From Candidatus Scalindua japonica (lineage in GTDB: Bacteria; Planctomycetota; Brocadiia; Brocadiales; Scalinduaceae): DNA of 64,000 nt. The stretch is from positions 62,001-126,000 of the forward strand of contig NZ_BAOS01000027.1 in NCBI RefSeq assembly GCF_002443295.1. Reading direction: 5' to 3'. The notes under the pieces are model-generated. The model saw only the letters and a list, made by a program, of their open reading frames with translations, had not been told where the DNA came from and did no database searches. Shown here piece after piece: positions 1 through 64,000 of the stretch; position 1 is the stretch's first letter; each line of letters opens with the position of its first letter. The translations under genes and the position numbers were made by a program.

Positions 1-661
1 TCGCATAACCTGTTCCCACGTTCCAGGGACAATACCAGGTCGTGTTACGCGCATCGCCTTTTTTTATTGGCTTGTAAATTCCCGAAGCACCACCGGTAGT
101 TACAATTACCGCCCTGGCATGAACGACATAAAGTTTGCCGTCACGATTGCTAAATCCATATGCACCTTTTACCCGTTCGCCATCAAAAATAAAATTTGTC
201 GCAGCGACCCTGTTTAATACACCCACTTTCGCGCGATAAACGGCTGCCGCAAGAATAGGCTTCAGTCTCTCACCAAAAATTCTTATACTCCTCCTGCCCC
301 TGGTCACATAATCACCATTTTGATCTTTTTCAATTGGAAGACCCAGGTCTTCAACCTGTTTAACCGATTCATTAAGACCCTCCGCAATTGAATAGACCAG
401 GTCTTCTCGAATAACACCGCAAAATTCATCACTTATATACTTAGTAAATTTCTCGGGTGTCTGACCATTATTCAGATAAGCATTTATCGCATTAAGCCCC
501 ATTGCAAGACAACCACTCCTTTCAATGTGTGCTTTTTCCATAATAATGCATCTAATATTCGGATCGGTCTTTTTAGCCTCAATTGCCGCCATACACCCGG
601 CGGCGCCTCCTCCGATAATCAAAATATCAGTATCCAGATTTACTGTTGAGATATCTGTCAT
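1..661 (-). CDS. aprA: Adenylylsulfate reductase alpha subunit-like flavoprotein (N-terminal part; gene continues past window start)
   Basis: The frame is open from an ATG at 661 to the window edge, giving 220 residues. Residues 12-29 form a Rossmann FAD-binding segment (DILIIGGGAAGCMAAIEA). The order of landmarks follows AprA rather than succinate dehydrogenase: an AMGLNAINAYL stretch, then GVIREDLVYSIA, then a GASGIYKP-to-PWNVGTGYA stretch. AprA reduces adenylylsulfate to sulfite and AMP, usually with the ferredoxin-like AprB, whose gene would lie beyond the window. The gene is last visible in a minus-strand run behind an Rrf2 regulator, an anion transporter and a Usp protein, 9 nt after the usp stop. 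Another fumarate-reductase-type flavoprotein remains possible because the C-terminal half is missing. Confidence 0.72.
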   Translation of the reverse strand, partial: MTDISTVNLDTDILIIGGGAAGCMAAIEAKKTDPNIRCIIMEKAHIERSGCLAMGLNAINAYLNNGQTPEKFTKYISDEFCGVIREDLVYSIAEGLNESVKQVEDLGLPIEKDQNGDYVTRGRRSIRIFGERLKPILAAAVYRAKVGVLNRVAATNFIFDGERVKGAYGFSNRDGKLYVVHARAVIVTTGGASGIYKPIKKGDARNTTWYCPWNVGTGYA

Positions 662-670
662 ATGTTTATG

Positions 671-1135
671 TTATTCATCTATAATTTTTATTTCACACGT
701 TACTTTCTCTTTCAGCTCTGCTACTGCAGATCCGAAGAAAAATCTTGATAAATGAGATCTTTTTCTCCTCGTAACTATTATCATGTTCACCTGTTCTTTC
801 TCAGCAACAGATAACGCAACATCAACAAAAGTACCGCTTTTAATAATTGATTTGTAATTAATACCTTTGTTTCGAGCTGCCTCTTCAACCTCTAAAATCT
901 TCTCTTTTCCCAGAACAGAGTATTCATCCAAAACCGCATTATAAAGATTTTTGGTTGTTTTTCCCCCTATCCATCCCTCCTCAGTCAAACTATCAAATAT
1001 TTTCTGCGGTACCTCATAATCTACAATAAAAAGATTAATCAGTTTAGCGTTTTCTTTGCTCGCAATTTCAACTGCCTCTTCAACGCTCTTATCTGATTTC
1101 CTTGTAGTTGACAGTATTAATAATATTTTATCCAT
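671..1135 (-). CDS. Universal stress protein (UspA) family
   Basis: The 154-residue protein has the single-domain UspA fold pattern. It starts with a beta strand (KILLILSTT) and a loop followed by a long helix, and ends with INMIIVTRRKR...FFGSAVAEL, a variant of the nucleotide-binding G-x2-G-x9-G-(S/T) region of the family. The usual glycines are partly replaced by RRKRSHLSRFFFGS, so ATP binding is doubtful. It sits between the transporter and the AprA-like gene on the same strand, so it is probably co-transcribed and may modulate the transport or reduction step. That role is inferred from position only. Confidence 0.75.
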   Translation of the reverse strand: MDKILLILSTTRKSDKSVEEAVEIASKENAKLINLFIVDYEVPQKIFDSLTEEGWIGGKTTKNLYNAVLDEYSVLGKEKILEVEEAARNKGINYKSIIKSGTFVDVALSVAEKEQVNMIIVTRRKRSHLSRFFFGSAVAELKEKVTCEIKIIDE

Positions 1136-1195
1136 AATTCACAAACCTCTGGAATTCTTCTGAAAGGAGGACACCGCTTTCGCATGGTTTCCGTT

Positions 1196-2596
1196 TCACA
1201 ACTCGAGGCCCAGGATAGGCCAGTAATAATATGCGAAAATATTGAAAAAAATCCATGAAGCAATTTTGAGTACCAATCCTCCTTTAAACGCATTGCCTGG
1301 TGTAATAAAGCCTGATGAATACGCAATGGCAACTGCTGGAGTGCCCATTGGTAGAATAAATGCCAGACCAGATGGAACAGTCACGGCCAATGTAGTAATT
1401 ACTGGATCTATTGAAAAATCTATCGCTATCCCAATGGTTATTGGCATTAAAAGCGCAACTACCGCCGTATTGCTAATAGCTTCAGTTAAAAAAATTGCAA
1501 AAAGGGATATCACCATAATCAAAACAAACGGTGACTTGATTGTCTCTATATTGGATATATCTACCAACCAACCGGTAGCGCCGGTCTTACCCATCGCAGA
1601 ACCAAGACAGATCGCACCCCCATACATAAGTATCAGTCCCCAATTTACATCTTCTTCTACATCCTTCCATCGCAATAATTTGAAAACAAAGGCAATCACA
1701 ACAGAAGCTAAAGCAATATTAGCAAGCCCGAATTTTTCTCCAAAACATATCCACGAAAAAATTGTTGCAATCATTAGTATTCCGATAGACCGTTCTTCTT
1801 GTTTCATTTTCCCTATGCACGCAGTTCTGTTAACCAATAACATCCGTGCCCTTTTTACATCCTTTATCTCCGCAGGAAAGAGAAAAACTAATAACCAATA
1901 TGTAATGGCCAGCATTGTTATAACCATTGGCAGTGTTGCAAGCGCCCATTTGACAAAACCTATTGATTCACCTGTTGTATCCCGAAGTATTCCTATGGCT
2001 AATGGGGCCCTCGCGCCACCTAAAAATGTAGCCACTCCTCCAATAACACATCCCCACGCCGTACCCAAAAACAGAGACCTGCCATAACTGCTTTCAATCG
2101 GCCTTAACTCCAGACTCAAAGCAATGGATGTAATAATAGGAAACATCATTGCTGCAACGGCATGCCCTGACATCCAAAATGAAGAAAACGCGGACAGTAC
2201 AATAACTCCCAGAAGTAATATTTTAGGCGAATGGCCAAACCATTTCAGAAATATCAGCGCTATTCTATTACTTAAACCTGTCCTGGTAACGGAAGATGCA
2301 AGAATAAATGCTCCCAGGATAAAAAAAACAGCCTGATTACCAAACAAAGCATAAGTTTTTTCTGCCGGCAAAATTCCCAGCAATGGAAAAAGAATTATTG
2401 CAAGAAGACTTGTTATCATTAATGGTATTACCTGGCTAATCCAGAAAATAACACAGAGTACAAATATCGCCAATGCCTTTTTTCCATTACTTGTAAGCCC
2501 TTCCGGATTGGGCATATAGACTATCAAACCAAATAGTAACGTGGCAACCGATAAGATAATAAATCTATAGTTTTTTTTTGTATGAACAGAATCCAT
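1196..2596 (-). CDS. DASS/SLC13-family sodium:anion symporter, probable sulfate transporter
   Basis: The 466-residue protein is strongly hydrophobic, with about 11-12 membrane segments, the usual size for the divalent anion:sodium symporter family, which moves sulfate or dicarboxylates. The second Ser-Asn-Thr sodium/substrate motif is intact (SNT at 375-377, followed by AVVALLMPI). In the first repeat the same place reads SGH (143-145, followed by AVAAMMFPI), so one SNT half-site is altered. The neighbours (Rrf2 regulator, AprA-like reductase) argue for sulfate over dicarboxylates. A good promoter-like stretch (TTGACT, 18 nt, TATATT) lies between it and the regulator gene. The substrate is inferred, not shown. 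Confidence 0.8.
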   Translation of the reverse strand: MDSVHTKKNYRFIILSVATLLFGLIVYMPNPEGLTSNGKKALAIFVLCVIFWISQVIPLMITSLLAIILFPLLGILPAEKTYALFGNQAVFFILGAFILASSVTRTGLSNRIALIFLKWFGHSPKILLLGVIVLSAFSSFWMSGHAVAAMMFPIITSIALSLELRPIESSYGRSLFLGTAWGCVIGGVATFLGGARAPLAIGILRDTTGESIGFVKWALATLPMVITMLAITYWLLVFLFPAEIKDVKRARMLLVNRTACIGKMKQEERSIGILMIATIFSWICFGEKFGLANIALASVVIAFVFKLLRWKDVEEDVNWGLILMYGGAICLGSAMGKTGATGWLVDISNIETIKSPFVLIMVISLFAIFLTEAISNTAVVALLMPITIGIAIDFSIDPVITTLAVTVPSGLAFILPMGTPAVAIAYSSGFITPGNAFKGGLVLKIASWIFFNIFAYYYWPILGLEL

Positions 2597-2618
2597 TTGT
2601 ATTCCTGCGAATATATTA

Positions 2619-2643
2619 CTTTGTTTAAAACTTAGTCAAGAAT
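2619..2643 (-). promoter_or_regulatory. Candidate Rrf2 operator/promoter upstream of the DASS transporter
   Basis: On the minus strand this 25-mer has the form ATTCTTGACTAA-N7-ACAAAG. Its TTGACT can serve as a -35 box, with TATATT 18 nt downstream. The same arrangement (12 identical bases, 7 different, 6 identical) is found at 3215-3239 next to the regulator's own start, in the opposite orientation. A shared sequence before the regulator and its neighbour is what an autoregulated Rrf2 system would show. Confidence 0.4.
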
Positions 2644-2661
2644 TGTAGAAAAAATTTTTAT

Positions 2662-3114
2662 TTATATATGGTACATTGCTCCCGCTTTTTGTTCTCTTTC
2701 CTGAGTAACAAGATCTTTGATTGTTGTATTTTCTATACTTGCCAACATCGCATCATACATCTTTTTCCATAAATCCTTTAATACACATGCGTCTGCAATT
2801 GAACAACTTGCAGAAAGGGATGATATTCTTTCATTTACACAATCTATTGGAGCCAGGGAACCTTCAAATAGCTCTATTACTTCTCTGATACATATTTCAC
2901 CCGGATCTCTGGCAAGGCAATGTCCTCCTTTTGCCCCTCTGACGCTGACGATTATGCCCCCATTTTTCAATGTTAACAGTATTCGTTCAACAAACGACTC
3001 CGGTATTGCTCTGACACTTGCTATATTCCTGCTTAAAACAAATCCTTTTCCATATCTTTGTCCTAACTCCAGGAGCGCAAGTATCGCGTATTCTGTTTTG
3101 CTGGATAGTTTCAT
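2662..3114 (-). CDS. Rrf2-family transcriptional regulator (CymR/IscR type)
   Basis: The 150-residue protein starts with the family's MKLSSKTEYAILALLELG helix and has a winged helix with SVRGAKGGHCLARDP at about 57-71. Cysteines at 92, 104 and 110 match the region where IscR-type members bind an iron-sulfur cluster, with a C-x5-C pair (CSIADAC). CymR, a close family member, controls cysteine and sulfur metabolism in Firmicutes, which suits the transporter and AprA-like genes downstream. It is the first gene of the presumed operon. Whether it senses Fe-S status, cysteine, or redox cannot be told from sequence. Confidence 0.85.
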   Translation of the reverse strand: MKLSSKTEYAILALLELGQRYGKGFVLSRNIASVRAIPESFVERILLTLKNGGIIVSVRGAKGGHCLARDPGEICIREVIELFEGSLAPIDCVNERISSLSASCSIADACVLKDLWKKMYDAMLASIENTTIKDLVTQEREQKAGAMYHI

Positions 3115-3214
3115 ATATGAAGCAATTTAAGTATATATAAATATTAACGTTAAGGGTTTTCCTCACATGCCTGGCAGGGGTTGCTCCTCTATCAGAATAA
3201 CACTCTTGTATATC

Positions 3215-3239
3215 ATTCTTGACTAAACCTGCAACAAAG
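3215..3239 (+). promoter_or_regulatory. Second copy of the candidate Rrf2 operator, upstream of the regulator gene
   Basis: The plus strand reads ATTCTTGACTAA-N7-ACAAAG, matching 2619-2643 at the fixed positions. Seen from the regulator's strand the site forms an imperfect dyad with TTGACT and AGTCAA ends (about 3217-3242), so a -35-like box is present for minus-strand transcription too. It lies about 100 bp before the regulator start. Confidence 0.38.
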
Positions 3240-3314
3240 TCAAATTGTATTGTTTAAAAAAAATATGTCAAACTAATTCTTTTAGAGTAATTATGGTCTT
3301 GAAGAAAAAATTTT

Positions 3315-4283
3315 TTACCATTCCATTAATTCCCCAACAATCTCTTCAACAAGGTCTTTAATCGTTACTATGCCAATCGGTTTTTTACTTTTATCAACAA
3401 CTACGGCCATTCGTTGTTTTGTATTCTGCATTCTAACAAGTGCATCGTCAATCAGTGTTTCTGCGCTAATATGTTCAGCGTCTTTCAAAAACTCGTATAT
3501 CTTTGAGTCTTCTGTGCAGACACTCAGAAAATCAAATAAATTTATTATTCCAATAATATTACTTTTGGGCCCTTTGTAAACAGGTATCCTTGAAAACCTT
3601 ACGTTTGTTGCCAGAATTTTCATCTGTTCAAAGTTTACGTCAGATGAAACGACAGTTGCTTTACTTAAGGGTATCATAATTTTCCTTACCGGAATGCTTC
3701 CCATTTTCATAATATTTCTGGTCATCATATCCTGATAACCAGAAATAACTCCTTCTTTAGCTCCTTCTCTTATAAAAAAGCCTAATCTATATGGTGTAAA
3801 GATAGCCGTTCTTTTGCTTACATTCTTTAAAAATAATTGAGGAATTCTGTTTGCCCATTTTAAGATATAGACCAGTGGAGAAAAAATATATGAAAAAAAC
3901 CTTATACCAGTTGATGCAGGGTAAAGGAATTTATCCGCATTTCTCTGGCAAATATCTTTTGGTAATACTTCCGCGAAAATCAGTATAATAGGAGCTAAAA
4001 CCAGAGTAGCTACAAGTTCCGGGTTGGCGTGAAAATCTTTTTTAGAAATGATATTGGTAAATATTGCGGATGCCAGATAATTTACAATATTGTTACCAAT
4101 CAATATTGTACATATTAATGCTTGTGGATCATTTAATAATTTTTTGATTGTTTTAGCACTTCCGATCCCTTTTTCTACGTTATATTGCAACCTGACATGA
4201 TTGATACAATAAACGGCTATCTCAATTCCGGAAAAATATGCAGAAAATAAAATGAAGATAATTAACAGGTAATATTCAGTCAT
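3315..4283 (-). CDS. CNNM/CorB-type membrane protein (DUF21 plus CBS pair), short paralogue
   Basis: The protein has 322 residues. The N-terminal 170 or so residues form a DUF21 membrane domain with about three or four helices (SAYFSGIEIAVYCINHVRL is its first hallmark), followed by two CBS motifs around 190-310 (IPVRKIMIPLSKATVV; MAVVVDKSKKPIGIVTIKDLVEEIVGELMEW). It lacks the C-terminal CorC_HlyC domain found in its upstream neighbour. Family members are linked to magnesium or cobalt efflux, and the old name 'hemolysin' is not meaningful here. Its start overlaps the end of the next gene by 8 nt, so the two are translated together and may form a heterodimer. Confidence 0.85.
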   Translation of the reverse strand: MTEYYLLIIFILFSAYFSGIEIAVYCINHVRLQYNVEKGIGSAKTIKKLLNDPQALICTILIGNNIVNYLASAIFTNIISKKDFHANPELVATLVLAPIILIFAEVLPKDICQRNADKFLYPASTGIRFFSYIFSPLVYILKWANRIPQLFLKNVSKRTAIFTPYRLGFFIREGAKEGVISGYQDMMTRNIMKMGSIPVRKIMIPLSKATVVSSDVNFEQMKILATNVRFSRIPVYKGPKSNIIGIINLFDFLSVCTEDSKIYEFLKDAEHISAETLIDDALVRMQNTKQRMAVVVDKSKKPIGIVTIKDLVEEIVGELMEW

Positions 4284-5592
4284 CTCCGTCCTCGTTCGAC
4301 TCGTCTTTTATCTTCATTTCTTGTAGTATAGAAGTAATACGCCTCTTTCTAACCCCATCTACGGTAAAGACGAAATCTTCATATTTAACGGTATCTCCTT
4401 TTTTGGGAATGTGTTCGAGTAGAGCAATAACAAGTCCGCCAACTGTATCAACACCCATTGGTTCTACTTCTACACCAAAAGTATCGGACCAGTCACGTAA
4501 GCTGAGATTACCGGAAATGAGATATCTATTTTCACCAATTTTATTAATTGTTTCTCTTGGTTTTTCGTGTTCGTCCTGTATTTCACCAACAATTTCTTCA
4601 ATAATATCTTCAAGCGTAATCAGTCCTGCCGTTCCTCCATGTTCATCAACGACAATGGCCATCTGGCTACCTTCACGCCTGAATTGACGCAATAAACCCT
4701 CAATACTCTTTGGTTCCGGAACAAACTGAACGGGTTTTATAATATCTCTCAATTTCACTTCTGGGTTAAGGAAAATGTCTTTTGCATGGACGATTCCCAG
4801 GATGTTATCCGGCGTTTCTTCATAAACTGGAAATTTAGTCTCTTTTGTCTCCCGAGCAAGCTCGATAAGCCCATTTACCGGATCTGCAATGTCGTATAGA
4901 TTCATGTCTACCCGTGGAAGCATGATCTCTTTTATCTGAGCCCTTTTAAAATCCAGAATTCCATGTATCATAGAACGCTCTTCCCGATCTACAATACCCT
5001 CTTTTTCGCTAAACTCTACAAGCATCTTCAGCTCATCTATTGTAACACATTTTTCACCACCATTACCTTTATCAAAGAATTTACTAATTGAACTAGTAAT
5101 TGAATTCAAAACAACGCGAAATGGTAAGAAAAATCTGTCAAAAAAATAGATTGGCATTGCTGCCCATTTTGAATACTGATCGGGAATTTTAACTGCTATG
5201 TTTTTAGGAATTACTTCTCCCATAATAATTATCGTAAGAAAACTGATAACACATACGGTTCCTGCTACCCAGATACCGCCAATCGGTCTATCAGCAGCTA
5301 TTTTGTGCGCTATTCCATAGGAAGCACAATAAAAACCAATATTTGCCAACATATTTCCAAGCAAGATTGTTGTCAGTAGGTTCTTTGGTGTTTTAAGAAG
5401 TGTGTGTACCAGGCTTTCAGACTTACTATTGCTTTTGCCAAATCTGTTAACTTCTTCTCTGGTTAATGAAAAAAAGGCAGTCTCTGTAGCAGAAAAAAAG
5501 GCGGATAAGCAGAGCAGGAACAACATGAATAAGGCTTGTGGTAGGTAATTCAATAATAACGTATATAAATTATCGTCTTCCAAATATGTCAC
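4276..5592 (-). CDS. CNNM/CorC family membrane protein (DUF21, CBS pair, CorC_HlyC), long paralogue
   Basis: The 438-residue protein has the complete family layout: a DUF21 membrane domain (1-200, with LSAFFSATETAFFSLTREE), a CBS pair (about 205-345, with MVDEHGGTAG-type sequence AIVVDEHGGTAGLITLEDIIEEIVGEI) and a C-terminal CorC_HlyC domain (about 355-425, ending GDTVKYEDFVFTVDGVRKRRI). Relatives are implicated in Mg2+/Co2+ homeostasis at the inner membrane. It is the first of a two-gene operon with the shorter paralogue; no promoter was identified with confidence in the 237-nt gap shared with the divergent aminotransferase. Confidence 0.88.
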   Translation of the reverse strand: MTYLEDDNLYTLLLNYLPQALFMLFLLCLSAFFSATETAFFSLTREEVNRFGKSNSKSESLVHTLLKTPKNLLTTILLGNMLANIGFYCASYGIAHKIAADRPIGGIWVAGTVCVISFLTIIIMGEVIPKNIAVKIPDQYSKWAAMPIYFFDRFFLPFRVVLNSITSSISKFFDKGNGGEKCVTIDELKMLVEFSEKEGIVDREERSMIHGILDFKRAQIKEIMLPRVDMNLYDIADPVNGLIELARETKETKFPVYEETPDNILGIVHAKDIFLNPEVKLRDIIKPVQFVPEPKSIEGLLRQFRREGSQMAIVVDEHGGTAGLITLEDIIEEIVGEIQDEHEKPRETINKIGENRYLISGNLSLRDWSDTFGVEVEPMGVDTVGGLVIALLEHIPKKGDTVKYEDFVFTVDGVRKRRITSILQEMKIKDESNEDGDD

Positions 5593-5829
5593 CCGTTATG
5601 GGAAATGGATGGCGTTACTTAATAAACAGTACAAAATCAAAAAATAAATTTAGAACGTCTAAATAACCGATAACGCCTGAAATATACGTAAAATTATAAC
5701 CATTAACTCATAAAATTGTCAATTACAAAACATTATGGATAAATTACAAATTGACAGTTACTCGTCAATATAATAAAATGTACTATTATACTTAAACTAT
5801 TTGATATTCATGAAAGAGAAATAATCAAT

Positions 5830-7035
5830 ATGACGGTATCAAACATTATAAAAAAAATCAAACCATCTGTGACATTAGCGCTAAACAGTAAAGTAAAACA
5901 ACTAAAATCAGAGGGTGTAAACGTGATTGGTTTTGGCGCGGGAGAACCTGACTTCGATACACCGGAAGAGATTAAAAATTCTGCTATTGAATCGCTTAAA
6001 AGTGGTTTCACGAAGTATACACCTACTTCAGGAATTCCGGAATTAAAAGAAGCAATATGTGATAAACTTTCAAGAGAAAATAATATAAACTACTCACCTC
6101 AACAGATACTTGTTTCATGCGGTGCAAAGCAGGTAATTTTCAATTGTCTTCAAGCTATATGTAACGAAGGAGATGAAGTTTTAATTCCTTCGCCATATTG
6201 GCTTAGCTATCCGGAACAAGTTACCTTTGCAAGAGGAAAATCCGTATTTATTGAATCTTCCGATGAAAATTATTTTAAGATTACAAAAGACAATATTGAG
6301 CGCAACATAACAGAAAAAACAAAAGTACTTATAATAAATAGTCCTAACAATCCTACAGGTAGTCTTTACAAAGAAAATGAGTTATATGAGATTGTCCAGG
6401 CCGCAGTGAATGCAGGTTTATATGTTATATCAGATGAAATTTACGAAAAAATTATATATGACGGGGAAAAACATGTCAGCCCGGCTTCATTCGGTAAAGA
6501 ATTTTTTGAAAAATTGATCACTGTTAATGGCTTCTCAAAAGCATTCTCAATGACTGGATGGCGAATTGGCTATGCCGCTGGACCCATAGATATCATAAAC
6601 GGAGCAACACTCGTGCAGGATCATTCGACCTCTGGTCCAAATTCTTTTACACAGAAAGCTGCGATTACTGCGCTTCAAGGGGATGAAAACACTATTGTAG
6701 ATATGGTAAAAGAGTTTGACAAGAGAAGAAAATATATTGTAGAACGACTTAATAATATTAACGGAATAACCTGCATGTTACCTAAAGGTGCATTTTATGC
6801 ATTTCCAAATATATCCGGTCTATATAATCGTGATATCTGCGGCAAAAAAGCAAACAACTCCGTTGACATGTCAAATCTAATCTTGGAAAAAGCTAAAGTG
6901 GCATTTGTTCCCGGTCTATGTTTTGGTTCTGATATTCATCTAAGAATATCATATGCAACATCTATGGAAAATATCAAGGAGGGTATGGATCGTTTTGAAA
7001 AACTCCTGAATGAAGGTGTTACATACGGCTGTTAA
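5830..7035 (+). CDS. aspC: Class I aminotransferase, aspartate aminotransferase type
   Basis: The 401-residue fold-type I PLP enzyme shows the expected residues: SPNNPTG (171-177, Asn174 binding PLP), SDEIYEKIIYDG (201-212, with Asp202 and Tyr205) and SKAFSMTGWRIGY, in which Lys237 forms the Schiff base. The C-terminal RISYATS arginine binds the substrate carboxylate. This is the Ib-subgroup layout typical of bacterial aspartate aminotransferases, sometimes with prephenate activity. It links oxaloacetate and glutamate to aspartate, which feeds the lysine/DAP genes (lysC, dapF) elsewhere in the window. The ATG at 5830 follows a purine-rich GAAAGAGAA. A perfect dyad follows the stop codon. Confidence 0.9.
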   Translation: MTVSNIIKKIKPSVTLALNSKVKQLKSEGVNVIGFGAGEPDFDTPEEIKNSAIESLKSGFTKYTPTSGIPELKEAICDKLSRENNINYSPQQILVSCGAKQVIFNCLQAICNEGDEVLIPSPYWLSYPEQVTFARGKSVFIESSDENYFKITKDNIERNITEKTKVLIINSPNNPTGSLYKENELYEIVQAAVNAGLYVISDEIYEKIIYDGEKHVSPASFGKEFFEKLITVNGFSKAFSMTGWRIGYAAGPIDIINGATLVQDHSTSGPNSFTQKAAITALQGDENTIVDMVKEFDKRRKYIVERLNNINGITCMLPKGAFYAFPNISGLYNRDICGKKANNSVDMSNLILEKAKVAFVPGLCFGSDIHLRISYATSMENIKEGMDRFEKLLNEGVTYGC

Positions 7036-7061
7036 TATTGTATTTTTAACCCAGCAATAAT

Positions 7062-7088
7062 TTTTACGACATCTGCGATGTCGTAAAA
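7062..7088. terminator. Perfect 12-bp dyad after aspC, probable terminator
   Basis: The arms TTTTACGACATC and GATGTCGTAAAA pair perfectly around a TGC loop. The A/T ends make it usable in either direction. It begins 26 nt after the aspC stop codon and precedes the insertion sequence. Confidence 0.5.
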
Positions 7089-7180
7089 TGTTAATTATCA
7101 ATCAGATAAATATATGATAAAGTTGAGTATTTAATTGGCAGACCAGTATATCATTGAGAGGCCAGCACAGATGTGTGACT

Positions 7181-7188
7181 ATGCCGGT
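7181..7188 (+). repeat. Target-site duplication, left copy (ATGCCGGT)
   Basis: The 8 bp directly outside the left inverted repeat of the insertion sequence are identical to those outside the right one (9395-9402). This defines the ends of the element and shows that insertion was a transposition event and fairly recent. Confidence 0.88.
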
Positions 7189-7213
7189 GGGAGTATTCCC
7201 ATTATTTTGTAAA
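7189..7213 (+). repeat. Left terminal inverted repeat of the insertion sequence
   Basis: The 25 bases begin GGGAGTATTCCCATTATTTT and end GTAAA. They match the reverse complement of 9370-9394 at 24 of 25 positions. Confidence 0.88.
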
Positions 7214-7228
7214 ATATAAAAAAACATC

Positions 7229-7257
7229 TTGACATCCTCTTTCTTTTCAGCGATACT
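7229..7257 (+). promoter_or_regulatory. Probable promoter for a leaderless methyltransferase transcript
   Basis: TTGACA (7229-7234) is followed after 17 nt by GATACT (7252-7257). The expected transcription start is at or within 1-2 nt of the methyltransferase ATG at 7264, and no Shine-Dalgarno sequence precedes that ATG. This predicts a leaderless mRNA for the passenger gene. Confidence 0.4.
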
Positions 7258-7263
7258 GCTTTT

Positions 7264-7929
7264 ATGAATTATCCAGGAGGCAAAGGAGGAGTATTCCAAA
7301 AGTTAATCAATCTTATGCCACCCCATGATGTCTACATAGAGACACATTTGGGCGGTGGCGCAGTTATGCGGAACAAACGTCCTGCCAGAAGTAATATTGG
7401 GATAGAATTAGACCAGGATGTTGTTGAAATGTGGACGAATGTTAAACCACCAGGTTTTGAATTGGTCCATGATGACGCAATTAATTATCTGAATGATTAT
7501 CCTTTCACTGGCAACGAGCTGATATATTGCGACCCACCGTACCTTCGCGAGACAAGAAGGAAGAGTGGTCGGCTCTATAAATATGAATATAGCCATAAAG
7601 ACCACACGGTACTTTTGGAATTATTGAAATCACTTCCCTGCATGGTGATGATATCCGGTTATGAGTCGCTTTTATACAGAGAGTCTTTGAAGGGATGGCA
7701 TACACATAGTTATCAGGCGGCCTGTCACCATGGTGTGGCGACAGAGTGGCTATGGATGAACTATAATATTCCGGTGGAACTACATGAATATCGTTATCTT
7801 GGCAATAACTTTCGTGAACGAGAACGGATAAAGAGAAAAACACAAAGGTGGACGGCGAGACTTCAATCAATGCCAATATTAGAGCGCCAGGCGTTACTCT
7901 CTGCGATGGATATAGTCAGGGAACAATAG
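7264..7929 (+). CDS. DNA adenine-N6 methyltransferase (D12/Dam class), IS passenger gene
   Basis: The 221-residue protein opens with NYPGGKGG, the SAM-binding N-terminus of D12-class enzymes (N-terminal motif X), then HLGGGAV (motif I region, usually F-x-GxG) and CDPPYL (motif IV, the catalytic DPPY) at about 91-96. The class methylates adenine N6 in short sites such as GATC; the site here cannot be read. At 221 residues it is shorter than E. coli Dam (278), so the recognition domain is small or atypical. An in-frame TAA at 7210-7212 means ATG 7264 is the first usable start. No restriction enzyme lies beside it, so it is an orphan methylase carried inside the insertion sequence. Confidence 0.85.
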   Translation: MNYPGGKGGVFQKLINLMPPHDVYIETHLGGGAVMRNKRPARSNIGIELDQDVVEMWTNVKPPGFELVHDDAINYLNDYPFTGNELIYCDPPYLRETRRKSGRLYKYEYSHKDHTVLLELLKSLPCMVMISGYESLLYRESLKGWHTHSYQAACHHGVATEWLWMNYNIPVELHEYRYLGNNFRERERIKRKTQRWTARLQSMPILERQALLSAMDIVREQ

Positions 7930-7952
7930 AAATATTTTAAGAGGAGATATTT

Positions 7953-9368
7953 TTGGGTTTTGCGGCGAGAAAAGCAGAGTCATCAGAGAACTGGAGAACT
8001 TTATTTTATGACTTTTTGGACAAGCGACTTGACAAGATTGAGCGAGAGTACCCAATGGAAGATTTAGGAGAAATCTCAAAAGCTGTTTTTCAGGAAAGAT
8101 CCGAAATATTGGGTCAGATGATCCTTGGATTGATAAAGAGGAAGTTCGGTCATTTATTGAATCAGCAAAATTGTGACTGCCCCGATTGCGGCAAAAGCAT
8201 GCAAAGGCACGACAAATTATCCAGGACAATCCAGACCCTTGCGGGTCAATTTGAATTGGAGAGACCTTATTTTTATTGCAGAGCGTGCAGTTTTGGAAAT
8301 TATCCATTAGATGAAGCCCTTGGGTTGTCTCGATCCTCGAAACAGTATGATATACAGGATGTTGAAGCCTGGTTGTCTAGCGAAACCGCTTATGAGACGG
8401 CCAGCGAGACCTACGAGAGGATAACTGGTGTAAAGCTAAGCGAACATCATATGCATGAGGCCACGAATACCATAGGTCAGGAAGTGGGGATTTTAGATAT
8501 CTGTCCGTCTAAAGAAGAGATTCACAAAAAGATAGAAAACATCTCAAAGAATAAGTTTCGTCGTCCCATTATGATGCTCGCCCTGGATGGAGCCCACGGC
8601 CCGATGCGTCCAGAGCCCAGCCCTCACCGCCGCAAAGAGAAAAGAGGAAAAGGAGAATGGAAAGAGATTAAAGGTTTTAGGCTTTATCTCATCGATGGTA
8701 CAAGCATTAATCATTTAATCAGCTGGCATCAGGTCTGCGAAGATCACGAATTAGCTCAAGATCTAGTGAAGATCAAGGAGGCAGGTCTTATCCCCGAAGC
8801 GGAGATACGCTTGGGAATCATAGGAGACGGAGCTCACTGGATTTGGAACCGTTGCAAAGAGATATTTCCCTCAGCAAAAGAAATCCTCGACTACTACCAT
8901 TGCTCAGAGTATGTACATGGTGTGGGTAACGCACATTATGGAAAAGAGACAAGAGAGTCTCGCCAGTGGTGCGAGGCGACTTTGACAAGAATACATTTTG
9001 GCGACCACGAAGATGTGCTTGGCGGTCTTGGAAAGATGAAAGCGCAAACTCAAGAGGTTCAGGATAAAATTGATAAGTTTTATACCTACCTTACAAATCA
9101 TTGCGAAAAGATGCATTACGATACCACCAAGCGAGGAGGGTATCACATTGGTAGCGGTGCGATTGAAAGCGCTAATAAATTCATTAGCCATACAAGGCTT
9201 AAACGATCAGGAGCTTGGTGGTATGCCCAAAATGCTAATAACATGCTCAAGATCAGATGTGCGAAATATAACGGTACGTACGATAAAATTATCGAAAAAT
9301 ACAAAAAAGACGACCAAGAAAGAATTAAAAACAAAAAATCTAGGAAAAGTCTCCGACTCGTTAAATAA
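7953..9368 (+). CDS. ISKra4-family DDE transposase
   Basis: The 471-residue transposase starts at TTG 7953 behind a strong AGAGGAGA. A CPDCGKSM and CRACSFG pair (about 73-115) forms an N-terminal zinc site. The catalytic core shows the DDE residues in ALDGAHG (about 212), IGDGAHW (about 291) and GSGAIESANKF (about 397). The closing sequence is lysine-rich. These features, with terminal repeats beginning GGG, fit the ISKra4 family (formerly placed near ISLre2). The gene appears intact. Its coding sequence ends 26 bp before the right end of the element. Confidence 0.9.
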   Translation: MGFAARKAESSENWRTLFYDFLDKRLDKIEREYPMEDLGEISKAVFQERSEILGQMILGLIKRKFGHLLNQQNCDCPDCGKSMQRHDKLSRTIQTLAGQFELERPYFYCRACSFGNYPLDEALGLSRSSKQYDIQDVEAWLSSETAYETASETYERITGVKLSEHHMHEATNTIGQEVGILDICPSKEEIHKKIENISKNKFRRPIMMLALDGAHGPMRPEPSPHRRKEKRGKGEWKEIKGFRLYLIDGTSINHLISWHQVCEDHELAQDLVKIKEAGLIPEAEIRLGIIGDGAHWIWNRCKEIFPSAKEILDYYHCSEYVHGVGNAHYGKETRESRQWCEATLTRIHFGDHEDVLGGLGKMKAQTQEVQDKIDKFYTYLTNHCEKMHYDTTKRGGYHIGSGAIESANKFISHTRLKRSGAWWYAQNANNMLKIRCAKYNGTYDKIIEKYKKDDQERIKNKKSRKSLRLVK

Positions 9369-9369
9369 A

Positions 9370-9394
9370 TTTACAAAAAAATGGGAATACTCCC
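9370..9394 (-). repeat. Right terminal inverted repeat of the insertion sequence
   Basis: The reverse complement begins GGGAGTATTCCCATTTTTTT and ends GTAAA, differing from the left end at one base. Confidence 0.88.
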
Positions 9395-9402
9395 ATGCCG
9401 GT
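9395..9402 (+). repeat. Target-site duplication, right copy (ATGCCGGT)
   Basis: It is identical to 7181-7188 and directly abuts the right inverted repeat. Confidence 0.88.
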
Positions 9403-9425
9403 CTCCCAACTAGATCAGGTATTCA

Positions 9426-9662
9426 TTACTTTTTCAGTATTTCTACTTTCCACTCCTCTGGTCCTGATAAAATATATTCCCATTCCATTTGACCTGTTCG
9501 CTCAGCATCCAACTGATATTTTAGAGGTTTCGGATCGTGATCGTTTATTAATATCATTTTATCTCCCGGTTGAAGAGAATCAAAAGTATCAAAGATCTTC
9601 GGGTGTCTTTCACGAGGTGGAATATTTTGTACGTCCAATGTAATAACTTTGCCTTCACTCAT
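9426..9662 (-). CDS. DUF2249 domain protein
   Basis: The 78-residue protein fits the DUF2249 pattern closely: LDVQNIPPRERHPKIFDTFDSLQPGD, then LINDHDPKPLKYQLDAER and WEYILSGPEEWKVEI. The NDHDP-x-PL-x-Y-Q segment is the family hallmark. DUF2249 proteins are small, TusA-like soluble proteins often found with DUF1858, cupins, hemerythrins or nitric-oxide and denitrification genes in facultative and anaerobic bacteria; their reaction is not known. It is the last gene of a minus-strand series of four small proteins. The insertion sequence lies 24 bp after its stop codon and does not disrupt it. Confidence 0.85.
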   Translation of the reverse strand: MSEGKVITLDVQNIPPRERHPKIFDTFDSLQPGDKMILINDHDPKPLKYQLDAERTGQMEWEYILSGPEEWKVEILKK

Positions 9663-9728
9663 TATATCTAAATCCTTTCTTTATTCTTTAATTTATCGTA
9701 TATTATATAATCTATAAGATTGTAGAGA

Positions 9729-10037
9729 CTACCCTTTAGGTATAGCTGTTACTAAAGCGGTCATTTTTGTTTTTGCTTTAAGTAAACGTTTCTCGTCACT
9801 TTCAAACAGGATAAGCGTTCCTTCTTCTACACCCTGCTCTCCTCCTCCAGTAATAACAGAACCATTACCTGTATTGATTACTACTACTACCTTCTGGCCG
9901 ATAGTATCTTCTAATGCTGTTTGGCCTTCCTCAAGACATATGAGGTTAACACACGCTTTTTGCGAATCGTATAAATTTTTAGATACTACATTATTATCAG
10001 AAAAACTTGCTAATTCCTCTAAGTTAAATTCACCCAT
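9729..10037 (-). CDS. Small cupin-like protein
   Basis: The preferred start is the second ATG of an ATGATG pair at 10037, because GAAAGGAAT lies just before it; this gives 102 residues beginning MGEFNLEEL. A longer frame from 10073 would overlap the upstream cupin and has no ribosome site. The sequence VNLICLEEGQTALEDTIGQKVVVVINTGNGSVITGGGEQGVEEGTLILF resembles a single beta-barrel cupin, but the metal-binding histidines of classical cupins are absent. It is probably a paralogue of its upstream neighbour that has lost the metal site. Its function is unknown. Confidence 0.7.
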   Translation of the reverse strand: MGEFNLEELASFSDNNVVSKNLYDSQKACVNLICLEEGQTALEDTIGQKVVVVINTGNGSVITGGGEQGVEEGTLILFESDEKRLLKAKTKMTALVTAIPKG

Positions 10038-10047
10038 CATATTCCTT

Positions 10048-10344
10048 TCAGCTGATATGAACTGCAATCGCAACTAATCTTTCTATACTCCTGATCCCTC
10101 TTTCAGAACCTTCAGGAACCACTACAACTTTGCCCTTTGCCAAACTTATTTCTTCCCCGTCCAGAAACATAATCCCCTTTCCTTCCAGTACATAAAAAAC
10201 ACCTGTACCACTTGGGTGTGCCGGTATTTCCTGGCCAGGCTCCAAGCATATCATTGGGACCTTTGCATCAGGGGAAGCACACAAAATCTGCGGACGAAAT
10301 TGCTCGCTGAATTGCACTTTTTCCCTTAATTTTATTAAATCCAA
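10048..10344 (-). CDS. Small cupin-domain protein
   Basis: The 98-residue protein starts at TTG 10344, five bases after GAAAGGAAT. CLEPGQEIPAHPSGTGVFYVLEGKGIMFLDGEE is a cupin motif 1 region reduced to one histidine (AHP), followed by GKVVVVPEGSERGIRSIE (motif 2). Single-domain cupins like this are often sensors or small-molecule binding partners rather than enzymes. It is directly followed, 10 nt downstream, by a related cupin-like gene. The group also includes DUF2249 and DUF1858 proteins. Confidence 0.78.
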   Translation of the reverse strand: MDLIKLREKVQFSEQFRPQILCASPDAKVPMICLEPGQEIPAHPSGTGVFYVLEGKGIMFLDGEEISLAKGKVVVVPEGSERGIRSIERLVAIAVHIS

Positions 10345-10427
10345 ACTATTCCTTTCAATAATTTTTTTTTATACAAATTCTCTATTTTAAAATGGAGAAA
10401 ACCATTCACTCGGTATATCAGAAATTT

Positions 10428-10497
10428 CAAAAGAATAACACTTCGACTTCGCTCAGTGTGACGTCACACTGAGCGAAGTCGAAGTGTTATTCTTTTG
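10428..10497. repeat. Perfect 70-bp palindrome (REP/MITE-like)
   Basis: Each 35-bp arm is the exact reverse complement of the other, meeting at GAC/GTC between 10462 and 10463 with no loop. The core CTTCGACTTCGCTCAGTGTG resembles dispersed intergenic repeats known from other bacterial genomes. It lies between the DUF1858 gene and the first cupin gene. In RNA it would form a 30-plus-bp stem with A/U-rich ends, so it could also act as a terminator or mRNA processing site. Confidence 0.85.
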
Positions 10498-10523
10498 TCA
10501 CATAGCAACCTAACTAATTTTTG

Positions 10524-10754
10524 TTAAGATGCGGATTCAACTCCCTTAAAGGCTGCTTCAATTAATTCATTAACAAACATTTCAACGTTTGTATTGTGCA
10601 TCATGCATGCCAGATTTATATCTTCGGTACCAAATGCAGGACAATCAAAGCAACTTTTACCGAAATGTTTTGAAAACACCTCTTTCGTTGCAGGATATTT
10701 TTCTGTCACCTCACCGGTTGTCATCTCTTTGGTTATATCAGGTTTTTTCGTCAT
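10524..10754 (-). CDS. DUF1858 domain protein
   Basis: The 76-residue protein matches DUF1858: a D-I-T-K-E-M-T-x-GEV opening, EKYPATKEVFSKHFG, then a CFDCPAF cysteine pair and a C-terminal helix. The domain is found alone or fused to hybrid-cluster, hemerythrin and redox proteins in anaerobes, and the C-x2-C pair suggests a metal or redox role. A GGAAAG site lies before the ATG at 10754. It heads the small-protein group on the minus strand. The 70-bp palindrome separates it from the cupins, so it may be transcribed separately. Confidence 0.85.
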   Translation of the reverse strand: MTKKPDITKEMTTGEVTEKYPATKEVFSKHFGKSCFDCPAFGTEDINLACMMHNTNVEMFVNELIEAAFKGVESAS

Positions 10755-11144
10755 AATCTTTCCATTAAATGGAGTACAAGCCTAACTATCAGAGAACTGG
10801 AATATACCATATTGTTAGTAAGCAGGTCAATGATTTAAAATTAACAACATGAAACATTAAATTTCAAGTCCTGAGTTACTTCTTGATATTTAAGAAAGGT
10901 GAAGGTATAATTTAAAGTATCTCTAAAATTGTTTTTTACCCAGACCAAAAACAAATTCAAGCGTGGTAAAAAAAATCAGCAGAATACAAAAAAGATGGAT
11001 AATGTCTGGTTTATACCGCTACAATTTTCAGTAACAATTCCCATATTTGCACTTACCGGTCTGGAAATAAATATGTTCTATTAGCTCTTAAACAACAGGT
11101 ATTGCATACATACAAGCTGTTAACGTAATGAATATTTAAAAAAC
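10755..11144. other. Intergenic region upstream of dnaA
   Basis: The 390-bp AT-rich space divides the minus-strand DUF1858 gene from dnaA. No consensus DnaA box (TTATNCACA) on either strand, and no open frame with a ribosome site, was recognised. It must hold the divergent promoters, but no convincing -35/-10 pair stands out. Confidence 0.4.
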
Positions 11145-12491
11145 ATGAACCACTATCTATCTGCCAGCGAAAAGAAAACATGGACACTTATCCAGGATAA
11201 AATTAAGGAAAAAGTTACTCAACAACAATTTACTACTTGGTTTTCAAATCTTAACCTAATCAAACTTGATGCATATGAAATATCTATTCTTGCTCCAAAT
11301 TCCCTCTGTAAAGAGTGGATAGAGAACAACTACATGGATGCTGTCACATCATCTTTAGCAGAAAACCATATATTTAATCGTGAAGTACGATTCATTGTTG
11401 AAGATAATGGCTCATCAGAACCCAAACTTCATGTTCACAACCATCATTCTTCGCCTGGCGCGCATAACTCTACCCACATAAACAAAAATTACAATTTCGA
11501 TAATTTTCTGGTAGGACCATGCAATCGACTGGCACATGCGGCAGCTCTTGCTGTATCAGAGTCTCCTGGCACTGCATACAATCCTTTGTTTATCCACGGT
11601 TCTGTTGGTTTGGGCAAGACACATTTGCTTCACGCAATATTATTACAGTCACAGGAAAAAGGACACAAAGCACTATATTTACCATGCGAAAGTTTTGTAA
11701 ATCACTATATATCTACTATAAAAACCGGTGATTGGGACAGTTTTAGAAATAAATATAGACAAATTGATGTTCTATTAATAGATGATGTACATTTTCTGGC
11801 AAACTCTCAGAGTTCCAGAGAAGAATTTTTCCATACATTCAACGCTCTTTACACACGTCAAAAACAGATAGTATTGTCCAGTGATTGCCCTCCGGAAGAG
11901 ATACCGACAATAGAAGAACGTCTTATTTCCAGGTTCAGATGGGGGTTGATAACCAGGGTAGATCCTCCCGGCTTTGAAACCAGCGTTGCTATAATTCAAA
12001 AAAAAACCGCTTTGCTGAATATGGAAATCTCTTACGATGTAGCTCGATATTTAGCGGATAACGTTGTCTCTAGTATAAGAGAAATTGAGGGTACTATTAC
12101 AAATATTCATAAATATGCGAAAATGAATGAAAGCAAGATAGACTTGAGCCTTGTAAAACAGATAATAAAAGGTTTCTCAAAACAGAGGCATGATATAGGT
12201 ATCGAAAAAATACTAAACACCGTTACAAAACATTACGGTCTCCAACTTTCTCAGCTTCATTCTAAAAGAAAACTTAAATCAATTACATTACCAAGGCAGA
12301 TTGCAATGCATTTGGCAAGAAAATTTACCAGCTTATCATTAGGGGAAATAGGTGGCTATATGGGTGGTCGCGATCATACAACGGTTATGCATGCAGATGA
12401 TAAAATAAAAAAACTCAAGATTATCGATCGAAATATATCTTCAACATTAAGAAAGTTAGAAAATTCTCTTATTAAACAACAAGAGTACTGA
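11145..12491 (+). CDS. dnaA: Chromosomal replication initiator protein DnaA
   Basis: The 448-residue protein has all DnaA domains. Domain I (1-85) shows WTLIQDKIKEKVTQQQFTTWF. After a histidine- and serine-rich linker (95-115), domain III carries Walker A GSVGLGKT (152-159), where the usual GG is GS, and Walker B LLIDDVHFL, plus a SDCPP sensor I region. Domain IV ends with LPRQIAMHLARK and the box-binding signature GGRDHTTVMHADDKI. DnaA melts the origin and loads the helicase. Next come dnaN, dciA and gyrB, a classic replication block, and DciA is the helicase-loading partner expected without DnaC. Confidence 0.97.
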   Translation: MNHYLSASEKKTWTLIQDKIKEKVTQQQFTTWFSNLNLIKLDAYEISILAPNSLCKEWIENNYMDAVTSSLAENHIFNREVRFIVEDNGSSEPKLHVHNHHSSPGAHNSTHINKNYNFDNFLVGPCNRLAHAAALAVSESPGTAYNPLFIHGSVGLGKTHLLHAILLQSQEKGHKALYLPCESFVNHYISTIKTGDWDSFRNKYRQIDVLLIDDVHFLANSQSSREEFFHTFNALYTRQKQIVLSSDCPPEEIPTIEERLISRFRWGLITRVDPPGFETSVAIIQKKTALLNMEISYDVARYLADNVVSSIREIEGTITNIHKYAKMNESKIDLSLVKQIIKGFSKQRHDIGIEKILNTVTKHYGLQLSQLHSKRKLKSITLPRQIAMHLARKFTSLSLGEIGGYMGGRDHTTVMHADDKIKKLKIIDRNISSTLRKLENSLIKQQEY

Positions 12492-12818
12492 TTAATTGTT
12501 CATATGTTGTAAGCAAAATTCTCAATATTAAGAACCAACAAAACCAGATACGTGAAAAGTAATAGTTTTGTGTACCAATTAACGAATATTCTGACAAGTA
12601 ACTTACATGAAGTTTTATAAATGTATACCATTAATAATCAAATCAAAATCTTTGTAACTTTATTTTTTATAGCTTGTTATAGAATTATTAATAATATTTT
12701 TTCTTTTAACTGTGACTGTTAATAGTAATAAGTATAATAGTTTTTAAATATAATATAATATATTATATAAAACATAGAAACATTGTGCATTAAAACCATT
12801 TAAGCTTAATAAAATATA
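12492..12818. other. dnaA-dnaN spacer, possible origin or unwinding region
   Basis: The 327-bp spacer is extremely AT-rich, especially 12640-12780, where runs such as AAATATAATATAATATATTA could melt easily. Origins often flank dnaA, which makes this a candidate. However, I found no clear TTATNCACA-type DnaA boxes in it, so the assignment rests on position and composition only. No gene is seen. Confidence 0.3.
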
Positions 12819-13925
12819 ATGAAGATAATATGTAGTAAAGAATTTATAAGAAAAGGGTTTCATGCAGTAGAAAATGTTATATCCGGTTCAAATATAAACC
12901 CAATGTTACAAAATGTTAGAATTATTGCTAATAATAACACCTTAGAATTATCAACAACAGACATGGAAGTCAGTGTCAGTTATTTAATTGATTCTGTTGA
13001 AGTGATAACACCTGGTAAAATGATTGGACCAGAAATACAGATTTCTTCAATTGTTAAAGAATGGACAGAAGAAACTATAGAAATAACTGAAGAAGACAAA
13101 AAATGTGTAATAAAAGGAAAGGATAATTTTTTTAAGATTTTCTGTTCAGACCCGGAAGGTTTTCCAACAATTCCCAAATTTATTGAAGAAGAATATATAG
13201 AGATAGATAAAAATGTTCTCCTGGATATGATAAAAAAAACAGCATTTATTATTTTAGGGGATAGAACAAAACATGGAACAAGCGGAATTTTTCTAGACAT
13301 AAGTGATAATCAAATAAAAATGGTTACAAATGATGGAAGAAGGCTTAGTGAGGTAAAGAAGAAAATAAATAATCCTCATAGTATTTCAAAAAACTGCATA
13401 ATACCAATAAAGGGTATATTACAAATGCAGAGAATTGCAGGAGAACAGGAAGAGGATTTAATAAAATTAAGAATAGAAGAAAAACGCATATTTATAAAAA
13501 CAAAACACTCAACATTATGCTCTCAGCTGTTGGAAGGACAATATCCAAAGTATGAGGAAGTAATCCCAACTAATCTTGACAAAAAAATATACATGGATAG
13601 AAACCAATTTTCATCGGCTATTCGTAGAGTGTCTATTATGACAACTGAAGAGTATAAATTACTGAGATTTAAATTTTCAGGTGAAATACTTGAAATAAGA
13701 TGTTTGTCACCGGATGTAGGAGAGTCTAAGACTGAAATTCCAATAGAATATTCAGGAGAAGATATGGAGATAGGTTTGAATCCAGAGTTTTTATTAGATT
13801 ATCTTAAAAATGTAGATTGTGACAGGATTTTGTTAGAGTTAAAAGACCAGGGAACAGCCGGGAAGTTAAAGGTTGGAACTGGATGTATTTATGTAGTAAT
13901 GCCTATGAGCCTCGGAGAAGAATAG
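12819..13925 (+). CDS. dnaN: DNA polymerase III beta subunit (sliding clamp)
   Basis: The 368-residue length is that of bacterial sliding clamps, which have three repeated domains of about 120 residues. Typical points are an MKIICSKEFIRKGFHAVENVIS start, a NNTLELSTTDMEVSVS stretch in domain 1, LLEGQYPKYEEVIP in the middle domain, and the C-terminal VVMPMSL that contributes to the peptide-binding pocket. The clamp encircles DNA and tethers polymerase III. The gene lies between dnaA and dciA. The start codon at 12819 has little ribosome site, only AT-rich sequence. Confidence 0.95.
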   Translation: MKIICSKEFIRKGFHAVENVISGSNINPMLQNVRIIANNNTLELSTTDMEVSVSYLIDSVEVITPGKMIGPEIQISSIVKEWTEETIEITEEDKKCVIKGKDNFFKIFCSDPEGFPTIPKFIEEEYIEIDKNVLLDMIKKTAFIILGDRTKHGTSGIFLDISDNQIKMVTNDGRRLSEVKKKINNPHSISKNCIIPIKGILQMQRIAGEQEEDLIKLRIEEKRIFIKTKHSTLCSQLLEGQYPKYEEVIPTNLDKKIYMDRNQFSSAIRRVSIMTTEEYKLLRFKFSGEILEIRCLSPDVGESKTEIPIEYSGEDMEIGLNPEFLLDYLKNVDCDRILLELKDQGTAGKLKVGTGCIYVVMPMSLGEE

Positions 13926-13933
13926 TAAATATT

Positions 13934-14251
13934 ATGAAACAGTTCAGAAGAAACAACACAGAAGCGAAGAAGCTGGGTGATATATTGAGTAACTCAGTAA
14001 CGTTGGTAAAAAGAGCAGGAAAGCAAAATAAAAACCTGAGAGAAAAATGGAAAATTGTGGCTGGTGAATTAATATCAGGTCACACGGAAGTAAGCGTGGT
14101 TAAGAGCGGAGTTCTTTACGTAGAGGTTGATTCAGCAACATGGCTCCATCATTTATCTTCATTCAAAAAAGAAGAGTTGTTAACATCAATACAGAAAGAA
14201 TTTAAAATAGGATATATATCAGATATAAAATTTAGAGTAGGAAATTTTTAA
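13934..14251 (+). CDS. dciA: DciA-family (DUF721) replicative helicase loader
   Basis: The start at ATG 13934 gives 105 residues beginning MKQFRRNN and avoids the 43-nt overlap with dnaN that the longest frame would need. The DUF721 signature is present: LGDILSNSVTLVKRAGKQNKNLREKWKIVAG, then GVLYVEVDSATWLHHLSSFKKEELLTSI and a final DIKFRVG. DciA is the ancestral DnaB loader in bacteria lacking DnaC/DnaI, and its position between dnaN and gyrB is frequent. The pairing of dnaA, dnaN and dciA fits this role. Confidence 0.85.
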   Translation: MKQFRRNNTEAKKLGDILSNSVTLVKRAGKQNKNLREKWKIVAGELISGHTEVSVVKSGVLYVEVDSATWLHHLSSFKKEELLTSIQKEFKIGYISDIKFRVGNF

Positions 14252-14266
14252 TAAGAAGGAATTTGA

Positions 14267-16720
<2,454 letters not shown>

Positions 16721-16752
16721 CAGGTAAATAACACAAAGATTATAAATTGTTA

Positions 16753-17583
16753 TTATTTATCCCACTCTCCTGTAAATACAATTTCCGCAGGACCAGTCAT
16801 GTAGGTTTTATTATCATCTGTCCATTCCACCATTAATTTTCCTCCTGGAAGCAGTGTGTTTACTACTCTTTCTGTAAGGTTGTTCAGGACACACGCGACA
16901 CCTGTAGCGACTGCCCCAGTGCCGCACGCAAGTGTTTCTCCGGAGCCTCTTTCCCAGGTGCGCATTTTAACCTTATCAGCAGAAATCAGTTGTACAAAAT
17001 GGGCATTAATTCTTTCCGGAAAAAGTTCATGGTTTTCAATAGCTTTACCTGTAACTTCTAAATCTATTGAATCAACGTTATCAACAAAGGTAATGCAGTG
17101 AGGATTACCCATGGAAACACATGTAATTTGTAAAACAGCATTATTAACCTGAAGCGGTTCATTTATAACCTGTGTATTGTCACCGAGCATCGGTATCTCA
17201 TTTCTAAGTAATTTTGGGGCTCCCATTTCTACTCTAACCTGTGTAACTTCGTCATTGTCGATTGTAAGTTTTATTGTCTTCAACCCAGCAGACGTTTCAA
17301 TTGTCATTCGATCACTTTTCTTTAATCCGTATTCATACATATATTTTGCCACGCACCTGATACCGTTACCGCACATCTGTGCTTCGCTACCATCCGCATT
17401 AAAAATACGCATCCTGGCGTCTGCTACTTGTGATGGCACTATCAGTATCAATCCATCACTACCGATACCAAAGTGTCTGTTGCTTACTGCGATTGACAGT
17501 TCTGCCGGATTGTCTATCTTTTCTTCAAAACAGTTGACATATACATAATCATTCCCTATTCCCTGCATTTTAGTAAATTTCAA
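16753..17583 (-). CDS. dapF: Diaminopimelate epimerase
   Basis: The 276-residue enzyme converts LL- to meso-diaminopimelate for lysine and peptidoglycan. The two catalytic cysteines lie in MCGNGIRC (about 71) and ACGTGA (about 220). The N-terminus KFTKMQGIGNDYVYV is family-typical. This N-terminus is preserved only if translation begins at TTG 17583, which follows GGGAGA; the next ATG would cut it short. The gene converges with gyrB, with a 32-nt gap and no obvious terminator. It fits with lysC and the Mur ligase elsewhere in the window, supporting a peptidoglycan-making planctomycete. Confidence 0.95.
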   Translation of the reverse strand: MKFTKMQGIGNDYVYVNCFEEKIDNPAELSIAVSNRHFGIGSDGLILIVPSQVADARMRIFNADGSEAQMCGNGIRCVAKYMYEYGLKKSDRMTIETSAGLKTIKLTIDNDEVTQVRVEMGAPKLLRNEIPMLGDNTQVINEPLQVNNAVLQITCVSMGNPHCITFVDNVDSIDLEVTGKAIENHELFPERINAHFVQLISADKVKMRTWERGSGETLACGTGAVATGVACVLNNLTERVVNTLLPGGKLMVEWTDDNKTYMTGPAEIVFTGEWDK

Positions 17584-17971
17584 TTAGTATCTCCCTCATA
17601 ATCGGTTGATCACAGTTTGCATATTTCAATTAATTATTTTACTGATTTTAGCAAAGCAGTTTTTTTTGTCAACTTATAGTAATACAAAGTAAAAAGTGCC
17701 TACCCGTCTGCCAATCAGTTCTTGCAGGGAGTTTGAAATGAACTAACGATGTAGAATTGTTTTTTTGAGGTAGTACAGTGACCGCCTGGCCACCTGCCTG
17801 TTGGGCGAATGTTACTGTTTTAAAACTCATCATACGTATGGATGCACTCCATATTTTTTATGCTTGCACTGTTTTAATAACGTAGTAGAATTACACCAAA
17901 TAATTTAATTATATAGTTTTTTTGCTGAGAAAGCGACTTAACTTGAAATACAAATCAGTCAGGATAAAAAT
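17584..17971. other. Intergenic region dapF-uxs
   Basis: These 388 bp between divergent genes contain no open frame with a ribosome site and no clear repeat. Composition shifts from AT-rich ends to a more GC-rich stretch around 17700-17820. Only the divergent promoters are expected here. Confidence 0.4.
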
Positions 17972-18907
17972 ATGCGTACAATGATTACAGGTGGAGCTGG
18001 GTTCCTTGGCTCACATCTATGCGATTATCTGCTTGAAAAAGGACACGATGTAATATGTATTGATAATTTATTAACCGGCTCAGCTCAAAATATTGAACAC
18101 TGTATTGGTAATCCGAACTTTAAATTTATTAAACATAATGTGAGTGAATATATTTATGTTGGAGGTGAGATAGACAACGTCCTGCATTTTGCGTCACCTG
18201 CTAGCCCTTTAGATTACTTAAAATTGCCGATACAGACCCTAAAGGTCGGTTCATTAGGAACGTTGAATGCTATTGGAGTTGCAAAACTTAAAAAAGCAAA
18301 ATTTTTTCTAGCGTCTACGTCGGAAGTCTACGGTGATCCACTTGTTCATCCACAAAAGGAGGATTACTGGGGAAATGTAAATCCGGTTGGTCCAAGAGGA
18401 GTGTATGATGAAGCAAAGAGATTTGCAGAGGCTATGGTTATGGCATATCACAGGAGCCACGGAGTAGATACGAGGATTGTGAGAATATTTAACACTTATG
18501 GTCCCAGGATGAGGGTGAATGATGGAAGGGCGCTGCCCGCATTTATTTCACAGGCAATTAACGGAGAAGATTTAACGGTCTTTGGTGATGGATCACAGAC
18601 ACGAAGTTTTTGTTATGTCTCAGATTTAGTAGAAGGAATTTACAGATTGTTGATTACAGATATTAATGAACCGGTAAATATTGGAAACCCAACAGAGATA
18701 ACTTTATTAGATTTTGCAAAAGAGATAATAAGTATGACAGGGAGTAAAAGTGAAATCACCTTCAAACCACTGCCTATCGATGATCCAAAGTGCAGGCAAC
18801 CTGATATTACTAAAGCGAAGACACTTTTGAATTGGGAACCAAAGGTTTCTCGCAGCGAAGGATTGAAAAAAACCATAGACTATTTCCAGAGTGTCTTAAA
18901 AAAATAA
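17972..18907 (+). CDS. UDP-glucuronate decarboxylase (UDP-xylose synthase)
   Basis: This is a 311-residue extended short-chain dehydrogenase with [10 protein letters not shown] (7-16) for NAD, the [11 protein letters not shown] serine region, and the catalytic pair Y-x3-K in [10 protein letters not shown] (about 147-156). The [15 protein letters not shown] context and CYVSDLVEG identify the UXS group, which converts UDP-glucuronate to UDP-xylose, over the plain GalE epimerases. The product serves nucleotide sugars for surface glycans. The gene stands alone on the plus strand. A related but more divergent epimerase is at 36005. Confidence 0.85.
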
Positions 18908-19314
18908 TTCATTCCTTTACATTAAGATAAGGATTTCGAGGATGGTTTGACATATTTCTGGGAATCATGAAGAAAACATAGTACTTTTAAGACACATGAT
19001 TTAGACGTGCGATTTCATTTGACAGGAATGGAAGATAAAAAAAATAGATGATACTGGCTGAATGGTCTATCGTTACCAAATACATCAGACTGCTAAAAGC
19101 ATGCGGGAATCCATTTTGTATATGAAAATAGTTTGTGTAAACTTGATAGTTATCATATTTAATACATGTTGCCTCAGCGAATTAGTAAGTGCAGGATATA
19201 GTCATAGCATAAACAGATCTGCCAGTAGTATTCAACAGTGAACAGCAAAAAACTTTGATCTCGTCACTTTATACAAACCAATATATCCTGAAATACCTGA
19301 TTTGCTTAGTAAGG
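18908..19314. other. Intergenic region uxs-lysC
   Basis: These 407 bp lie between converging genes. The only candidate found is a 39-codon frame at 19122-19241 with a signal-peptide-like start, listed separately. No terminator hairpin was recognised. Confidence 0.35.
19122..19241 (+). CDS. Doubtful tiny secreted peptide
   Basis: A 39-residue frame begins MKIVCVNLIVIIFNTCCLSELVSA, which looks like a signal peptide with a small-residue cleavage site, then GYSHSINRSASSIQQ. No Shine-Dalgarno site precedes the ATG, and similar frames arise by chance in AT-rich DNA. It may also be the remnant of a longer secreted protein. Confidence 0.15.
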   Translation: MKIVCVNLIVIIFNTCCLSELVSAGYSHSINRSASSIQQ

Positions 19315-20535
19315 TTACTGCTCTTTATCCAGCTCGAAAGCGTTATGCACTGCATTTAAGGCTTTCTCTGCCTGGTCTTCTTCTATAACACAAGATATTT
19401 TAATCTCTGAAGTACTGATCATTTGTATGTTTATTTTTTCATCAGACAGCGTCTTGAACATTTTTTCTGCTATTCCACAGTGAGATCTCATTCCTATTCC
19501 CACAACTGAGAGTTTTGCTATTTTGTCATCAGCAACGATCTCTTTTGCTTTGATTTCTCCCTTTATTCTTTCTGTTGTCTTCAAGGCAAGTGGCAGGTCT
19601 TCTTTGCTTACAGTAAACGTTAAATCTGTTAATCCATGAGCGCTGGCATTCTGAATAATCATATCAACATTTATTTTTTCTTTTGCCAGTTCGTGAAAGA
19701 TATTGGCTGCCTGTCCAGGTTCATCAGACACGCCGATTATAGTTATTTTTGCATCATTTTTTGATACGGTTGCTCCACTGACAACGATATTCTCCATTTC
19801 TTTTACCTCTTTGCATATAAGGGTTCCTGTGCCGTTATTAAAACTGGGTCTTACCCGTATCGGGACATTATATTTTTTAGCAAACTCAATCGATCGTACA
19901 TGTAGAACTTGTGCACCCATGCTTGTCAGTTCCAGTATTTCATCATAAGATATTTTATTCAGCCTTCTTGCGTTGGGAACGGTTCTTGGGTCTGCTGTGC
20001 ATATTCCATCAACGTCGGTATATATATCACACATGTCCGCGTTGAGTAAAGCGGCCAGTGCCACAGCGCTGGTATCAGAGCCTCCACGTCCCAGAGTCGT
20101 TATATTGTCATTTTCGTCTACTCCCTGATATCCGGCTACCACTACTATTTTATTTTCAGATAATTCTTCTTTTATTCGATCATCTTTTATATTAACGATT
20201 CTTGCTTTTGTGTGAAAACTGTCGGTTGTTATTCCAATCTGTCTTCCTGAAAAGGAGACTGCTGGCACACCTAAGGAATGGATTGCCATTGCCATAAGAG
20301 CACTTGACATCTGCTCACCCGTGGAAAGTAGCGAATCCAGTTCGCGTGTAGAAGGTTCTTTATTAATTTCATAAGCCTGCTTTAGTAATTCATCTGTCAT
20401 TTTTCCCTGTGCGGAGACAACAACGACAATATTGCTGCCGGCAGCGTGTGCCTCAACGGCTCGTTTTGCCGCAGCTTTCATGCGTGCGGCATCTGCTACA
20501 GAAGTTCCACCAAATTTTTGGACAATTAATTGCAT
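19315..20535 (-). CDS. lysC: Aspartokinase
   Basis: The 406-residue monofunctional aspartate kinase has KFGGTSVAD at the N-terminus, the [15 protein letters not shown] region, [16 protein letters not shown], and [13 protein letters not shown] of the kinase domain. Two ACT domains follow (about 265-400; [16 protein letters not shown] and [36 protein letters not shown]), which in relatives bind lysine or threonine for feedback control. It commits aspartate to lysine, DAP, threonine and methionine. It lies 13 nt after an SIS-domain gene on the same strand and is probably co-transcribed with it. Confidence 0.95.
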
Positions 20536-20548
20536 TGTTTATATAATC

Positions 20549-21136
20549 CTACTCCAGATTAGCGTGTCTTTTCATCATTTCAACTTCTTCTCTGTTCAGT
20601 AATCGTACGAGTGATAAAATAACAGCGTCAAGGTATACAAGACATGCCTGCTCAAATAGTGTACTGCGAAATTGTGCTGTTAGTTGAGATTGTATAACCT
20701 GGTCGGAATCACTTGCCGGTATTTCTATTGTCAGGTCTGCATACTTAGATAATTCAGAGTCAGGATGTGCTGTAATTACGACAACCAGTGCGTTCAGTCG
20801 TTTTGCAAGACCCGCAATATGACAGGTAATAGAGGTTGTACCGGAACTGCTACATGCAATAAGCATATCACCTTCATCAATATTTGGAGTTGTTGTCTCA
20901 CCAACTACATGGCATGAGAACTCTATGTGAGTAAGACGCATTGCAAATGTTCTGGCAACGAGCCCCGAACGACCTTGACCGGTTACAAATATATTTTTAG
21001 AAGAATCTATGGCAGCGATAAACTTTTTAAATTCATCTTCTTTAATTCCGTCCAGAACATAGTCTATCTCATTAATTATAGTCTTTGTTGTGGATTTAAT
21101 ACTCGATTCGATGTTATCAGGGTCTGTTATCTTCAT
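20549..21136 (-). CDS. SIS-domain protein, 6-phospho-3-hexuloisomerase-like
   Basis: The 195-residue single SIS domain has [24 protein letters not shown] (about 48-72) and [23 protein letters not shown], matching the PHI/HxlB group that isomerises hexulose-6-phosphate to fructose-6-phosphate in the ribulose monophosphate route. The C-terminal [13 protein letters not shown] resembles the M-x-x-RHANLE ending of that group. No partner hexulose-phosphate synthase (HxlA) gene is visible, so the real substrate is open; another sugar phosphate is possible. It precedes lysC by 13 nt. Confidence 0.75.
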
Positions 21137-21328
21137 AATAGTTTAAGACAAATTCTATCAATTAAATATAAAAATTTCAAGAAGTAGGTGTGTGGAATAT
21201 ACAAAAAAAGAGTTTCTCTCCGTTTTTAATTAACGGTGATAAATTTTTTGTTGCTATGAATAGTATTAATTGTTAGTATTCGACTGCTTTAATACTAATA
21301 AAAATCCCTTAACTTTTGGATACTTTTT

Positions 21329-21565
21329 ATGGAATTCGCTTTTATTGGTCAAATTATAGGACTTTACAAGTTGGTACTTATCGTAAGGATAGCTTTGTCG
21401 TGGATTCCTCACAATCCACATAACCCGGCAATAACATTTCTTTATAAAATAACAGAGCCGGTACTAGAACCTGTCAGGCGTGTTATTCCCGCTATTGGAG
21501 GAATAGACATCTCTCCTATTATTGTGTTTATCGGCCTCAGTTTTATTAAAGGGATTTTCACTTAA
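21329..21565 (+). CDS. YggT family membrane protein
   Basis: The 78-residue protein has two hydrophobic helices around a conserved centre, SWIPHNPHNPAITFLYKITEPVLEPVRRVIPAIGGIDISPIIVF, which is the YggT (Ycf19-like) motif. These proteins sit in the inner membrane and are linked to cell division, chromosome or thylakoid organisation and osmotic stress, but their exact action is unknown. It is a stand-alone gene in front of deoB. Confidence 0.88.
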   Translation: MEFAFIGQIIGLYKLVLIVRIALSWIPHNPHNPAITFLYKITEPVLEPVRRVIPAIGGIDISPIIVFIGLSFIKGIFT

Positions 21566-21774
21566 TCACAAAAAGATAGTAATTCTTGATGGGATGGTAC
21601 ATTTCTCTCTACTACTACACTCCTAAATTTCATAGTTTTTTTGTTTAACCTGAGCGAATATAACTATTTACACAAAACAAAATTGTTGTAAAATTATATG
21701 CAAACAGGGCGCAAATCATTTTATCTAATAAATATTTCTGAATAGCAGAAAAAGGTAAGGTGTTAATTATATTG

Positions 21775-22950
21775 ATGGTGAACAGAGTAATCGTTGTTGT
21801 TCTTGATAGTGTTGGAATCGGCCAATTGCCGGATGCTCATAAATTTGGGGATGTCGGTAGCAACACACTGGTAAATACCGCCAAAGCAGTTGGAAGACTG
21901 AATATCCCTAATATGGAACGCCTGGGCATTGGTAAGATTGAAGATATTGCTGGTGTTTCAAAGGACGTTAATGAGATGGCTTTTTACGGCAAGATGGGTG
22001 AGGCATCAGTAGCCAAAGATACAACGTCCGGTCACTGGGAGATTATGGGTGTTATAACAGACAGACCTTTTCCAACCTACCCCAGTGGATTTCCGGAAGA
22101 GGTGATTGAACAATTTTCCAAATCTATTGGCCGATCTATATTGGGTAATAAAACGGCATCGGGAACAGAAATAATAGAGGAGTTGGGCGCTGAACATATT
22201 GAAACAGGTTTTCCAATTGTATATACATCTGCTGATAGTGTTTTCCAGATAGCTGCGTGCGAGGATATCATATCGGTAGAATCTTTATATGAAATATGTA
22301 ATTGTGCTCGAGACATACTAAAAGGTGAGCATAATATCGGTCGGGTTATTGCCAGGCCATTTATAGAAGAAAACGGAACTTATACACGGACAGAGAGGCG
22401 CAGAGACTTTTCATTGCCGCCTTCAGAAGATACGGTGTTGGATAAGGTCGCAATAAGCGGGTATGAAGTAGTGGGTGTTGGTAAGATCGGTGATATCTTC
22501 GCGCATAGGGGACTGACAAGGGAAATACACGCATATAACAATCAAGAGGGTATGCAGAAGACAATAGGATGTGTTAAGGAGAATTTTAAGGGTATCATTT
22601 TTACGAATTTGATAGACTTCGATATGAAATATGGCCATAGGAATGATCCGAAAGGTTATGCAGGTGCTCTGGAGGAATTTGATCAGCGTTTGCCGGAGCT
22701 TATTGATACATTAAAACCTGATGACATTCTCATTATTACCGCTGACCACGGATGTGATCCTACTATGCCAGGTACAGATCATTCTCGTGAGTATGTTCCT
22801 CTGCTGGTTTATGGAAAGAAATTAAATAAGCCTCACTCACTCGGTATTCGTACATCATTTACGGATGTTGGTGCCACTATCTCAGAGATATTACTTAAGC
22901 AGAAACTCGATAATGGAAAAAGTTTTTTTGCTGAATTGATAAACAGTTAA
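21775..22950 (+). CDS. deoB: Phosphopentomutase
   Basis: The start chosen is ATG 21775 (391 residues, the family's usual length); a GTG at 21760 overlaps the AAGGTAAGG ribosome site and is unlikely. Metal-binding and catalytic features of the alkaline-phosphatase superfamily are present: VVLDSVGIGQLPDA, DTTSGHWE with the phosphorylated Thr, GKIGDIF, FDMKYGHRNDP and TADHGCDPTMPGTDHSRE. It interconverts (deoxy)ribose-1- and -5-phosphate for nucleoside salvage, with two Mn2+ ions. It appears to be transcribed alone. Confidence 0.95.
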   Translation: MVNRVIVVVLDSVGIGQLPDAHKFGDVGSNTLVNTAKAVGRLNIPNMERLGIGKIEDIAGVSKDVNEMAFYGKMGEASVAKDTTSGHWEIMGVITDRPFPTYPSGFPEEVIEQFSKSIGRSILGNKTASGTEIIEELGAEHIETGFPIVYTSADSVFQIAACEDIISVESLYEICNCARDILKGEHNIGRVIARPFIEENGTYTRTERRRDFSLPPSEDTVLDKVAISGYEVVGVGKIGDIFAHRGLTREIHAYNNQEGMQKTIGCVKENFKGIIFTNLIDFDMKYGHRNDPKGYAGALEEFDQRLPELIDTLKPDDILIITADHGCDPTMPGTDHSREYVPLLVYGKKLNKPHSLGIRTSFTDVGATISEILLKQKLDNGKSFFAELINS

Positions 22951-23092
22951 GTCTTATGCAGGGCCGTAGGAACCGCAAAGAGAGGCTGTATTTTTTCACC
23001 ACCCCCCCTTTTTTTTGCAATAAAATTAAGTTTTAGGCCATTTTTTTCTCTGTGTTTTACTTCTACGGTTAAAAAGATTTTGTTGAGCTAAA

Positions 23093-24463
23093 ATGAAGAA
23101 AAATTTAAAATATCATTTTGTGGGGATTGGTGGAATTGGTATGAGTGCGCTAGCGCAGATTACTAAATCGCAGGGTCATTTTGTAGGCGGTTCTGACAGA
23201 AGAAATGATAAAAAGCAGACCCCGGAAGTTTTTCATAAACTGGAATCTCAGGGCATTAAACTTTCTCCACAGGACGGAACGGGTGTTGATAATGAGACCG
23301 ACTTTATTGTTATTTCCAGTGCGGTAGAAGAAGATAACCCTGATCTGCAAGTTGCGAAGCAGGAGAATATTCAAATCATCAGAAGATCTGATTTGCTTAG
23401 CAGCCTTTTCAACAATAAAAAACACGGAATTGCCATAGGAGGCAGCAATGGAAAGACTACGGTTTGCGGAATGACATCGTGGATACTTGACAGTGCCGGT
23501 CATGATCCAACAGTTGTTGGTGGAGGGTATGTAAAAAACGTTGTTACAGATAAGTTATTAGGTAACTCCAGGTTTGGCAATTCAGAAACTATTATCATTG
23601 AGGCAGATGAGAGTGACGGCAGCCTGATCAAGTATATTCCAAAGATTTCAGTTATTACAAATATATCCAAAGACCACAAGACTGTAGAAGAACTTGGGGA
23701 TCTATTCAGTAAGTTTGCTGAAAACACATCTGATACCGTGATAATTAACGAAAACTGTGCTCATCAAATAAAAATTAACAATAACTCTAAAAAAGTCCTC
23801 AAGTTTGGTGAAGATAGTGTATCAGATATCATTGCTTCTGAAATTTCCTGCAACGCTTTTGGTTCAAGATTTAAGATAAAAGAGAGTGATTTTGAGATAA
23901 ATATTCCGGGTCTATATAACGTTCATAACGCACTTGCCGCTATTGCCGCAGCACAGGCAGAGGGTGTCTCGGATACAGAGATAAAGCAAGCATTGAAAAC
24001 GTTTAAAGGCACTAAAAGAAGAATGGACGTTGTTGGTGAGAAAAACGGAATAAAAGTCATAGATGATTATGCGCATAACCCGAAAAAAGTTCAGGCGGCA
24101 ATTGATGCCGTAAGGCTAATCAGTGAACGTTTAATAATAGTGTTTCAACCGCATGGTTATGGTCCAACAGAATTTATGAAAGAAGAACTAATCGCTGCCT
24201 TTGCCGGAAAGTTATTACCGACCGATGTATTGTTTATGCCGGAAATTTTTTATGCGGGTGGAACGGCAAATAAAAAAATATCTTCGAGCGATATTATCAA
24301 AGAGTTGAAAAAAAGAGGTAAAAACGCATTTTTTGTTCCAGATAGAGAGGACATTGTAACTGAAGTTGAGAAGAGAGCAACTCAAAACAATTGCGTAATT
24401 GTTATGGGAGCAAGAGATGATTCACTCACGGACTTTTGTCACGCTATTCTTAGAGCGTTATAG
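23093..24463 (+). CDS. Mur ligase family protein, MurC/Mpl-like
   Basis: The 456-residue protein has the N-terminal Rossmann-type domain of MurC/Mpl (FVGIGGIGMSALAQ, then GSDRRN), a central ATPase domain with P-loop GGSNGKTTV (about 117-125), EADESDG, the NISKDHK region and a C-terminal domain with DDYAHNPKKVQAAI and FQPHGYGPT. Canonical MurC has GTHGKTTT, so the SN is unusual. It joins an amino acid or peptide to UDP-MurNAc. MurC adds L-alanine and Mpl recycles tripeptide; sequence alone does not decide. No other mur genes are next to it, which leans towards Mpl or a stand-alone role. Confidence 0.8.
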   Translation: MKKNLKYHFVGIGGIGMSALAQITKSQGHFVGGSDRRNDKKQTPEVFHKLESQGIKLSPQDGTGVDNETDFIVISSAVEEDNPDLQVAKQENIQIIRRSDLLSSLFNNKKHGIAIGGSNGKTTVCGMTSWILDSAGHDPTVVGGGYVKNVVTDKLLGNSRFGNSETIIIEADESDGSLIKYIPKISVITNISKDHKTVEELGDLFSKFAENTSDTVIINENCAHQIKINNNSKKVLKFGEDSVSDIIASEISCNAFGSRFKIKESDFEINIPGLYNVHNALAAIAAAQAEGVSDTEIKQALKTFKGTKRRMDVVGEKNGIKVIDDYAHNPKKVQAAIDAVRLISERLIIVFQPHGYGPTEFMKEELIAAFAGKLLPTDVLFMPEIFYAGGTANKKISSSDIIKELKKRGKNAFFVPDREDIVTEVEKRATQNNCVIVMGARDDSLTDFCHAILRAL

Positions 24464-24525
24464 GAATATAATTTAGATTATAATTGACAGTATCAGGTAT
24501 GAAGCACAAAAGCGTACCTCATAAA

Positions 24526-25116
24526 TTATTTTATTTTTACCAGATCAAAAGGAAACTCTAACTCATTTCCATCCGGAGACGTAATTAACAATTTTAATGT
24601 AGAGTTCTGGTTTATGTTTTCAACCGGAAATTTATATACACATCCAGCCACAAATGCCGGTTCTTCCGGGTAAAAGCGACTAGGCTCTGCGTAATCCGGA
24701 AAATATGAAAACATCGGATAAATCGGTTTATCTTCAGAATAGAGAATAGCATTATAGCCTTTTGCAAATTCCATGTATTCACCAAAAACGGATACGACAA
24801 AAGTCAGGCTATCTTTAAAATGTAATGCCCTTAATATCTCCCCTTCAGATAGTTCACGTTTTTCAACCGTTGCTTTCTTTGCTTTAAAAGCGACATTGTG
24901 ATAAGGTGTCCACAATGTGGCCCAATCATCCTTATCATCAAGATGAACAACCCATGGCTTGGCAAAATTTGTAGGGCTCAACAGTTTATTTTTTTTCCCA
25001 TATTCAATTGCTTCATTTATCTGTTCAGGTGTTAAATCAAGAGATATGCTATAGGCGGTTTTGCCAATCAGACATACCGTAGTAATAAAAGCTAATAAAA
25101 GAGTTCTTTTTAACAT
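24526..25116 (-). CDS. Exported protein of unknown function
   Basis: The 196-residue protein begins with a signal peptide (MLKRTLLLAFITTVCLIGKTAYS, likely cut after AYS). The mature part has no recognised domain; it contains a helical stretch (TPEQINEAIEYGKKNKLL) followed by mostly beta-like sequence ending in a strand-rich region (TLKLLITSPDGNELEFPFDLVKIK). It lies 16 nt after the DjlA-like gene on the same strand and ends 62 bp from the convergent Mur ligase gene. A periplasmic or lumenal role is inferred. I do not recognise the family. Confidence 0.7.
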   Translation of the reverse strand: MLKRTLLLAFITTVCLIGKTAYSISLDLTPEQINEAIEYGKKNKLLSPTNFAKPWVVHLDDKDDWATLWTPYHNVAFKAKKATVEKRELSEGEILRALHFKDSLTFVVSVFGEYMEFAKGYNAILYSEDKPIYPMFSYFPDYAEPSRFYPEEPAFVAGCVYKFPVENINQNSTLKLLITSPDGNELEFPFDLVKIK

Positions 25117-25132
25117 TAATTGTTCCTCCGTA

Positions 25133-25867
25133 TTAAAATCCTTTTTCCTTTTTTATCTCTTCGTAGGCATTATTAATTATCTGAAACTTATCACTGGCAA
25201 GCCTGGTAAATTCATCTCCCAGGTGCGAGACTCTATCCGGATGATACTGTTTGGAGAGATGTCTGTACGATTTTTTAATATCTTCCATTGAAGAGTTTCT
25301 GGTAACATTTAGAATTCGGTAGTGTTTGTCGTTATCACTGCAAAATTCTGCTCGTATCTCGAACGCATCGTCTGCATTAATCTCTACAAAACTGATAATA
25401 TCGTTTATCATCCTCTCTTCGTTTGGATGCAATACCTTATCGGCAAACGCAACCAGATAGACAATCCGCAATAAAGAGAGCCTCTCTTCATAACTGGAAT
25501 ACTGTTTGAATTCGTAGCTTACTGCCCGTAGATCCAAGTCTACTCGAGAAGTCTGGTTTATTAAATTTCTGATAAAACTTAGGTCTTCTCCCTGAAACCC
25601 AAAACTTACAAACGCCCTTTCAATAACATTGATTTCCTGTGTACTTACACGTCCATCCGCTTTGGCAATCGATACAAGTATTCCAACTAAATGTGTTATG
25701 AAATTTAAGGACTTTTCCTGATTGCTTGAGGGCATTCCTATGGGTGTTTGTTTTAGAGACTTATCAAAAAAATCTCCTGTCATTGTGCCGAGGATTGCCC
25801 CAAAAGGGCCGCCAAAAAGAAATCCCAGGCCCGCACCAATTGCTTTACCTTTCCATTTCAAAGTCAA
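25133..25867 (-). CDS. DjlA-like co-chaperone (TerB plus J domain)
   Basis: The 244-residue protein has a glycine-rich membrane-hairpin start (GKAIGAGLGFLFGGPFGAILG, 6-27) as in DjlA, then a TerB-type helical domain (about 50-165) and a C-terminal J domain with the HPD tripeptide (YHPDRV). J domains stimulate DnaK. DjlA itself is an inner-membrane co-chaperone with the same order of parts. It belongs to a minus-strand run with the coiled-coil lipoprotein upstream (33-nt gap) and the exported protein downstream. Confidence 0.85.
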   Translation of the reverse strand: MTLKWKGKAIGAGLGFLFGGPFGAILGTMTGDFFDKSLKQTPIGMPSSNQEKSLNFITHLVGILVSIAKADGRVSTQEINVIERAFVSFGFQGEDLSFIRNLINQTSRVDLDLRAVSYEFKQYSSYEERLSLLRIVYLVAFADKVLHPNEERMINDIISFVEINADDAFEIRAEFCSDNDKHYRILNVTRNSSMEDIKKSYRHLSKQYHPDRVSHLGDEFTRLASDKFQIINNAYEEIKKEKGF

Positions 25868-25899
25868 TGTCCTTTCAAGCTATTCAGCCGTATCTCCCA

Positions 25900-26703
25900 T
25901 TACCTGTTTTTCTGGATATGGGTTTTTTCTAAATCTTTCTGTATCTGTTTTTCTTTAATCCTGTCCTGCGCAATTTCTATGTTAAATTTTGCTTCCAGTT
26001 TACTGGGGTCGAGCACCAGGACTTCTTCCCATTTTGCTATTGCTTTTTCAAAGTTCTCTTCTCTATATAGATGAATTGCTTTGTTCAGCAGCTCTTCGAC
26101 AAGAGATGATTTACGTTGTTCTTGTGTTTCTTTTATCAGACTTTTTCTGCTTTGTTGTGTATTATTATTTTCTGTTTTAATTTTTGTGACGGTATCAACA
26201 GTGTTTTCTGTTCGTGCCACGGTCTCACTTGTTGCTTCCAGTATTTCCAGTTTTGCCTTGAGGTTGCTATTCTCTGATCCAATTTCAGCCAGACGTTTAT
26301 TGATTTTTTCAAGTGAAAGTTTTGTTTTTTCCAGTTCTTTTTTTAATCGATTTCGCGTGGTGTTATTCGATACCTGTGCTTTTTCGAGAGTAGACTGTTT
26401 ATCCTTTATTTGTGAGTATTCTTCATTTAACTGTTTCTTAACAGCTTCCAGCTCACTGAATTTTTTCTTTAATTCATAATTTTCCGTTGTCAGGCTTCCA
26501 AGGCTATAAGATAAAGTTGCCACTTTTTCTTCCAGCACATCCATTCTTTCCTCTTTATTTTTATTATTTCTGTTTTTGTTGCTTTCATCTTTGTCTTTTC
26601 TTAAAAAATTTTTATTTAATTGGAAACATCCTGAGTTAAATAATCCGGCAAAAATAACAAGAATTGTAAATATGTACAGGTATTTAGAGTTTTTTTTGTT
26701 CAC
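25900..26703 (-). CDS. Coiled-coil lipoprotein with a TPR-like C-terminus
   Basis: GTG 26703 is preferred as start because AGGGGGG stands six bases before it; an ATG at 26724 would overlap the upstream gene by 4 nt and is a possible alternative. From the GTG the protein is 267 residues, with an uncleaved or lipoprotein signal ending in FNSGC (lipobox). A long heptad-rich coiled coil spans about 45-165, and a short TPR-like segment (LNKAIHLYREENFEKAIAKWEEVLVLDPSKLEAKFNIEIAQ) lies near the end. It probably sits at the outer membrane or periplasm as a structural or scaffolding protein. Function unknown. Confidence 0.72.
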   Translation of the reverse strand: MNKKNSKYLYIFTILVIFAGLFNSGCFQLNKNFLRKDKDESNKNRNNKNKEERMDVLEEKVATLSYSLGSLTTENYELKKKFSELEAVKKQLNEEYSQIKDKQSTLEKAQVSNNTTRNRLKKELEKTKLSLEKINKRLAEIGSENSNLKAKLEILEATSETVARTENTVDTVTKIKTENNNTQQSRKSLIKETQEQRKSSLVEELLNKAIHLYREENFEKAIAKWEEVLVLDPSKLEAKFNIEIAQDRIKEKQIQKDLEKTHIQKNR

Positions 26704-26720
26704 AGCATCCCCCCTAATGA

Positions 26721-26912
26721 TCATGTGGTTTTTATGTCCTGGAGTTTTAGAATTGCTATTTGTGAGATTGCCAGTTCTTCAATTTTTCTGGTTTGGTGTA
26801 AAATGTGCTCCCAGTCTTTTGTTGTTCCTGTTGCAAACCCCTTTTTCAACCTGCTTTCCAGCTTTTTCAGGTCGGTTTCTAATAACTTAAGCCTGCTTTT
26901 TATATCTTCCAT
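26721..26912 (-). CDS. Small coiled-coil protein
   Basis: The 63-residue protein has a helical opening (EDIKSRLKLLETDLKKLESRLKKG) and a second helical half ending in KLQDIKTT. Its stop overlaps an alternative start of the downstream lipoprotein by 4 nt, a common sign of translational coupling. The ribosome site before its ATG is weak. No family was recognised. It probably acts with the coiled-coil lipoprotein. Confidence 0.5.
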   Translation of the reverse strand: MEDIKSRLKLLETDLKKLESRLKKGFATGTTKDWEHILHQTRKIEELAISQIAILKLQDIKTT

Positions 26913-27040
26913 TATTATAATGATCTAAATACAAAGGTGGGATACCGAAAAAAACTACAAGTTAATTCTACTTAACATCCAACCGATGTCAAATATTTTC
27001 TACTCTTGACTTGCTTAACCAGGAGGGATATAGTTTTGTC

Positions 27041-28513
27041 ATGTTGCAATTAAGAAAACAGGTTGCTGGTGTTATCAGAGATTTCAATCTTTTCAATGAT
27101 AAGGACAGAATCATATTAGGTGTTTCCGGTGGACCGGATTCTGTTGCGTTGTTGAGCCTTATTTATAATGTAAGGCGTGTAAATCCTCCTTATTCTACAA
27201 TTTTCATCGCACATTTGAACCATTCACTCAGGGGTAGAGAATCAGATGGAGATGGACAGTTTGTAAGTTCTCTTGCGGATAAATACAAAATACAACTCAT
27301 TGCAGAAAAAAGGGACGTTAGAGAAATAGCGCGGGAGCGTAAGATGTCACTGGAAGAAACTGCACGGGATGTGAGATATAAGTTCTTTGAGAATGCGGCA
27401 AAAAGTGTGGGTGCTAATGTTATTGCGGTTGGTCACAATGCCGATGACAATGCCGAAACAATTTTGCATAGAATAATCCGGGGTACCGGTATTACAGGCG
27501 TAAGTGGAATAAGACCAAAACGAAAACTTACACCCACTTCAACCATTAACCTTGTTCGTCCCCTGCTGTTTACATGCCGTAAAGATATTATTGCTTATCT
27601 GGAGGAAAAAAATATTACTTACAGGGTTGATTCGACAAATATAGAAAAAGATAAATTAAGAAATAAGATCAGACTGGAACTTATTCCGCACCTTGAAAAA
27701 AATTATAATCCAAAGATAAAAAAGTCCCTGGTTACGTTAGGTGAAACGGCAATACAAAATTGTGATTACCTGGAAAAAGAAACAAATGTTTTATTCAAAA
27801 GCGTATTAATAAATAGAGAGGCGAAAACAGAGACACATATAGATAAAATAGTATTGGATATAAATAAATTAAAAGAGTCATCTCAGATTTTGCAACAGAT
27901 GATTGTTAAAGAGGTAATCATCCGGTTAAACATTCCTCTCAAGAAGATAGGCAACAAAAACTATAAAAATATTCTAAACCTTCTTAATTCTAAAAAAACA
28001 GAGATAAACCATATGATTAAGGAGTACCTGAATATCAGGAGAGAGGAAAATGAGTTGTGCTTTTCCAGAAATAAATTTTATGTGGAAGAACGACCTGTTT
28101 TAAGCGAAACTGAAATAAAAATTCCGGGAGAAACAGAGCTTGTTGATATGAATTATCAGGTAAAAACAGAGATCAGGGAGATCAAAAATAATTTCCTGGA
28201 AGAGTTCAAACAAAAGAAAACAAGCAAAGAAGAAGCTGTTGATTTTGATAAGGTCAGTATGCCGCTCACAGTCAGGACGAGAAGGCAGGGAGATAAGTTT
28301 TGGCCGTTAGGTTCTCAGGGGGTTAAGAAAATAAAAGATTTTTTTATAGATAATAAAGTTCCTGTGATGGACCGGGATGCTATCCCGTTAGTAACGATGA
28401 ACGGACAGCCAGTGTGGATAGTGGGGTTTCGTATTGATGATCGTATTCGGGTTTCGGAGGAAACAACAAAATTATTAATGATGAAGTTTGAGGAGAGAAC
28501 GACTCATATATAA
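27041..28513 (+). CDS. tilS: tRNA(Ile)-lysidine synthetase
   Basis: The start is ATG 27041, 13 nt after AGGAGGG; a TTG at 27011 lies upstream of that site and is unlikely. The 490-residue protein has the PP-loop GVSGGPDSVALL (about 29-40), the AVGHNADDNAETILHRIIRGTGITG signature and a C-terminal TilS domain (DKFWPLGSQGVKKIKDFFIDNKVP). TilS changes the wobble C of the tRNA-Ile CAU anticodon to lysidine so AUA codons are read, which an AT-rich genome depends on heavily. It stands alone between the minus-strand coiled-coil genes and a DUF1566 gene. Confidence 0.94.
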   Translation: MLQLRKQVAGVIRDFNLFNDKDRIILGVSGGPDSVALLSLIYNVRRVNPPYSTIFIAHLNHSLRGRESDGDGQFVSSLADKYKIQLIAEKRDVREIARERKMSLEETARDVRYKFFENAAKSVGANVIAVGHNADDNAETILHRIIRGTGITGVSGIRPKRKLTPTSTINLVRPLLFTCRKDIIAYLEEKNITYRVDSTNIEKDKLRNKIRLELIPHLEKNYNPKIKKSLVTLGETAIQNCDYLEKETNVLFKSVLINREAKTETHIDKIVLDINKLKESSQILQQMIVKEVIIRLNIPLKKIGNKNYKNILNLLNSKKTEINHMIKEYLNIRREENELCFSRNKFYVEERPVLSETEIKIPGETELVDMNYQVKTEIREIKNNFLEEFKQKKTSKEEAVDFDKVSMPLTVRTRRQGDKFWPLGSQGVKKIKDFFIDNKVPVMDRDAIPLVTMNGQPVWIVGFRIDDRIRVSEETTKLLMMKFEERTTHI

Positions 28514-28668
28514 GTGCTTATATTCGTATGGTTTTTGATAAACCCATGAACATACGCGGCATAAAGAAGAAGATCAAAACGATATCAGACGTTCTTTCTT
28601 ATGGAAGCCGGATTAAGTAGTAGACCAATAGGAATTCCTTGATGATGGCATAGTTCTTAAATATTATT

Positions 28669-28703
28669 GGGAGAGTTCTGGTATTTTTACATAACCAGCT
28701 CCC
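28669..28703 (+). promoter_or_regulatory. Hairpin in the leader of the DUF1566 gene
   Basis: The arms GGGAG...CTGGT (28669-28682) and ACCAG-CTCCC (28694-28703) pair over 10 bp with a small internal bulge and an 11-nt loop. The hairpin lies 19 nt before the start codon, just ahead of GGAGG. It may affect translation of the gene. No known riboswitch was recognised. Confidence 0.35.
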
Positions 28704-28722
28704 GGATGGAGGTAAAACAAAT

Positions 28723-29301
28723 ATGAAAAAGTATTTACTATATTTCTTAATAACATCACTAGCTCTTCTTTCTGGCCGGGTGACACAAGCAGAGGAAGCA
28801 AATCCACAAAAAATAACCTTGCGTTCATCCTACATGAATTTATCTGTTTCTGAAGTACAGTCAATGCCAAATCTTTATATACGAAAATTTGATGAGTGGG
28901 GATTTTACGGACACAGCACAATCATTCACCGCTACGAGAAAAAGTCGATAAAAGGAGACAATGTGGTAATAGATCATACAACGGGGCTTATGTGGCTCCA
29001 GTCGGGTTCAAAAGAGTATATGCAGTGGGTTGCAGCAAAAGCATGGATAAGGAATTTGAATACCCGAAAGTATGGAGGCTATAACGACTGGAGATTCCCT
29101 ACTATAGAGGAAGCAGCATCACTGCTTGAACCTGGCAAGACGAATGCCCTCCATATAGATCCAATCTTTGACAAGGAACAGTGGGGTATCTGGTCCGGTG
29201 ATAAACGAGGCAGTAGCACCTGGAGTGTCTACTTCAGCCTTGGTAACGTACGCTGGCGCTACAAAAACCGATATGTTCGTCCGGTCCGTTCACTCAATTG
29301 A
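28723..29301 (+). CDS. Exported DUF1566 (Lcl-type) domain protein
   Basis: The 192-residue protein has a signal peptide (KKYLLYFLITSLALLSGRVTQA, cleavage likely at TQA-EE). The C-terminal half has the DUF1566 pattern: HTTGLMWLQSGSK, AKAWIRNLNTRKYGGYNDWRFPTIEEAASLL, IWSGDKRGSSTWSVYFSLGNVRWRYKNRYVRPVRS. This C-type-lectin-like fold is common in secreted proteins of planctomycetes and delta-proteobacteria, and resembles formylglycine-enzyme and Mtd-type adhesin folds. A strong GGAGG precedes the ATG. Its ligand is unknown. Confidence 0.82.
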   Translation: MKKYLLYFLITSLALLSGRVTQAEEANPQKITLRSSYMNLSVSEVQSMPNLYIRKFDEWGFYGHSTIIHRYEKKSIKGDNVVIDHTTGLMWLQSGSKEYMQWVAAKAWIRNLNTRKYGGYNDWRFPTIEEAASLLEPGKTNALHIDPIFDKEQWGIWSGDKRGSSTWSVYFSLGNVRWRYKNRYVRPVRSLN

Positions 29302-29447
29302 TATTCAGCAGACGGTTATTCTTGATTTTGAAAAATACTTGTGTTGGCATCAGGCAAGTTGGACATGTATCAATGTATAGATTGTTGTTTATGTGTTATC
29401 TTACTATTTATAATCTCGGTTCTTCAGATTAAAAAAAGGGTAAAAGA

Positions 29448-29474
29448 AAAAACCCACCATTAAGGTGGGTTTTT
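29448..29474. terminator. Bidirectional rho-independent terminator
   Basis: AAAAACCCACC and GGTGGGTTTTT pair over 11 bp around ATTAA. On the minus strand the T-run (TTTTTTCTTTT) is longer, so it fits best as the terminator of the GIY-YIG/tRNA side, while also serving the DUF1566 gene. Confidence 0.8.
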
Positions 29475-29478
29475 AAAT

Positions 29479-29500
29479 GCTCCTCGGGTAGGTATCCTAC
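29479..29500 (-). repeat. Truncated copy of the 3' end of tRNA-Asn (att-like)
   Basis: On the minus strand the sequence runs GTAGG-ATA-CCTACCCGAGGAGC. The tRNA-Asn gene 460 bp away has GTAGG-TTCGAAT-CCTACCCGAGGAGC. The acceptor strand and both T-stem halves are kept, but the 7-nt T-loop is replaced by 3 nt. The shared 14-mer is also a direct repeat (29479-29492 and 29946-29959) that brackets the GIY-YIG gene. This is the pattern left by integration at a tRNA 3' end. Confidence 0.5.
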
Positions 29501-29565
29501 GCTCTTGACCTTCGGAGTACCTTTGGATCAACTCTTTTTTTTACTGCCAGTTCTAATTAAAGTCT

Positions 29566-29850
29566 TTAGTCTGTTTTTCTGCCCTTGGTAATATCTTTTG
29601 CTAAAGCAACAGAAACTAGCCTTTTATATGCAAATGCTTTTCCCGAACCAGACTTCAAATATTTTTCAAAATTTTTCGACTGTTTCTCTGTTTCGAAAGC
29701 ACCATACCACACTAATTCCCAAGGCAAATGTGGCTTAGTGCTCTTCACCTTTCCTTCGTTATGTAATTTTATTCTGGCTTTTAAATTTTTTGTAGAGCCA
29801 GAATAAAAGATGTGAGACTTTAAGCTTAATAGAATATAACAATAATGCAT
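29566..29850 (-). CDS. GIY-YIG domain protein (UPF0213/URI-type small nuclease)
   Basis: The 94-residue protein begins with a GIY-YIG module: HYCYILLSLKSHIFYSGSTKNLKARIKLHNEGKVKSTK, where CYI and FYSG stand for the GIY and YIG elements, followed by the conserved Arg and a P-W-x-LVWYGAFETEKQSKNFEKYLKSGSG tail with its catalytic-region Glu. Members are small predicted nucleases of the UvrC N-terminal/homing type; many are stand-alone. It sits between tRNA-Asn and a broken copy of the tRNA 3' end, so it could be cargo or the relic of a mobile element. It may be on the same transcript as the tRNA. Confidence 0.82.
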   Translation of the reverse strand: MHYCYILLSLKSHIFYSGSTKNLKARIKLHNEGKVKSTKPHLPWELVWYGAFETEKQSKNFEKYLKSGSGKAFAYKRLVSVALAKDITKGRKTD

Positions 29851-29943
29851 GTTGTTTAATTTATTAGCAAAAGCCGGTACTACCGTTATTGGGAAATGTC
29901 AGCTACAGAATGGCAATAGCCACTCTGTAGCTTTAGCGAAAGA

Positions 29944-30018
29944 TGGCTCCTCGGGTAGGATTCGAACCTACAGCCTAGTGGTTAACAGCCACCCACTCTA
30001 CCATTGAGCTACCGAGGA
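29944..30018 (-). tRNA. tRNA-Asn (anticodon GTT)
   Basis: On the minus strand the sequence folds as a cloverleaf: acceptor TCCTCGG pairing with CCGAGGA, D-arm AGCTCAATGGTAGAGT, anticodon arm with loop CTGTTAA (GTT anticodon), and T-arm GTAGGTTCGAATCCTAC. The discriminator is G and CCA is encoded in the genome (29944-29946). The mature body without CCA is 29947-30018. Confidence 0.95.
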
Positions 30019-30088
30019 ATTTATTTGTCATTAGATTATTATAAGCAGAATATTACAACATTATAACATGAAAATCAACAATTACAAT

Positions 30089-30913
30089 TTAACTACTGCT
30101 GTTACAATTACAATAATCCAGAATTTTTGAAATTTCCGACTTTAATCGGTCGCGTCCAGCAATTATGTCGATAAATCCATGCTTAAGCATCGATTCTGCA
30201 GATTGAAATCCTTTGGGAAGCGTTTTTCTGATCGTCTCTTTAATAACTCTTGGGCCAGCAAATCCCACAAGAGCACCGGGTTCTGCGATTATAATGTCTC
30301 CTTGCGAAGCAAAGCTTGCCATGACACCTCCTAATGTCGGATCAGTAAGCACAGAGATAAAAAGTAATCCCGCATCTTGAAGCCTGGCGATAGCGGCACA
30401 TGTCTTTGCCATTTGCATAAGAGAAAATGCGCCTTCATGCATTCTTGCTCCTCCTCCGGAACCGGAGACTATGATAAGTGGCAATTTCAGTTTCAATGCC
30501 ATTTCTGCTGCTCTCGCAATTTTTTCTCCTACTACTGACCCCATACTCCCCATTATAAAGCTTGAATCCGTAACACAAAAAATAACATCCTTTCCATCAA
30601 TAGTGCCCTTCCCAACCGTTGCGGCTTCATTTAACATTGTTTTTTTCTGTTCACTTATAACACGATCTTTATATTTTATACGGTCCTTAAATTTCAAGGG
30701 ATCAGCAGGCACCATATCATTCCAGTATTCTTCAAAACTGTCTTTATCCAGTGTGATATCTATTCGCTCTTTTGTTGTGATCCTGAAGTGATGATTACAT
30801 TCCGGACAAACATTATGTTTCTCTTCCACCTTTTTTTTATAAACTACGCTTTTACACCCATCGCACCTTTGCCATAATCCGTCAGGTATATTTTTTTTCT
30901 TTCTAAAGAACAA
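30089..30913 (-). CDS. accD: Acetyl-CoA carboxylase carboxyltransferase subunit beta
   Basis: The 274-residue protein starts at TTG 30913, eight bases after GGGAG. An N-terminal zinc ribbon (CDGC at 17-20 and CPEC) precedes the crotonase-like carboxyltransferase domain with FIMGSMGSVVGEKIARA and SGGGARMHEGAFSLMQMAKT. With AccA it moves the carboxyl group from biotin to acetyl-CoA to make malonyl-CoA for fatty acids (and ladderane lipids, if this is an anammox organism). It comes 46 nt after rpe on the same strand, at the end of the gap-pgk-rpe run. Confidence 0.95.
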   Translation of the reverse strand: MFFRKKKNIPDGLWQRCDGCKSVVYKKKVEEKHNVCPECNHHFRITTKERIDITLDKDSFEEYWNDMVPADPLKFKDRIKYKDRVISEQKKTMLNEAATVGKGTIDGKDVIFCVTDSSFIMGSMGSVVGEKIARAAEMALKLKLPLIIVSGSGGGARMHEGAFSLMQMAKTCAAIARLQDAGLLFISVLTDPTLGGVMASFASQGDIIIAEPGALVGFAGPRVIKETIRKTLPKGFQSAESMLKHGFIDIIAGRDRLKSEISKILDYCNCNSSS

Positions 30914-30959
30914 TTATTTATCTCCCACAACATTTCTATTAAAACGTTTGTATTTCCGG

Positions 30960-31652
30960 CTAAAGAGAGCCTCCGCTTTTCATAAACTGATAAGAGTTCT
31001 CATTTGCTTCTTTACGGAGGGCTTCTATTGCGTCTTTATAGTCATCCTTACCAAATATAGAGGTTGCAGCGGCGAAAACATTTGCACCGGCAGATGCCGC
31101 ATCAGCAATAGTTTCCGGTTTTATACCGCCATCCACCTCAATATCAAGATTTTCAGGAGCAATTTCCCTCAATTTTTTAATTTTTTCACATACATATTTC
31201 TTGAATGCCTGACCTGAAAACCCCGGATATACTGTCATTACAAGAAGCATGTCTATCGCTCCAAGTAGTTTTTCAACAACCTGTCCCTGGGTATCAGGGT
31301 TAATGGCAATTCCTGCTTTTAGTCCCCTGTTTTTAATTAAATTGATAACACTCAAAGGATCATCTGTTGCCTCGATATGAAAAGTCAAGATATCATCCTT
31401 GTCTGTCTTCTGTGTAAACGACTCCACATATTTATCCGGATTCTCAATCATGAGATGGATGTCCAGGGGAACGTTGGTAATTTTTTTTATTCCTTCAACG
31501 ATAAATGGCCCCATTGTAATATTTGGTACAAAATGACCATCCATAACATCTATATGAATTAAGTCAACACCAGCCTGTTCTACCCTCTTAATTTCATTAC
31601 CCAGCTGAGTTGAATCGGCAGAAAGTATTGACGCAGATATTTTTATTTGCAT
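30960..31652 (-). CDS. rpe: Ribulose-phosphate 3-epimerase
   Basis: The 230-residue TIM-barrel enzyme shows ISASILSAD, HIDVMDGHFVPNITMGP, DIHLMIENP, the catalytic-loop VYPGFSGQAF and IEVDGGIKPETI with the second Asp. It interconverts ribulose-5- and xylulose-5-phosphate in the non-oxidative pentose phosphate route. It lies 31 nt after pgk and 46 nt before accD on the minus strand, so the four genes probably form one transcript. The last 15 residues carry a polar extension. GAAAGGAA precedes the start region. Confidence 0.95.
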   Translation of the reverse strand: MQIKISASILSADSTQLGNEIKRVEQAGVDLIHIDVMDGHFVPNITMGPFIVEGIKKITNVPLDIHLMIENPDKYVESFTQKTDKDDILTFHIEATDDPLSVINLIKNRGLKAGIAINPDTQGQVVEKLLGAIDMLLVMTVYPGFSGQAFKKYVCEKIKKLREIAPENLDIEVDGGIKPETIADAASAGANVFAAATSIFGKDDYKDAIEALRKEANENSYQFMKSGGSL

Positions 31653-31683
31653 ATTAAAACATTAGTTCCTTTCGCTCGCTAAT

Positions 31684-32880
31684 TCATGACTCTTTCTTAT
31701 CTGTCAGCGCCGCTATTCCAGGCAACTCTTTGCCTTCTAATAGCTCCAGGAAGGCGCCGCCACCGGTGGATATAAATGATACTTTGTATGATTCTCCCAT
31801 TCTGTGAAACGCAAGGTCCGTATCTCCTCCCCCTACAATGGTCAACGCATAAGCAGTTACAACTGCCTCCACCATTGCATACGTGCCCCTACTGAATGCG
31901 TCAATTTCAAATGCCCCCATGGGGCCATTCCATAGTATAGTCTTTGCATTTTGCATGGCTTCAGAAAAAAGCTTTGTGCTTGCAGGCCCGATATCGAGAG
32001 CAAACCAGTCATCCGGAACTTCCTGGAAAGTAACCAGCTTAGTCTCCGCATTACCGTCAAATTTTTCTGCAGCCACAAAGTCCACCGGCAAATATATTTT
32101 GACACCTCTCTCCTTGGCAAGTTGATTTATCATGAGGACCTTCACTGCGACATTTTCATCTATCGTTGCCTTGCCAACACCATATCCATGAACCGCAAGG
32201 AAAGGAAATGCCATTGCACCACCGATAATTATTTTATCAACCTTTTTTACCAGATTTTCTATTATTTTTATCTTGTCCGTAACCTTTGCTCCTCCAACTA
32301 TAGCAACTACCGGCCTCGACGGAGCATTGACTGCCTTCTCAAAATAATCTATCTCTCTTTTCACAAGAAAACCTGCCGCCGACTGTGGCACTTCCTTATT
32401 CATACCAACCATTGAGGCATGCGATCTGTGACAATTTCCAAATGCATCCTGTACCATCACATCACATAAACTTGCCAATTCTTTGGCAAACTCAGGATCA
32501 TTTTCCCGTTCTCCTTTATGAAAACGGAGGTTTTCAAGCAGCAAGATGTCTTCAGGCTGCATCGCATCTGCCAGCTTTCTAACATCAGGACCAATGCAAT
32601 CTTTTGCCAGGGTCACTTCCTTATTGAGAAGCCTGGTAAGCCTTTTAGCGACCGGCTTTAAACTGTATTCCAGTGAGACCTTTCCTCCTGGTCTGCCAAG
32701 ATGAGAAGCGAGAATTATTTTTGCTCCTTCATCAAGTAAATAATTAATGGTTGGCAAAGTGGCCCTTATCCTGGCATCATCGCTAATATTCCCCTGCTCG
32801 TCAAAGGGAACATTATAATCCACTCGTACAAATACCTTCTTGCCTTTCAGGTCAAGTTCGTTAATAAAAAGTTTGTTCAT
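31684..32880 (-). CDS. pgk: Phosphoglycerate kinase
   Basis: The 398-residue protein has the standard two-domain layout: VFVRVDYNVPFD (residues 15-26), the LASHLGRPGG loop, a GNCHRSHASM region (most have GTAHRAHAS), VAIVGGAKVTDKI and the C-terminal IVGGGDTD and FISTGGGAFLELLEGKELPG nucleotide site. It makes ATP from 1,3-bisphosphoglycerate, or runs in reverse for gluconeogenesis, which suits an autotroph. It follows gap by 15 nt. Confidence 0.97.
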   Translation of the reverse strand: MNKLFINELDLKGKKVFVRVDYNVPFDEQGNISDDARIRATLPTINYLLDEGAKIILASHLGRPGGKVSLEYSLKPVAKRLTRLLNKEVTLAKDCIGPDVRKLADAMQPEDILLLENLRFHKGERENDPEFAKELASLCDVMVQDAFGNCHRSHASMVGMNKEVPQSAAGFLVKREIDYFEKAVNAPSRPVVAIVGGAKVTDKIKIIENLVKKVDKIIIGGAMAFPFLAVHGYGVGKATIDENVAVKVLMINQLAKERGVKIYLPVDFVAAEKFDGNAETKLVTFQEVPDDWFALDIGPASTKLFSEAMQNAKTILWNGPMGAFEIDAFSRGTYAMVEAVVTAYALTIVGGGDTDLAFHRMGESYKVSFISTGGGAFLELLEGKELPGIAALTDKKES

Positions 32881-32895
32881 TTGACAGGATCCCCT

Positions 32896-33900
<1,005 letters not shown>

Positions 33901-34020
33901 TTAAATTCCTTTCAATCCAATATAATAGATAGTTTTACTTCATAATTCAAAGCCAATTTATTCTCTAGATTAGAAAATTCATAAAATTCCAGCAGGTTGT
34001 GGCTTTATTGAGATGCCTTA

Positions 34021-34095
34021 TTTGAAAAGCAGTTTTACCCTGCTTTCAGAAGGGATTTTCCAATTAATGTAAAATGCTTCGACTGCTTTTTCAAA
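34021..34095 (-). ncRNA. Long hairpin in the gap operon leader RNA
   Basis: Within the predicted 250-nt leader, 34021-34033 (TTTGAAAAGCAGT) pairs with 34082-34095 (ACTGCTTTTTCAAA) over 13 bp with one bulged base, closing a 48-nt loop region that holds a smaller CCCT/AGGG pairing. This could be an attenuator or mRNA-stability element. It matches no riboswitch class that I recognise. Confidence 0.4.
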
Positions 34096-34156
34096 ATAAT
34101 AAGTATTCTATAAATTGAGGAAATACTTATGGATATGAGTACAACAAAGAGGTAAA

Positions 34157-34184
34157 ATTCTAACACACTGCTATAATTTGTCAA
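34157..34184 (-). promoter_or_regulatory. Sigma-70-type promoter for the gap-pgk-rpe-accD operon
   Basis: On the minus strand TTGACA (34184-34179) is separated by 16 nt from TAGAAT (34162-34157), both close to consensus. It predicts a start near 34150 and an untranslated leader of about 250 nt ahead of gap. Confidence 0.6.
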
Positions 34185-34316
34185 GAGTTTTTACCCTATG
34201 ACAAAGGCAGGAAAAACAATGGTTTATAACCAAGAACACCTATTGACTATGAGGAGTTTATAAACAACAACCTTATTGAATTGAATGCGAAATGCTTTTA
34301 TAATTGGACCTTTATT

Positions 34317-34949
34317 ATGGAAAAACTTTCAAATCTGCAAATTATTATGAAGCAATATGCGGTAGTAGTCTTCTTTCTTGTTTCAAGCTGTGCCGCAATA
34401 GAGAAGGTTTCAGAGGTTGATATTAACGAAAATTTTCCTCATGATGAGATTCAAAAAATAGCGGTAATTATGTTCCAAACAAACGTAGATCATGAAGAAA
34501 AATCCTTGTTTTTTTCAAACACCTCCATATCTCCAAATGCAGGGACGGTTCTTGCAAGCATGATTGCAAGAGAACTGGTAAAATTGGATAGATATGTTGT
34601 TGTTAATAGAAAGGCTGTGGAGGAAGACCTGGAATCAAAAAATCTTAAAATAGAAGATTTTTTACTCACGCAAAGCTATTTGGACCTGGGAAAACAATTG
34701 GGTGTTGATGCCATTGTCATTGGCAGAGTTGAGGGTTTTGGTGTTTCCTACAAGACAAAAACTTCCGGGATATTCTTATCGCCATTAGTGACAAAAGTCT
34801 CATTTACGGTAAAATGTGTGGATGTAACTACAAATGAAACAATTTGGGCTGTTAAGATTAAGGGAAGCTCTATAGACGACAATGAAAGGGTTTTGTCGTC
34901 TAGGCTTATATCAGAAACTTTTGAAACGCTTAAGATAAAATTAAACTAA
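34317..34949 (+). CDS. Lipoprotein of the CsgG/LpoB-like fold
   Basis: Three starts are possible (TTG 34281, ATG 34317, ATG 34347); none has a good ribosome site. From 34317 the protein has 210 residues. A lipoprotein signal ends in VSSC, followed by a mature part with IQKIAVIMFQTN, TVLASMIARELVKLDRYVVVNRKAVEEDL, LGKQLGVDAIVIGRVEGFG and a closing strand region. This is the pattern of CsgG, LpoB and GNA1162-type outer-membrane lipoproteins, which form pores or regulate cell-wall enzymes. It is monocistronic, and its partner is not evident. It is not a curli operon. Confidence 0.72.
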   Translation: MEKLSNLQIIMKQYAVVVFFLVSSCAAIEKVSEVDINENFPHDEIQKIAVIMFQTNVDHEEKSLFFSNTSISPNAGTVLASMIARELVKLDRYVVVNRKAVEEDLESKNLKIEDFLLTQSYLDLGKQLGVDAIVIGRVEGFGVSYKTKTSGIFLSPLVTKVSFTVKCVDVTTNETIWAVKIKGSSIDDNERVLSSRLISETFETLKIKLN

Positions 34950-35239
34950 TAAATCCGCCAGGCTATTCTATCCGTCGAGGCCAATGTAAATTACCATTGA
35001 ATTCTCTCAATAAAAAACCATACCTTCTTGTACAAAAAACTATAAACGGTTTGTCTACAACAAACTGACATTTTTCCGGCAATTTGTTTACTATATATTG
35101 TAAATATAATTAATAAACATACAAAATATTGTATTTTTTTTCTTGACAACCGACGCCACGTCTGTTAGACAATGCGAATAGATTTAAAGTAATTTGATGT
35201 AACTTGAATAGATTTAATCGATTTTACGAAAGGCAAGAC

Positions 35240-35458
35240 ATGAGTAACTGTTTACAGATATATTATAACGAAAAAAGGGACGAAAACATCAAAGAGATGA
35301 TTCAGGAGTTAAGAAAAGCAGAAGACTCTCCGTATTATAGGAGAAGATCGGATAGCGAAGTCGCACTGATGGTATTGAGCAGGGCACTCAAAAGTGAAGT
35401 TAAAAAATTCAAACTATACAATAAGATGATATTGGGAGGAAAAGATAATAAAAAATAA
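35240..35458 (+). CDS. Small helical protein of unknown function
   Basis: The ATG at 35240 follows GAAAGGCA and gives 72 residues (MSNCLQIYYNEKRDENIKEM...). The sequence is rich in charged residues and predicted helical, with no cysteine motif. About 70-95 nt upstream lies a TTGACA (35143-35148) with a weak TAGACA 17 nt on, overlapping a small GTCTGTTAGAC dyad (35160-35170) that could be an operator. It has the size of a DNA-binding antitoxin or small regulator, but no family was recognised. Confidence 0.5.
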   Translation: MSNCLQIYYNEKRDENIKEMIQELRKAEDSPYYRRRSDSEVALMVLSRALKSEVKKFKLYNKMILGGKDNKK

Positions 35459-35508
35459 AAAATTAGTAATTTTCCAGTACGGTATTTTTTACAGAAAAGA
35501 AACTAGAT

Positions 35509-35690
35509 GAGTACGGGGGTAAATGTGGCCGGAGCCTTCATCTCCGTTACTTCAAGCCTCACCCTCCCGTGTGCTGTCACAGCGTAATCGGGCTTTGCCG
35601 TACTCACCTGACGGGGGTCTTACTCCTTTCCCCCTCGTCGCCCGACGGCAGAAGGGCTTTCTCGTCACAGAGATCGCCCTTTTTGCCGTC
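35509..35690. other. GC-rich, hairpin-dense island of unknown nature
   Basis: This stretch is clearly richer in G+C than its AT-rich surroundings. It holds at least three dyads: GAGTACGG (35509-35516) with CCGTACTC (35599-35606), a GACGGGGG...CCCCCTCGTC pair near 35610-35640, and GACGGCAGAAGGGC (35644-35657) with GCCCTTTTTGCCGTC (35676-35690). Open frames on both strands read through it but have no ribosome site or recognisable domain. It may be a non-coding RNA, a repeat unit, or a foreign fragment. Confidence 0.45.
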
Positions 35691-35803
35691 TTAAAAGTGT
35701 TGTATTTGGTGGCTTTTTCTCTTCTGATATAGGCAAAAGTTAGATACGGAATAATCAATAACAAGGGAAATTTATCTAAAACTCAAATCAGGAGGCAAAA
35801 GAA

Positions 35804-35953
35804 ATTGGCAAAAAAACGATCAGTACACCAAAGGTAAAGCTACCTGCTAAAAAAGCCGCGGAACCAAATCTCTTCTTTTTTATTTATCCGAAAACTCTTC
35901 TCATCAGGAAGAACATTCCCCCCTTTTTCTTGTTATTGATCTTCTATTTCTGA
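35804..35953 (+). pseudogene. Short frame with strong ribosome site but broken start (possible frameshift)
   Basis: AGGAGG at about 35790-35795 is well placed for TTG 35805, but that frame stops after ten codons (MAKKRSVHQR). One extra A in the seven-A run at 35810-35816 would join MAKK to TISTPKVKLPAKKAAEPN and a hydrophobic end, stopping at 35953. The latter frame is open from ATT 35804. It may be a pseudogene, a slippery-site frameshift, a rare ATT start, or a sequencing slip. About 49 residues; no family. Confidence 0.35.
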
Positions 35954-36004
35954 ATAAATCAGATAATATATCATGTTTTATAATATGTCAATCCTATTAT
36001 CAAA

Positions 36005-37051
36005 ATGACCAGACAAACGGTATTAATCACAGGTGCCAGTGGTTTTATTGGAACAGCATTGATTGCTCGACTGCGTAATAAATATTACATTGTTGGCCTT
36101 GACAAAAAACTATATAACAATCGAGATAGCAATGTGTTATGGTATAAAGTTGATATTTCAGACAAGAGATGTCTTGGTGAATTTTTCAATGAAATAAAAG
36201 CAAAGATTTCAGGAAAAATCGATTATGTGTTTCATCTGGCAGCATATTATGACATGTCAAACAAAGAAAACAGGCGGTATCATGAAACTAATGAAAACGG
36301 GACCAGGTACTTACTGGACAATTTAATACATTTCAATGTGAAAAACTTTATTTTTACGAGTAGCACGGTCGTGTTTAAACCTGTTATAGGTAATGAGAAA
36401 CTAAATGAAGGTTCAAATTTAAGTACATTCATGCATTATGGAAATTCAAAAATTTCAGGAGAAAAAATAGTTTCTGAATACAGGGAAAAGATACAATCGA
36501 CAATCTTCAGACTTTCGGGAGTATATTCTCAGGATTGCAGATCTATACCGCTTGCCAACCAAATTGTTTTTATCTGGAATAGAAGTTTTGGTTATAGAAT
36601 TCTGCCGGGAAGGGGAGATGGCGGTATATCTTACGTGCATATTGAAGATGTACTCGACGCCTTTGAGAAATCGATGTTAATGGCCCAAGAAATACCTTCC
36701 GGTTCGATAATGATTTTGTCTGAAGAATACCTTCTCTCAAATAATGAGCTTTGCGACCTTATATCCCGTGAGATTTATGGAAAACATTTAAATTTAATAC
36801 ATCTCCCAATATGGATTGTGTGGTTTTGTATAATTATTGTTAGTAATTTTTATTTATTAACAGGAAAAAGATATTTTTTTAAACCGTGGATGTTAAAATT
36901 GACAGACAAAAAATATCAATTTAATATTGAAAAAGCCAAACAAACATTAAATTGGCAACCCAGATTTCAGATGAAGACTTATATGGCAAAAATAATTAAT
37001 AATCTCAAGGGTAACCCAGACAGGTGGAACACAATTAACAAGATAAAATAA
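36005..37051 (+). CDS. NAD-dependent epimerase/dehydratase (extended SDR)
   Basis: The 348-residue protein has the SDR glycine motif GASGFIGTAL (9-18), the HLAAYYDMS region, a TSSTVVF serine stretch and a Y-x3-K pair in YGNSKISGEK (about 146-155). The C-terminal part has a hydrophobic stretch (PIWIVWFCIIIVSNFYLL, about 271-290) as in 3-beta-hydroxysteroid and sterol/hopanoid-type SDRs, so it is probably attached to the membrane, unlike the UDP-xylose synthase in this window. It ends with NIEKAKQTLNWQPRF, typical of the family. The substrate may be a lipid or a sugar. No good ribosome site precedes the ATG. Confidence 0.8.
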   Translation: MTRQTVLITGASGFIGTALIARLRNKYYIVGLDKKLYNNRDSNVLWYKVDISDKRCLGEFFNEIKAKISGKIDYVFHLAAYYDMSNKENRRYHETNENGTRYLLDNLIHFNVKNFIFTSSTVVFKPVIGNEKLNEGSNLSTFMHYGNSKISGEKIVSEYREKIQSTIFRLSGVYSQDCRSIPLANQIVFIWNRSFGYRILPGRGDGGISYVHIEDVLDAFEKSMLMAQEIPSGSIMILSEEYLLSNNELCDLISREIYGKHLNLIHLPIWIVWFCIIIVSNFYLLTGKRYFFKPWMLKLTDKKYQFNIEKAKQTLNWQPRFQMKTYMAKIINNLKGNPDRWNTINKIK

Positions 37052-37179
37052 AGACCTTCTGCTGATACGTTCAACACGCCCATTTTTGTTTGCGCCATAA
37101 AATACATTGGTGTATATTTAATTTAATAGTAATTTTATCATCCTTACAAATTAAAAAGGATGCTTTCCTGATTGGAGAA

Positions 37180-38808
37180 ATGTATATGAAGAAACTGCTT
37201 ATTATAATATCTATTTTTACATTAACATTCTTTTGTTCTGTTACTGTTGGCTTTGCAGATATCTTAAAGGATATGGCAAAATTTCAACAATCTTTAGGTG
37301 ACTGGGTTGGACAAATTGACGAATTGAATAACAGAATCTCTAGTCTGGAAAGTGATAAAGCTGCCAGCGAAAAACAAACAGCAGAACTTAACCAGGGTTT
37401 GGCTAATATAGAAAATCTATTAAGCGACATGGATAAGAAAGTTGACAGAGTTGCGAATATGAGTTCGCTGGAGGGGGTAAAAGAGATCGTAAAATCATTT
37501 GAAGGGACATTGAATGTTTTTAAAAAAAGGTTTTCCAACTTGGCGAAAAGATTAGAGGACCAGGAAGTTAAAACTGCTGTACTTGAAAGGATGTATAAGA
37601 CGGCAAATAAACCATTAGACATGCTGGTGCAGGCTCTAGATGAACAGAAAAGAATTATTGACAACCTGGGTGAAAAGCTGAAAGATCAGGAAAATATAAT
37701 CATCTCTATGAAAGAAACACTACAGAAACAAACATCACCCGATGAAACCTATTTAAAGAGTATTGAAGAGATGAATACCAGATTAAATAAACTCGAAACC
37801 GGGTATGTAGTTGTTCAAAAGAAAGAGTTAAAAACTGAAACGGGGAAACATTCTTCAGAGCCAGACACTCACCATGGAAGCACTAAGGGCGAACCCCTTG
37901 CTGACTCAAGCGACCATCATGTGGAATCAGGGGCTGATACTCATGCTGCTCCAGATACTCACCAAAAGAAACCCGGAGATGCGCATGCAGTCGCTTCAGA
38001 ACCACACCATGAAATACCTAAAACGCAGAAGCATGTTTCTGCCCCAGCCGCGCATCACGAAGAACCGAAAGCACATGCAAAAAAAACAGACCTTATAGAC
38101 ATAGGAGAAGGACTATTTGTAAAAAATATAAAATTTGAACCATTTGGTTCCTCGTCTCAGATAAAAGGGAAAATTGTGAATAAGTCTGACAGGGACTATG
38201 GGATGATGGATGTTAAAATTCAAACTTTTGATAAAGAAAGTCTCCCTTTGGGGGAGCATCGATTTTCCGTCTATGGTTTTAATAAGGGTATAACCAAGTC
38301 TTTTGAAGAAATAATCGTTGGTGTCAACTCCGGAGCAATAAGCAAGTACTCTGTTTTTTCTGCCCGGATGCCACTCGTTTCCGAGACAGGAGAGAGTACA
38401 ATTAAAATTATTAATTTAGAAACTGCAGTTGCCCGTGTTGAACCAACAGAGAGAATGCCAGATAATCTGGAAGACTTGATTTTTGATAAAAAGGCCAAAC
38501 AGGCTCCTGAGAAATTGGAAGGCTTTGAAGGCACAGGCAATGGGTTTTATGTTGGCAATGTTTCATTTGAAGGCTTTGGGTCTTCAACAACAGTGAAAGG
38601 AAATATAAAGAACAATTCGGAGAACGACTTTTACAACGCTTCTTTCGTTTTGAAAGTATTTAGTAAATCTTACGGAATGCTTACCAGTCTGGATTTCTCA
38701 GTAAGAAATATTAATAAAGGAGATTCAAAAGCCTTTGAAGAGATCATTACCGGCATCCAGCCCGTTGACATAGACAGGTATGAAGTAACGTTTAAAAGTT
38801 CTTATTGA
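37180..38808 (+). CDS. Exported coiled-coil protein with His-rich linker and two FxLYD-like beta domains
   Basis: The start is ATG 37180, preceded by TTGGAG; an upstream ATG at 37090 would spoil the signal peptide. The 542-residue protein has a signal peptide (KKLLIIISIFTLTFFCSVTVGFA), a long coiled coil (about 25-220), a linker with about 20 histidines, then two related beta domains: GLFVKNIKFEPFGSSSQIKGKIVNKSDRDY and GNGFYVGNVSFEGFGSSTTVKGNIKNNSENDF, which look like FxLYD-type repeats. It has a paralogue at 46496. It converges with an SPFH gene, and their stop codons overlap by 7 bp. It is probably a periplasmic or lumenal scaffold. No enzyme motif is seen. Confidence 0.72.
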   Translation: MYMKKLLIIISIFTLTFFCSVTVGFADILKDMAKFQQSLGDWVGQIDELNNRISSLESDKAASEKQTAELNQGLANIENLLSDMDKKVDRVANMSSLEGVKEIVKSFEGTLNVFKKRFSNLAKRLEDQEVKTAVLERMYKTANKPLDMLVQALDEQKRIIDNLGEKLKDQENIIISMKETLQKQTSPDETYLKSIEEMNTRLNKLETGYVVVQKKELKTETGKHSSEPDTHHGSTKGEPLADSSDHHVESGADTHAAPDTHQKKPGDAHAVASEPHHEIPKTQKHVSAPAAHHEEPKAHAKKTDLIDIGEGLFVKNIKFEPFGSSSQIKGKIVNKSDRDYGMMDVKIQTFDKESLPLGEHRFSVYGFNKGITKSFEEIIVGVNSGAISKYSVFSARMPLVSETGESTIKIINLETAVARVEPTERMPDNLEDLIFDKKAKQAPEKLEGFEGTGNGFYVGNVSFEGFGSSTTVKGNIKNNSENDFYNASFVLKVFSKSYGMLTSLDFSVRNINKGDSKAFEEIITGIQPVDIDRYEVTFKSSY

Positions 38809-40226
38809 GAAACAGGAAACGACTGAGTCATAGATGAAGGTTCCAAGTCTTCATGAGTAGTATCATGACGTGTCTCGCCAGATGCTTCGTGACTGTGATG
38901 AGTATCTGATTCATGTCCATGTTCTTCTAATAAAGAAGCTCCGTGGTCCTGTTCTTTGTCTGTTTGATGATAAGGAGCGGAATCACGGTGTTTCAAAGGC
39001 TTTTCGTGTTCTTCTTTTCCATGTCCACCGTCATGGCCTCCTCCGTGTCCCCCCCGGTCTCTCAATACCTCAGGCAAGTCATCCGACAGTTTGAGTGACC
39101 CCGGTGAATCTTCAAGTTCCAATATGATCGGCAAGTCTCTCTCTACACCTGCCCCTAATTTAATAATCATTTCGTCTACATTAAGAAGATCCATGTCCTG
39201 AGTCGACACTACTACATTGTCCAGATTTATATTCCTGGCCGCCTCGAGCGCAACGATTAAATCTCCGCCCAGGCCCGTCATCGCCACCCTCCTTAGCCTT
39301 TCACCCTCAGCCTTTGCCCTGTCAACCAGCAGTTCTCCTGCCGCATGTCTCACATGCATGTAATGGTCTCCCTCCGCCTTCTGTTCTATCATGAACTTGT
39401 TCGCGCTGGAAACGATCTCGGTAACCTTTACATCCATTTGCGCTTTCAGGGTTACTATTTGACCATCCTTATCTGATTGAATTTTCTGTGCGAGCGCTTC
39501 GGTAGTTGCATCGATTGATTGAGTAATACCTCTCTTTTCAACAGCCCTTTCTTTCGCTATATTCAACAACTCATCTAACTCAGCAAGCTTAACATTTTTA
39601 ATCTTTCTCTCTAGTTGTGCATCAAATCTCATGTCGAGTATAAGCCAATCAATAACCTTGACGTGACGTGATTCAAGCTGGCTTGAAAGTAGGATCTTCG
39701 CTTCTTCAGCCCTTCTACGCTTCTCATCGGGGTTATAGAGGTTCTTTTCCGTCATCTTTCCTAAAACACTTCTGGCAACATCTTTTGCTTCATTTTCTAC
39801 AAATATTTTGTATCTGTCACCCGGGCCTATTTCCTGACGAATCTTGTTTGCCCTACCTTTCATTATTTGATATTTCACTATTATATCAACAGTAACGTCA
39901 TAGTCATCTGCAGTTCGTATACGTATTTCCCTCGATTCCATCTGGCCTTTCGCATTACGTGCTTCCCGTGTCAGATTAAGTGTCTGTACAGTACCATCAT
40001 ATAGATCCCATGATTCAATCTGCCGGATAAACTTATGCCAACCCGGCTTGAAGTCCTTCTGTACAACACCCCTCCTGATACCCCATATTGTTGTTTTTAC
40101 CCCTATCTGATCAATCTGTACTCTGATTATCATAAACCTTACACCAACAACAATGATTATGATAGCCATGATGATTACTATGGGTACGAAAAATTTTGCA
40201 AAAAATTTGGCCAGAAACTTTATCAT
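38802..40226 (-). CDS. SPFH/band-7 (prohibitin-like) protein with histidine-rich tail
   Basis: The 474-residue protein has an N-terminal membrane helix (FLAKFFAKFFVPIVIIMAIIIIVVGVRFM), then an SPFH domain (about 35-225; IDQIGVKTTIWG, IRTADDYDVTVDIIVKYQI), a coiled-coil stalk rich in Ala/Glu (about 225-340) and a C-terminal tail (about 395-474) packed with histidines (HGGGHDGGHG, HGHESDTHHSHE). SPFH proteins form membrane rings that organise lipid domains or control FtsH-type proteases, as HflK/C do. The His tail could bind Zn, Ni or haem-type ligands; that is inference. It follows a second SPFH gene by 94 nt. Confidence 0.82.
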   Translation of the reverse strand: MIKFLAKFFAKFFVPIVIIMAIIIIVVGVRFMIIRVQIDQIGVKTTIWGIRRGVVQKDFKPGWHKFIRQIESWDLYDGTVQTLNLTREARNAKGQMESREIRIRTADDYDVTVDIIVKYQIMKGRANKIRQEIGPGDRYKIFVENEAKDVARSVLGKMTEKNLYNPDEKRRRAEEAKILLSSQLESRHVKVIDWLILDMRFDAQLERKIKNVKLAELDELLNIAKERAVEKRGITQSIDATTEALAQKIQSDKDGQIVTLKAQMDVKVTEIVSSANKFMIEQKAEGDHYMHVRHAAGELLVDRAKAEGERLRRVAMTGLGGDLIVALEAARNINLDNVVVSTQDMDLLNVDEMIIKLGAGVERDLPIILELEDSPGSLKLSDDLPEVLRDRGGHGGGHDGGHGKEEHEKPLKHRDSAPYHQTDKEQDHGASLLEEHGHESDTHHSHEASGETRHDTTHEDLEPSSMTQSFPVSQ

Positions 40227-40320
40227 TAATTCATTCTCCTGATACTATTATATTCTATCTATTACAAAAAACCCCGATAAACACAAAATATAATTACTCA
40301 AAACTGGATATATTATATTG

Positions 40321-41577
40321 TTAGTGCCCGTGTCCTGAAGGCTTGCCTTGTCCACCATGACCACCTGAAGAGGCTTCGTGTTCTGATGGCTTACCATGTG
40401 GCGCCGTATTTTTTTTATTGCCAGAAGGCGTACTTTCTTTCTTTACCTCAGGATTCCGCACGTCGCCAGATTGCCATAGTTGTTTTTCCCTTATAAGTTG
40501 AGGTATTTCTTCAGACGCCTTTAAAACCGGTGTTCCTATTATCGTCGCCTTGCGCAATCTTCTGGCATACTCCATTTTAACGAGATTGCGGCCGCCAGCA
40601 CCCTCGAGTGCCTTTTTAAGGGCGTAAATACCCTCAGCTTCTGCCTTCTTCACCGCAAGTATTGATGCCGCTTCTTTTTCCAGTCTATCATAATCCGCAT
40701 CCGCATCAAGAAACGCCTTGATAAGGTATGCTCTGCCGGCATCCTTTATTTTGTCCGCCTCAGCTCTCGCGTCTATTTCCATCTGATGCAGTGTACCCCT
40801 GAACCTTGATATTGCCACATCGAGTTTCTTGGTTTCTTCAGTAACGACCCTGTCCTGGTTCTTTTCGGCAGCAGATGCTCTCTGTACCTGCTCTTCTACT
40901 TCTTTGTCTGCAAGCCTTCTTTCGTGGATCTTCTCCGCGTATTCCCTGTAATATCGATAATCGATAAAAGTCAAAGAAGTTACAAATATTCCATGCGGAT
41001 TCAATAATTTGTTAAGTTCTTTTTCAGATGTCTTTATCTTTTCCATTCTCTTTACTGAATCGGGAAATTCACTTATAGACAGTTCTCCAAATTCATACCT
41101 ACAAATAGTTCTTGCATAATCCCATATCCACTTCTCTTTAAATTCCTCACCAATACCGGTATCTTGAACAATCTTATTTGCCAGATTCGAAAGTAATTTA
41201 TACTGTATAATCAAGTCAATACTTACGTCACCACCATCACGTGTCTTAAGTATAATAGGGTTACCCTGAGGGAAATCTTCAGATATATTCGATGAAGTCA
41301 TAGGCTCTTTCTGCTCTTGTTTATCAAGAATATAGAGATCCTGAATAAATGGATAGTAGATTACAGCGCCGGCGCGATCTATAGCTTTAATATGGCCGGT
41401 AATGTTATTGATAATCACTGCAACTTCGTCAGCCTGTATCTCCTTCCATGTCAACTTTCTGCCACCTACAACCAGTAAAACGACCAATGCAATAGGCACA
41501 ATAACGAAAAATATCATTTTCTTAGAAACAATCGGCGTCTTTTTTTTAACTCCTTTTGGGTTAAAGCTTTTTTCCAT
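40321..41577 (-). CDS. SPFH/band-7 (prohibitin-like) protein, second copy
   Basis: The 418-residue protein has a membrane helix (about 19-41, KKMIFFVIVPIALVVLLVVGG), the SPFH domain (IQADEVAVIINNITG, RDGGDVSIDLIIQYKLL), a coiled stalk and a short Gly/His-rich tail (GGHGGQGKPSGHGH). The pair of related SPFH genes recalls HflK and HflC, which assemble together, so a hetero-ring is likely. No FtsH gene is adjacent. It follows the acidic membrane protein gene by 64 nt on the same strand. Confidence 0.82.
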   Translation of the reverse strand: MEKSFNPKGVKKKTPIVSKKMIFFVIVPIALVVLLVVGGRKLTWKEIQADEVAVIINNITGHIKAIDRAGAVIYYPFIQDLYILDKQEQKEPMTSSNISEDFPQGNPIILKTRDGGDVSIDLIIQYKLLSNLANKIVQDTGIGEEFKEKWIWDYARTICRYEFGELSISEFPDSVKRMEKIKTSEKELNKLLNPHGIFVTSLTFIDYRYYREYAEKIHERRLADKEVEEQVQRASAAEKNQDRVVTEETKKLDVAISRFRGTLHQMEIDARAEADKIKDAGRAYLIKAFLDADADYDRLEKEAASILAVKKAEAEGIYALKKALEGAGGRNLVKMEYARRLRKATIIGTPVLKASEEIPQLIREKQLWQSGDVRNPEVKKESTPSGNKKNTAPHGKPSEHEASSGGHGGQGKPSGHGH

Positions 41578-41641
41578 TTCGAATCTCTATGATTATAAAA
41601 TTTTATACTTAATATAATTATAAGTTGTTTTTATACATACG

Positions 41642-42277
41642 CTAACGACCCATATAGGGAGGTATGGTTATGCCAAGCACCTTAATCGCAAATTTTTTAT
41701 TCTTCAAGCCAAATTGTACTTTTCCTTTTCCTGTAATAAGGGAGACAACGGTAATGAAAGGTAGCACAACGGGAAGTAATATGAAGAGTATACATAAAGA
41801 TAGCAACGTTATCGGTAAAACAATTGAAATCAAAGGAAAGGCAATCAGCACAACTACTGTTACTATTAAAAGCCCGAATACTATGGCAGGGGGCAAAAGA
41901 AAAATGGAAAAGATAGCTGTTAAAAACTTCTTAAACTTGCTTTCGATCTTTTGCCCAAAAATGAAAACTCCGGAAGATATAACTTCTCCTTTCTCAAGAG
42001 TTTCCCCTGTTCCAACACTAACTTCTTCTTCCTTTTCTGCAGGCGGAACCTCTTCCGCTGCTTTTTCTTCTGGAGGTGTAGTTTTTTCAGCTACCGCATC
42101 ATCCTTATTTTCTTCTATCACAGGCGAAGCATCTTCTGTCGCTACGCTAACCGCCAGTTCTCCTTCTGAAGAGGATGGTTCTTCGGTTGTGGCTTCAACT
42201 ATCTCTTCCTCTTTTAAAGCGGGGGTTTCTTCCGCCGTTTCAACTACCTGTTGTTTTTTCTTTTTCCTCTTCCACAT
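41642..42277 (-). CDS. Membrane protein with long acidic N-terminus
   Basis: The 211-residue protein begins WKRKKKKQQ and then carries about 90 residues dominated by Glu, Ala, Thr, Pro and Val (low complexity, highly acidic). The second half has two or three hydrophobic segments (about 115-185, FKKFLTAIFSIFLLPPAIVFGLLIVTVVVLIAF) and ends GITIPPYMGR. It is the first gene of the three-gene SPFH operon. It may be an anchor or assembly factor for the SPFH ring, but no family was recognised. Sequence of this kind diverges fast, so homologues may be hard to find. Confidence 0.6.
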   Translation of the reverse strand: MWKRKKKKQQVVETAEETPALKEEEIVEATTEEPSSSEGELAVSVATEDASPVIEENKDDAVAEKTTPPEEKAAEEVPPAEKEEEVSVGTGETLEKGEVISSGVFIFGQKIESKFKKFLTAIFSIFLLPPAIVFGLLIVTVVVLIAFPLISIVLPITLLSLCILFILLPVVLPFITVVSLITGKGKVQFGLKNKKFAIKVLGITIPPYMGR

Positions 42278-42394
42278 TCTTAAGATAATCTAATATATAT
42301 ATTTAAGCAAGTATCTTACCTTGACATTGGGATTATTAACCGATATTATTTACTTGTCCGACTAAAAGATAGGCGGAGTCAAGCAGTTAATTTT

Positions 42395-43921
42395 ATGTTA
42401 AAAAAACTTAAAGTCAAGCGAAATTTACAAGTTATGAAAACACAATATTACCCGATATTCAGTGAATTCAAGGATCTGTCTAAGAAAGGGAATGTAATAC
42501 CTGTATACCGCCAACTGTTTGCGGATACCCTGACTCCTGTGTCCGCATTTCAGAAGGTTTCAGATGCAGATTACGCATTTCTTCTGGAAAGTGCGGATGG
42601 TGGAGAAAAAATAGCAAGATATTCACTAATAGGCAGTAATCCATTTTCAGGGTTCAAATGTAAAGGCGTTAACGTAGAAATATTTAACAATAAAGAGATT
42701 ACGCGTATAGAAACCAAAGATCCATTTAAGGTGCTGGAACAACAGATTAGTAAGTTCTTTCCTGTACACATAAACGGATTACCGGACTTTTTTGGTGGCG
42801 CAGTAGGATACGCTTCCTATGACTCTGTACGCTATATTGAAAATCTGCCTGATACAACAACCGACGACTTAGATCTGCCGGATATGTACTTTATGTTCTA
42901 TGATGTAATTATTGTATTTGACCACTTAAATAAAACGATAAAAGTAGTTTGTGCGGCTTATCTCGACGAAAGAGACCTTAAAGATGTTTATCAAGAGGCA
43001 GTTGACAAAATAGATAGTGTTATTGATAAACTCCGTACTCCTGTAATGACTTTGAGCGATGATATTAGAGAAAAAGGTGATCTTAACTTAAAATTTTCAT
43101 CGAATATTACGAAACCTGATTTTCTCCAGGCCGTTGAAACCTGTAAAGAGTATATTTGTGCGGGAGATATAATACAGGCGGTCCTTTCTCAACGCCTTCA
43201 AACGCAGATTAGTGCTAATCCTGTTAATATTTATCGCACATTAAGGGTAATCAATCCCTCTCCATATATGTTTTATGTAAAGATGAAAGATTTAGAGTTA
43301 ATTGGTTCCTCTCCAGAAGTCATGGTAAAAGTGGAAGACGGAAGTATTAATGTAAGGCCAATAGCGGGGACTAGAAGACGCGGGCGTACAGAAGAAGAAG
43401 ATGGGCTGTTAGCCAGGGAATTATTATCAGACCCTAAAGAGCTTGCCGAACACATCATGCTTCTTGATTTAGGGAGGAATGATGTTGGAAGCGTTTCAAA
43501 ATACGATAGCGTTTCTATTGACGAAAAAATGGTAATAGAGAAATACTCGCACGTAATGCATATCACATCTAGTGTCAGAGGTAAATTAAGGAATGATAAA
43601 AACGCCTTTGACGGTTTAAGGGCCTGTCTGCCAGCAGGTACCTTATCAGGAGCCCCGAAAGTGAGGGCGATGGAGATAATAGATGAATTAGAACAAACTC
43701 GACGTGGCCCATACGGCGGCGCTGTAGGCTATATAACCTTTTCCGGAGATATAAACACATGTATTACCATAAGGACCATTGTCTTGAAAAACAGTAAAGA
43801 TGCGTATATACAAGCCGGTGCGGGTATCGTCGCGGACTCGGTCCCTGAGATGGAATATCAGGAAACTCTTAATAAGGCAAGGGGATTACTAAGGGCAATA
43901 GAAGTCGCTGAGAGTATTTGA
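42395..43921 (+). CDS. trpE: Anthranilate synthase component I
   Basis: The 508-residue length and sequence are those of TrpE: SADGGEKIARYSLIGSNPF, the catalytic chorismate-binding domain with QAVLSQRLQTQISANPVNIYRTLRVINPSPYMFYVKM, IAGTRRRGRTEEED, ELLSDPKELAEHIMLLDLGRNDVG and PAGTLSGAPKVRAMEIIDELE. With TrpG it makes anthranilate, the first step to tryptophan. The E-L-x-S-P feedback region is around LLESADGGEK, which suggests tryptophan inhibition. An internal ATG at 42434 is a possible start, giving 495 residues. No trpG, or other trp gene, is next to it. Confidence 0.94.
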   Translation: MLKKLKVKRNLQVMKTQYYPIFSEFKDLSKKGNVIPVYRQLFADTLTPVSAFQKVSDADYAFLLESADGGEKIARYSLIGSNPFSGFKCKGVNVEIFNNKEITRIETKDPFKVLEQQISKFFPVHINGLPDFFGGAVGYASYDSVRYIENLPDTTTDDLDLPDMYFMFYDVIIVFDHLNKTIKVVCAAYLDERDLKDVYQEAVDKIDSVIDKLRTPVMTLSDDIREKGDLNLKFSSNITKPDFLQAVETCKEYICAGDIIQAVLSQRLQTQISANPVNIYRTLRVINPSPYMFYVKMKDLELIGSSPEVMVKVEDGSINVRPIAGTRRRGRTEEEDGLLARELLSDPKELAEHIMLLDLGRNDVGSVSKYDSVSIDEKMVIEKYSHVMHITSSVRGKLRNDKNAFDGLRACLPAGTLSGAPKVRAMEIIDELEQTRRGPYGGAVGYITFSGDINTCITIRTIVLKNSKDAYIQAGAGIVADSVPEMEYQETLNKARGLLRAIEVAESI

Positions 43922-43976
43922 GAACATTCACAATAATTAACTAAATATCTGTAAAGAATCAGAAAGGTGGTTAAAA

Positions 43977-44726
43977 ATGATAGCGAGGACAGCAAATCCG
44001 GCTTTAAACAAAAATACTTTTTCTCAAGTTAGAGGCTTTTCGCTGAAAGATAATTTGATGACGCTTCAAGGAACAGTTAACAAGACTGGTATATTGCTGT
44101 TTCTTGCATTGTTGTCCGCGATGTGGGTATGGCGTCAATTTTTCATTTACGAAGCACCTCAAATTTCATTGTATATAATGGGAGGAGCAATTGGAGGTTT
44201 CATTGCCGCAATGGTAGCGATCTTCAAACCAACGACAGCACCAATAGTAGCGCCGATTTATGCTTTATTGGAAGGATTATTTTTAGGCGGAATTTCTTCT
44301 TTTATGGAAGCACGTTTCCCGGGAATAGTGCTCCAGGCTGTAGGGCTTACTTTTGGAACTTTATTTGCACTTTTGTTTGCTTATAAATCCGGATTAATTA
44401 GGGCAACTGAAAATTTTAAGCTTGGCGTCACGGCAGCAACGGGTGGAATTTTCCTGATGTACATGATGAGCTTTATCCTTGGTTTTTTTGGAATGAGTGT
44501 CCCATTCCTTCATGGCAACGGTATTATTGGAATTGGTGTTAGTGGTTTCATTGTTGTTATTGCGGCCCTTAATCTGGTCCTTGATTTTGACTTTATTGAA
44601 CATGGAGTGGAGCAGGGGGCCCCCAAATTTATGGAATGGAGGGCTGCACTGGGACTTATGATCACTCTTGTCTGGCTATACATTGAAATCCTCCATCTCC
44701 TATCCAAGTTGAGAAGCCGGGAGTAG
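43977..44726 (+). CDS. Bax inhibitor-1 / YccA family membrane protein
   Basis: The 249-residue protein has seven or so hydrophobic helices and the start MIARTANPALNKNTF typical of the YccA-like Bax1-I group. The ALLEGLFLGGISSFME stretch and the C-terminal D-x-DF-x-E-x-GV-x-QGAPKFMEWRAALGL are hallmarks; the two aspartates there match the pH/calcium site of TMBIM proteins. Relatives are calcium-leak channels, and YccA in E. coli inhibits FtsH. The location in a neighbourhood with SPFH proteins (partners of FtsH in other bacteria) is interesting. A GAAAGG site precedes the ATG. Confidence 0.88.
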   Translation: MIARTANPALNKNTFSQVRGFSLKDNLMTLQGTVNKTGILLFLALLSAMWVWRQFFIYEAPQISLYIMGGAIGGFIAAMVAIFKPTTAPIVAPIYALLEGLFLGGISSFMEARFPGIVLQAVGLTFGTLFALLFAYKSGLIRATENFKLGVTAATGGIFLMYMMSFILGFFGMSVPFLHGNGIIGIGVSGFIVVIAALNLVLDFDFIEHGVEQGAPKFMEWRAALGLMITLVWLYIEILHLLSKLRSRE

Positions 44727-44801
44727 GGAGAGCATTGCCCACCTACCGCTAAAAAGCTGTAGCACAAATCTCTCAATTTATATTAGAAAGGAAACGAGTT
44801 G

Positions 44802-44963
44802 GTGTTAATTGCAAGATTTTTGCAACTCTTAGGCATGCTCTTATTGGTAGAAGGCCTTTATCTTGGCATTGTTAAGCATTCCATGAACCTGGAAATTATG
44901 TGTGTTGGGCTTGGTATTGGATCCTTCTATGCGGGAAGATGGTTACAGGGGAGAGGAAATTAA
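44802..44963 (+). CDS. Small membrane protein (53 residues)
   Basis: A GTG at 44802 (or TTG 44799) follows GAAAGGAAA at the correct spacing. The 53-residue product (VLIARFLQLLGMLLLVEGLYLG, then ...IMCVGLGIGSFYAGRWLQGRGN) has two hydrophobic helices separated by a polar turn. The well-placed ribosome site, 75 nt after the Bax1-I gene, makes it a likely real gene. It may be in the same transcript. No family recognised. Confidence 0.6.
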   Translation: MLIARFLQLLGMLLLVEGLYLGIVKHSMNLEIMCVGLGIGSFYAGRWLQGRGN

Positions 44964-45140
44964 AATCCCTCCTAAACCCATTTAATGTCCGAATGACTTT
45001 GGCCGGGTAGGGAACGTGAGCCATATACAACTATATGGTCTGTAGCTCAAACATTTAGAACAGTGCTACTTAAAACAGTCTAAGCACAATATTATCAACG
45101 GCTAATAGATAGAAGCCCCAATTTAAGGTAACATACTGTT

Positions 45141-46511
45141 ATGCGTAAACAGACGTACGAAGATATATCCAAAGAACAGGTGGAAAACTGGGACAAAAAG
45201 TACCTGTGGCATCCTTTTACACAGATGAGGGATTTTGCCAGGGAAGAACCGTTAATTATCGTGGATGGTAAAGGGGTTATTTTAAGAGATATTAACGGCA
45301 AAGAGTATATAGACGGCATATCTTCCATGTGGTGTAACATACATGGCCATAGACGGGAAGAGATTGACAATGCTATAAAAGACCAGCTTGATAAAGTCGC
45401 TCATACAACATTGCTGGGTATGTCAAATATACCTTCGGTAAAATTGGCAAAACGGCTGGTGGAGATAACACCGGAAGGGTTAAACAAAGTATTTTATTCT
45501 GATAATGGCTCCAACGCGATTGAAATAGCAATAAAAATGGCATTTCAATATTGGCAGTACAAAGGTTATAAAGAGAAGATAAACTATGCAACTTTGCAAT
45601 ATGGATATCACGGTGATTCCCTTGGTGCGGTAGGTGTTAGTGGTATAGATATATTTCATTCCGTCTTCAAACCTCTTTTGCTTAAATCATTCATCGCGCC
45701 ATCACCGTATTGTTACAGGTGTCCATATGGTAAAGACAAAACGTCATGCTCGCTTGAATGTTTAGAGAAACTGGAAGAGGTATTATCACAAAATTCAGAT
45801 ACATTGGCAGCAATGGTTATGGAACCGCTTGTGCAAGGTGCTGGAGGCATGATTGTCCACCCGGATGGCTATCTGTCCGGTGTGAAAGATTTATGTAAAA
45901 GGTATAATACTCTTCTTATTGCGGATGAGGTACTGGTCGGTTTTGGGCGTACAGGAAAAATGTTCGCGTGTGAACATGAAGAGGTGACACCCGATATATT
46001 AACTGTCTCCAAAGGTTTAAATGGTGGCTATATGCCTCTGGCTGCCACTCTGACTACAGACGAAATTTATAATGCGTTTCTCGGTAAACATAGTGAACAG
46101 AAAACTTTTTTCCATGGCCATACATATACCGGTAACCCGTTAGCATGTGCAGCCGCTCTTGCGAATATTAATATATTTGAAAAAGAAAATGTCTTAGGTG
46201 GGCTTGTTCCAAAGATAAGAGGTTTACAGGAAAAGCTTGAACAATTGAAGCAAGTCAAGTCCGTAGGCGACGTGCGGCAATGTGGGCTGATTGCCGGTGT
46301 CGAATTGGTTAAAAACAGGGAGACAAAGGAGCCATATTCGTGGGAAGAGAAAACAGGTATTAAGGTCTGCCTTGAAGCAAGGAAACGAGGTTTAATTATC
46401 AGGCCATTAAACAATGTCCTGGTAATTATGCCTCCATTAAGTATTAACATTTCCCAATTGAATAACATGATGGAAATCATATACGAATCGTTGGTGTGTG
46501 CGACAGGGTGA
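45141..46511 (+). CDS. bioA: Adenosylmethionine-8-amino-7-oxononanoate aminotransferase
   Basis: The 456-residue class III aminotransferase has WHPFTQMRDFAREEPL, the BioA-specific N-terminal substrate motif, SSMWCNIHGH, a cysteine-rich insert (CYRCPYGKDKTSCSLECLEKL) and the PLP Lys in TVSKGLNGGYMPLAAT. It makes 7,8-diaminopelargonate from KAPA and SAM in biotin synthesis. The biotin is needed by acetyl-CoA carboxylase, whose AccD is in this window. No other bio genes are adjacent. The end overlaps the longest frame of the next gene by 16 nt. Confidence 0.93.
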   Translation: MRKQTYEDISKEQVENWDKKYLWHPFTQMRDFAREEPLIIVDGKGVILRDINGKEYIDGISSMWCNIHGHRREEIDNAIKDQLDKVAHTTLLGMSNIPSVKLAKRLVEITPEGLNKVFYSDNGSNAIEIAIKMAFQYWQYKGYKEKINYATLQYGYHGDSLGAVGVSGIDIFHSVFKPLLLKSFIAPSPYCYRCPYGKDKTSCSLECLEKLEEVLSQNSDTLAAMVMEPLVQGAGGMIVHPDGYLSGVKDLCKRYNTLLIADEVLVGFGRTGKMFACEHEEVTPDILTVSKGLNGGYMPLAATLTTDEIYNAFLGKHSEQKTFFHGHTYTGNPLACAAALANINIFEKENVLGGLVPKIRGLQEKLEQLKQVKSVGDVRQCGLIAGVELVKNRETKEPYSWEEKTGIKVCLEARKRGLIIRPLNNVLVIMPPLSINISQLNNMMEIIYESLVCATG

Positions 46512-47938
46512 TTACACCTATTAATTCATGGAGGATATTACTTATCAAAAAAACATTTTTATTTAGTTTACTCTGTATTTTTCTGTTTTGCATTAGTAGC
46601 ATTGCGGAGGAACAGGAAAGCCCCGAAGGCAATAAACCCCCGCAGTTGATGTGGGACCCGCTTTTTTACAAAGTAAACAGAAAACTTGCCAGGATCGAGA
46701 GTGCCTTAAAAATAGAGAAAGATCTACAGCAGGAATTCAATAGTAAAATCATTGACGACCTGAAAAAAATTACCAAAACCATGAATGAAAGGATAGATAA
46801 GGTAGAAAAAATCGGATCAATCCAGGAGACAGATAATTTAGCAAAGTCGTTTAAAGGGACAATAGATGTATTAAATAAGAAAACATCAGACATGGAGAAG
46901 AAATTTGAGGATATGGAAGTCAGTGTCTCTACCATTGAAAAGATATATCATGTTTCTCAAAAACCGTTAGAAACCTTGATGCAGCTAATAGAAAAACAGG
47001 CGGCAGTTATCAATAAAATCAATGAGAGGTTGAAAAGACAGGAAGAGATGCTATCAGCAATGGAAAAAGCGGCCGAGGGAGAGGACCCACACGGTAAGGT
47101 GAACAGGGAGCGGGTGACAGCGGCAACCGGCCAGGAAGAAAAGGTAATAACATTAAATGAGACAGAAAGCAGAACGGAAAAACCGGCTATTGAAAGGAGT
47201 GACACCCCTAAGCGTTCAGAAAAACATCCTGGGCAAGAGAGCGGTATTTTTATAGAAAATATCCATTTGGATTATACCGGTCCAACCACAATGATAAGCG
47301 GTAAAATAATAAACAGATCTGACAGTGATTACACGGTTGCCATCTTTAAGATACAACTTTATGATGAAAATGATAACTTGTTAAAAAGCATTGACAGTAT
47401 TACAACAAATTTGAATATTGGATGTACAAATGAATTTGCCGAATTTATCATTGGAGTTGATAGCAAACGCATTGCACGACATGTCATTTTATTTAACGAT
47501 ATGGAGCTCACTACTTATAGAGAAGAAAAAGAGGTGCAGAATGAAGAAAAAAAAATGACAAAAGGGACAGACACCAATGTTAAAGAAGAGCGTAACCTGC
47601 CAGCCGAACAAAAAACAGTTGAAATGGCAGAGACCGCTCCGGAGCAAGATAAAGGGTTTGAGGCGATCGGCAATGATTTTTATTTAAGAAATGTTACATT
47701 TACCGCATTCGGCTCTTCAACTTCCATTAAGGGTGAGATACAGAATAATTCAAGGAAAGATTTCTCGAGCGCTCTATTTGTTCTGAAAGTTATAGGAGAG
47801 GAGAGTGGTATAATACTTGAAACAGAATTTTCGATCGTCAGTATAGGCAGTGGTGAAATAATGCCTTTCGATCAAATAATTATAGGCATTCATCCATCTC
47901 TAATAACAGATTATGTAATTACATTCAAAGACCAGTGA
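46496..47938 (+). CDS. Exported coiled-coil protein, paralogue of the protein at 37180
   Basis: The longest frame starts at GTG 46496, inside the end of bioA, and gives 480 residues. GGAGG at 46530 would suit a later start, but only ATA, TTA and ATC codons follow it in frame, so a non-standard start is possible. The product has a signal peptide (KKTFLFSLLCIFLFCISSIAEE), a coiled coil (about 50-205), then two beta domains (GIFIENIHLDYTGPTTMISGKIINRSDSDY and GNDFYLRNVTFTAFGSSTSIKGEIQNNSRKDF) like its paralogue. The His-rich linker is absent. Presumably a structural envelope protein. Confidence 0.68.
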   Translation: MCDRVITPINSWRILLIKKTFLFSLLCIFLFCISSIAEEQESPEGNKPPQLMWDPLFYKVNRKLARIESALKIEKDLQQEFNSKIIDDLKKITKTMNERIDKVEKIGSIQETDNLAKSFKGTIDVLNKKTSDMEKKFEDMEVSVSTIEKIYHVSQKPLETLMQLIEKQAAVINKINERLKRQEEMLSAMEKAAEGEDPHGKVNRERVTAATGQEEKVITLNETESRTEKPAIERSDTPKRSEKHPGQESGIFIENIHLDYTGPTTMISGKIINRSDSDYTVAIFKIQLYDENDNLLKSIDSITTNLNIGCTNEFAEFIIGVDSKRIARHVILFNDMELTTYREEKEVQNEEKKMTKGTDTNVKEERNLPAEQKTVEMAETAPEQDKGFEAIGNDFYLRNVTFTAFGSSTSIKGEIQNNSRKDFSSALFVLKVIGEESGIILETEFSIVSIGSGEIMPFDQIIIGIHPSLITDYVITFKDQ

Positions 47939-48021
47939 GAGAAACAATTTCGCTTGTTTAAAAAAATAGTGGTGCTATGATAACACTTGCAAAGTATTAC
48001 TGTCATTAATTACAAATTTAT

Positions 48022-48933
48022 ATGAAATTTTCCAAGTCCATAATCGGAAAGCCTGATAAAGGAGAAACAGATAATTCAATAACTTTTCGCGGAAGGTTTA
48101 ATAAGGTGATGGTGTATGTCTGTATCGCTTTTTTTGTAACGACAGTTGTGCTTGTCGGCATCACATTCAGGGGGAATTCACAAGCCGGGCTTATTGAGGT
48201 CGGTAGTGCTGCGTTATTATTTGTCATTTTTCTGCAGATTCTGAAAATCGTCATACCGGAATCTTCCGGTAAAATTATTACAATACTATCCATATTAATA
48301 GCCATTATGCTTATCTTTGCAAACTTCAGTTTACAAAGAGGCAAACATAAGGAATACACCTTCAAAGAGCTTCTTGTCGGTGATTTACTGGTAAAAAAAC
48401 TGATTGGTGAAGACAAGAATATTCCGGAGAAACTCTTGGCAGAAAGGCTGAAACATGTGATGCCCGGTGAATTTGCTAAATCAAAAACAGAGAATGATAC
48501 CATTGAATCATCATTTGAAATGCCGGAGCGGGTTTTGTTGGGACGCCCTATTACTCTACCGATAAACAAGCGAAGCTCTATCGCTACACCCGTGCGGAAA
48601 GGGGAAATGCACTCTTTTTACATTCCGGAGGAAACCGAGAATTATAAATTGGAGATTGCAGATAGTGAAGGATTAAAAATAGACAGGGCCGGGATAGCTA
48701 CGTCCCGTTTTGTGGTACAATTGAACAAATCTAACGGAGAGGTCGCTATGCCAAATATTCCGGAGCCTTTCCAACATCCGTCAGAAGCGGAAATTGACTA
48801 TAGTATACTTAATCGAATTATCAACAGTAAACCGGAACTACCGGCAACTATCTCTGAACCAGAGATAAGTACTGCCCTGCCGGAGAAGCATGTTGATGAG
48901 GACGCCGGTAAACAGATTGAAGAAAAGTTGTAA
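48022..48933 (+). CDS. Membrane protein of unknown function
   Basis: The 303-residue protein has three membrane segments within the first 110 residues (VMVYVCIAFFVTTVVLVGITF, VGSAALLFVIFLQILKIVI, IITILSILIAIMLIFANF). About 190 polar residues follow, including a proline-rich, acidic C-terminus. No enzyme motif is present. It lies between the coiled-coil paralogue and the TPR protein on the same strand (gaps 83 and 47 nt), so these three may be co-transcribed. It is probably part of the same envelope assembly, by context only. Confidence 0.6.
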   Translation: MKFSKSIIGKPDKGETDNSITFRGRFNKVMVYVCIAFFVTTVVLVGITFRGNSQAGLIEVGSAALLFVIFLQILKIVIPESSGKIITILSILIAIMLIFANFSLQRGKHKEYTFKELLVGDLLVKKLIGEDKNIPEKLLAERLKHVMPGEFAKSKTENDTIESSFEMPERVLLGRPITLPINKRSSIATPVRKGEMHSFYIPEETENYKLEIADSEGLKIDRAGIATSRFVVQLNKSNGEVAMPNIPEPFQHPSEAEIDYSILNRIINSKPELPATISEPEISTALPEKHVDEDAGKQIEEKL

Positions 48934-48980
48934 ATTAAATAAATAAGCGAATCAAAAACAACATGGACAGGAGAAAATAT

Positions 48981-50972
48981 ATGCCCAGGATGAAACACCT
49001 TTTTCTCATAATAATTTCTATTTTGATTATAAATCACGCTAATTTTGTGTCAGCAACGGAAGAGGCAACAAGTGATTTAAGCAGATCAATTGATGAATTG
49101 AAAAAGGTATTAGAAAAAGAGCCATCAAATATTGAGGCCCATTATTTTCTTGGATTAGCCTATCATGATAAGGGAATGGAATCTGAGGCGATAGACGCGT
49201 TCAGCAAAACCATGGAACTTGATCAGAGCTATAAAAATGCATATTTTTATCTGGGCACTATCTATACCAGCCAGGGGAATATTGATAATGCAATTGATAT
49301 ATTCAAAAAGCTACTTAAGGTTGACAAAACCAACGCCAGGGCAGAATACAATCTGGGTTTTCTTTATAACAAAAAAGAGTTAACAGATGACGCAATTGCC
49401 GCGTATAAAAGGGCGATTGAAATCAGGCCGGATTATCATCAGGCGCTAAATAATCTGGGAATGATTTATAGCAAAAAGGGACAACCGGACAATGCTATCA
49501 CAAGTTATGCAAAAGCTATTGAGATAAATCCTGACCACGCGGAAACATATTACAACCTTGGGACCGTCTATCTTGAACAAAGCAGATTTGATGATGCTAT
49601 CGCTAAACTTGAGAAGGCAATAGCTCTGACGCCAGGTTTTCTGGAAGCACATTATAACCTGGGAATTGCTTATAGAAAGAAGGGAATGCTGGATAGTGCG
49701 GAATCTGCATTTAATAAAGCATTGGAAATTGACCCGGAAGACATCAAGGTATTAAACAGCCTGGCATTAACACTTCATGAAAAAGGTGATTATGAGAATG
49801 CTATAATTACGTATGAGAATATAGGGGCCATTAATCCGAAGGACGTAAACGTACGTTACAACCTTGGCATCGCTTATTATAAGGCAGGAATGCTAAATGA
49901 GGCGATTACCGCACTGCAAAAAGTATTTGCATTAAAGCCGGACCATATAAAAGCCCGTTATAACCTTGGCATTATCTATATGGAAAAAAACAAATTCAGC
50001 CAATCCATTGAGGAGTTCCAGGAGGTATTAAAAATTGATCCTCTTCACGCGAAAGCATACGTTAACCTGGGAGTGGCCCAATACAGGAATGGACTACCCG
50101 ATGAAGCACTTGCGGCTTACAATAAAGCGATAGAGATAAAGCCGGATTATGCTGAAGCATATTATAATTCAGGCTTTACGTTTCTGAAAAAGGGCCTTAT
50201 CGAAGATGCCATAAATGTATTGAAAAAAGGTATAGAACGCTGCTCTGACAGCGCTATTCTTTGCTTCCTTCTGGGCAATGCGTATAGTGAAAAGGGATTA
50301 TTGGATGACGCGATAGTCGCTTGGAAAAAGGCGATAGAAGTAAATCCAAAACATTATAAGGCACATAATAATCTTGGAGTTGCGTATTATTTAAAAGGGC
50401 TGGCTGATATGGCGATAATCTCCCTTAAACAGGCGACTAAAATAAAAGATGACTATGCTGATGCGCACTACCACCTGGGATCAATTTATATTGAAAAGGA
50501 TATGCCTGAGGAAGCGGTCGCAGAACTTGCCAGAACGATTGAGCTAAATCCCAATCATAAAAAAGCCCACTATAATTTAGGCCTCATTTATCGCCATCTG
50601 GGTGATCTGGATAGCGCTATTGCGGAGTGGAAGACTGCTGTCAAGCTGGACCCAACATACTCAAAGGCGTATAACAATCTTGGTATTGCGTATGATTTTA
50701 AGAATAAGATCGACGAAGCTATCTATCAGTACAAACACGCGATTGAAATGAAATCCGATTACGGTATCGCGCACTATAATCTTGGCATAGCTTACGCGAA
50801 AAAAGGTGACATGGAAAATGCTATCTACAAACTGAGGAAGGCAATAGAAATAAATCCGGATAATCCGGATGCCCACTTTGCCCTTGGTATAATCTATCGA
50901 GCGAAGTGGAAGATAAAAGAATCGGAAAGAGAAATTTCAGTCTATAACCGTCTAAAAGCAGTACCTGAATAA
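48981..50972 (+). CDS. Exported TPR-repeat protein (about 18 repeats)
   Basis: ATG 48981 follows AGGAG at good spacing; an upstream ATG at 48963 precedes that ribosome site. The 663-residue protein has a signal peptide (KHLFLIIISILIINHANFVSA) and then a near-continuous array of 34-residue TPRs, each with the W/Y-x2-LG-x2-Y...A...A-x2-P pattern (for example AHYNLGIAYRKKGMLDSAESAFNKALEIDPE). The repeats are so similar that recent duplication is likely. TPR superhelices bind peptides or other proteins, so it is probably a scaffold in the periplasm or an internal compartment. Confidence 0.9.
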   Translation: MPRMKHLFLIIISILIINHANFVSATEEATSDLSRSIDELKKVLEKEPSNIEAHYFLGLAYHDKGMESEAIDAFSKTMELDQSYKNAYFYLGTIYTSQGNIDNAIDIFKKLLKVDKTNARAEYNLGFLYNKKELTDDAIAAYKRAIEIRPDYHQALNNLGMIYSKKGQPDNAITSYAKAIEINPDHAETYYNLGTVYLEQSRFDDAIAKLEKAIALTPGFLEAHYNLGIAYRKKGMLDSAESAFNKALEIDPEDIKVLNSLALTLHEKGDYENAIITYENIGAINPKDVNVRYNLGIAYYKAGMLNEAITALQKVFALKPDHIKARYNLGIIYMEKNKFSQSIEEFQEVLKIDPLHAKAYVNLGVAQYRNGLPDEALAAYNKAIEIKPDYAEAYYNSGFTFLKKGLIEDAINVLKKGIERCSDSAILCFLLGNAYSEKGLLDDAIVAWKKAIEVNPKHYKAHNNLGVAYYLKGLADMAIISLKQATKIKDDYADAHYHLGSIYIEKDMPEEAVAELARTIELNPNHKKAHYNLGLIYRHLGDLDSAIAEWKTAVKLDPTYSKAYNNLGIAYDFKNKIDEAIYQYKHAIEMKSDYGIAHYNLGIAYAKKGDMENAIYKLRKAIEINPDNPDAHFALGIIYRAKWKIKESEREISVYNRLKAVPE

Positions 50973-50998
50973 ATTTCAGTTTGAGATTCTGCCCATAT

Positions 50999-51301
50999 CT
51001 ACTCGTCTTCCATGGGAACTTTTACTTCATTTATGAAATAAGTGGTATTACTTTTTTTCTGTCTTCTTTCCTCAAGCTTTGCAAATGCCTCGTCCTTTTC
51101 AGAGTAAGGGAAGCAGGCGACTTCCTTATAGTTCGCATCGAAAATCTTCCAGACTACTTTTTCCCGTTTTACAATAGATTTAGCAGCTTTTTTGGTTGTC
51201 GTTGCTGCTTTTTTCTTCTTCTTTTCCTCTTTCTGCTCTTCACCGGCAGCAGCCTCATCTGCCATCTGCTGAAGCCTCTCTTTACTGGTCAGTCTCACCA
51301 T
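50999..51301 (-). CDS. Small lysine-rich protein of unknown function
   Basis: The 100-residue protein has a charged middle segment (EEQKEEKKKKKAATTTKKAAK) and a more ordered C-terminal part (VWKIFDANYKEVACFPYSEKDEAFAKLEERRQKKSNTTYFINEVKVPME). Its compact ending and the conserved look of this last part suggest a real gene. It converges with the TPR gene, 27 nt apart. The basic stretch may bind nucleic acid. No family recognised. Confidence 0.5.
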   Translation of the reverse strand: MVRLTSKERLQQMADEAAAGEEQKEEKKKKKAATTTKKAAKSIVKREKVVWKIFDANYKEVACFPYSEKDEAFAKLEERRQKKSNTTYFINEVKVPMEDE

Positions 51302-51643
51302 AAGTTATTCTCTCTTTCGTAATGGTAAATCTACATAACTAAAACAATAATAAGGTATTATACAGATAATTGCCGAAACAGCAACAATAAAGACTGTTTT
51401 GGTGTTATAATGATGAAATTGAAGGACGGAATAACGGTACATTTTCCTGAGAAAAGTGTACCATAGCTCACATAATAATGCTTTCTGATTTTGCATTCCC
51501 GGAGAACCTGTCAATACATGATATACTGCCCACACCTGACCGAGTCCGGAAAGGTTTATAGTGGGTGGTCTTTTATATTGCAAAACAAACCAGTCCTTTT
51601 ATAATATCTTGAAAAAACAGTAGTTACAAAATGCTTTTACCAC
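51302..51643. other. Intergenic region before the MITE and BREX operon
   Basis: A 92-codon minus-strand frame (51305-51583) crosses this stretch but has no ribosome site and no recognisable domain. Nothing else was identified up to the MITE-like element at 51644. Confidence 0.35.
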
Positions 51644-51793
51644 ATTTAAATCTAAATTGAGCGATTTATTTTCTAAATAATAGCCGCAGGCTTTAGCCCG
51701 CGTTTATCATCATCCGATGGGTATCTGTGGATTCTCGTAAGTTACACAACCTTAAGGATGCGGCTACACAAATCACTCAATTTAGATTTAAAT
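51644..51793. mobile_element. MITE-like element (150 bp) abutting the BREX operon
   Basis: The 24-bp ends ATTTAAATCTAAATTGAGCG... (51644-51667) and ...CTCAATTTAGATTTAAAT (51770-51793) are inverted repeats with one mismatch. Inside is a GC-rich hairpin CGCAGGCT-TT-AGCCCGCG near 51684-51702. There is no coding capacity. The right end is 12 bp from the brxF start codon, so it supplies the immediate leader and perhaps the promoter. A partial copy of one end appears at about 44753-44782 (CACAAATC-CTCAATTTA-ATT). Confidence 0.7.
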
Positions 51794-51805
51794 ATATGAA
51801 AGAAA

Positions 51806-52309
51806 ATGCCTGAACCTATTCTTAATATACTTAAACGCGCGATAGATATGTCTGAAGGGACTTACTACCGACTTATACTGCTTGTTGGAGAGTCAGGCAG
51901 TGGCAAGACAAAAGCACTTAATGATTTGAGCATAGAAATTGGAGTTGAGGTAATAAATCTCAATCTTTTGCTATCCAAGCAGCTTCTAGAGATGACTCCA
52001 AAACAAAGGTCTCTGCAACTGGCGAAGATAATAGAGGATACAATCAGAGGAGAAGGTGATACTATTATCCTCGACAATATCGAATTACTGTTTGATATCA
52101 GCCTCAAACAAGATCCATTGAGGCTTCTGCAAATGCTTTCACGTAGCAAAACAATAATTTCATCATGGAGTGGAAAACAAGATCGATCAAAGCTTCTGTA
52201 TGCTGAGGCTGGTCACCCGGAATATAGAACTTATGATGTCACAGATTTTTTAATCATCAACATGGACGGTAACAGCAATTTGAACCTGCAACTAAACCAG
52301 GAGAGGTAG
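51806..52309 (+). CDS. brxF: BREX type 3 P-loop protein BrxF
   Basis: The 167-residue single-domain ATPase has Walker [13 protein letters not shown] (27-38) and Walker [13 protein letters not shown] (about 85-96), in line with BrxF, the small AAA-like ATPase that opens type 3 BREX operons. The ATG follows a GAAAGAAA. It ends 7 nt before brxC. BREX stops phage replication after adsorption and marks host DNA by methylation; the role of BrxF in this is not known. Confidence 0.82.
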
Positions 52310-52316
52310 GCAGAGC

Positions 52317-55300
52317 ATGAAATATAAAGATTTAATTCAATTTGACCCTATTGAAACAGTTGTTCAGTTACGTGACGCAGACCGGTCGCCAGCAGCGCAC
52401 CAACTGGTAAATACGTATGTGATTTCAGAAGAGATGGCAGATCGCCTGACAAATCTTGTATTTCCTCAACTCCAGTTTAAATCGCCAGTTGACAACAAGG
52501 GACTTTTAGTAGTTGGTAATTATGGTACCGGTAAATCACATCTGATGTCTGTCATATCCAGTATTGCTGAAGACGAATCACTCCTTTCCGCCCTTAATCA
52601 TCAAGATGTTGCCGAATCAGCCAAACAGATTGCCGGACACTTTAAGGTAATTAGAACTGAAATTGGCGCCACAACCATGTCACTCAGAGACCTTCTTGTT
52701 GGTGAACTGGAAGAGCATCTGGATAAGCTGGGCGTTGCTTATCTGTTTCCGGATGCCGGATCAATTTCCGGCCATAAAAGGGCTTTTGAGGAAATGGAAT
52801 CCAAATTTCTTGAGAAATATCCTGACCATGGCCTGTTACTGGTAGTCGATGAGCTTCTTGATTATCTGAGAACCCGAAAAGACCAGGAATTAATATTAGA
52901 TCTAAATTTCCTTCGTGAAATTGGAGAGTATACGAAGAGTTCACGTTTTCGCTTTGTGGCTGGTGTCCAGGAGGCTATTTTTGACAGTCCACGTTTTTCC
53001 TTTGTTGCTGATAGTATAAGAAGGGTTAAAGATCGCTTCGAGCAAATACTGATTGCACGTAACGATATTAAGTTTGTCGTCTCAGAGAGATTGTTGAAAA
53101 AGACGGTGGAACAACAAGTTAAGATTCGGGAATATCTTACTCCATTTGCAAAATATTACGGTAATATGAATGAACGTATGGAAGAGTTCGTTCGACTCTT
53201 TCCTGTACACCCTGACTACATTGATACCTTTGAGAGGGTGACGGTCGCTGAAAAGCGTGAAGTGCTTAAAACCCTGTCTATGGGGATGAAGGAAGTTCTT
53301 GAGAAGGATGTTCCAGATGATCTGCCCGGTATAATAGCCTATGACTCCTATTGGGGCATATTAAAACAAAATGCTTCGTTCAGAGCTGTCCCTGAGATAA
53401 AAGCGGTTATAGATTGCAGTCAGGTACTAGAGTCTAGAATTGAACAGGCAATTACCCGTTCAATTTATAAACCCATGGCATTGCGGTTGATTCGTGCACT
53501 ATCTGTACACCGGCTTACAACCGGTGATATCCATGCAGCGTTGGGTGCCACAGCAGCAGAACTGCGAGATAGTTTATGCCTTTATGATTCCACGAATGCA
53601 GAAATGGGTAGTAATGAGCCGGAACTGGATCTGCAAACGCATGTTGAGACCGTTCTGCGTGAAATACATAAAACGGTCAGTGGACAATTCATATCTTCTA
53701 ATCCGGATAATGGTCAATTTTATATAGATCTGAAAAAGACTGATGATTTTGACGCCCTCATTGACAAACGTGCCGAAAGCCTTGATGACCCAGCATTGGA
53801 CCGTTTCTACTATGAAGCCCTCCGAAGAGTAATGGAATGCCAGGATACCACTTATGTTACAGGCTATAAAATCTGGCAACATGAGCTGGAATGGCTGGAA
53901 CGTAAAGCTGCCAGAACCGGTTATCTTTTTTTCGGTTCGCCAGATGAGCGGTCGACAGCGGTTCCTCAGAGAGATTTCTACCTCTACTTTATTCAGGTCT
54001 ACGATCAAAGCCCCAAGATTAACCGATATTTAAAAGAGAAAAACAGTGACGAGGTATTCTTCAGACTGAACGGTACTGACGAAGAGTTTCAGATATCACT
54101 CAAAAACTATGCAGCGGCTCTTGATTTGGCATCAACATCATCTGGACATGCAAAGGCAACCTACGAAACAAAGGCAAATCTGTTCTTGCGGAATCTGGTT
54201 CAGTGGTTGCAGAAACACATGATGGATGCTTTTGAAGTTACCCACCAGGGAAAAACCAAGTCCATTACAGACTGGGCCAAAGGAAAATCCTTGAGGGATC
54301 TTGCAGGCATTTCTGCTCATGAGACCATAAACTTCCGGGATTTAGTCAATGCTGTCAGTGGAATCTGCCTCTCAACTTGTTTCGAGGATCAGGCCCCTGA
54401 CTACCCTTTTTTCTCTGTAATGATAACGGGTAGTAACCGGCAACAGGCTGCTATGGATGCCTTGCGTGCTATTGCCGGTCAGAGTAAAACAAAACAGGCA
54501 ACTGCTGTTCTGGATGCCCTTGAGCTGTTTGATGGAGATAAGATTGATACGACTAAATCAAAATACGCATCTTTCATTCTTGATATTACCAGAAAGAAAG
54601 GTCACGGCCAGGTTGTCAACCGAAATGAAATCATCCAAGACTACAATGGTATCGAATATATGAACCCCGAGAAAACAAGACTTGAACCGGAATGGAGTAT
54701 AGTGATTATTGCAGCACTGGTTTACGCGGGTGAAATCGTCATGGCTATTCCCGGAAAAAAGTTTGATGCCACCGCACTTCAAATGATGGCTGGTACTCCC
54801 ATGGATGAGCTGGTTCGTTTCAAGCATCTGGAGCAACCGAAAGAGTGGAATCTTCCAGCCTTGAAGGCCCTTTTTGAGTTGCTGGGTCTGGCTCCCGGAA
54901 TGGCACAGTTGGTTTCTCAGGGGAAAGATGAGCCGGTACAACAAATGCAACAGTCCGTAACCGGAATTGTGAAAAAAGTAGTGATGACACAGCAATCAAT
55001 CCGTGACGGCTTGGCCTTCTGGGGGATTAATTTGTTGTCTGAAGAACACCTTGCCGAGCAAAAAGAGGTGTTGAGTCAGGCGAAGGAATTTTTCGAATCG
55101 CTACAAGCATACAACACACCAGGGAAATTGAAGAACTTCAAATACAGTGTAGAAGATATAAAAGGGTATGGTAAAGCTGTTAAGTTGCTGGATACTATTG
55201 CTATTCTACGAGAATTCATTTCAGACCATGGAACGGCAGCATCCTGGCTCTCTACGGCTGAAGCTGTTTTACCATCCGATCATGATTGGTCAGACCGGAT

Positions 55301-56063
55301 GAAAGCCATCAGACAGGATATTATGAGTGATGTTACCAGTTCAAAGTCCAATATAAAAAGTCTGGGAGTATCTGTTTCTAAGAAACTGAACGAACTCAAA
55401 GGAGAGTATATAACAATTTACACCACGTTACATACAAAGGCCAGACTGGGAGTAAATGATGACAAACGAAAGGCCAGATTGCTGAACGATTCCCGACTTA
55501 AGATACTCCAGAAACTGGCCGGAATTGATTTGATGCCAAGGCAACAGTTAACAGATTTCCAGACCAGACTCAGCTCTCAGAGAAGCTGTTTTTCGATGAC
55601 AGAGCAGGAACTTTCACAAACACCGGTATGCCCACATTGCGGATACAGGCCATCAGTTGAGAACCGGGAATCTCATCTGCAGGGCTCGGCTATGCTGGGC
55701 CAGCTCGATGAAGAGCTGGATACTATGCTGGAAGGCTGGACCGAAACCATACTGGACAACCTTGAAGATCCAATCACGCAATCAAATCTGGAACTGCTGA
55801 AAACCGATGCTAGAGATGCTGTTGATACATTTATCAAGACCAGAGAGCTACCTGAATCGCTTGATGGCGAATTTGTAAACGCATTACGTGAGGTCTTGTC
55901 CGGTCTGATAAAGGTGGCTGTAAAGACAGGTGATCTTCAAAGAGCCCTGAGAGTCAGTAGTGGTCCGGCAACCCCAACAGAGATGAAGAAACGGTTTGAT
56001 GAATATATCGATGGACTGACCAGAGGAAAGGATCCGGCAAAGGTACGTATTGTCATGGAGTAG
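52317..56063 (+). CDS. brxC: BREX P-loop protein BrxC (large ATPase)
   Basis: The 1248-residue protein has Walker A GNYGTGKS (67-74) and Walker [13 protein letters not shown] (about 173-184). The [32 protein letters not shown] opening is typical of the BrxC/DUF6079 group, which form the large AAA+ core of BREX. A C-terminal CPHC (1105-1108) lies in an otherwise helical part, with no second Cys pair nearby. It is 7 nt after brxF with a GGAGAGG site. The gene appears intact. GC is higher than most of the window. Confidence 0.9.
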
Positions 56064-56121
56064 AACCATAGAAGATTAGTCCACAGATTATGCAGATGGG
56101 CACAAATTTATAGTATGAGGG

Positions 56122-58941
56122 ATGAGTGGTAAAAATATGAAACAAGGGGAATTGTTTAAGAAGAAACTGGTTCCAGCCAAGCCCGGTTCCGGTAAGTTAT
56201 TTGAAGAAGAAATTGTGGTTAATGATGGTCCAGTTGTGTGCCTTGGTCAAGAATTTGAAAGTGATGTAGCACGTCGTGAATATTTTGCAGCGTTGCTTCG
56301 GGAAAAATTAAATGATCCTGAATTCCGTAAAATAGAAGGTTTCCCTATTGGTGAGGATGAGGACATCCTCGCTCTTTCCGATCCACCATATTACACTGCC
56401 TGTCCGAATCCCTGGATTGGTGATTTTATTAAAGAGTGGGAAAGTCAGAAGCCTGAAAAGCCGAAAAATTATCAATACCACAGAGAGCCGTTTGCAGTAG
56501 ATGTGAGCGAAGGTAAAAACGATCCATTTTATAGAGCACACTCTTACCATACTAAAGTACCGCCTAAAGCGATTGTAACCTATCTACTTCATTATACGGA
56601 TGTTGGAGACATTGTCTTTGATGGTTTTAGTGGTTCTGGCATGAGTGGTTTAGCTGCATATTTATGTGAAAATTTAAATAGTCAAGATAAAGAGCAGATA
56701 AGAAATATTTTTCATGGTGCTTCATATAATGAACCTAGTTTTGGTCCAAGGCACTCTATTATTGGTGATTTAGGGCCAGCTGCAGTTTCAATAGGATATT
56801 CGTATAACCGGAAGGTTAATTCTATTGAATATAATAAACAAGCAAAATCACTGATTAAAGAACTAAGAAATGAATTTGGTCATTTTTATGAAACTTTACA
56901 TTCAGATAATCAAAGTACTGGAATTATAAATTATACTGTTCTTTCTGACATATTTATATGCCAATCTTGTGGTGCAGAATTATGTTATTGGGATATTGCA
57001 GTTGATAAAGAAAAGAATGAACATAAAGAAATATTTGAATGTACAAGCTGTAAATCATCATTGAAAAGATCTGATTTGGATAGAGCCTACACTTCATACT
57101 ATGATAATATTGCCGGTGAAGTTGTTAAATGTGTAAAAAGAAAGCCTGTCCTGATAAATTATTACATAGGAAAGAAAAAATACGAAAAAATACCAGACTC
57201 AAAAGACATAGAGAAATCAGAAAATATTGATTTAAAAAGAGTCCTTCAATACTTACCAGTGAATAAGATCCCGTATATGCATATGACACATGAAAGAAAT
57301 AATTTGGCAAGTCAGGGTATAACTTATATTCATCATTTTTATAGTGCGAGAAATCTATTTATTGCAGCAGAAATGTGGCAAAGGATAATCAATAAATATA
57401 CTTTACTTATTAATATTTTTACAGCAATAAATCCAAGGCTTATTACCCAAATGTCTGCATATAGAGTAGGTAAAGGAAAAAGTAATTTAAGAACTGGAAC
57501 GCTTTATATTCCATCGTTAACGTCAGACTATAATGTTATTGGTGCTTTTGAAAGCAAATACAAAGTTTTGTCTAAAATACTTTTATCTTCAGAGAAAAGT
57601 AAGCCACATACTATATCAACTACACAAAGCCATATTGACTTATCAAATATACCTTCAAATTCAATAGACTATATATTTACAGATCCTCCATTTGGTGAGA
57701 ACATATATTACTCAGATTTGAACTATATATGGGAAAGCTGGCTTGGGGTAATAACTAATAGTGATTCTGAAGCAATTGTTGATAAAGCAAAGAAGAAAGG
57801 TAATGTGGAATACAAATATTTAATAAGTATGTCTTTCAAAGAAGCCTTCAGAATTTTAAAAAAGGGAAGATGGATTACTGTTGAGTTCCACAACTCTCAG
57901 AATGCAATATGGACATGTATTCAGAATGCTTTAATAGAAAACGGTTTTGTTATTGCAGACGTAAGAATTCTGGATAAAAAGCAAGGCTCAATAAAGCAGG
58001 TCATTGAAAGTTCTGCGATAAAACAAGATTTAATAATATCTGCTTACAAGCCTGTTGAAGCTCTTAACGAAAAAATAAATCTCTACACTAGTAGTGAACA
58101 AAGTGCATGGGATTTCGTGAGAGAGCACTTAAAAATGTTACCTGTTTTTGTTAGTAATTTAGGTATAGCTGAGGTTGTTATTGAAAGACAAGGCTTTCTA
58201 CTTTATGACAGGATGGTCGCTATTCATGTTCAAAATAACATGACAGTTCCTTGTTCAGCAGCAGAATTTAACTTAGGTTTGAAGACTAGATTTTCAGAGC
58301 GTGATGGAATGTATTTCTTGTCGGAACAGGTTACTGAATATGACAAAAAACGTTTACAATCAAAAGGAATTAGGCAGCTTTCATTATTTGTTACAAATGA
58401 GGCGTCGGCAATTCAATGGCTATACCACAAATTAAAAGATAAGCCACAAACGTTTAGTGATATACATCCTCAATTTATGAAAGAGATCAGTGGTTGGAGC
58501 AAAAATGAAAAAATACTGGAACTTTCAATTCTGCTTGAACAGAACTTCCTATGTTATGACGGTAAGGGCAGGGTTCCTGAACAGATCCATGCCTACCTCT
58601 CTACTAATTGGAAGGAACTGCGTAATCTGCGAAAAGAAGATCCGTCATTAGTTGCCAAGGCAAAAGATCGATGGTATGTCCCTGATCCAAGCAAAGCTGG
58701 CGATCTTGAAAAACTGCGTGAAAAATCCCTTCTCAAGGAGTTTGAAGAATACAAGGCGTCAAAGAAAAAGCTCAAACTCTTCCGCCTGGAGGCCGTTCGT
58801 ACAGGATTCAAGAAATGCTGGCAGGAACGAGACTATGCCACTATCATCAGTGTTGCAGAAAAGATTCCGAACAATGTCCTTGAAGAAGATCCGAAGCTGC
58901 TCATGTGGTATGACCAGGCAGTGACGAGAAGTCAGGGATAG
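56122..58941 (+). CDS. pglX: BREX type 3 DNA methyltransferase PglX (DUF1156 type)
   Basis: The 939-residue protein begins with the DUF1156 hallmark DPPYYTACPNPW (about 86-97), then the SAM-binding FSGSGMSGL (169-177), a C-x2-C zinc pair with a later C-x2-C (CQSC...CTSC, about 279-315), the catalytic TDPPFGENIYYSDLNY (DPPFGE at 521-526) and a helical C-terminus. It would methylate adenine in the host recognition site. Base composition changes sharply inside it: about 43% GC up to motif I (about 56640), 25-28% from there to about 58100, and 50% near the end. This suggests that the middle, with the recognition region, was replaced. Confidence 0.88.
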   Translation: MSGKNMKQGELFKKKLVPAKPGSGKLFEEEIVVNDGPVVCLGQEFESDVARREYFAALLREKLNDPEFRKIEGFPIGEDEDILALSDPPYYTACPNPWIGDFIKEWESQKPEKPKNYQYHREPFAVDVSEGKNDPFYRAHSYHTKVPPKAIVTYLLHYTDVGDIVFDGFSGSGMSGLAAYLCENLNSQDKEQIRNIFHGASYNEPSFGPRHSIIGDLGPAAVSIGYSYNRKVNSIEYNKQAKSLIKELRNEFGHFYETLHSDNQSTGIINYTVLSDIFICQSCGAELCYWDIAVDKEKNEHKEIFECTSCKSSLKRSDLDRAYTSYYDNIAGEVVKCVKRKPVLINYYIGKKKYEKIPDSKDIEKSENIDLKRVLQYLPVNKIPYMHMTHERNNLASQGITYIHHFYSARNLFIAAEMWQRIINKYTLLINIFTAINPRLITQMSAYRVGKGKSNLRTGTLYIPSLTSDYNVIGAFESKYKVLSKILLSSEKSKPHTISTTQSHIDLSNIPSNSIDYIFTDPPFGENIYYSDLNYIWESWLGVITNSDSEAIVDKAKKKGNVEYKYLISMSFKEAFRILKKGRWITVEFHNSQNAIWTCIQNALIENGFVIADVRILDKKQGSIKQVIESSAIKQDLIISAYKPVEALNEKINLYTSSEQSAWDFVREHLKMLPVFVSNLGIAEVVIERQGFLLYDRMVAIHVQNNMTVPCSAAEFNLGLKTRFSERDGMYFLSEQVTEYDKKRLQSKGIRQLSLFVTNEASAIQWLYHKLKDKPQTFSDIHPQFMKEISGWSKNEKILELSILLEQNFLCYDGKGRVPEQIHAYLSTNWKELRNLRKEDPSLVAKAKDRWYVPDPSKAGDLEKLREKSLLKEFEEYKASKKKLKLFRLEAVRTGFKKCWQERDYATIISVAEKIPNNVLEEDPKLLMWYDQAVTRSQG

Positions 58942-58944
58942 GAA

Positions 58945-58980
58945 CCACAGATGGACACAGATAAACACAGATTTTTGTAT
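58945..58980 (+). repeat. Left repeat flanking the GxxExxY gene
   Basis: CCACAGATGGACACAGAT (58945-58962), followed by AAACACAGA and TTTTTGTAT, matches 59343-59367 (CCACAGATGGACACGGAT then TTTGTAT) and, inverted, 59398-59427. It overlaps the start codon region of the GxxExxY gene, so the first residues (MDTDKHRF) are encoded by the repeat. Confidence 0.75.
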
Positions 58981-59334
58981 AAGGAAGAGACACATCAGAT
59001 TATTGGATGTGCATTTGAAGTTTTGAATACGCTTGGCCATGGTCTTCTTGAAAAACCATATGAAAATGCACTTGTTGTTGAATTTGGTTTAAAACAAATA
59101 CCGTTTCAGCAGCAGACGCGGTTTCCGGTGATTTATAAATCGGTACAAGTTGGTGAATATATCCCCGATCTGATTGTTTTTGATAAAATTATTGTTGACA
59201 CCAAGGTCATTGAGAAAATTGGCAATAATGAAATAGCGCAAATCATCAATTATCTAAAGATTACCGGGTTGAGAGTAGGGCTGGTATTAAACTTTAAACA
59301 TGCCAAACTTGAATGGGAGAGAATTATCTTATGA
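58951..59334 (+). CDS. GxxExxY family protein (PD-(D/E)xK-like nuclease)
   Basis: The 127-residue protein carries the family signature GLLEKPYENAL (about 31-41) and a PD-(D/E)xK-like core (YIPDLIVFDKIIVDTKVIEKI, about 68-88). In most members the last part reads E-x-K; here D-x-K is found, which may still bind metal. The gene is inserted between pglX and the AlbA_2 gene and is flanked by copies of a CCACAGATGGACAC repeat; its first codons lie in one copy. The family is widespread in environmental bacteria, with no proven role, and often lies among such repeats. It is probably a hitch-hiker rather than a BREX part. Confidence 0.85.
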   Translation: MDTDKHRFLYKEETHQIIGCAFEVLNTLGHGLLEKPYENALVVEFGLKQIPFQQQTRFPVIYKSVQVGEYIPDLIVFDKIIVDTKVIEKIGNNEIAQIINYLKITGLRVGLVLNFKHAKLEWERIIL

Positions 59335-59342
59335 AGAAAATG

Positions 59343-59427
59343 CCACAGATGGACACGGATTTTGTATTATCGAAAAACAAAATTATTAAAAATATTATCT
59401 GTGTGAATCTGTGTTCATCTGTGGTTA
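59343..59427. repeat. Right repeats flanking the GxxExxY gene (direct and inverted copies)
   Basis: A direct copy (59343-59360) is followed by an inverted one (59398-59427; its reverse complement reads CCACAGATGAACACAGAT). Together they form a long, imperfect stem with an AT-rich loop. A more degenerate copy lies at 56082-56103, between brxC and pglX (CCACAGATTATGCAGATGGGCACA). Confidence 0.7.
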
Positions 59428-59449
59428 CAAATGGAGTTGTTTCGTGAGG

Positions 59450-61207
59450 ATGAATGAACAAGAACTCTTAAAATTGCTCAGCGCCCATGAGTGGAAAGAT
59501 ATTGAGTTTAAAGAAGCCCAGAGAGCTGTCCCTAAAAATGCTTATGAATCTGTTTCCGCCTTTGCCAATACGGAAGGCGGTCATCTTGTATTTGGTGTAA
59601 GAAAAGACGGATCAGATTTTGAAGTAGTAGGCGTCTTAAACGTGGATAAAGTACAGAGCGACTTCCTGACTTCATTACGCCAAAAAGATAAGATCAGCTT
59701 GATTATTGATGTAAAGGAACAGCTCCATTTGGTTAACGAAAAAAATCTACTCGTGTTTTATGTGCCGGAAGCGCCACGTACTGATAAGCCGGTGTTCTTG
59801 AATGGAGATATTAGAAGAAGTTTTCTTCGCAAAGGAGCCTGCGACGTAAAATGCTCCAATGAAGAAGTTCAGCGGTTAATCAGTGACGCTTCACTGGAAC
59901 GGTATGATGGGCAAACAGTTGATCATGATTTAAACACCTGCTTCAGTTCCAAAGATATTGGCTGGTATCGTAGGCAGTACGAAGGAAAGACAGGTAATCG
60001 CAGTTATGGCGATTTAGAGGATTTGGAGTTTCTATTTCAGCTTGGTCTGATAAAAAATACGGACAGAGGCCAAAAACCGACTATTGCCTCAATTCTTTTA
60101 TTTGGTCAGGATGGTTACTTACGCGGTCTACTTCCCCGGCCGGTTATTGATTGTCAGCGGTACTTATTTAAACATGACGATTATTCAAGAGGTGAACGTT
60201 GGCATGATCGCACGGTTTGCGATTACAATTTAGTCCAGAGCTGGCTTGCTGTTCTTGAATGGTACTATCGTTTCGCTGAGATTCCGTATGAAGTAAATCC
60301 AAAAACTCTTCAACGCAGTGATACTCCACCGGATTATATTGCTTTTCGAGAAGCAATCATCAACATGCTGATTCATCAGGATTATGCCGACCATTGCCGC
60401 AAACCGGTTATTGCTCATTTTACCGATTTAACCCGATTTTGGAATCCAGGTGATGCATTTGCCAATGTAAGGGATCTGCTTGAGCCAGGAGAGAAGGAAA
60501 CAAGAAACCCAATTCTGGTGACGGCATTTAGACGTATCGGATTCAGTGAAAACGCAGGCTGGGGATTACGGGATGTATTTAAGAACTGGCGAGGATTGGG
60601 TAAGGTCCCGCCTGTAATAAACAACGATAAATCAAAGAAATCATTCGAACTTGTTTTACATAAGGAAGTCCTGTTATCAAAAGAACAGGTAGAATTTCAG
60701 AAGACAATCGGTGTTCACCTCTCAGAAGATGAGGCGTCTATTTTTGCATATGCATACAAGCACAAAAAACTCTCCATTTATGATATCCGGGATGTTTCAG
60801 GTAATCCACTTCAAAGCTGTCGAGACATTGCTGATCATTTAGTCATTCAGGCTCTTTTTGTTAAGATTGACAATGATTTATACGAACTTTCACCCGTCAT
60901 GCAGGAACGGTTCAAACATATTGAAGCTGAGGCCCATGATGAGGCCCATGATGAGGCCCATGAGAAACTTCTAGGTGACATGACTGAAACAGAACGGCAA
61001 ATTCTCAATTACTGTGTCGAACCCAAAAGTACTCCTGAATTACTCAAATTACTCGGATACCGTTCAAGAACGGGTAATTATAAATCTGCTCTATCTAACC
61101 TGCTTTCAAGTGGTTATCTGGAAATGACTATTCCAGGCAGTCCAAGAAGTAAGAATCAAAAATATAAATCAACAATGGAAGGCAAACGACTTGTACACAA
61201 CGACTAA
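59450..61207 (+). CDS. AlbA_2/Schlafen-type DNA-binding protein with HATPase_c_4-like and winged-helix parts
   Basis: ATG 59450 is preferred (585 residues), because an upstream frame (59411) lies in the repeat. The N-terminal AlbA_2 domain shows HEWKDIEFKEAQRAVPKNAYESVSAFANTEGGHLVFGVRKDG (about 10-52). The centre has the HATPase_c_4 motif REAIINMLIHQDYADH (about 290-305), and the end is winged-helix-like (LGYRSRTGNYKSALSNLLSSGYLEM). A 12-bp tandem repeat encodes HDEAHDEAH. These proteins are often called RecG-like regulators and occur in defence islands. It may regulate the operon or act as a defence factor. It is 146 nt from brxHII. Confidence 0.82.
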   Translation: MNEQELLKLLSAHEWKDIEFKEAQRAVPKNAYESVSAFANTEGGHLVFGVRKDGSDFEVVGVLNVDKVQSDFLTSLRQKDKISLIIDVKEQLHLVNEKNLLVFYVPEAPRTDKPVFLNGDIRRSFLRKGACDVKCSNEEVQRLISDASLERYDGQTVDHDLNTCFSSKDIGWYRRQYEGKTGNRSYGDLEDLEFLFQLGLIKNTDRGQKPTIASILLFGQDGYLRGLLPRPVIDCQRYLFKHDDYSRGERWHDRTVCDYNLVQSWLAVLEWYYRFAEIPYEVNPKTLQRSDTPPDYIAFREAIINMLIHQDYADHCRKPVIAHFTDLTRFWNPGDAFANVRDLLEPGEKETRNPILVTAFRRIGFSENAGWGLRDVFKNWRGLGKVPPVINNDKSKKSFELVLHKEVLLSKEQVEFQKTIGVHLSEDEASIFAYAYKHKKLSIYDIRDVSGNPLQSCRDIADHLVIQALFVKIDNDLYELSPVMQERFKHIEAEAHDEAHDEAHEKLLGDMTETERQILNYCVEPKSTPELLKLLGYRSRTGNYKSALSNLLSSGYLEMTIPGSPRSKNQKYKSTMEGKRLVHND

Positions 61208-61353
61208 GACACGAGTTTATAAGCTTGGTCAGTTGTGCTTGCAACTTGTGCACTCAAATACTTCATTTTCAAGTATTTCTCGCCTTTCATGGCTTATGCA
61301 CATTAAGTATCTGTTTTTATGCGCTTTCATCCTTTGTTTAATAAAGGGCTCCT

Positions 61354-64000
61354 ATGAACTCGGAATGGCAATACAGCACAATCCACAACTGCATATGCAA
61401 GGTGATTGAAAAGCAAACCTTGTGGGGACAGACAGTTTTTCGTATCTGGCTTCCTGCAAGCGATGCCATTGTTAAGATTCCAGGTTCTGCGCTTAACCCT
61501 ATAAGAGAGGAAATTAATCCGGAAAATGAACGCCATCGAATATCATACATAGCTACAGCTGCTAAGGTAGCGGATTTACTGGAAGGCAGCATTAATGTCC
61601 GTAACGAACATTTACTCCTTGCCCCGATGGAATCAAATGTTATTCCTCTTCCCCATCAGATTACGGCATTGTCACGGACAATGTCGGGAGACAGGGTTCG
61701 TTATCTTCTTGCTGATGAAGTTGGTCTGGGAAAGACCATTGAAGCGGGACTCGTTTTGCGCGAACTCAAATTACGTGGACTTGCTCGTCGTATACTTATT
61801 GTTGCACCCAAAGGCATTGTTACCCAGTGGGTTTCTGAAATGCAGACACACTTTAACGAAAAATTCCAGTTGATCCTTGGTGAAGACCTGAAAACATTAG
61901 GTAAGGTGTCTTCAGGTGAATCATCAACACCGTGGACAATATTTGATCAGATTGTGGTATCCATTGATTCGGTTAAACCAATGGAGAAGCGCCGTGGGTG
62001 GCCAAAAGAGCGTATTGCGGAATACAATAAGATTCGATTTGAGGATCTGATAACAGCCGGTTGGGACTTAGTCATTGTGGATGAGTCACACCGCCTTGGA
62101 GGCAGCACTGACCAGATTGCTCGATATAAATTGGGACAAGGTCTTGCAGAATCGGCACCCTATCTTCTTTTGCTGACAGCAACACCTCACCAGGGGAAAA
62201 CAGATGCTTTTCATAGATTGATGAAACTCCTTGATACCGAAACCTTTCCTGATATTGAAAGCGTTTCAAGAGACCGTGTCGCTCCTTATGTTATCCGTAC
62301 AGAAAAGCGTAAAGCTGTTGATGCTGAGGGGCAACCGTTATTCAAGCCGAGACGGACAGAAATGTCTCCTGTTTCCTGGCAGCAACATCACCACCTGCAG
62401 GAACTTCTCTATAAGTCAGTTACTGATTATGTGAGGGAAGGATATAATCAGGCGATTAAGGACAAAAATTATCATATCGGTTTTCTGATGATTCTCATGC
62501 AGCGACTGGTTGTGTCAAGTACAAGAGCAATTCGAACTACACTGGAACGAAGGCTTGAGGCTCTTAAGAATCAAACGCAGTTAATAATCGAGAAACTTGA
62601 TAATTATGAGAGTCTGGACTCTGAATTAGAATCCATATACGACATGGACGGACAAGAACTGCTTGATGAGCTTTTGGAGTTTCATGTTGCAGCCTTGGAA
62701 AACGAAGTAAACCTTGTGGAATCTATTCTTAATAGTGCTGTTCAGTGTGAGCAGGCAGGACCTGATGCAAAAGCTGAATATCTTATCGACTGGATTTATC
62801 GCCTTCAGTCTGAGGAAAATGAATCTGACCTCAAGACTCTAATCTTTACTGAGTTTGTTTCGACACAGGCAATGCTTAAGGAATTTCTGGAGGCCAGAGG
62901 AATTTCTGTTGTTTGTCTTAACGGTTCATTAAGTATGGAAGAACGTATACAGGTCCAGGAATCCTTCCGGACTAAAACACGGGTTTTAATTTCTACGGAT
63001 GCCGGTGGAGAGGGATTAAACCTTCAATTTTGTCATATTGTTATTAATTATGATATCCCCTGGAATCCAATGCGGCTAGAGCAGCGGATAGGACGTGTAG
63101 ACCGTATCGGTCAGCGAAAAACAGTGCGTGCCATCAACTTTGTTTTTGAAAATTCAGTTGAGTTAAGGGTCCGTGAAGTGTTGGAACAGAAGCTCTCTGT
63201 TATTTTTCACGAGTATGGAATCGACAAAACCGGAGATGTTCTCGATTCAGCTCAAGCTGGAGGGATTTTTGAGGAAATGTTTACAGCGGCTATCTTGAAT
63301 CCTGATAACATCGATGACGTCACCCAGAAAACTGTTGACCAGATAAAACAGGAGATCCGTGATGTTAGAGAACGTTCGGCAATATATGGCATTTCAGATG
63401 AACCGGATTTGCATGCAGCAGAACGCCTTCGCTCACATCCTCTACCTCATTGGCTGGAACAAATGACAATTTCCTACCTGGAGTCACATGGAGGAAAAGC
63501 TTCCCGGAAGAAATCGTGGTGGAATTTACTCTGGCCTGACGGAGCAAAACATACAAAAGCGGTTTTCAACTCCCGTGATGCGGACATCTTTAATGCTAAG
63601 CTTTTAAATCTAGAAAATCCCCGAATCAGAGGTCTGGCCTTAAATATACCTCCGATTGCTGCGGGACAACCAATCCCGAATGTACAGGTTAAAGATCTCC
63701 CGGAAAACATTGCCGGTTATTGGGGACTCTATGAAATTCGCATTACTTTGAGTAACCTTCAAATACCTTCATCATTAAGAACACCACATGCCAGGCGAAG
63801 GTTTCTTACTGTTTTCACCAATGAAGAAGGCAAAGTCTTTCTGCCTACAGCACGCCACATCTGGAATGGAATTAATGATTCAGAACTGTCCGTGACGGGA
63901 ACGCTATCGATGGATGACTCAAAGCATGCCTTTGAAAGGCTGAGGGAGGTTGCTGAAGAGACGGGGAAGGATATTTTCAGCGAGCTAATGCAGGAACATT
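61354..64000 (+). CDS. brxHII: BREX type 3 SNF2-type helicase BrxHII (C-terminus beyond window)
   Basis: ATG 61354 is the first start after an in-frame TAA at 61342-61344. The visible 882 residues contain the SNF2 helicase motifs: Walker A DEVGLGKTIEAG (121-132), DEAH-type DESH (243-246), LLTATPHQGK, and in the second lobe STDAGGEGLNLQFCHIVINYDIPWNPMRLEQRIGRVDRIGQRK. No stop codon is met before 64000. BrxHII in type 3 BREX lies after pglX; pglZ and brxA would follow outside the window. It is presumed to act on DNA during phage exclusion. Confidence 0.85.
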   Translation, partial: MNSEWQYSTIHNCICKVIEKQTLWGQTVFRIWLPASDAIVKIPGSALNPIREEINPENERHRISYIATAAKVADLLEGSINVRNEHLLLAPMESNVIPLPHQITALSRTMSGDRVRYLLADEVGLGKTIEAGLVLRELKLRGLARRILIVAPKGIVTQWVSEMQTHFNEKFQLILGEDLKTLGKVSSGESSTPWTIFDQIVVSIDSVKPMEKRRGWPKERIAEYNKIRFEDLITAGWDLVIVDESHRLGGSTDQIARYKLGQGLAESAPYLLLLTATPHQGKTDAFHRLMKLLDTETFPDIESVSRDRVAPYVIRTEKRKAVDAEGQPLFKPRRTEMSPVSWQQHHHLQELLYKSVTDYVREGYNQAIKDKNYHIGFLMILMQRLVVSSTRAIRTTLERRLEALKNQTQLIIEKLDNYESLDSELESIYDMDGQELLDELLEFHVAALENEVNLVESILNSAVQCEQAGPDAKAEYLIDWIYRLQSEENESDLKTLIFTEFVSTQAMLKEFLEARGISVVCLNGSLSMEERIQVQESFRTKTRVLISTDAGGEGLNLQFCHIVINYDIPWNPMRLEQRIGRVDRIGQRKTVRAINFVFENSVELRVREVLEQKLSVIFHEYGIDKTGDVLDSAQAGGIFEEMFTAAILNPDNIDDVTQKTVDQIKQEIRDVRERSAIYGISDEPDLHAAERLRSHPLPHWLEQMTISYLESHGGKASRKKSWWNLLWPDGAKHTKAVFNSRDADIFNAKLLNLENPRIRGLALNIPPIAAGQPIPNVQVKDLPENIAGYWGLYEIRITLSNLQIPSSLRTPHARRRFLTVFTNEEGKVFLPTARHIWNGINDSELSVTGTLSMDDSKHAFERLREVAEETGKDIFSELMQEH

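What the first reader, a model, noticed from the sequence alone, without database searches (positions are those of the whole stretch)
56122..58941. pglX is a base-composition mosaic: its central module looks exchanged
Counted in sample lines, GC is about 42-43% up to motif I (near 56640), 25-28% in 56641-57300, rises to 35-38% by about 58200-58450 and reaches 50% at 58561-58620. The frame stays intact and both ends resemble the rest of the BREX operon. The break lies right at the SAM motif, so the swapped part carries the catalytic DPPF and probably target recognition. This is how a methylation-dependent defence system could change its specificity.
Basis: partly seen in the sequence, partly recalled or inferred. 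Interest (0 to 1): 0.62.

Follow-up and report, generated by a model that had tools for sequence, protein, structure and literature searches.

The report
Swappable specificity block in BREX-3 methyltransferase
The middle two thirds of this phage-defence methyltransferase gene, which carries the DNA-recognition domain and half of the catalytic site, is a block that related bacteria swap while the rest of the defence operon stays almost unchanged, which would let the defence change the DNA sequence it marks as self.

Summary
The composition break is real. pglX (56122-58941) is 41% GC to codon 179, 31% in codons 180-812 and 47% after that; 1000 codon shuffles never reach the observed fit. The operon is a complete BREX type 3, so the gene is PglXI. 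The GC dip alone proves little, because 81 of 90 non-redundant homologues show it. Sequence comparison does show exchange in the family. Over 496 locus pairs, BrxC identity predicts PglXI's C-terminal third (rho 0.88-0.89) but not its recognition insert (-0.20, -0.16). In the query's own backbone clade, L008 (Planctomycetota) and G1255 (from a Thermodesulfobacteriota sample) share brxF-brxC at 96.9% and brxHII at 92.5% DNA identity, yet their pglX middle is about 28-70% identical, with edges near codons 165-175 and 800, where the query's composition breaks. Islands G646 and G684 are 95-96% identical over about 12 kb except for this block. An AlphaFold model places the recognition insert (about 230-500) and DPPF (521-524) inside it. 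For the query itself the exchange is inferred: no donor was found and the tree test is p=0.089. A change of methylation site is also inferred. The nearest precedent is modA recognition-domain exchange.

The parts
51806..52309 (+). brxF
   Evidence: NCBIfam BREX_3_BrxF 181 bits, cut-off 50
52317..56063 (+). brxC (DUF6079)
   Evidence: PADLOC BrxC 2015 bits; Pfam DUF6079
56122..58941 (+). pglXI (brxXI) methyltransferase, 939 aa
   Evidence: PADLOC PglXI 1289 bits over residues 26-938
56122..56637 (+). N-terminal conserved part up to motif I (residues 1-172), 5' anchor
   Evidence: 71% of residues 41-140 identical in all four block types of the backbone clade
56620..56649 (+). SAM motif I, DGFSGSGMSG (residues 167-176)
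   Evidence: D167, G171, G173, M174, G176 invariant; follows strand 164-167 in the model
56644..58521 (+). exchangeable block, about residues 175-800 (edges approximate)
   Evidence: identity falls at about 175 and returns at about 800 against L008, G1255, G1225, G1390; GC edges 56659 and 58558
56809..57621 (+). target-recognition insert, about residues 230-500
   Evidence: lies between core strands 211-215 and 515-520 in the model; matches the published type 3 insert (PMC12839542)
56959..57051 (+). four-cysteine zinc-finger-like motif C280, C283, C307, C310
   Evidence: invariant in 48 sequences
57682..57693 (+). catalytic DPPF motif (residues 521-524)
   Evidence: invariant in 48 sequences
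58522..58938 (+). C-terminal conserved part (residues 801-939), 3' anchor
   Evidence: 84% of residues 821-939 identical in all four block types of the backbone clade; tracks BrxC, rho 0.89
58951..59334 (+). accessory GxxExxY protein
   Evidence: TIGR04256 138 bits, cut-off 35
59411..61207 (+). accessory Schlafen/AlbA_2 protein
   Evidence: Pfam SLFN_AlbA_2; relatives next to pglX in L057, L066 and G1390
61354..64000 (+). brxHII helicase, continues past the window; pglZ and brxA follow in L054
   Evidence: PADLOC BrxHI|BrxHII 1402 bits; downstream ORFs, collinear with G1255

Best explanation
The gene is the PglXI (BrxXI) methyltransferase of a complete type 3 BREX operon. Its codons from about 175 to about 800 form an interchangeable specificity block. 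The block holds the whole target-recognition insert, the DPPF half of the catalytic core and the first part of the C-terminal helical region. It is replaced as a unit by recombination whose ends fall in the conserved stretches on either side: the N-terminal part up to SAM motif I, and the C-terminal part. The anchors keep the protein fitted to its operon while the block decides which DNA site is methylated, so a swap should move both self-marking and phage targeting to a new site. Shown here: block exchange in the family and in the query's own backbone clade, its edges, and its domain content. Inferred: that the query's own block arrived this way, that homologous recombination is the route, and that the DNA site changes.
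For: Query's backbone clade: L008 and G1255 share brxF-brxC at 96.9% over 4656 nt and brxHII at 92.5% over 2984 nt, but their pglX middle is about 28-70% and returns to 83-96% after codon 800; GC3 in L008 steps at the same edges. Islands G646/G684: 95-96% identical over about 12 kb except inside pglX. BrxC identity predicts the C-part but not the recognition insert; Mantel correlation of insert with C-part -0.01 against 0.85 within the C-part. Converse pairs share the block but not the C-part (L138/L134, L012/L026). L057+L065, sisters in BrxC and C-part, are rejected as sisters for the block, p=0.022. Query middle is closer to L012 than to L008 (66:33 columns, p=0.0012) while its C-part is closer to L008 (31:6). 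Model and invariant motifs place the insert and DPPF in the block. Composition edges of the query coincide with the exchange edges of its clade.
Against: No donor and no near-identical sister of the query were found. Query+L008 as sisters in the block is not rejected in the careful tree (p=0.089), and the quick tree was inconclusive. The L012 test is one of 18 comparisons. No methylation data exist here, so a change of site is untested. The GC dip is family-wide, so it does not date or prove the query's own event.
Confidence: 0.82

Rival explanations
1. No exchange: the middle is inherited with the operon but evolves very fast under phage pressure, so it looks unrelated while the ends stay similar.
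For: Recognition domains are known to diverge quickly (PMC12839542). The query+L008 grouping is not formally rejected for the block (p=0.089).
Against: Operons 96.9% identical in brxF-brxC DNA have middles that barely align, and G646/G684 show the same with sharp edges. Pairs with unrelated C-parts share the block at 56-75%, which divergence alone cannot produce.
Confidence: 0.1
2. The whole operon was imported and the GC dip is only an intrinsic property of this enzyme's middle (or incomplete amelioration), with no exchange in the query.
For: 81 of 90 homologues have an AT-rich middle, and middle GC3 scales with the ends. The operon is mobile: L008 and G1255, from different phyla, share it at 97%, and most relatives of the query's genome lack a full-length copy.
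Against: It explains the composition but not the different nearest relatives of middle and C-part nor the different blocks in near-identical operons of the same clade.
Confidence: 0.08

Closest known systems
Type 3 BREX BrxXI/PglXI methyltransferase (PMC12839542)
   Same: Same operon type, same domain order: recognition insert of about 250 residues between core strands 2 and 3, four-cysteine motif, C-terminal helical domains.
   Different: That paper describes the architecture and notes that recognition domains diverge fast; exchange of a block between operons is not described in the sections read.
modA DNA recognition domain exchange in Neisseria and Haemophilus (PMC3311624)
   Same: Variable central recognition domain between conserved ends, replaced as a unit by recombination through the flanks, and lower in GC than the ends (28% against 40%).
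   Different: Type III restriction-modification and phase-variable; here a BREX-3 enzyme, the block includes the DPPF half of the core, and the shared backbones span phyla.
Type 1 BREX PglX/BrxX (PMC11341690, PMC9009780)
   Same: The methyltransferase sets BREX specificity; pglX diverges between otherwise similar operons; mutations in the recognition domain change the site.
   Different: Gamma-class order with a C-terminal recognition domain and spacer; in type 3 the recognition domain is nested in the catalytic domain, so a swap carries part of the core.

Membership tests
BREX type 3 | brxF, brxC, pglXI, brxHII, pglZ and brxA in one operon | tested here: met
   Profiles for brxF, brxC, pglXI and brxHII; pglZ and brxA as downstream ORFs, collinear with G1255 and with the annotated BREX-3 PglZ of L057/L065
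BrxXI/PglXI methyltransferase | recognition insert between core strands 2 and 3 with a four-cysteine motif, and DPPF catalytic motif | tested here: met
   AlphaFold model; invariant C280, C283, C307, C310 and D521-F524
exchangeable recognition-domain alleles (modA-like behaviour) | near-identical backbones carrying unrelated central blocks | tested here: met
   L008/G1255 in the query's clade and G646/G684; for the query itself only by clade
exchangeable recognition-domain alleles (modA-like behaviour) | the same block found in different backbones | tested here: met
   L138/L134 and L012/L026; not found for the query's own block
exchangeable recognition-domain alleles (modA-like behaviour) | different blocks methylate different DNA sites | not testable with these tools
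   needs methylome data
phase-variable methyltransferase (phasevarion) | simple repeats or inverting partial copies at the gene | not tested
   one intact copy in the genome by protein search; repeats were not scanned

The most novel reading that the evidence does not exclude
Type 3 BREX operons spread across phyla as a nearly constant chassis into which specificity blocks, each a recognition insert plus half of the catalytic core, are plugged from a shared pool, and the accessory-gene slot beside pglX turns over as well. Specificity would then be a cross-phylum mobile trait separate from the defence machinery.
Probability: 0.4. Interest if true: 0.7.

Novelty: new member of a known kind. Interest (0 to 1): 0.55.

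Why it matters
Near-identical BREX-3 operons that differ only in this block are natural chimeras. They allow the recognition site of a little-studied defence system to be assigned to a defined stretch of one protein, and they suggest that specificity can be predicted or moved by block alone. They also raise a testable question: how a cell survives a change of self-mark on its own DNA.

Tried and rejected
GC dip as proof: rejected, 81 of 90 non-redundant homologues have it. Amino-acid composition or column conservation as its cause: rejected. A single fixed AT-rich donor pool: not supported in simple form, since middle GC3 scales with the ends (slope 0.77). Donor of the query's block: none in sampled genomes of the query's phylum, Chloroflexota, Thermodesulfobacteriota or Bacillota, in plasmids, viral contigs or E. 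coli (DNA search only). Quick 51-row tree of the middle: inconclusive for query+L008, the free search having missed a better tree; the careful 22-row tree gives p=0.089. Fold search of the model finds only methyltransferase cores (best E 3.7e-4) and nothing for the insert; the profile search of solved sequences finds CcrM and similar near motif I only. The original BREX paper PMC4337064 is not held.

Full report
OBSERVATION. The reading frame 56122-58941 is open for 939 codons. GC in 400-nt windows falls from about 41% to 28-31% just after 56600 and returns to 42-45% after 58400. The best two-break model puts the edges at codons 180 and 813 (nt 56659 and 58558): 41.0, 31.3 and 47.0%. The gain in log-likelihood is 21.5; 1000 codon shuffles reach at most 14.2.

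WHAT THE GENE IS. The operon is a complete type 3 BREX: brxF, brxC (DUF6079), pglXI and brxHII by profile, then pglZ and brxA just beyond the window (collinear with G1255). The gene in question is pglXI, not the pglX of type 1. Two accessory genes sit between pglXI and brxHII: a GxxExxY protein and a Schlafen/AlbA_2 protein. An AlphaFold model from 44 homologues (mean pLDDT 86) shows a Rossmann methyltransferase core: strand 164-167 followed by motif I, strand 211-215, then an insert of about 250 residues, then strand 515-520 followed by DPPF; the core ends near 642 and mostly helical domains fill 646-939. The cysteines C280, C283, C307 and C310 of the insert, and DPPF, are invariant in 48 aligned sequences. 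This is the architecture described for type 3 BrxXI, with the target-recognition domain nested in the core (PMC12839542). The low-GC block therefore holds all of the recognition insert and the DPPF half of the catalytic site. A fold search found only methyltransferase cores.

IS THE GC DIP EVIDENCE OF EXCHANGE? By itself, weakly. Among 90 non-redundant homologues 81 have a lower-GC middle (mean -5.8%, third positions -11.9%); the query ranks 4th in GC and 19th in GC3. The dip is not an amino-acid effect and not a conservation effect: after correction it is the same in conserved and variable columns (-0.118 and -0.127), there is no difference between variable and conserved columns within the ends (-0.007, p=0.35), and brxC, brxHII and pglZ show no dip. 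So something specific to this block makes it AT-rich across phyla. Import from AT-rich mobile DNA is one candidate, but middle GC3 scales with the ends' GC3 (slope 0.77, r=0.83), so a single fixed pool does not fit. The cause is left open.

SEQUENCE EVIDENCE. Comparing 33 loci pairwise (496 pairs), BrxC identity predicts BrxHII (rho 0.91) and residues 661-790 and 791-936 of PglXI (0.88, 0.89). It does not predict the N part (0.18), the two segments spanning the recognition insert (-0.20, -0.16) or the DPPF segment (0.14). The DPPF segment averages 53-67% identity whether the operons are close or distant. With 90 non-redundant genes the Mantel correlation of the insert with the C-part is -0.01 (p=0.57), against 0.85 for the two halves of the C-part and 0.55 for the two halves of the insert. 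Pairs are not independent, so these figures describe the pattern and are not exact probabilities.

DIRECT CASES. (i) Islands G646 and G684, from genomes sampled in the phylum of the Chloroflexota locus L011, align at 96.4% over 7024 nt and 95.4% over 5206 nt; the dissimilar stretch (45-63%) lies inside pglX, from about codon 110-180 to about 715 in query numbering. (ii) In the query's own backbone clade, L008 (a Planctomycetota assembly) and G1255 (a 4.5-Mb contig sampled from the phylum of the Thermodesulfobacteriota locus L009) share brxF-brxC at 96.9% over 4656 nt and brxHII at 92.5% over 2984 nt. Their pglX is 85-91% at codons 41-140, about 28-60% from 181 to 520, about 50-70% up to 800, and 83-96% from 801 on. 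GC3 in L008 steps at the same places. G1225 carries a block related to that of G1255 (about 80%), G1390 a third type and the query a fourth; the C-parts of this clade are 84-99% identical. The edges of these swaps, near codons 165-175 and 800, coincide with the query's composition edges at 180 and 813. (iii) L057 and L065 (plasmids of two Rhodobacterales) have BrxC 96% and C-part 95% identical but insert segments at 43% and 21%; the L057 block groups with L066 (support 99), and L057+L065 as sisters is rejected for the block (p=0.022). (iv) The converse also occurs: L138/L134 share the block (75/56/67%) with C-parts at 26%, and L012/L026 share it (67/59/65%) with C-parts at 29%.

THE QUERY ITSELF. 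Against L008 it has BrxC 74%, N 79%, middle 32/28/50%, residues 661-790 55% and C 86%. Its middle matches L012 (Bacillota) better than L008 (66 columns against 33, p=0.0012, one of 18 comparisons), while its C-part matches L008 better (31 against 6). In a careful tree of the block L008 joins L016 (97/93), not the query, but holding query and L008 together is not rejected (p=0.089). No donor was found in the genomes sampled or in the named collections. The exchange in this gene is therefore a strong inference from its clade, not an observed event.

MECHANISM. Shown: a block from about motif I to about codon 700-800 differs as a unit between otherwise near-identical operons, and it contains the recognition insert and DPPF. 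Inferred: recombination through the conserved flanks, because the edges fall where protein and DNA are conserved, and change of the methylated site, because the insert is the recognition domain in this enzyme class. Nesting of the recognition domain inside the core explains why the swapped unit carries DPPF along. The N part is conserved everywhere and only weakly tied to the operon, so some exchanges may start upstream of motif I, as in G646/G684.

KNOWN OR NEW. Exchange of recognition domains between methyltransferase alleles is well known; the closest case is modA, whose recognition domain is also lower in GC (28% against 40%; PMC3311624). For type 1 BREX, divergence of pglX between similar operons and engineered specificity changes are published (PMC9009780, PMC11341690). 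The full-text searches showed no report of block exchange in the type 3 enzyme; many papers are not held, so this is not proof of priority. It is filed as a new member of a known kind.

Noticed in passing
window 11145-13925: dnaA (11145-12491) and dnaN-like (12819-13925) genes flank the window's GC minimum (22.7% near 12401), so the replication origin may lie about 40 kb from this operon.
   Followed up: partly
window 58951-61207; L008 8713-11707; L151 9383-13046; L153 4845-6602: Accessory genes beside pglX differ between closely related operons: GxxExxY plus Schlafen/AlbA_2 in the query, an AAA_15 ATPase pair in L008, an AAA ATPase plus S8 protease in G1255, a Schlafen/AlbA_2 relative upstream of pglX in G1390.
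   Followed up: partly
L011 5980-11540; L013 3395-8592; L044 1254-6175; L021 3236-6031 and 9115-11757: Four loci carry two full-length pglXI copies each with different middle blocks, possible intermediates or dual specificity.
   Followed up: no
L055 7947-9426; L056 8001-9695: Klebsiella plasmid pglXI is cut after about 150 codons next to arsenic resistance genes, and an Aeromonas copy is split over frames; their end parts are 73-76% identical to the query although BrxC is only 41%.
   Followed up: no
window 56377-56412 (residues 86-97): A second DPPY-like motif, SDPPYYTACPNP, lies N-terminal to SAM motif I and is nearly invariant across homologues; its role is unknown.
   Followed up: no
pglXI homologues, residues 181-645: Third-position GC of the block is lower than that of the ends in 77 of 90 non-redundant genes across phyla and scales with host GC; the cause is unexplained.
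   Followed up: partly
G000: The search of the phylum of L008's genome returned the same places as the search of the query's own phylum (for example C2:310718-313477), so the source genome is probably a planctomycete.
   Followed up: no
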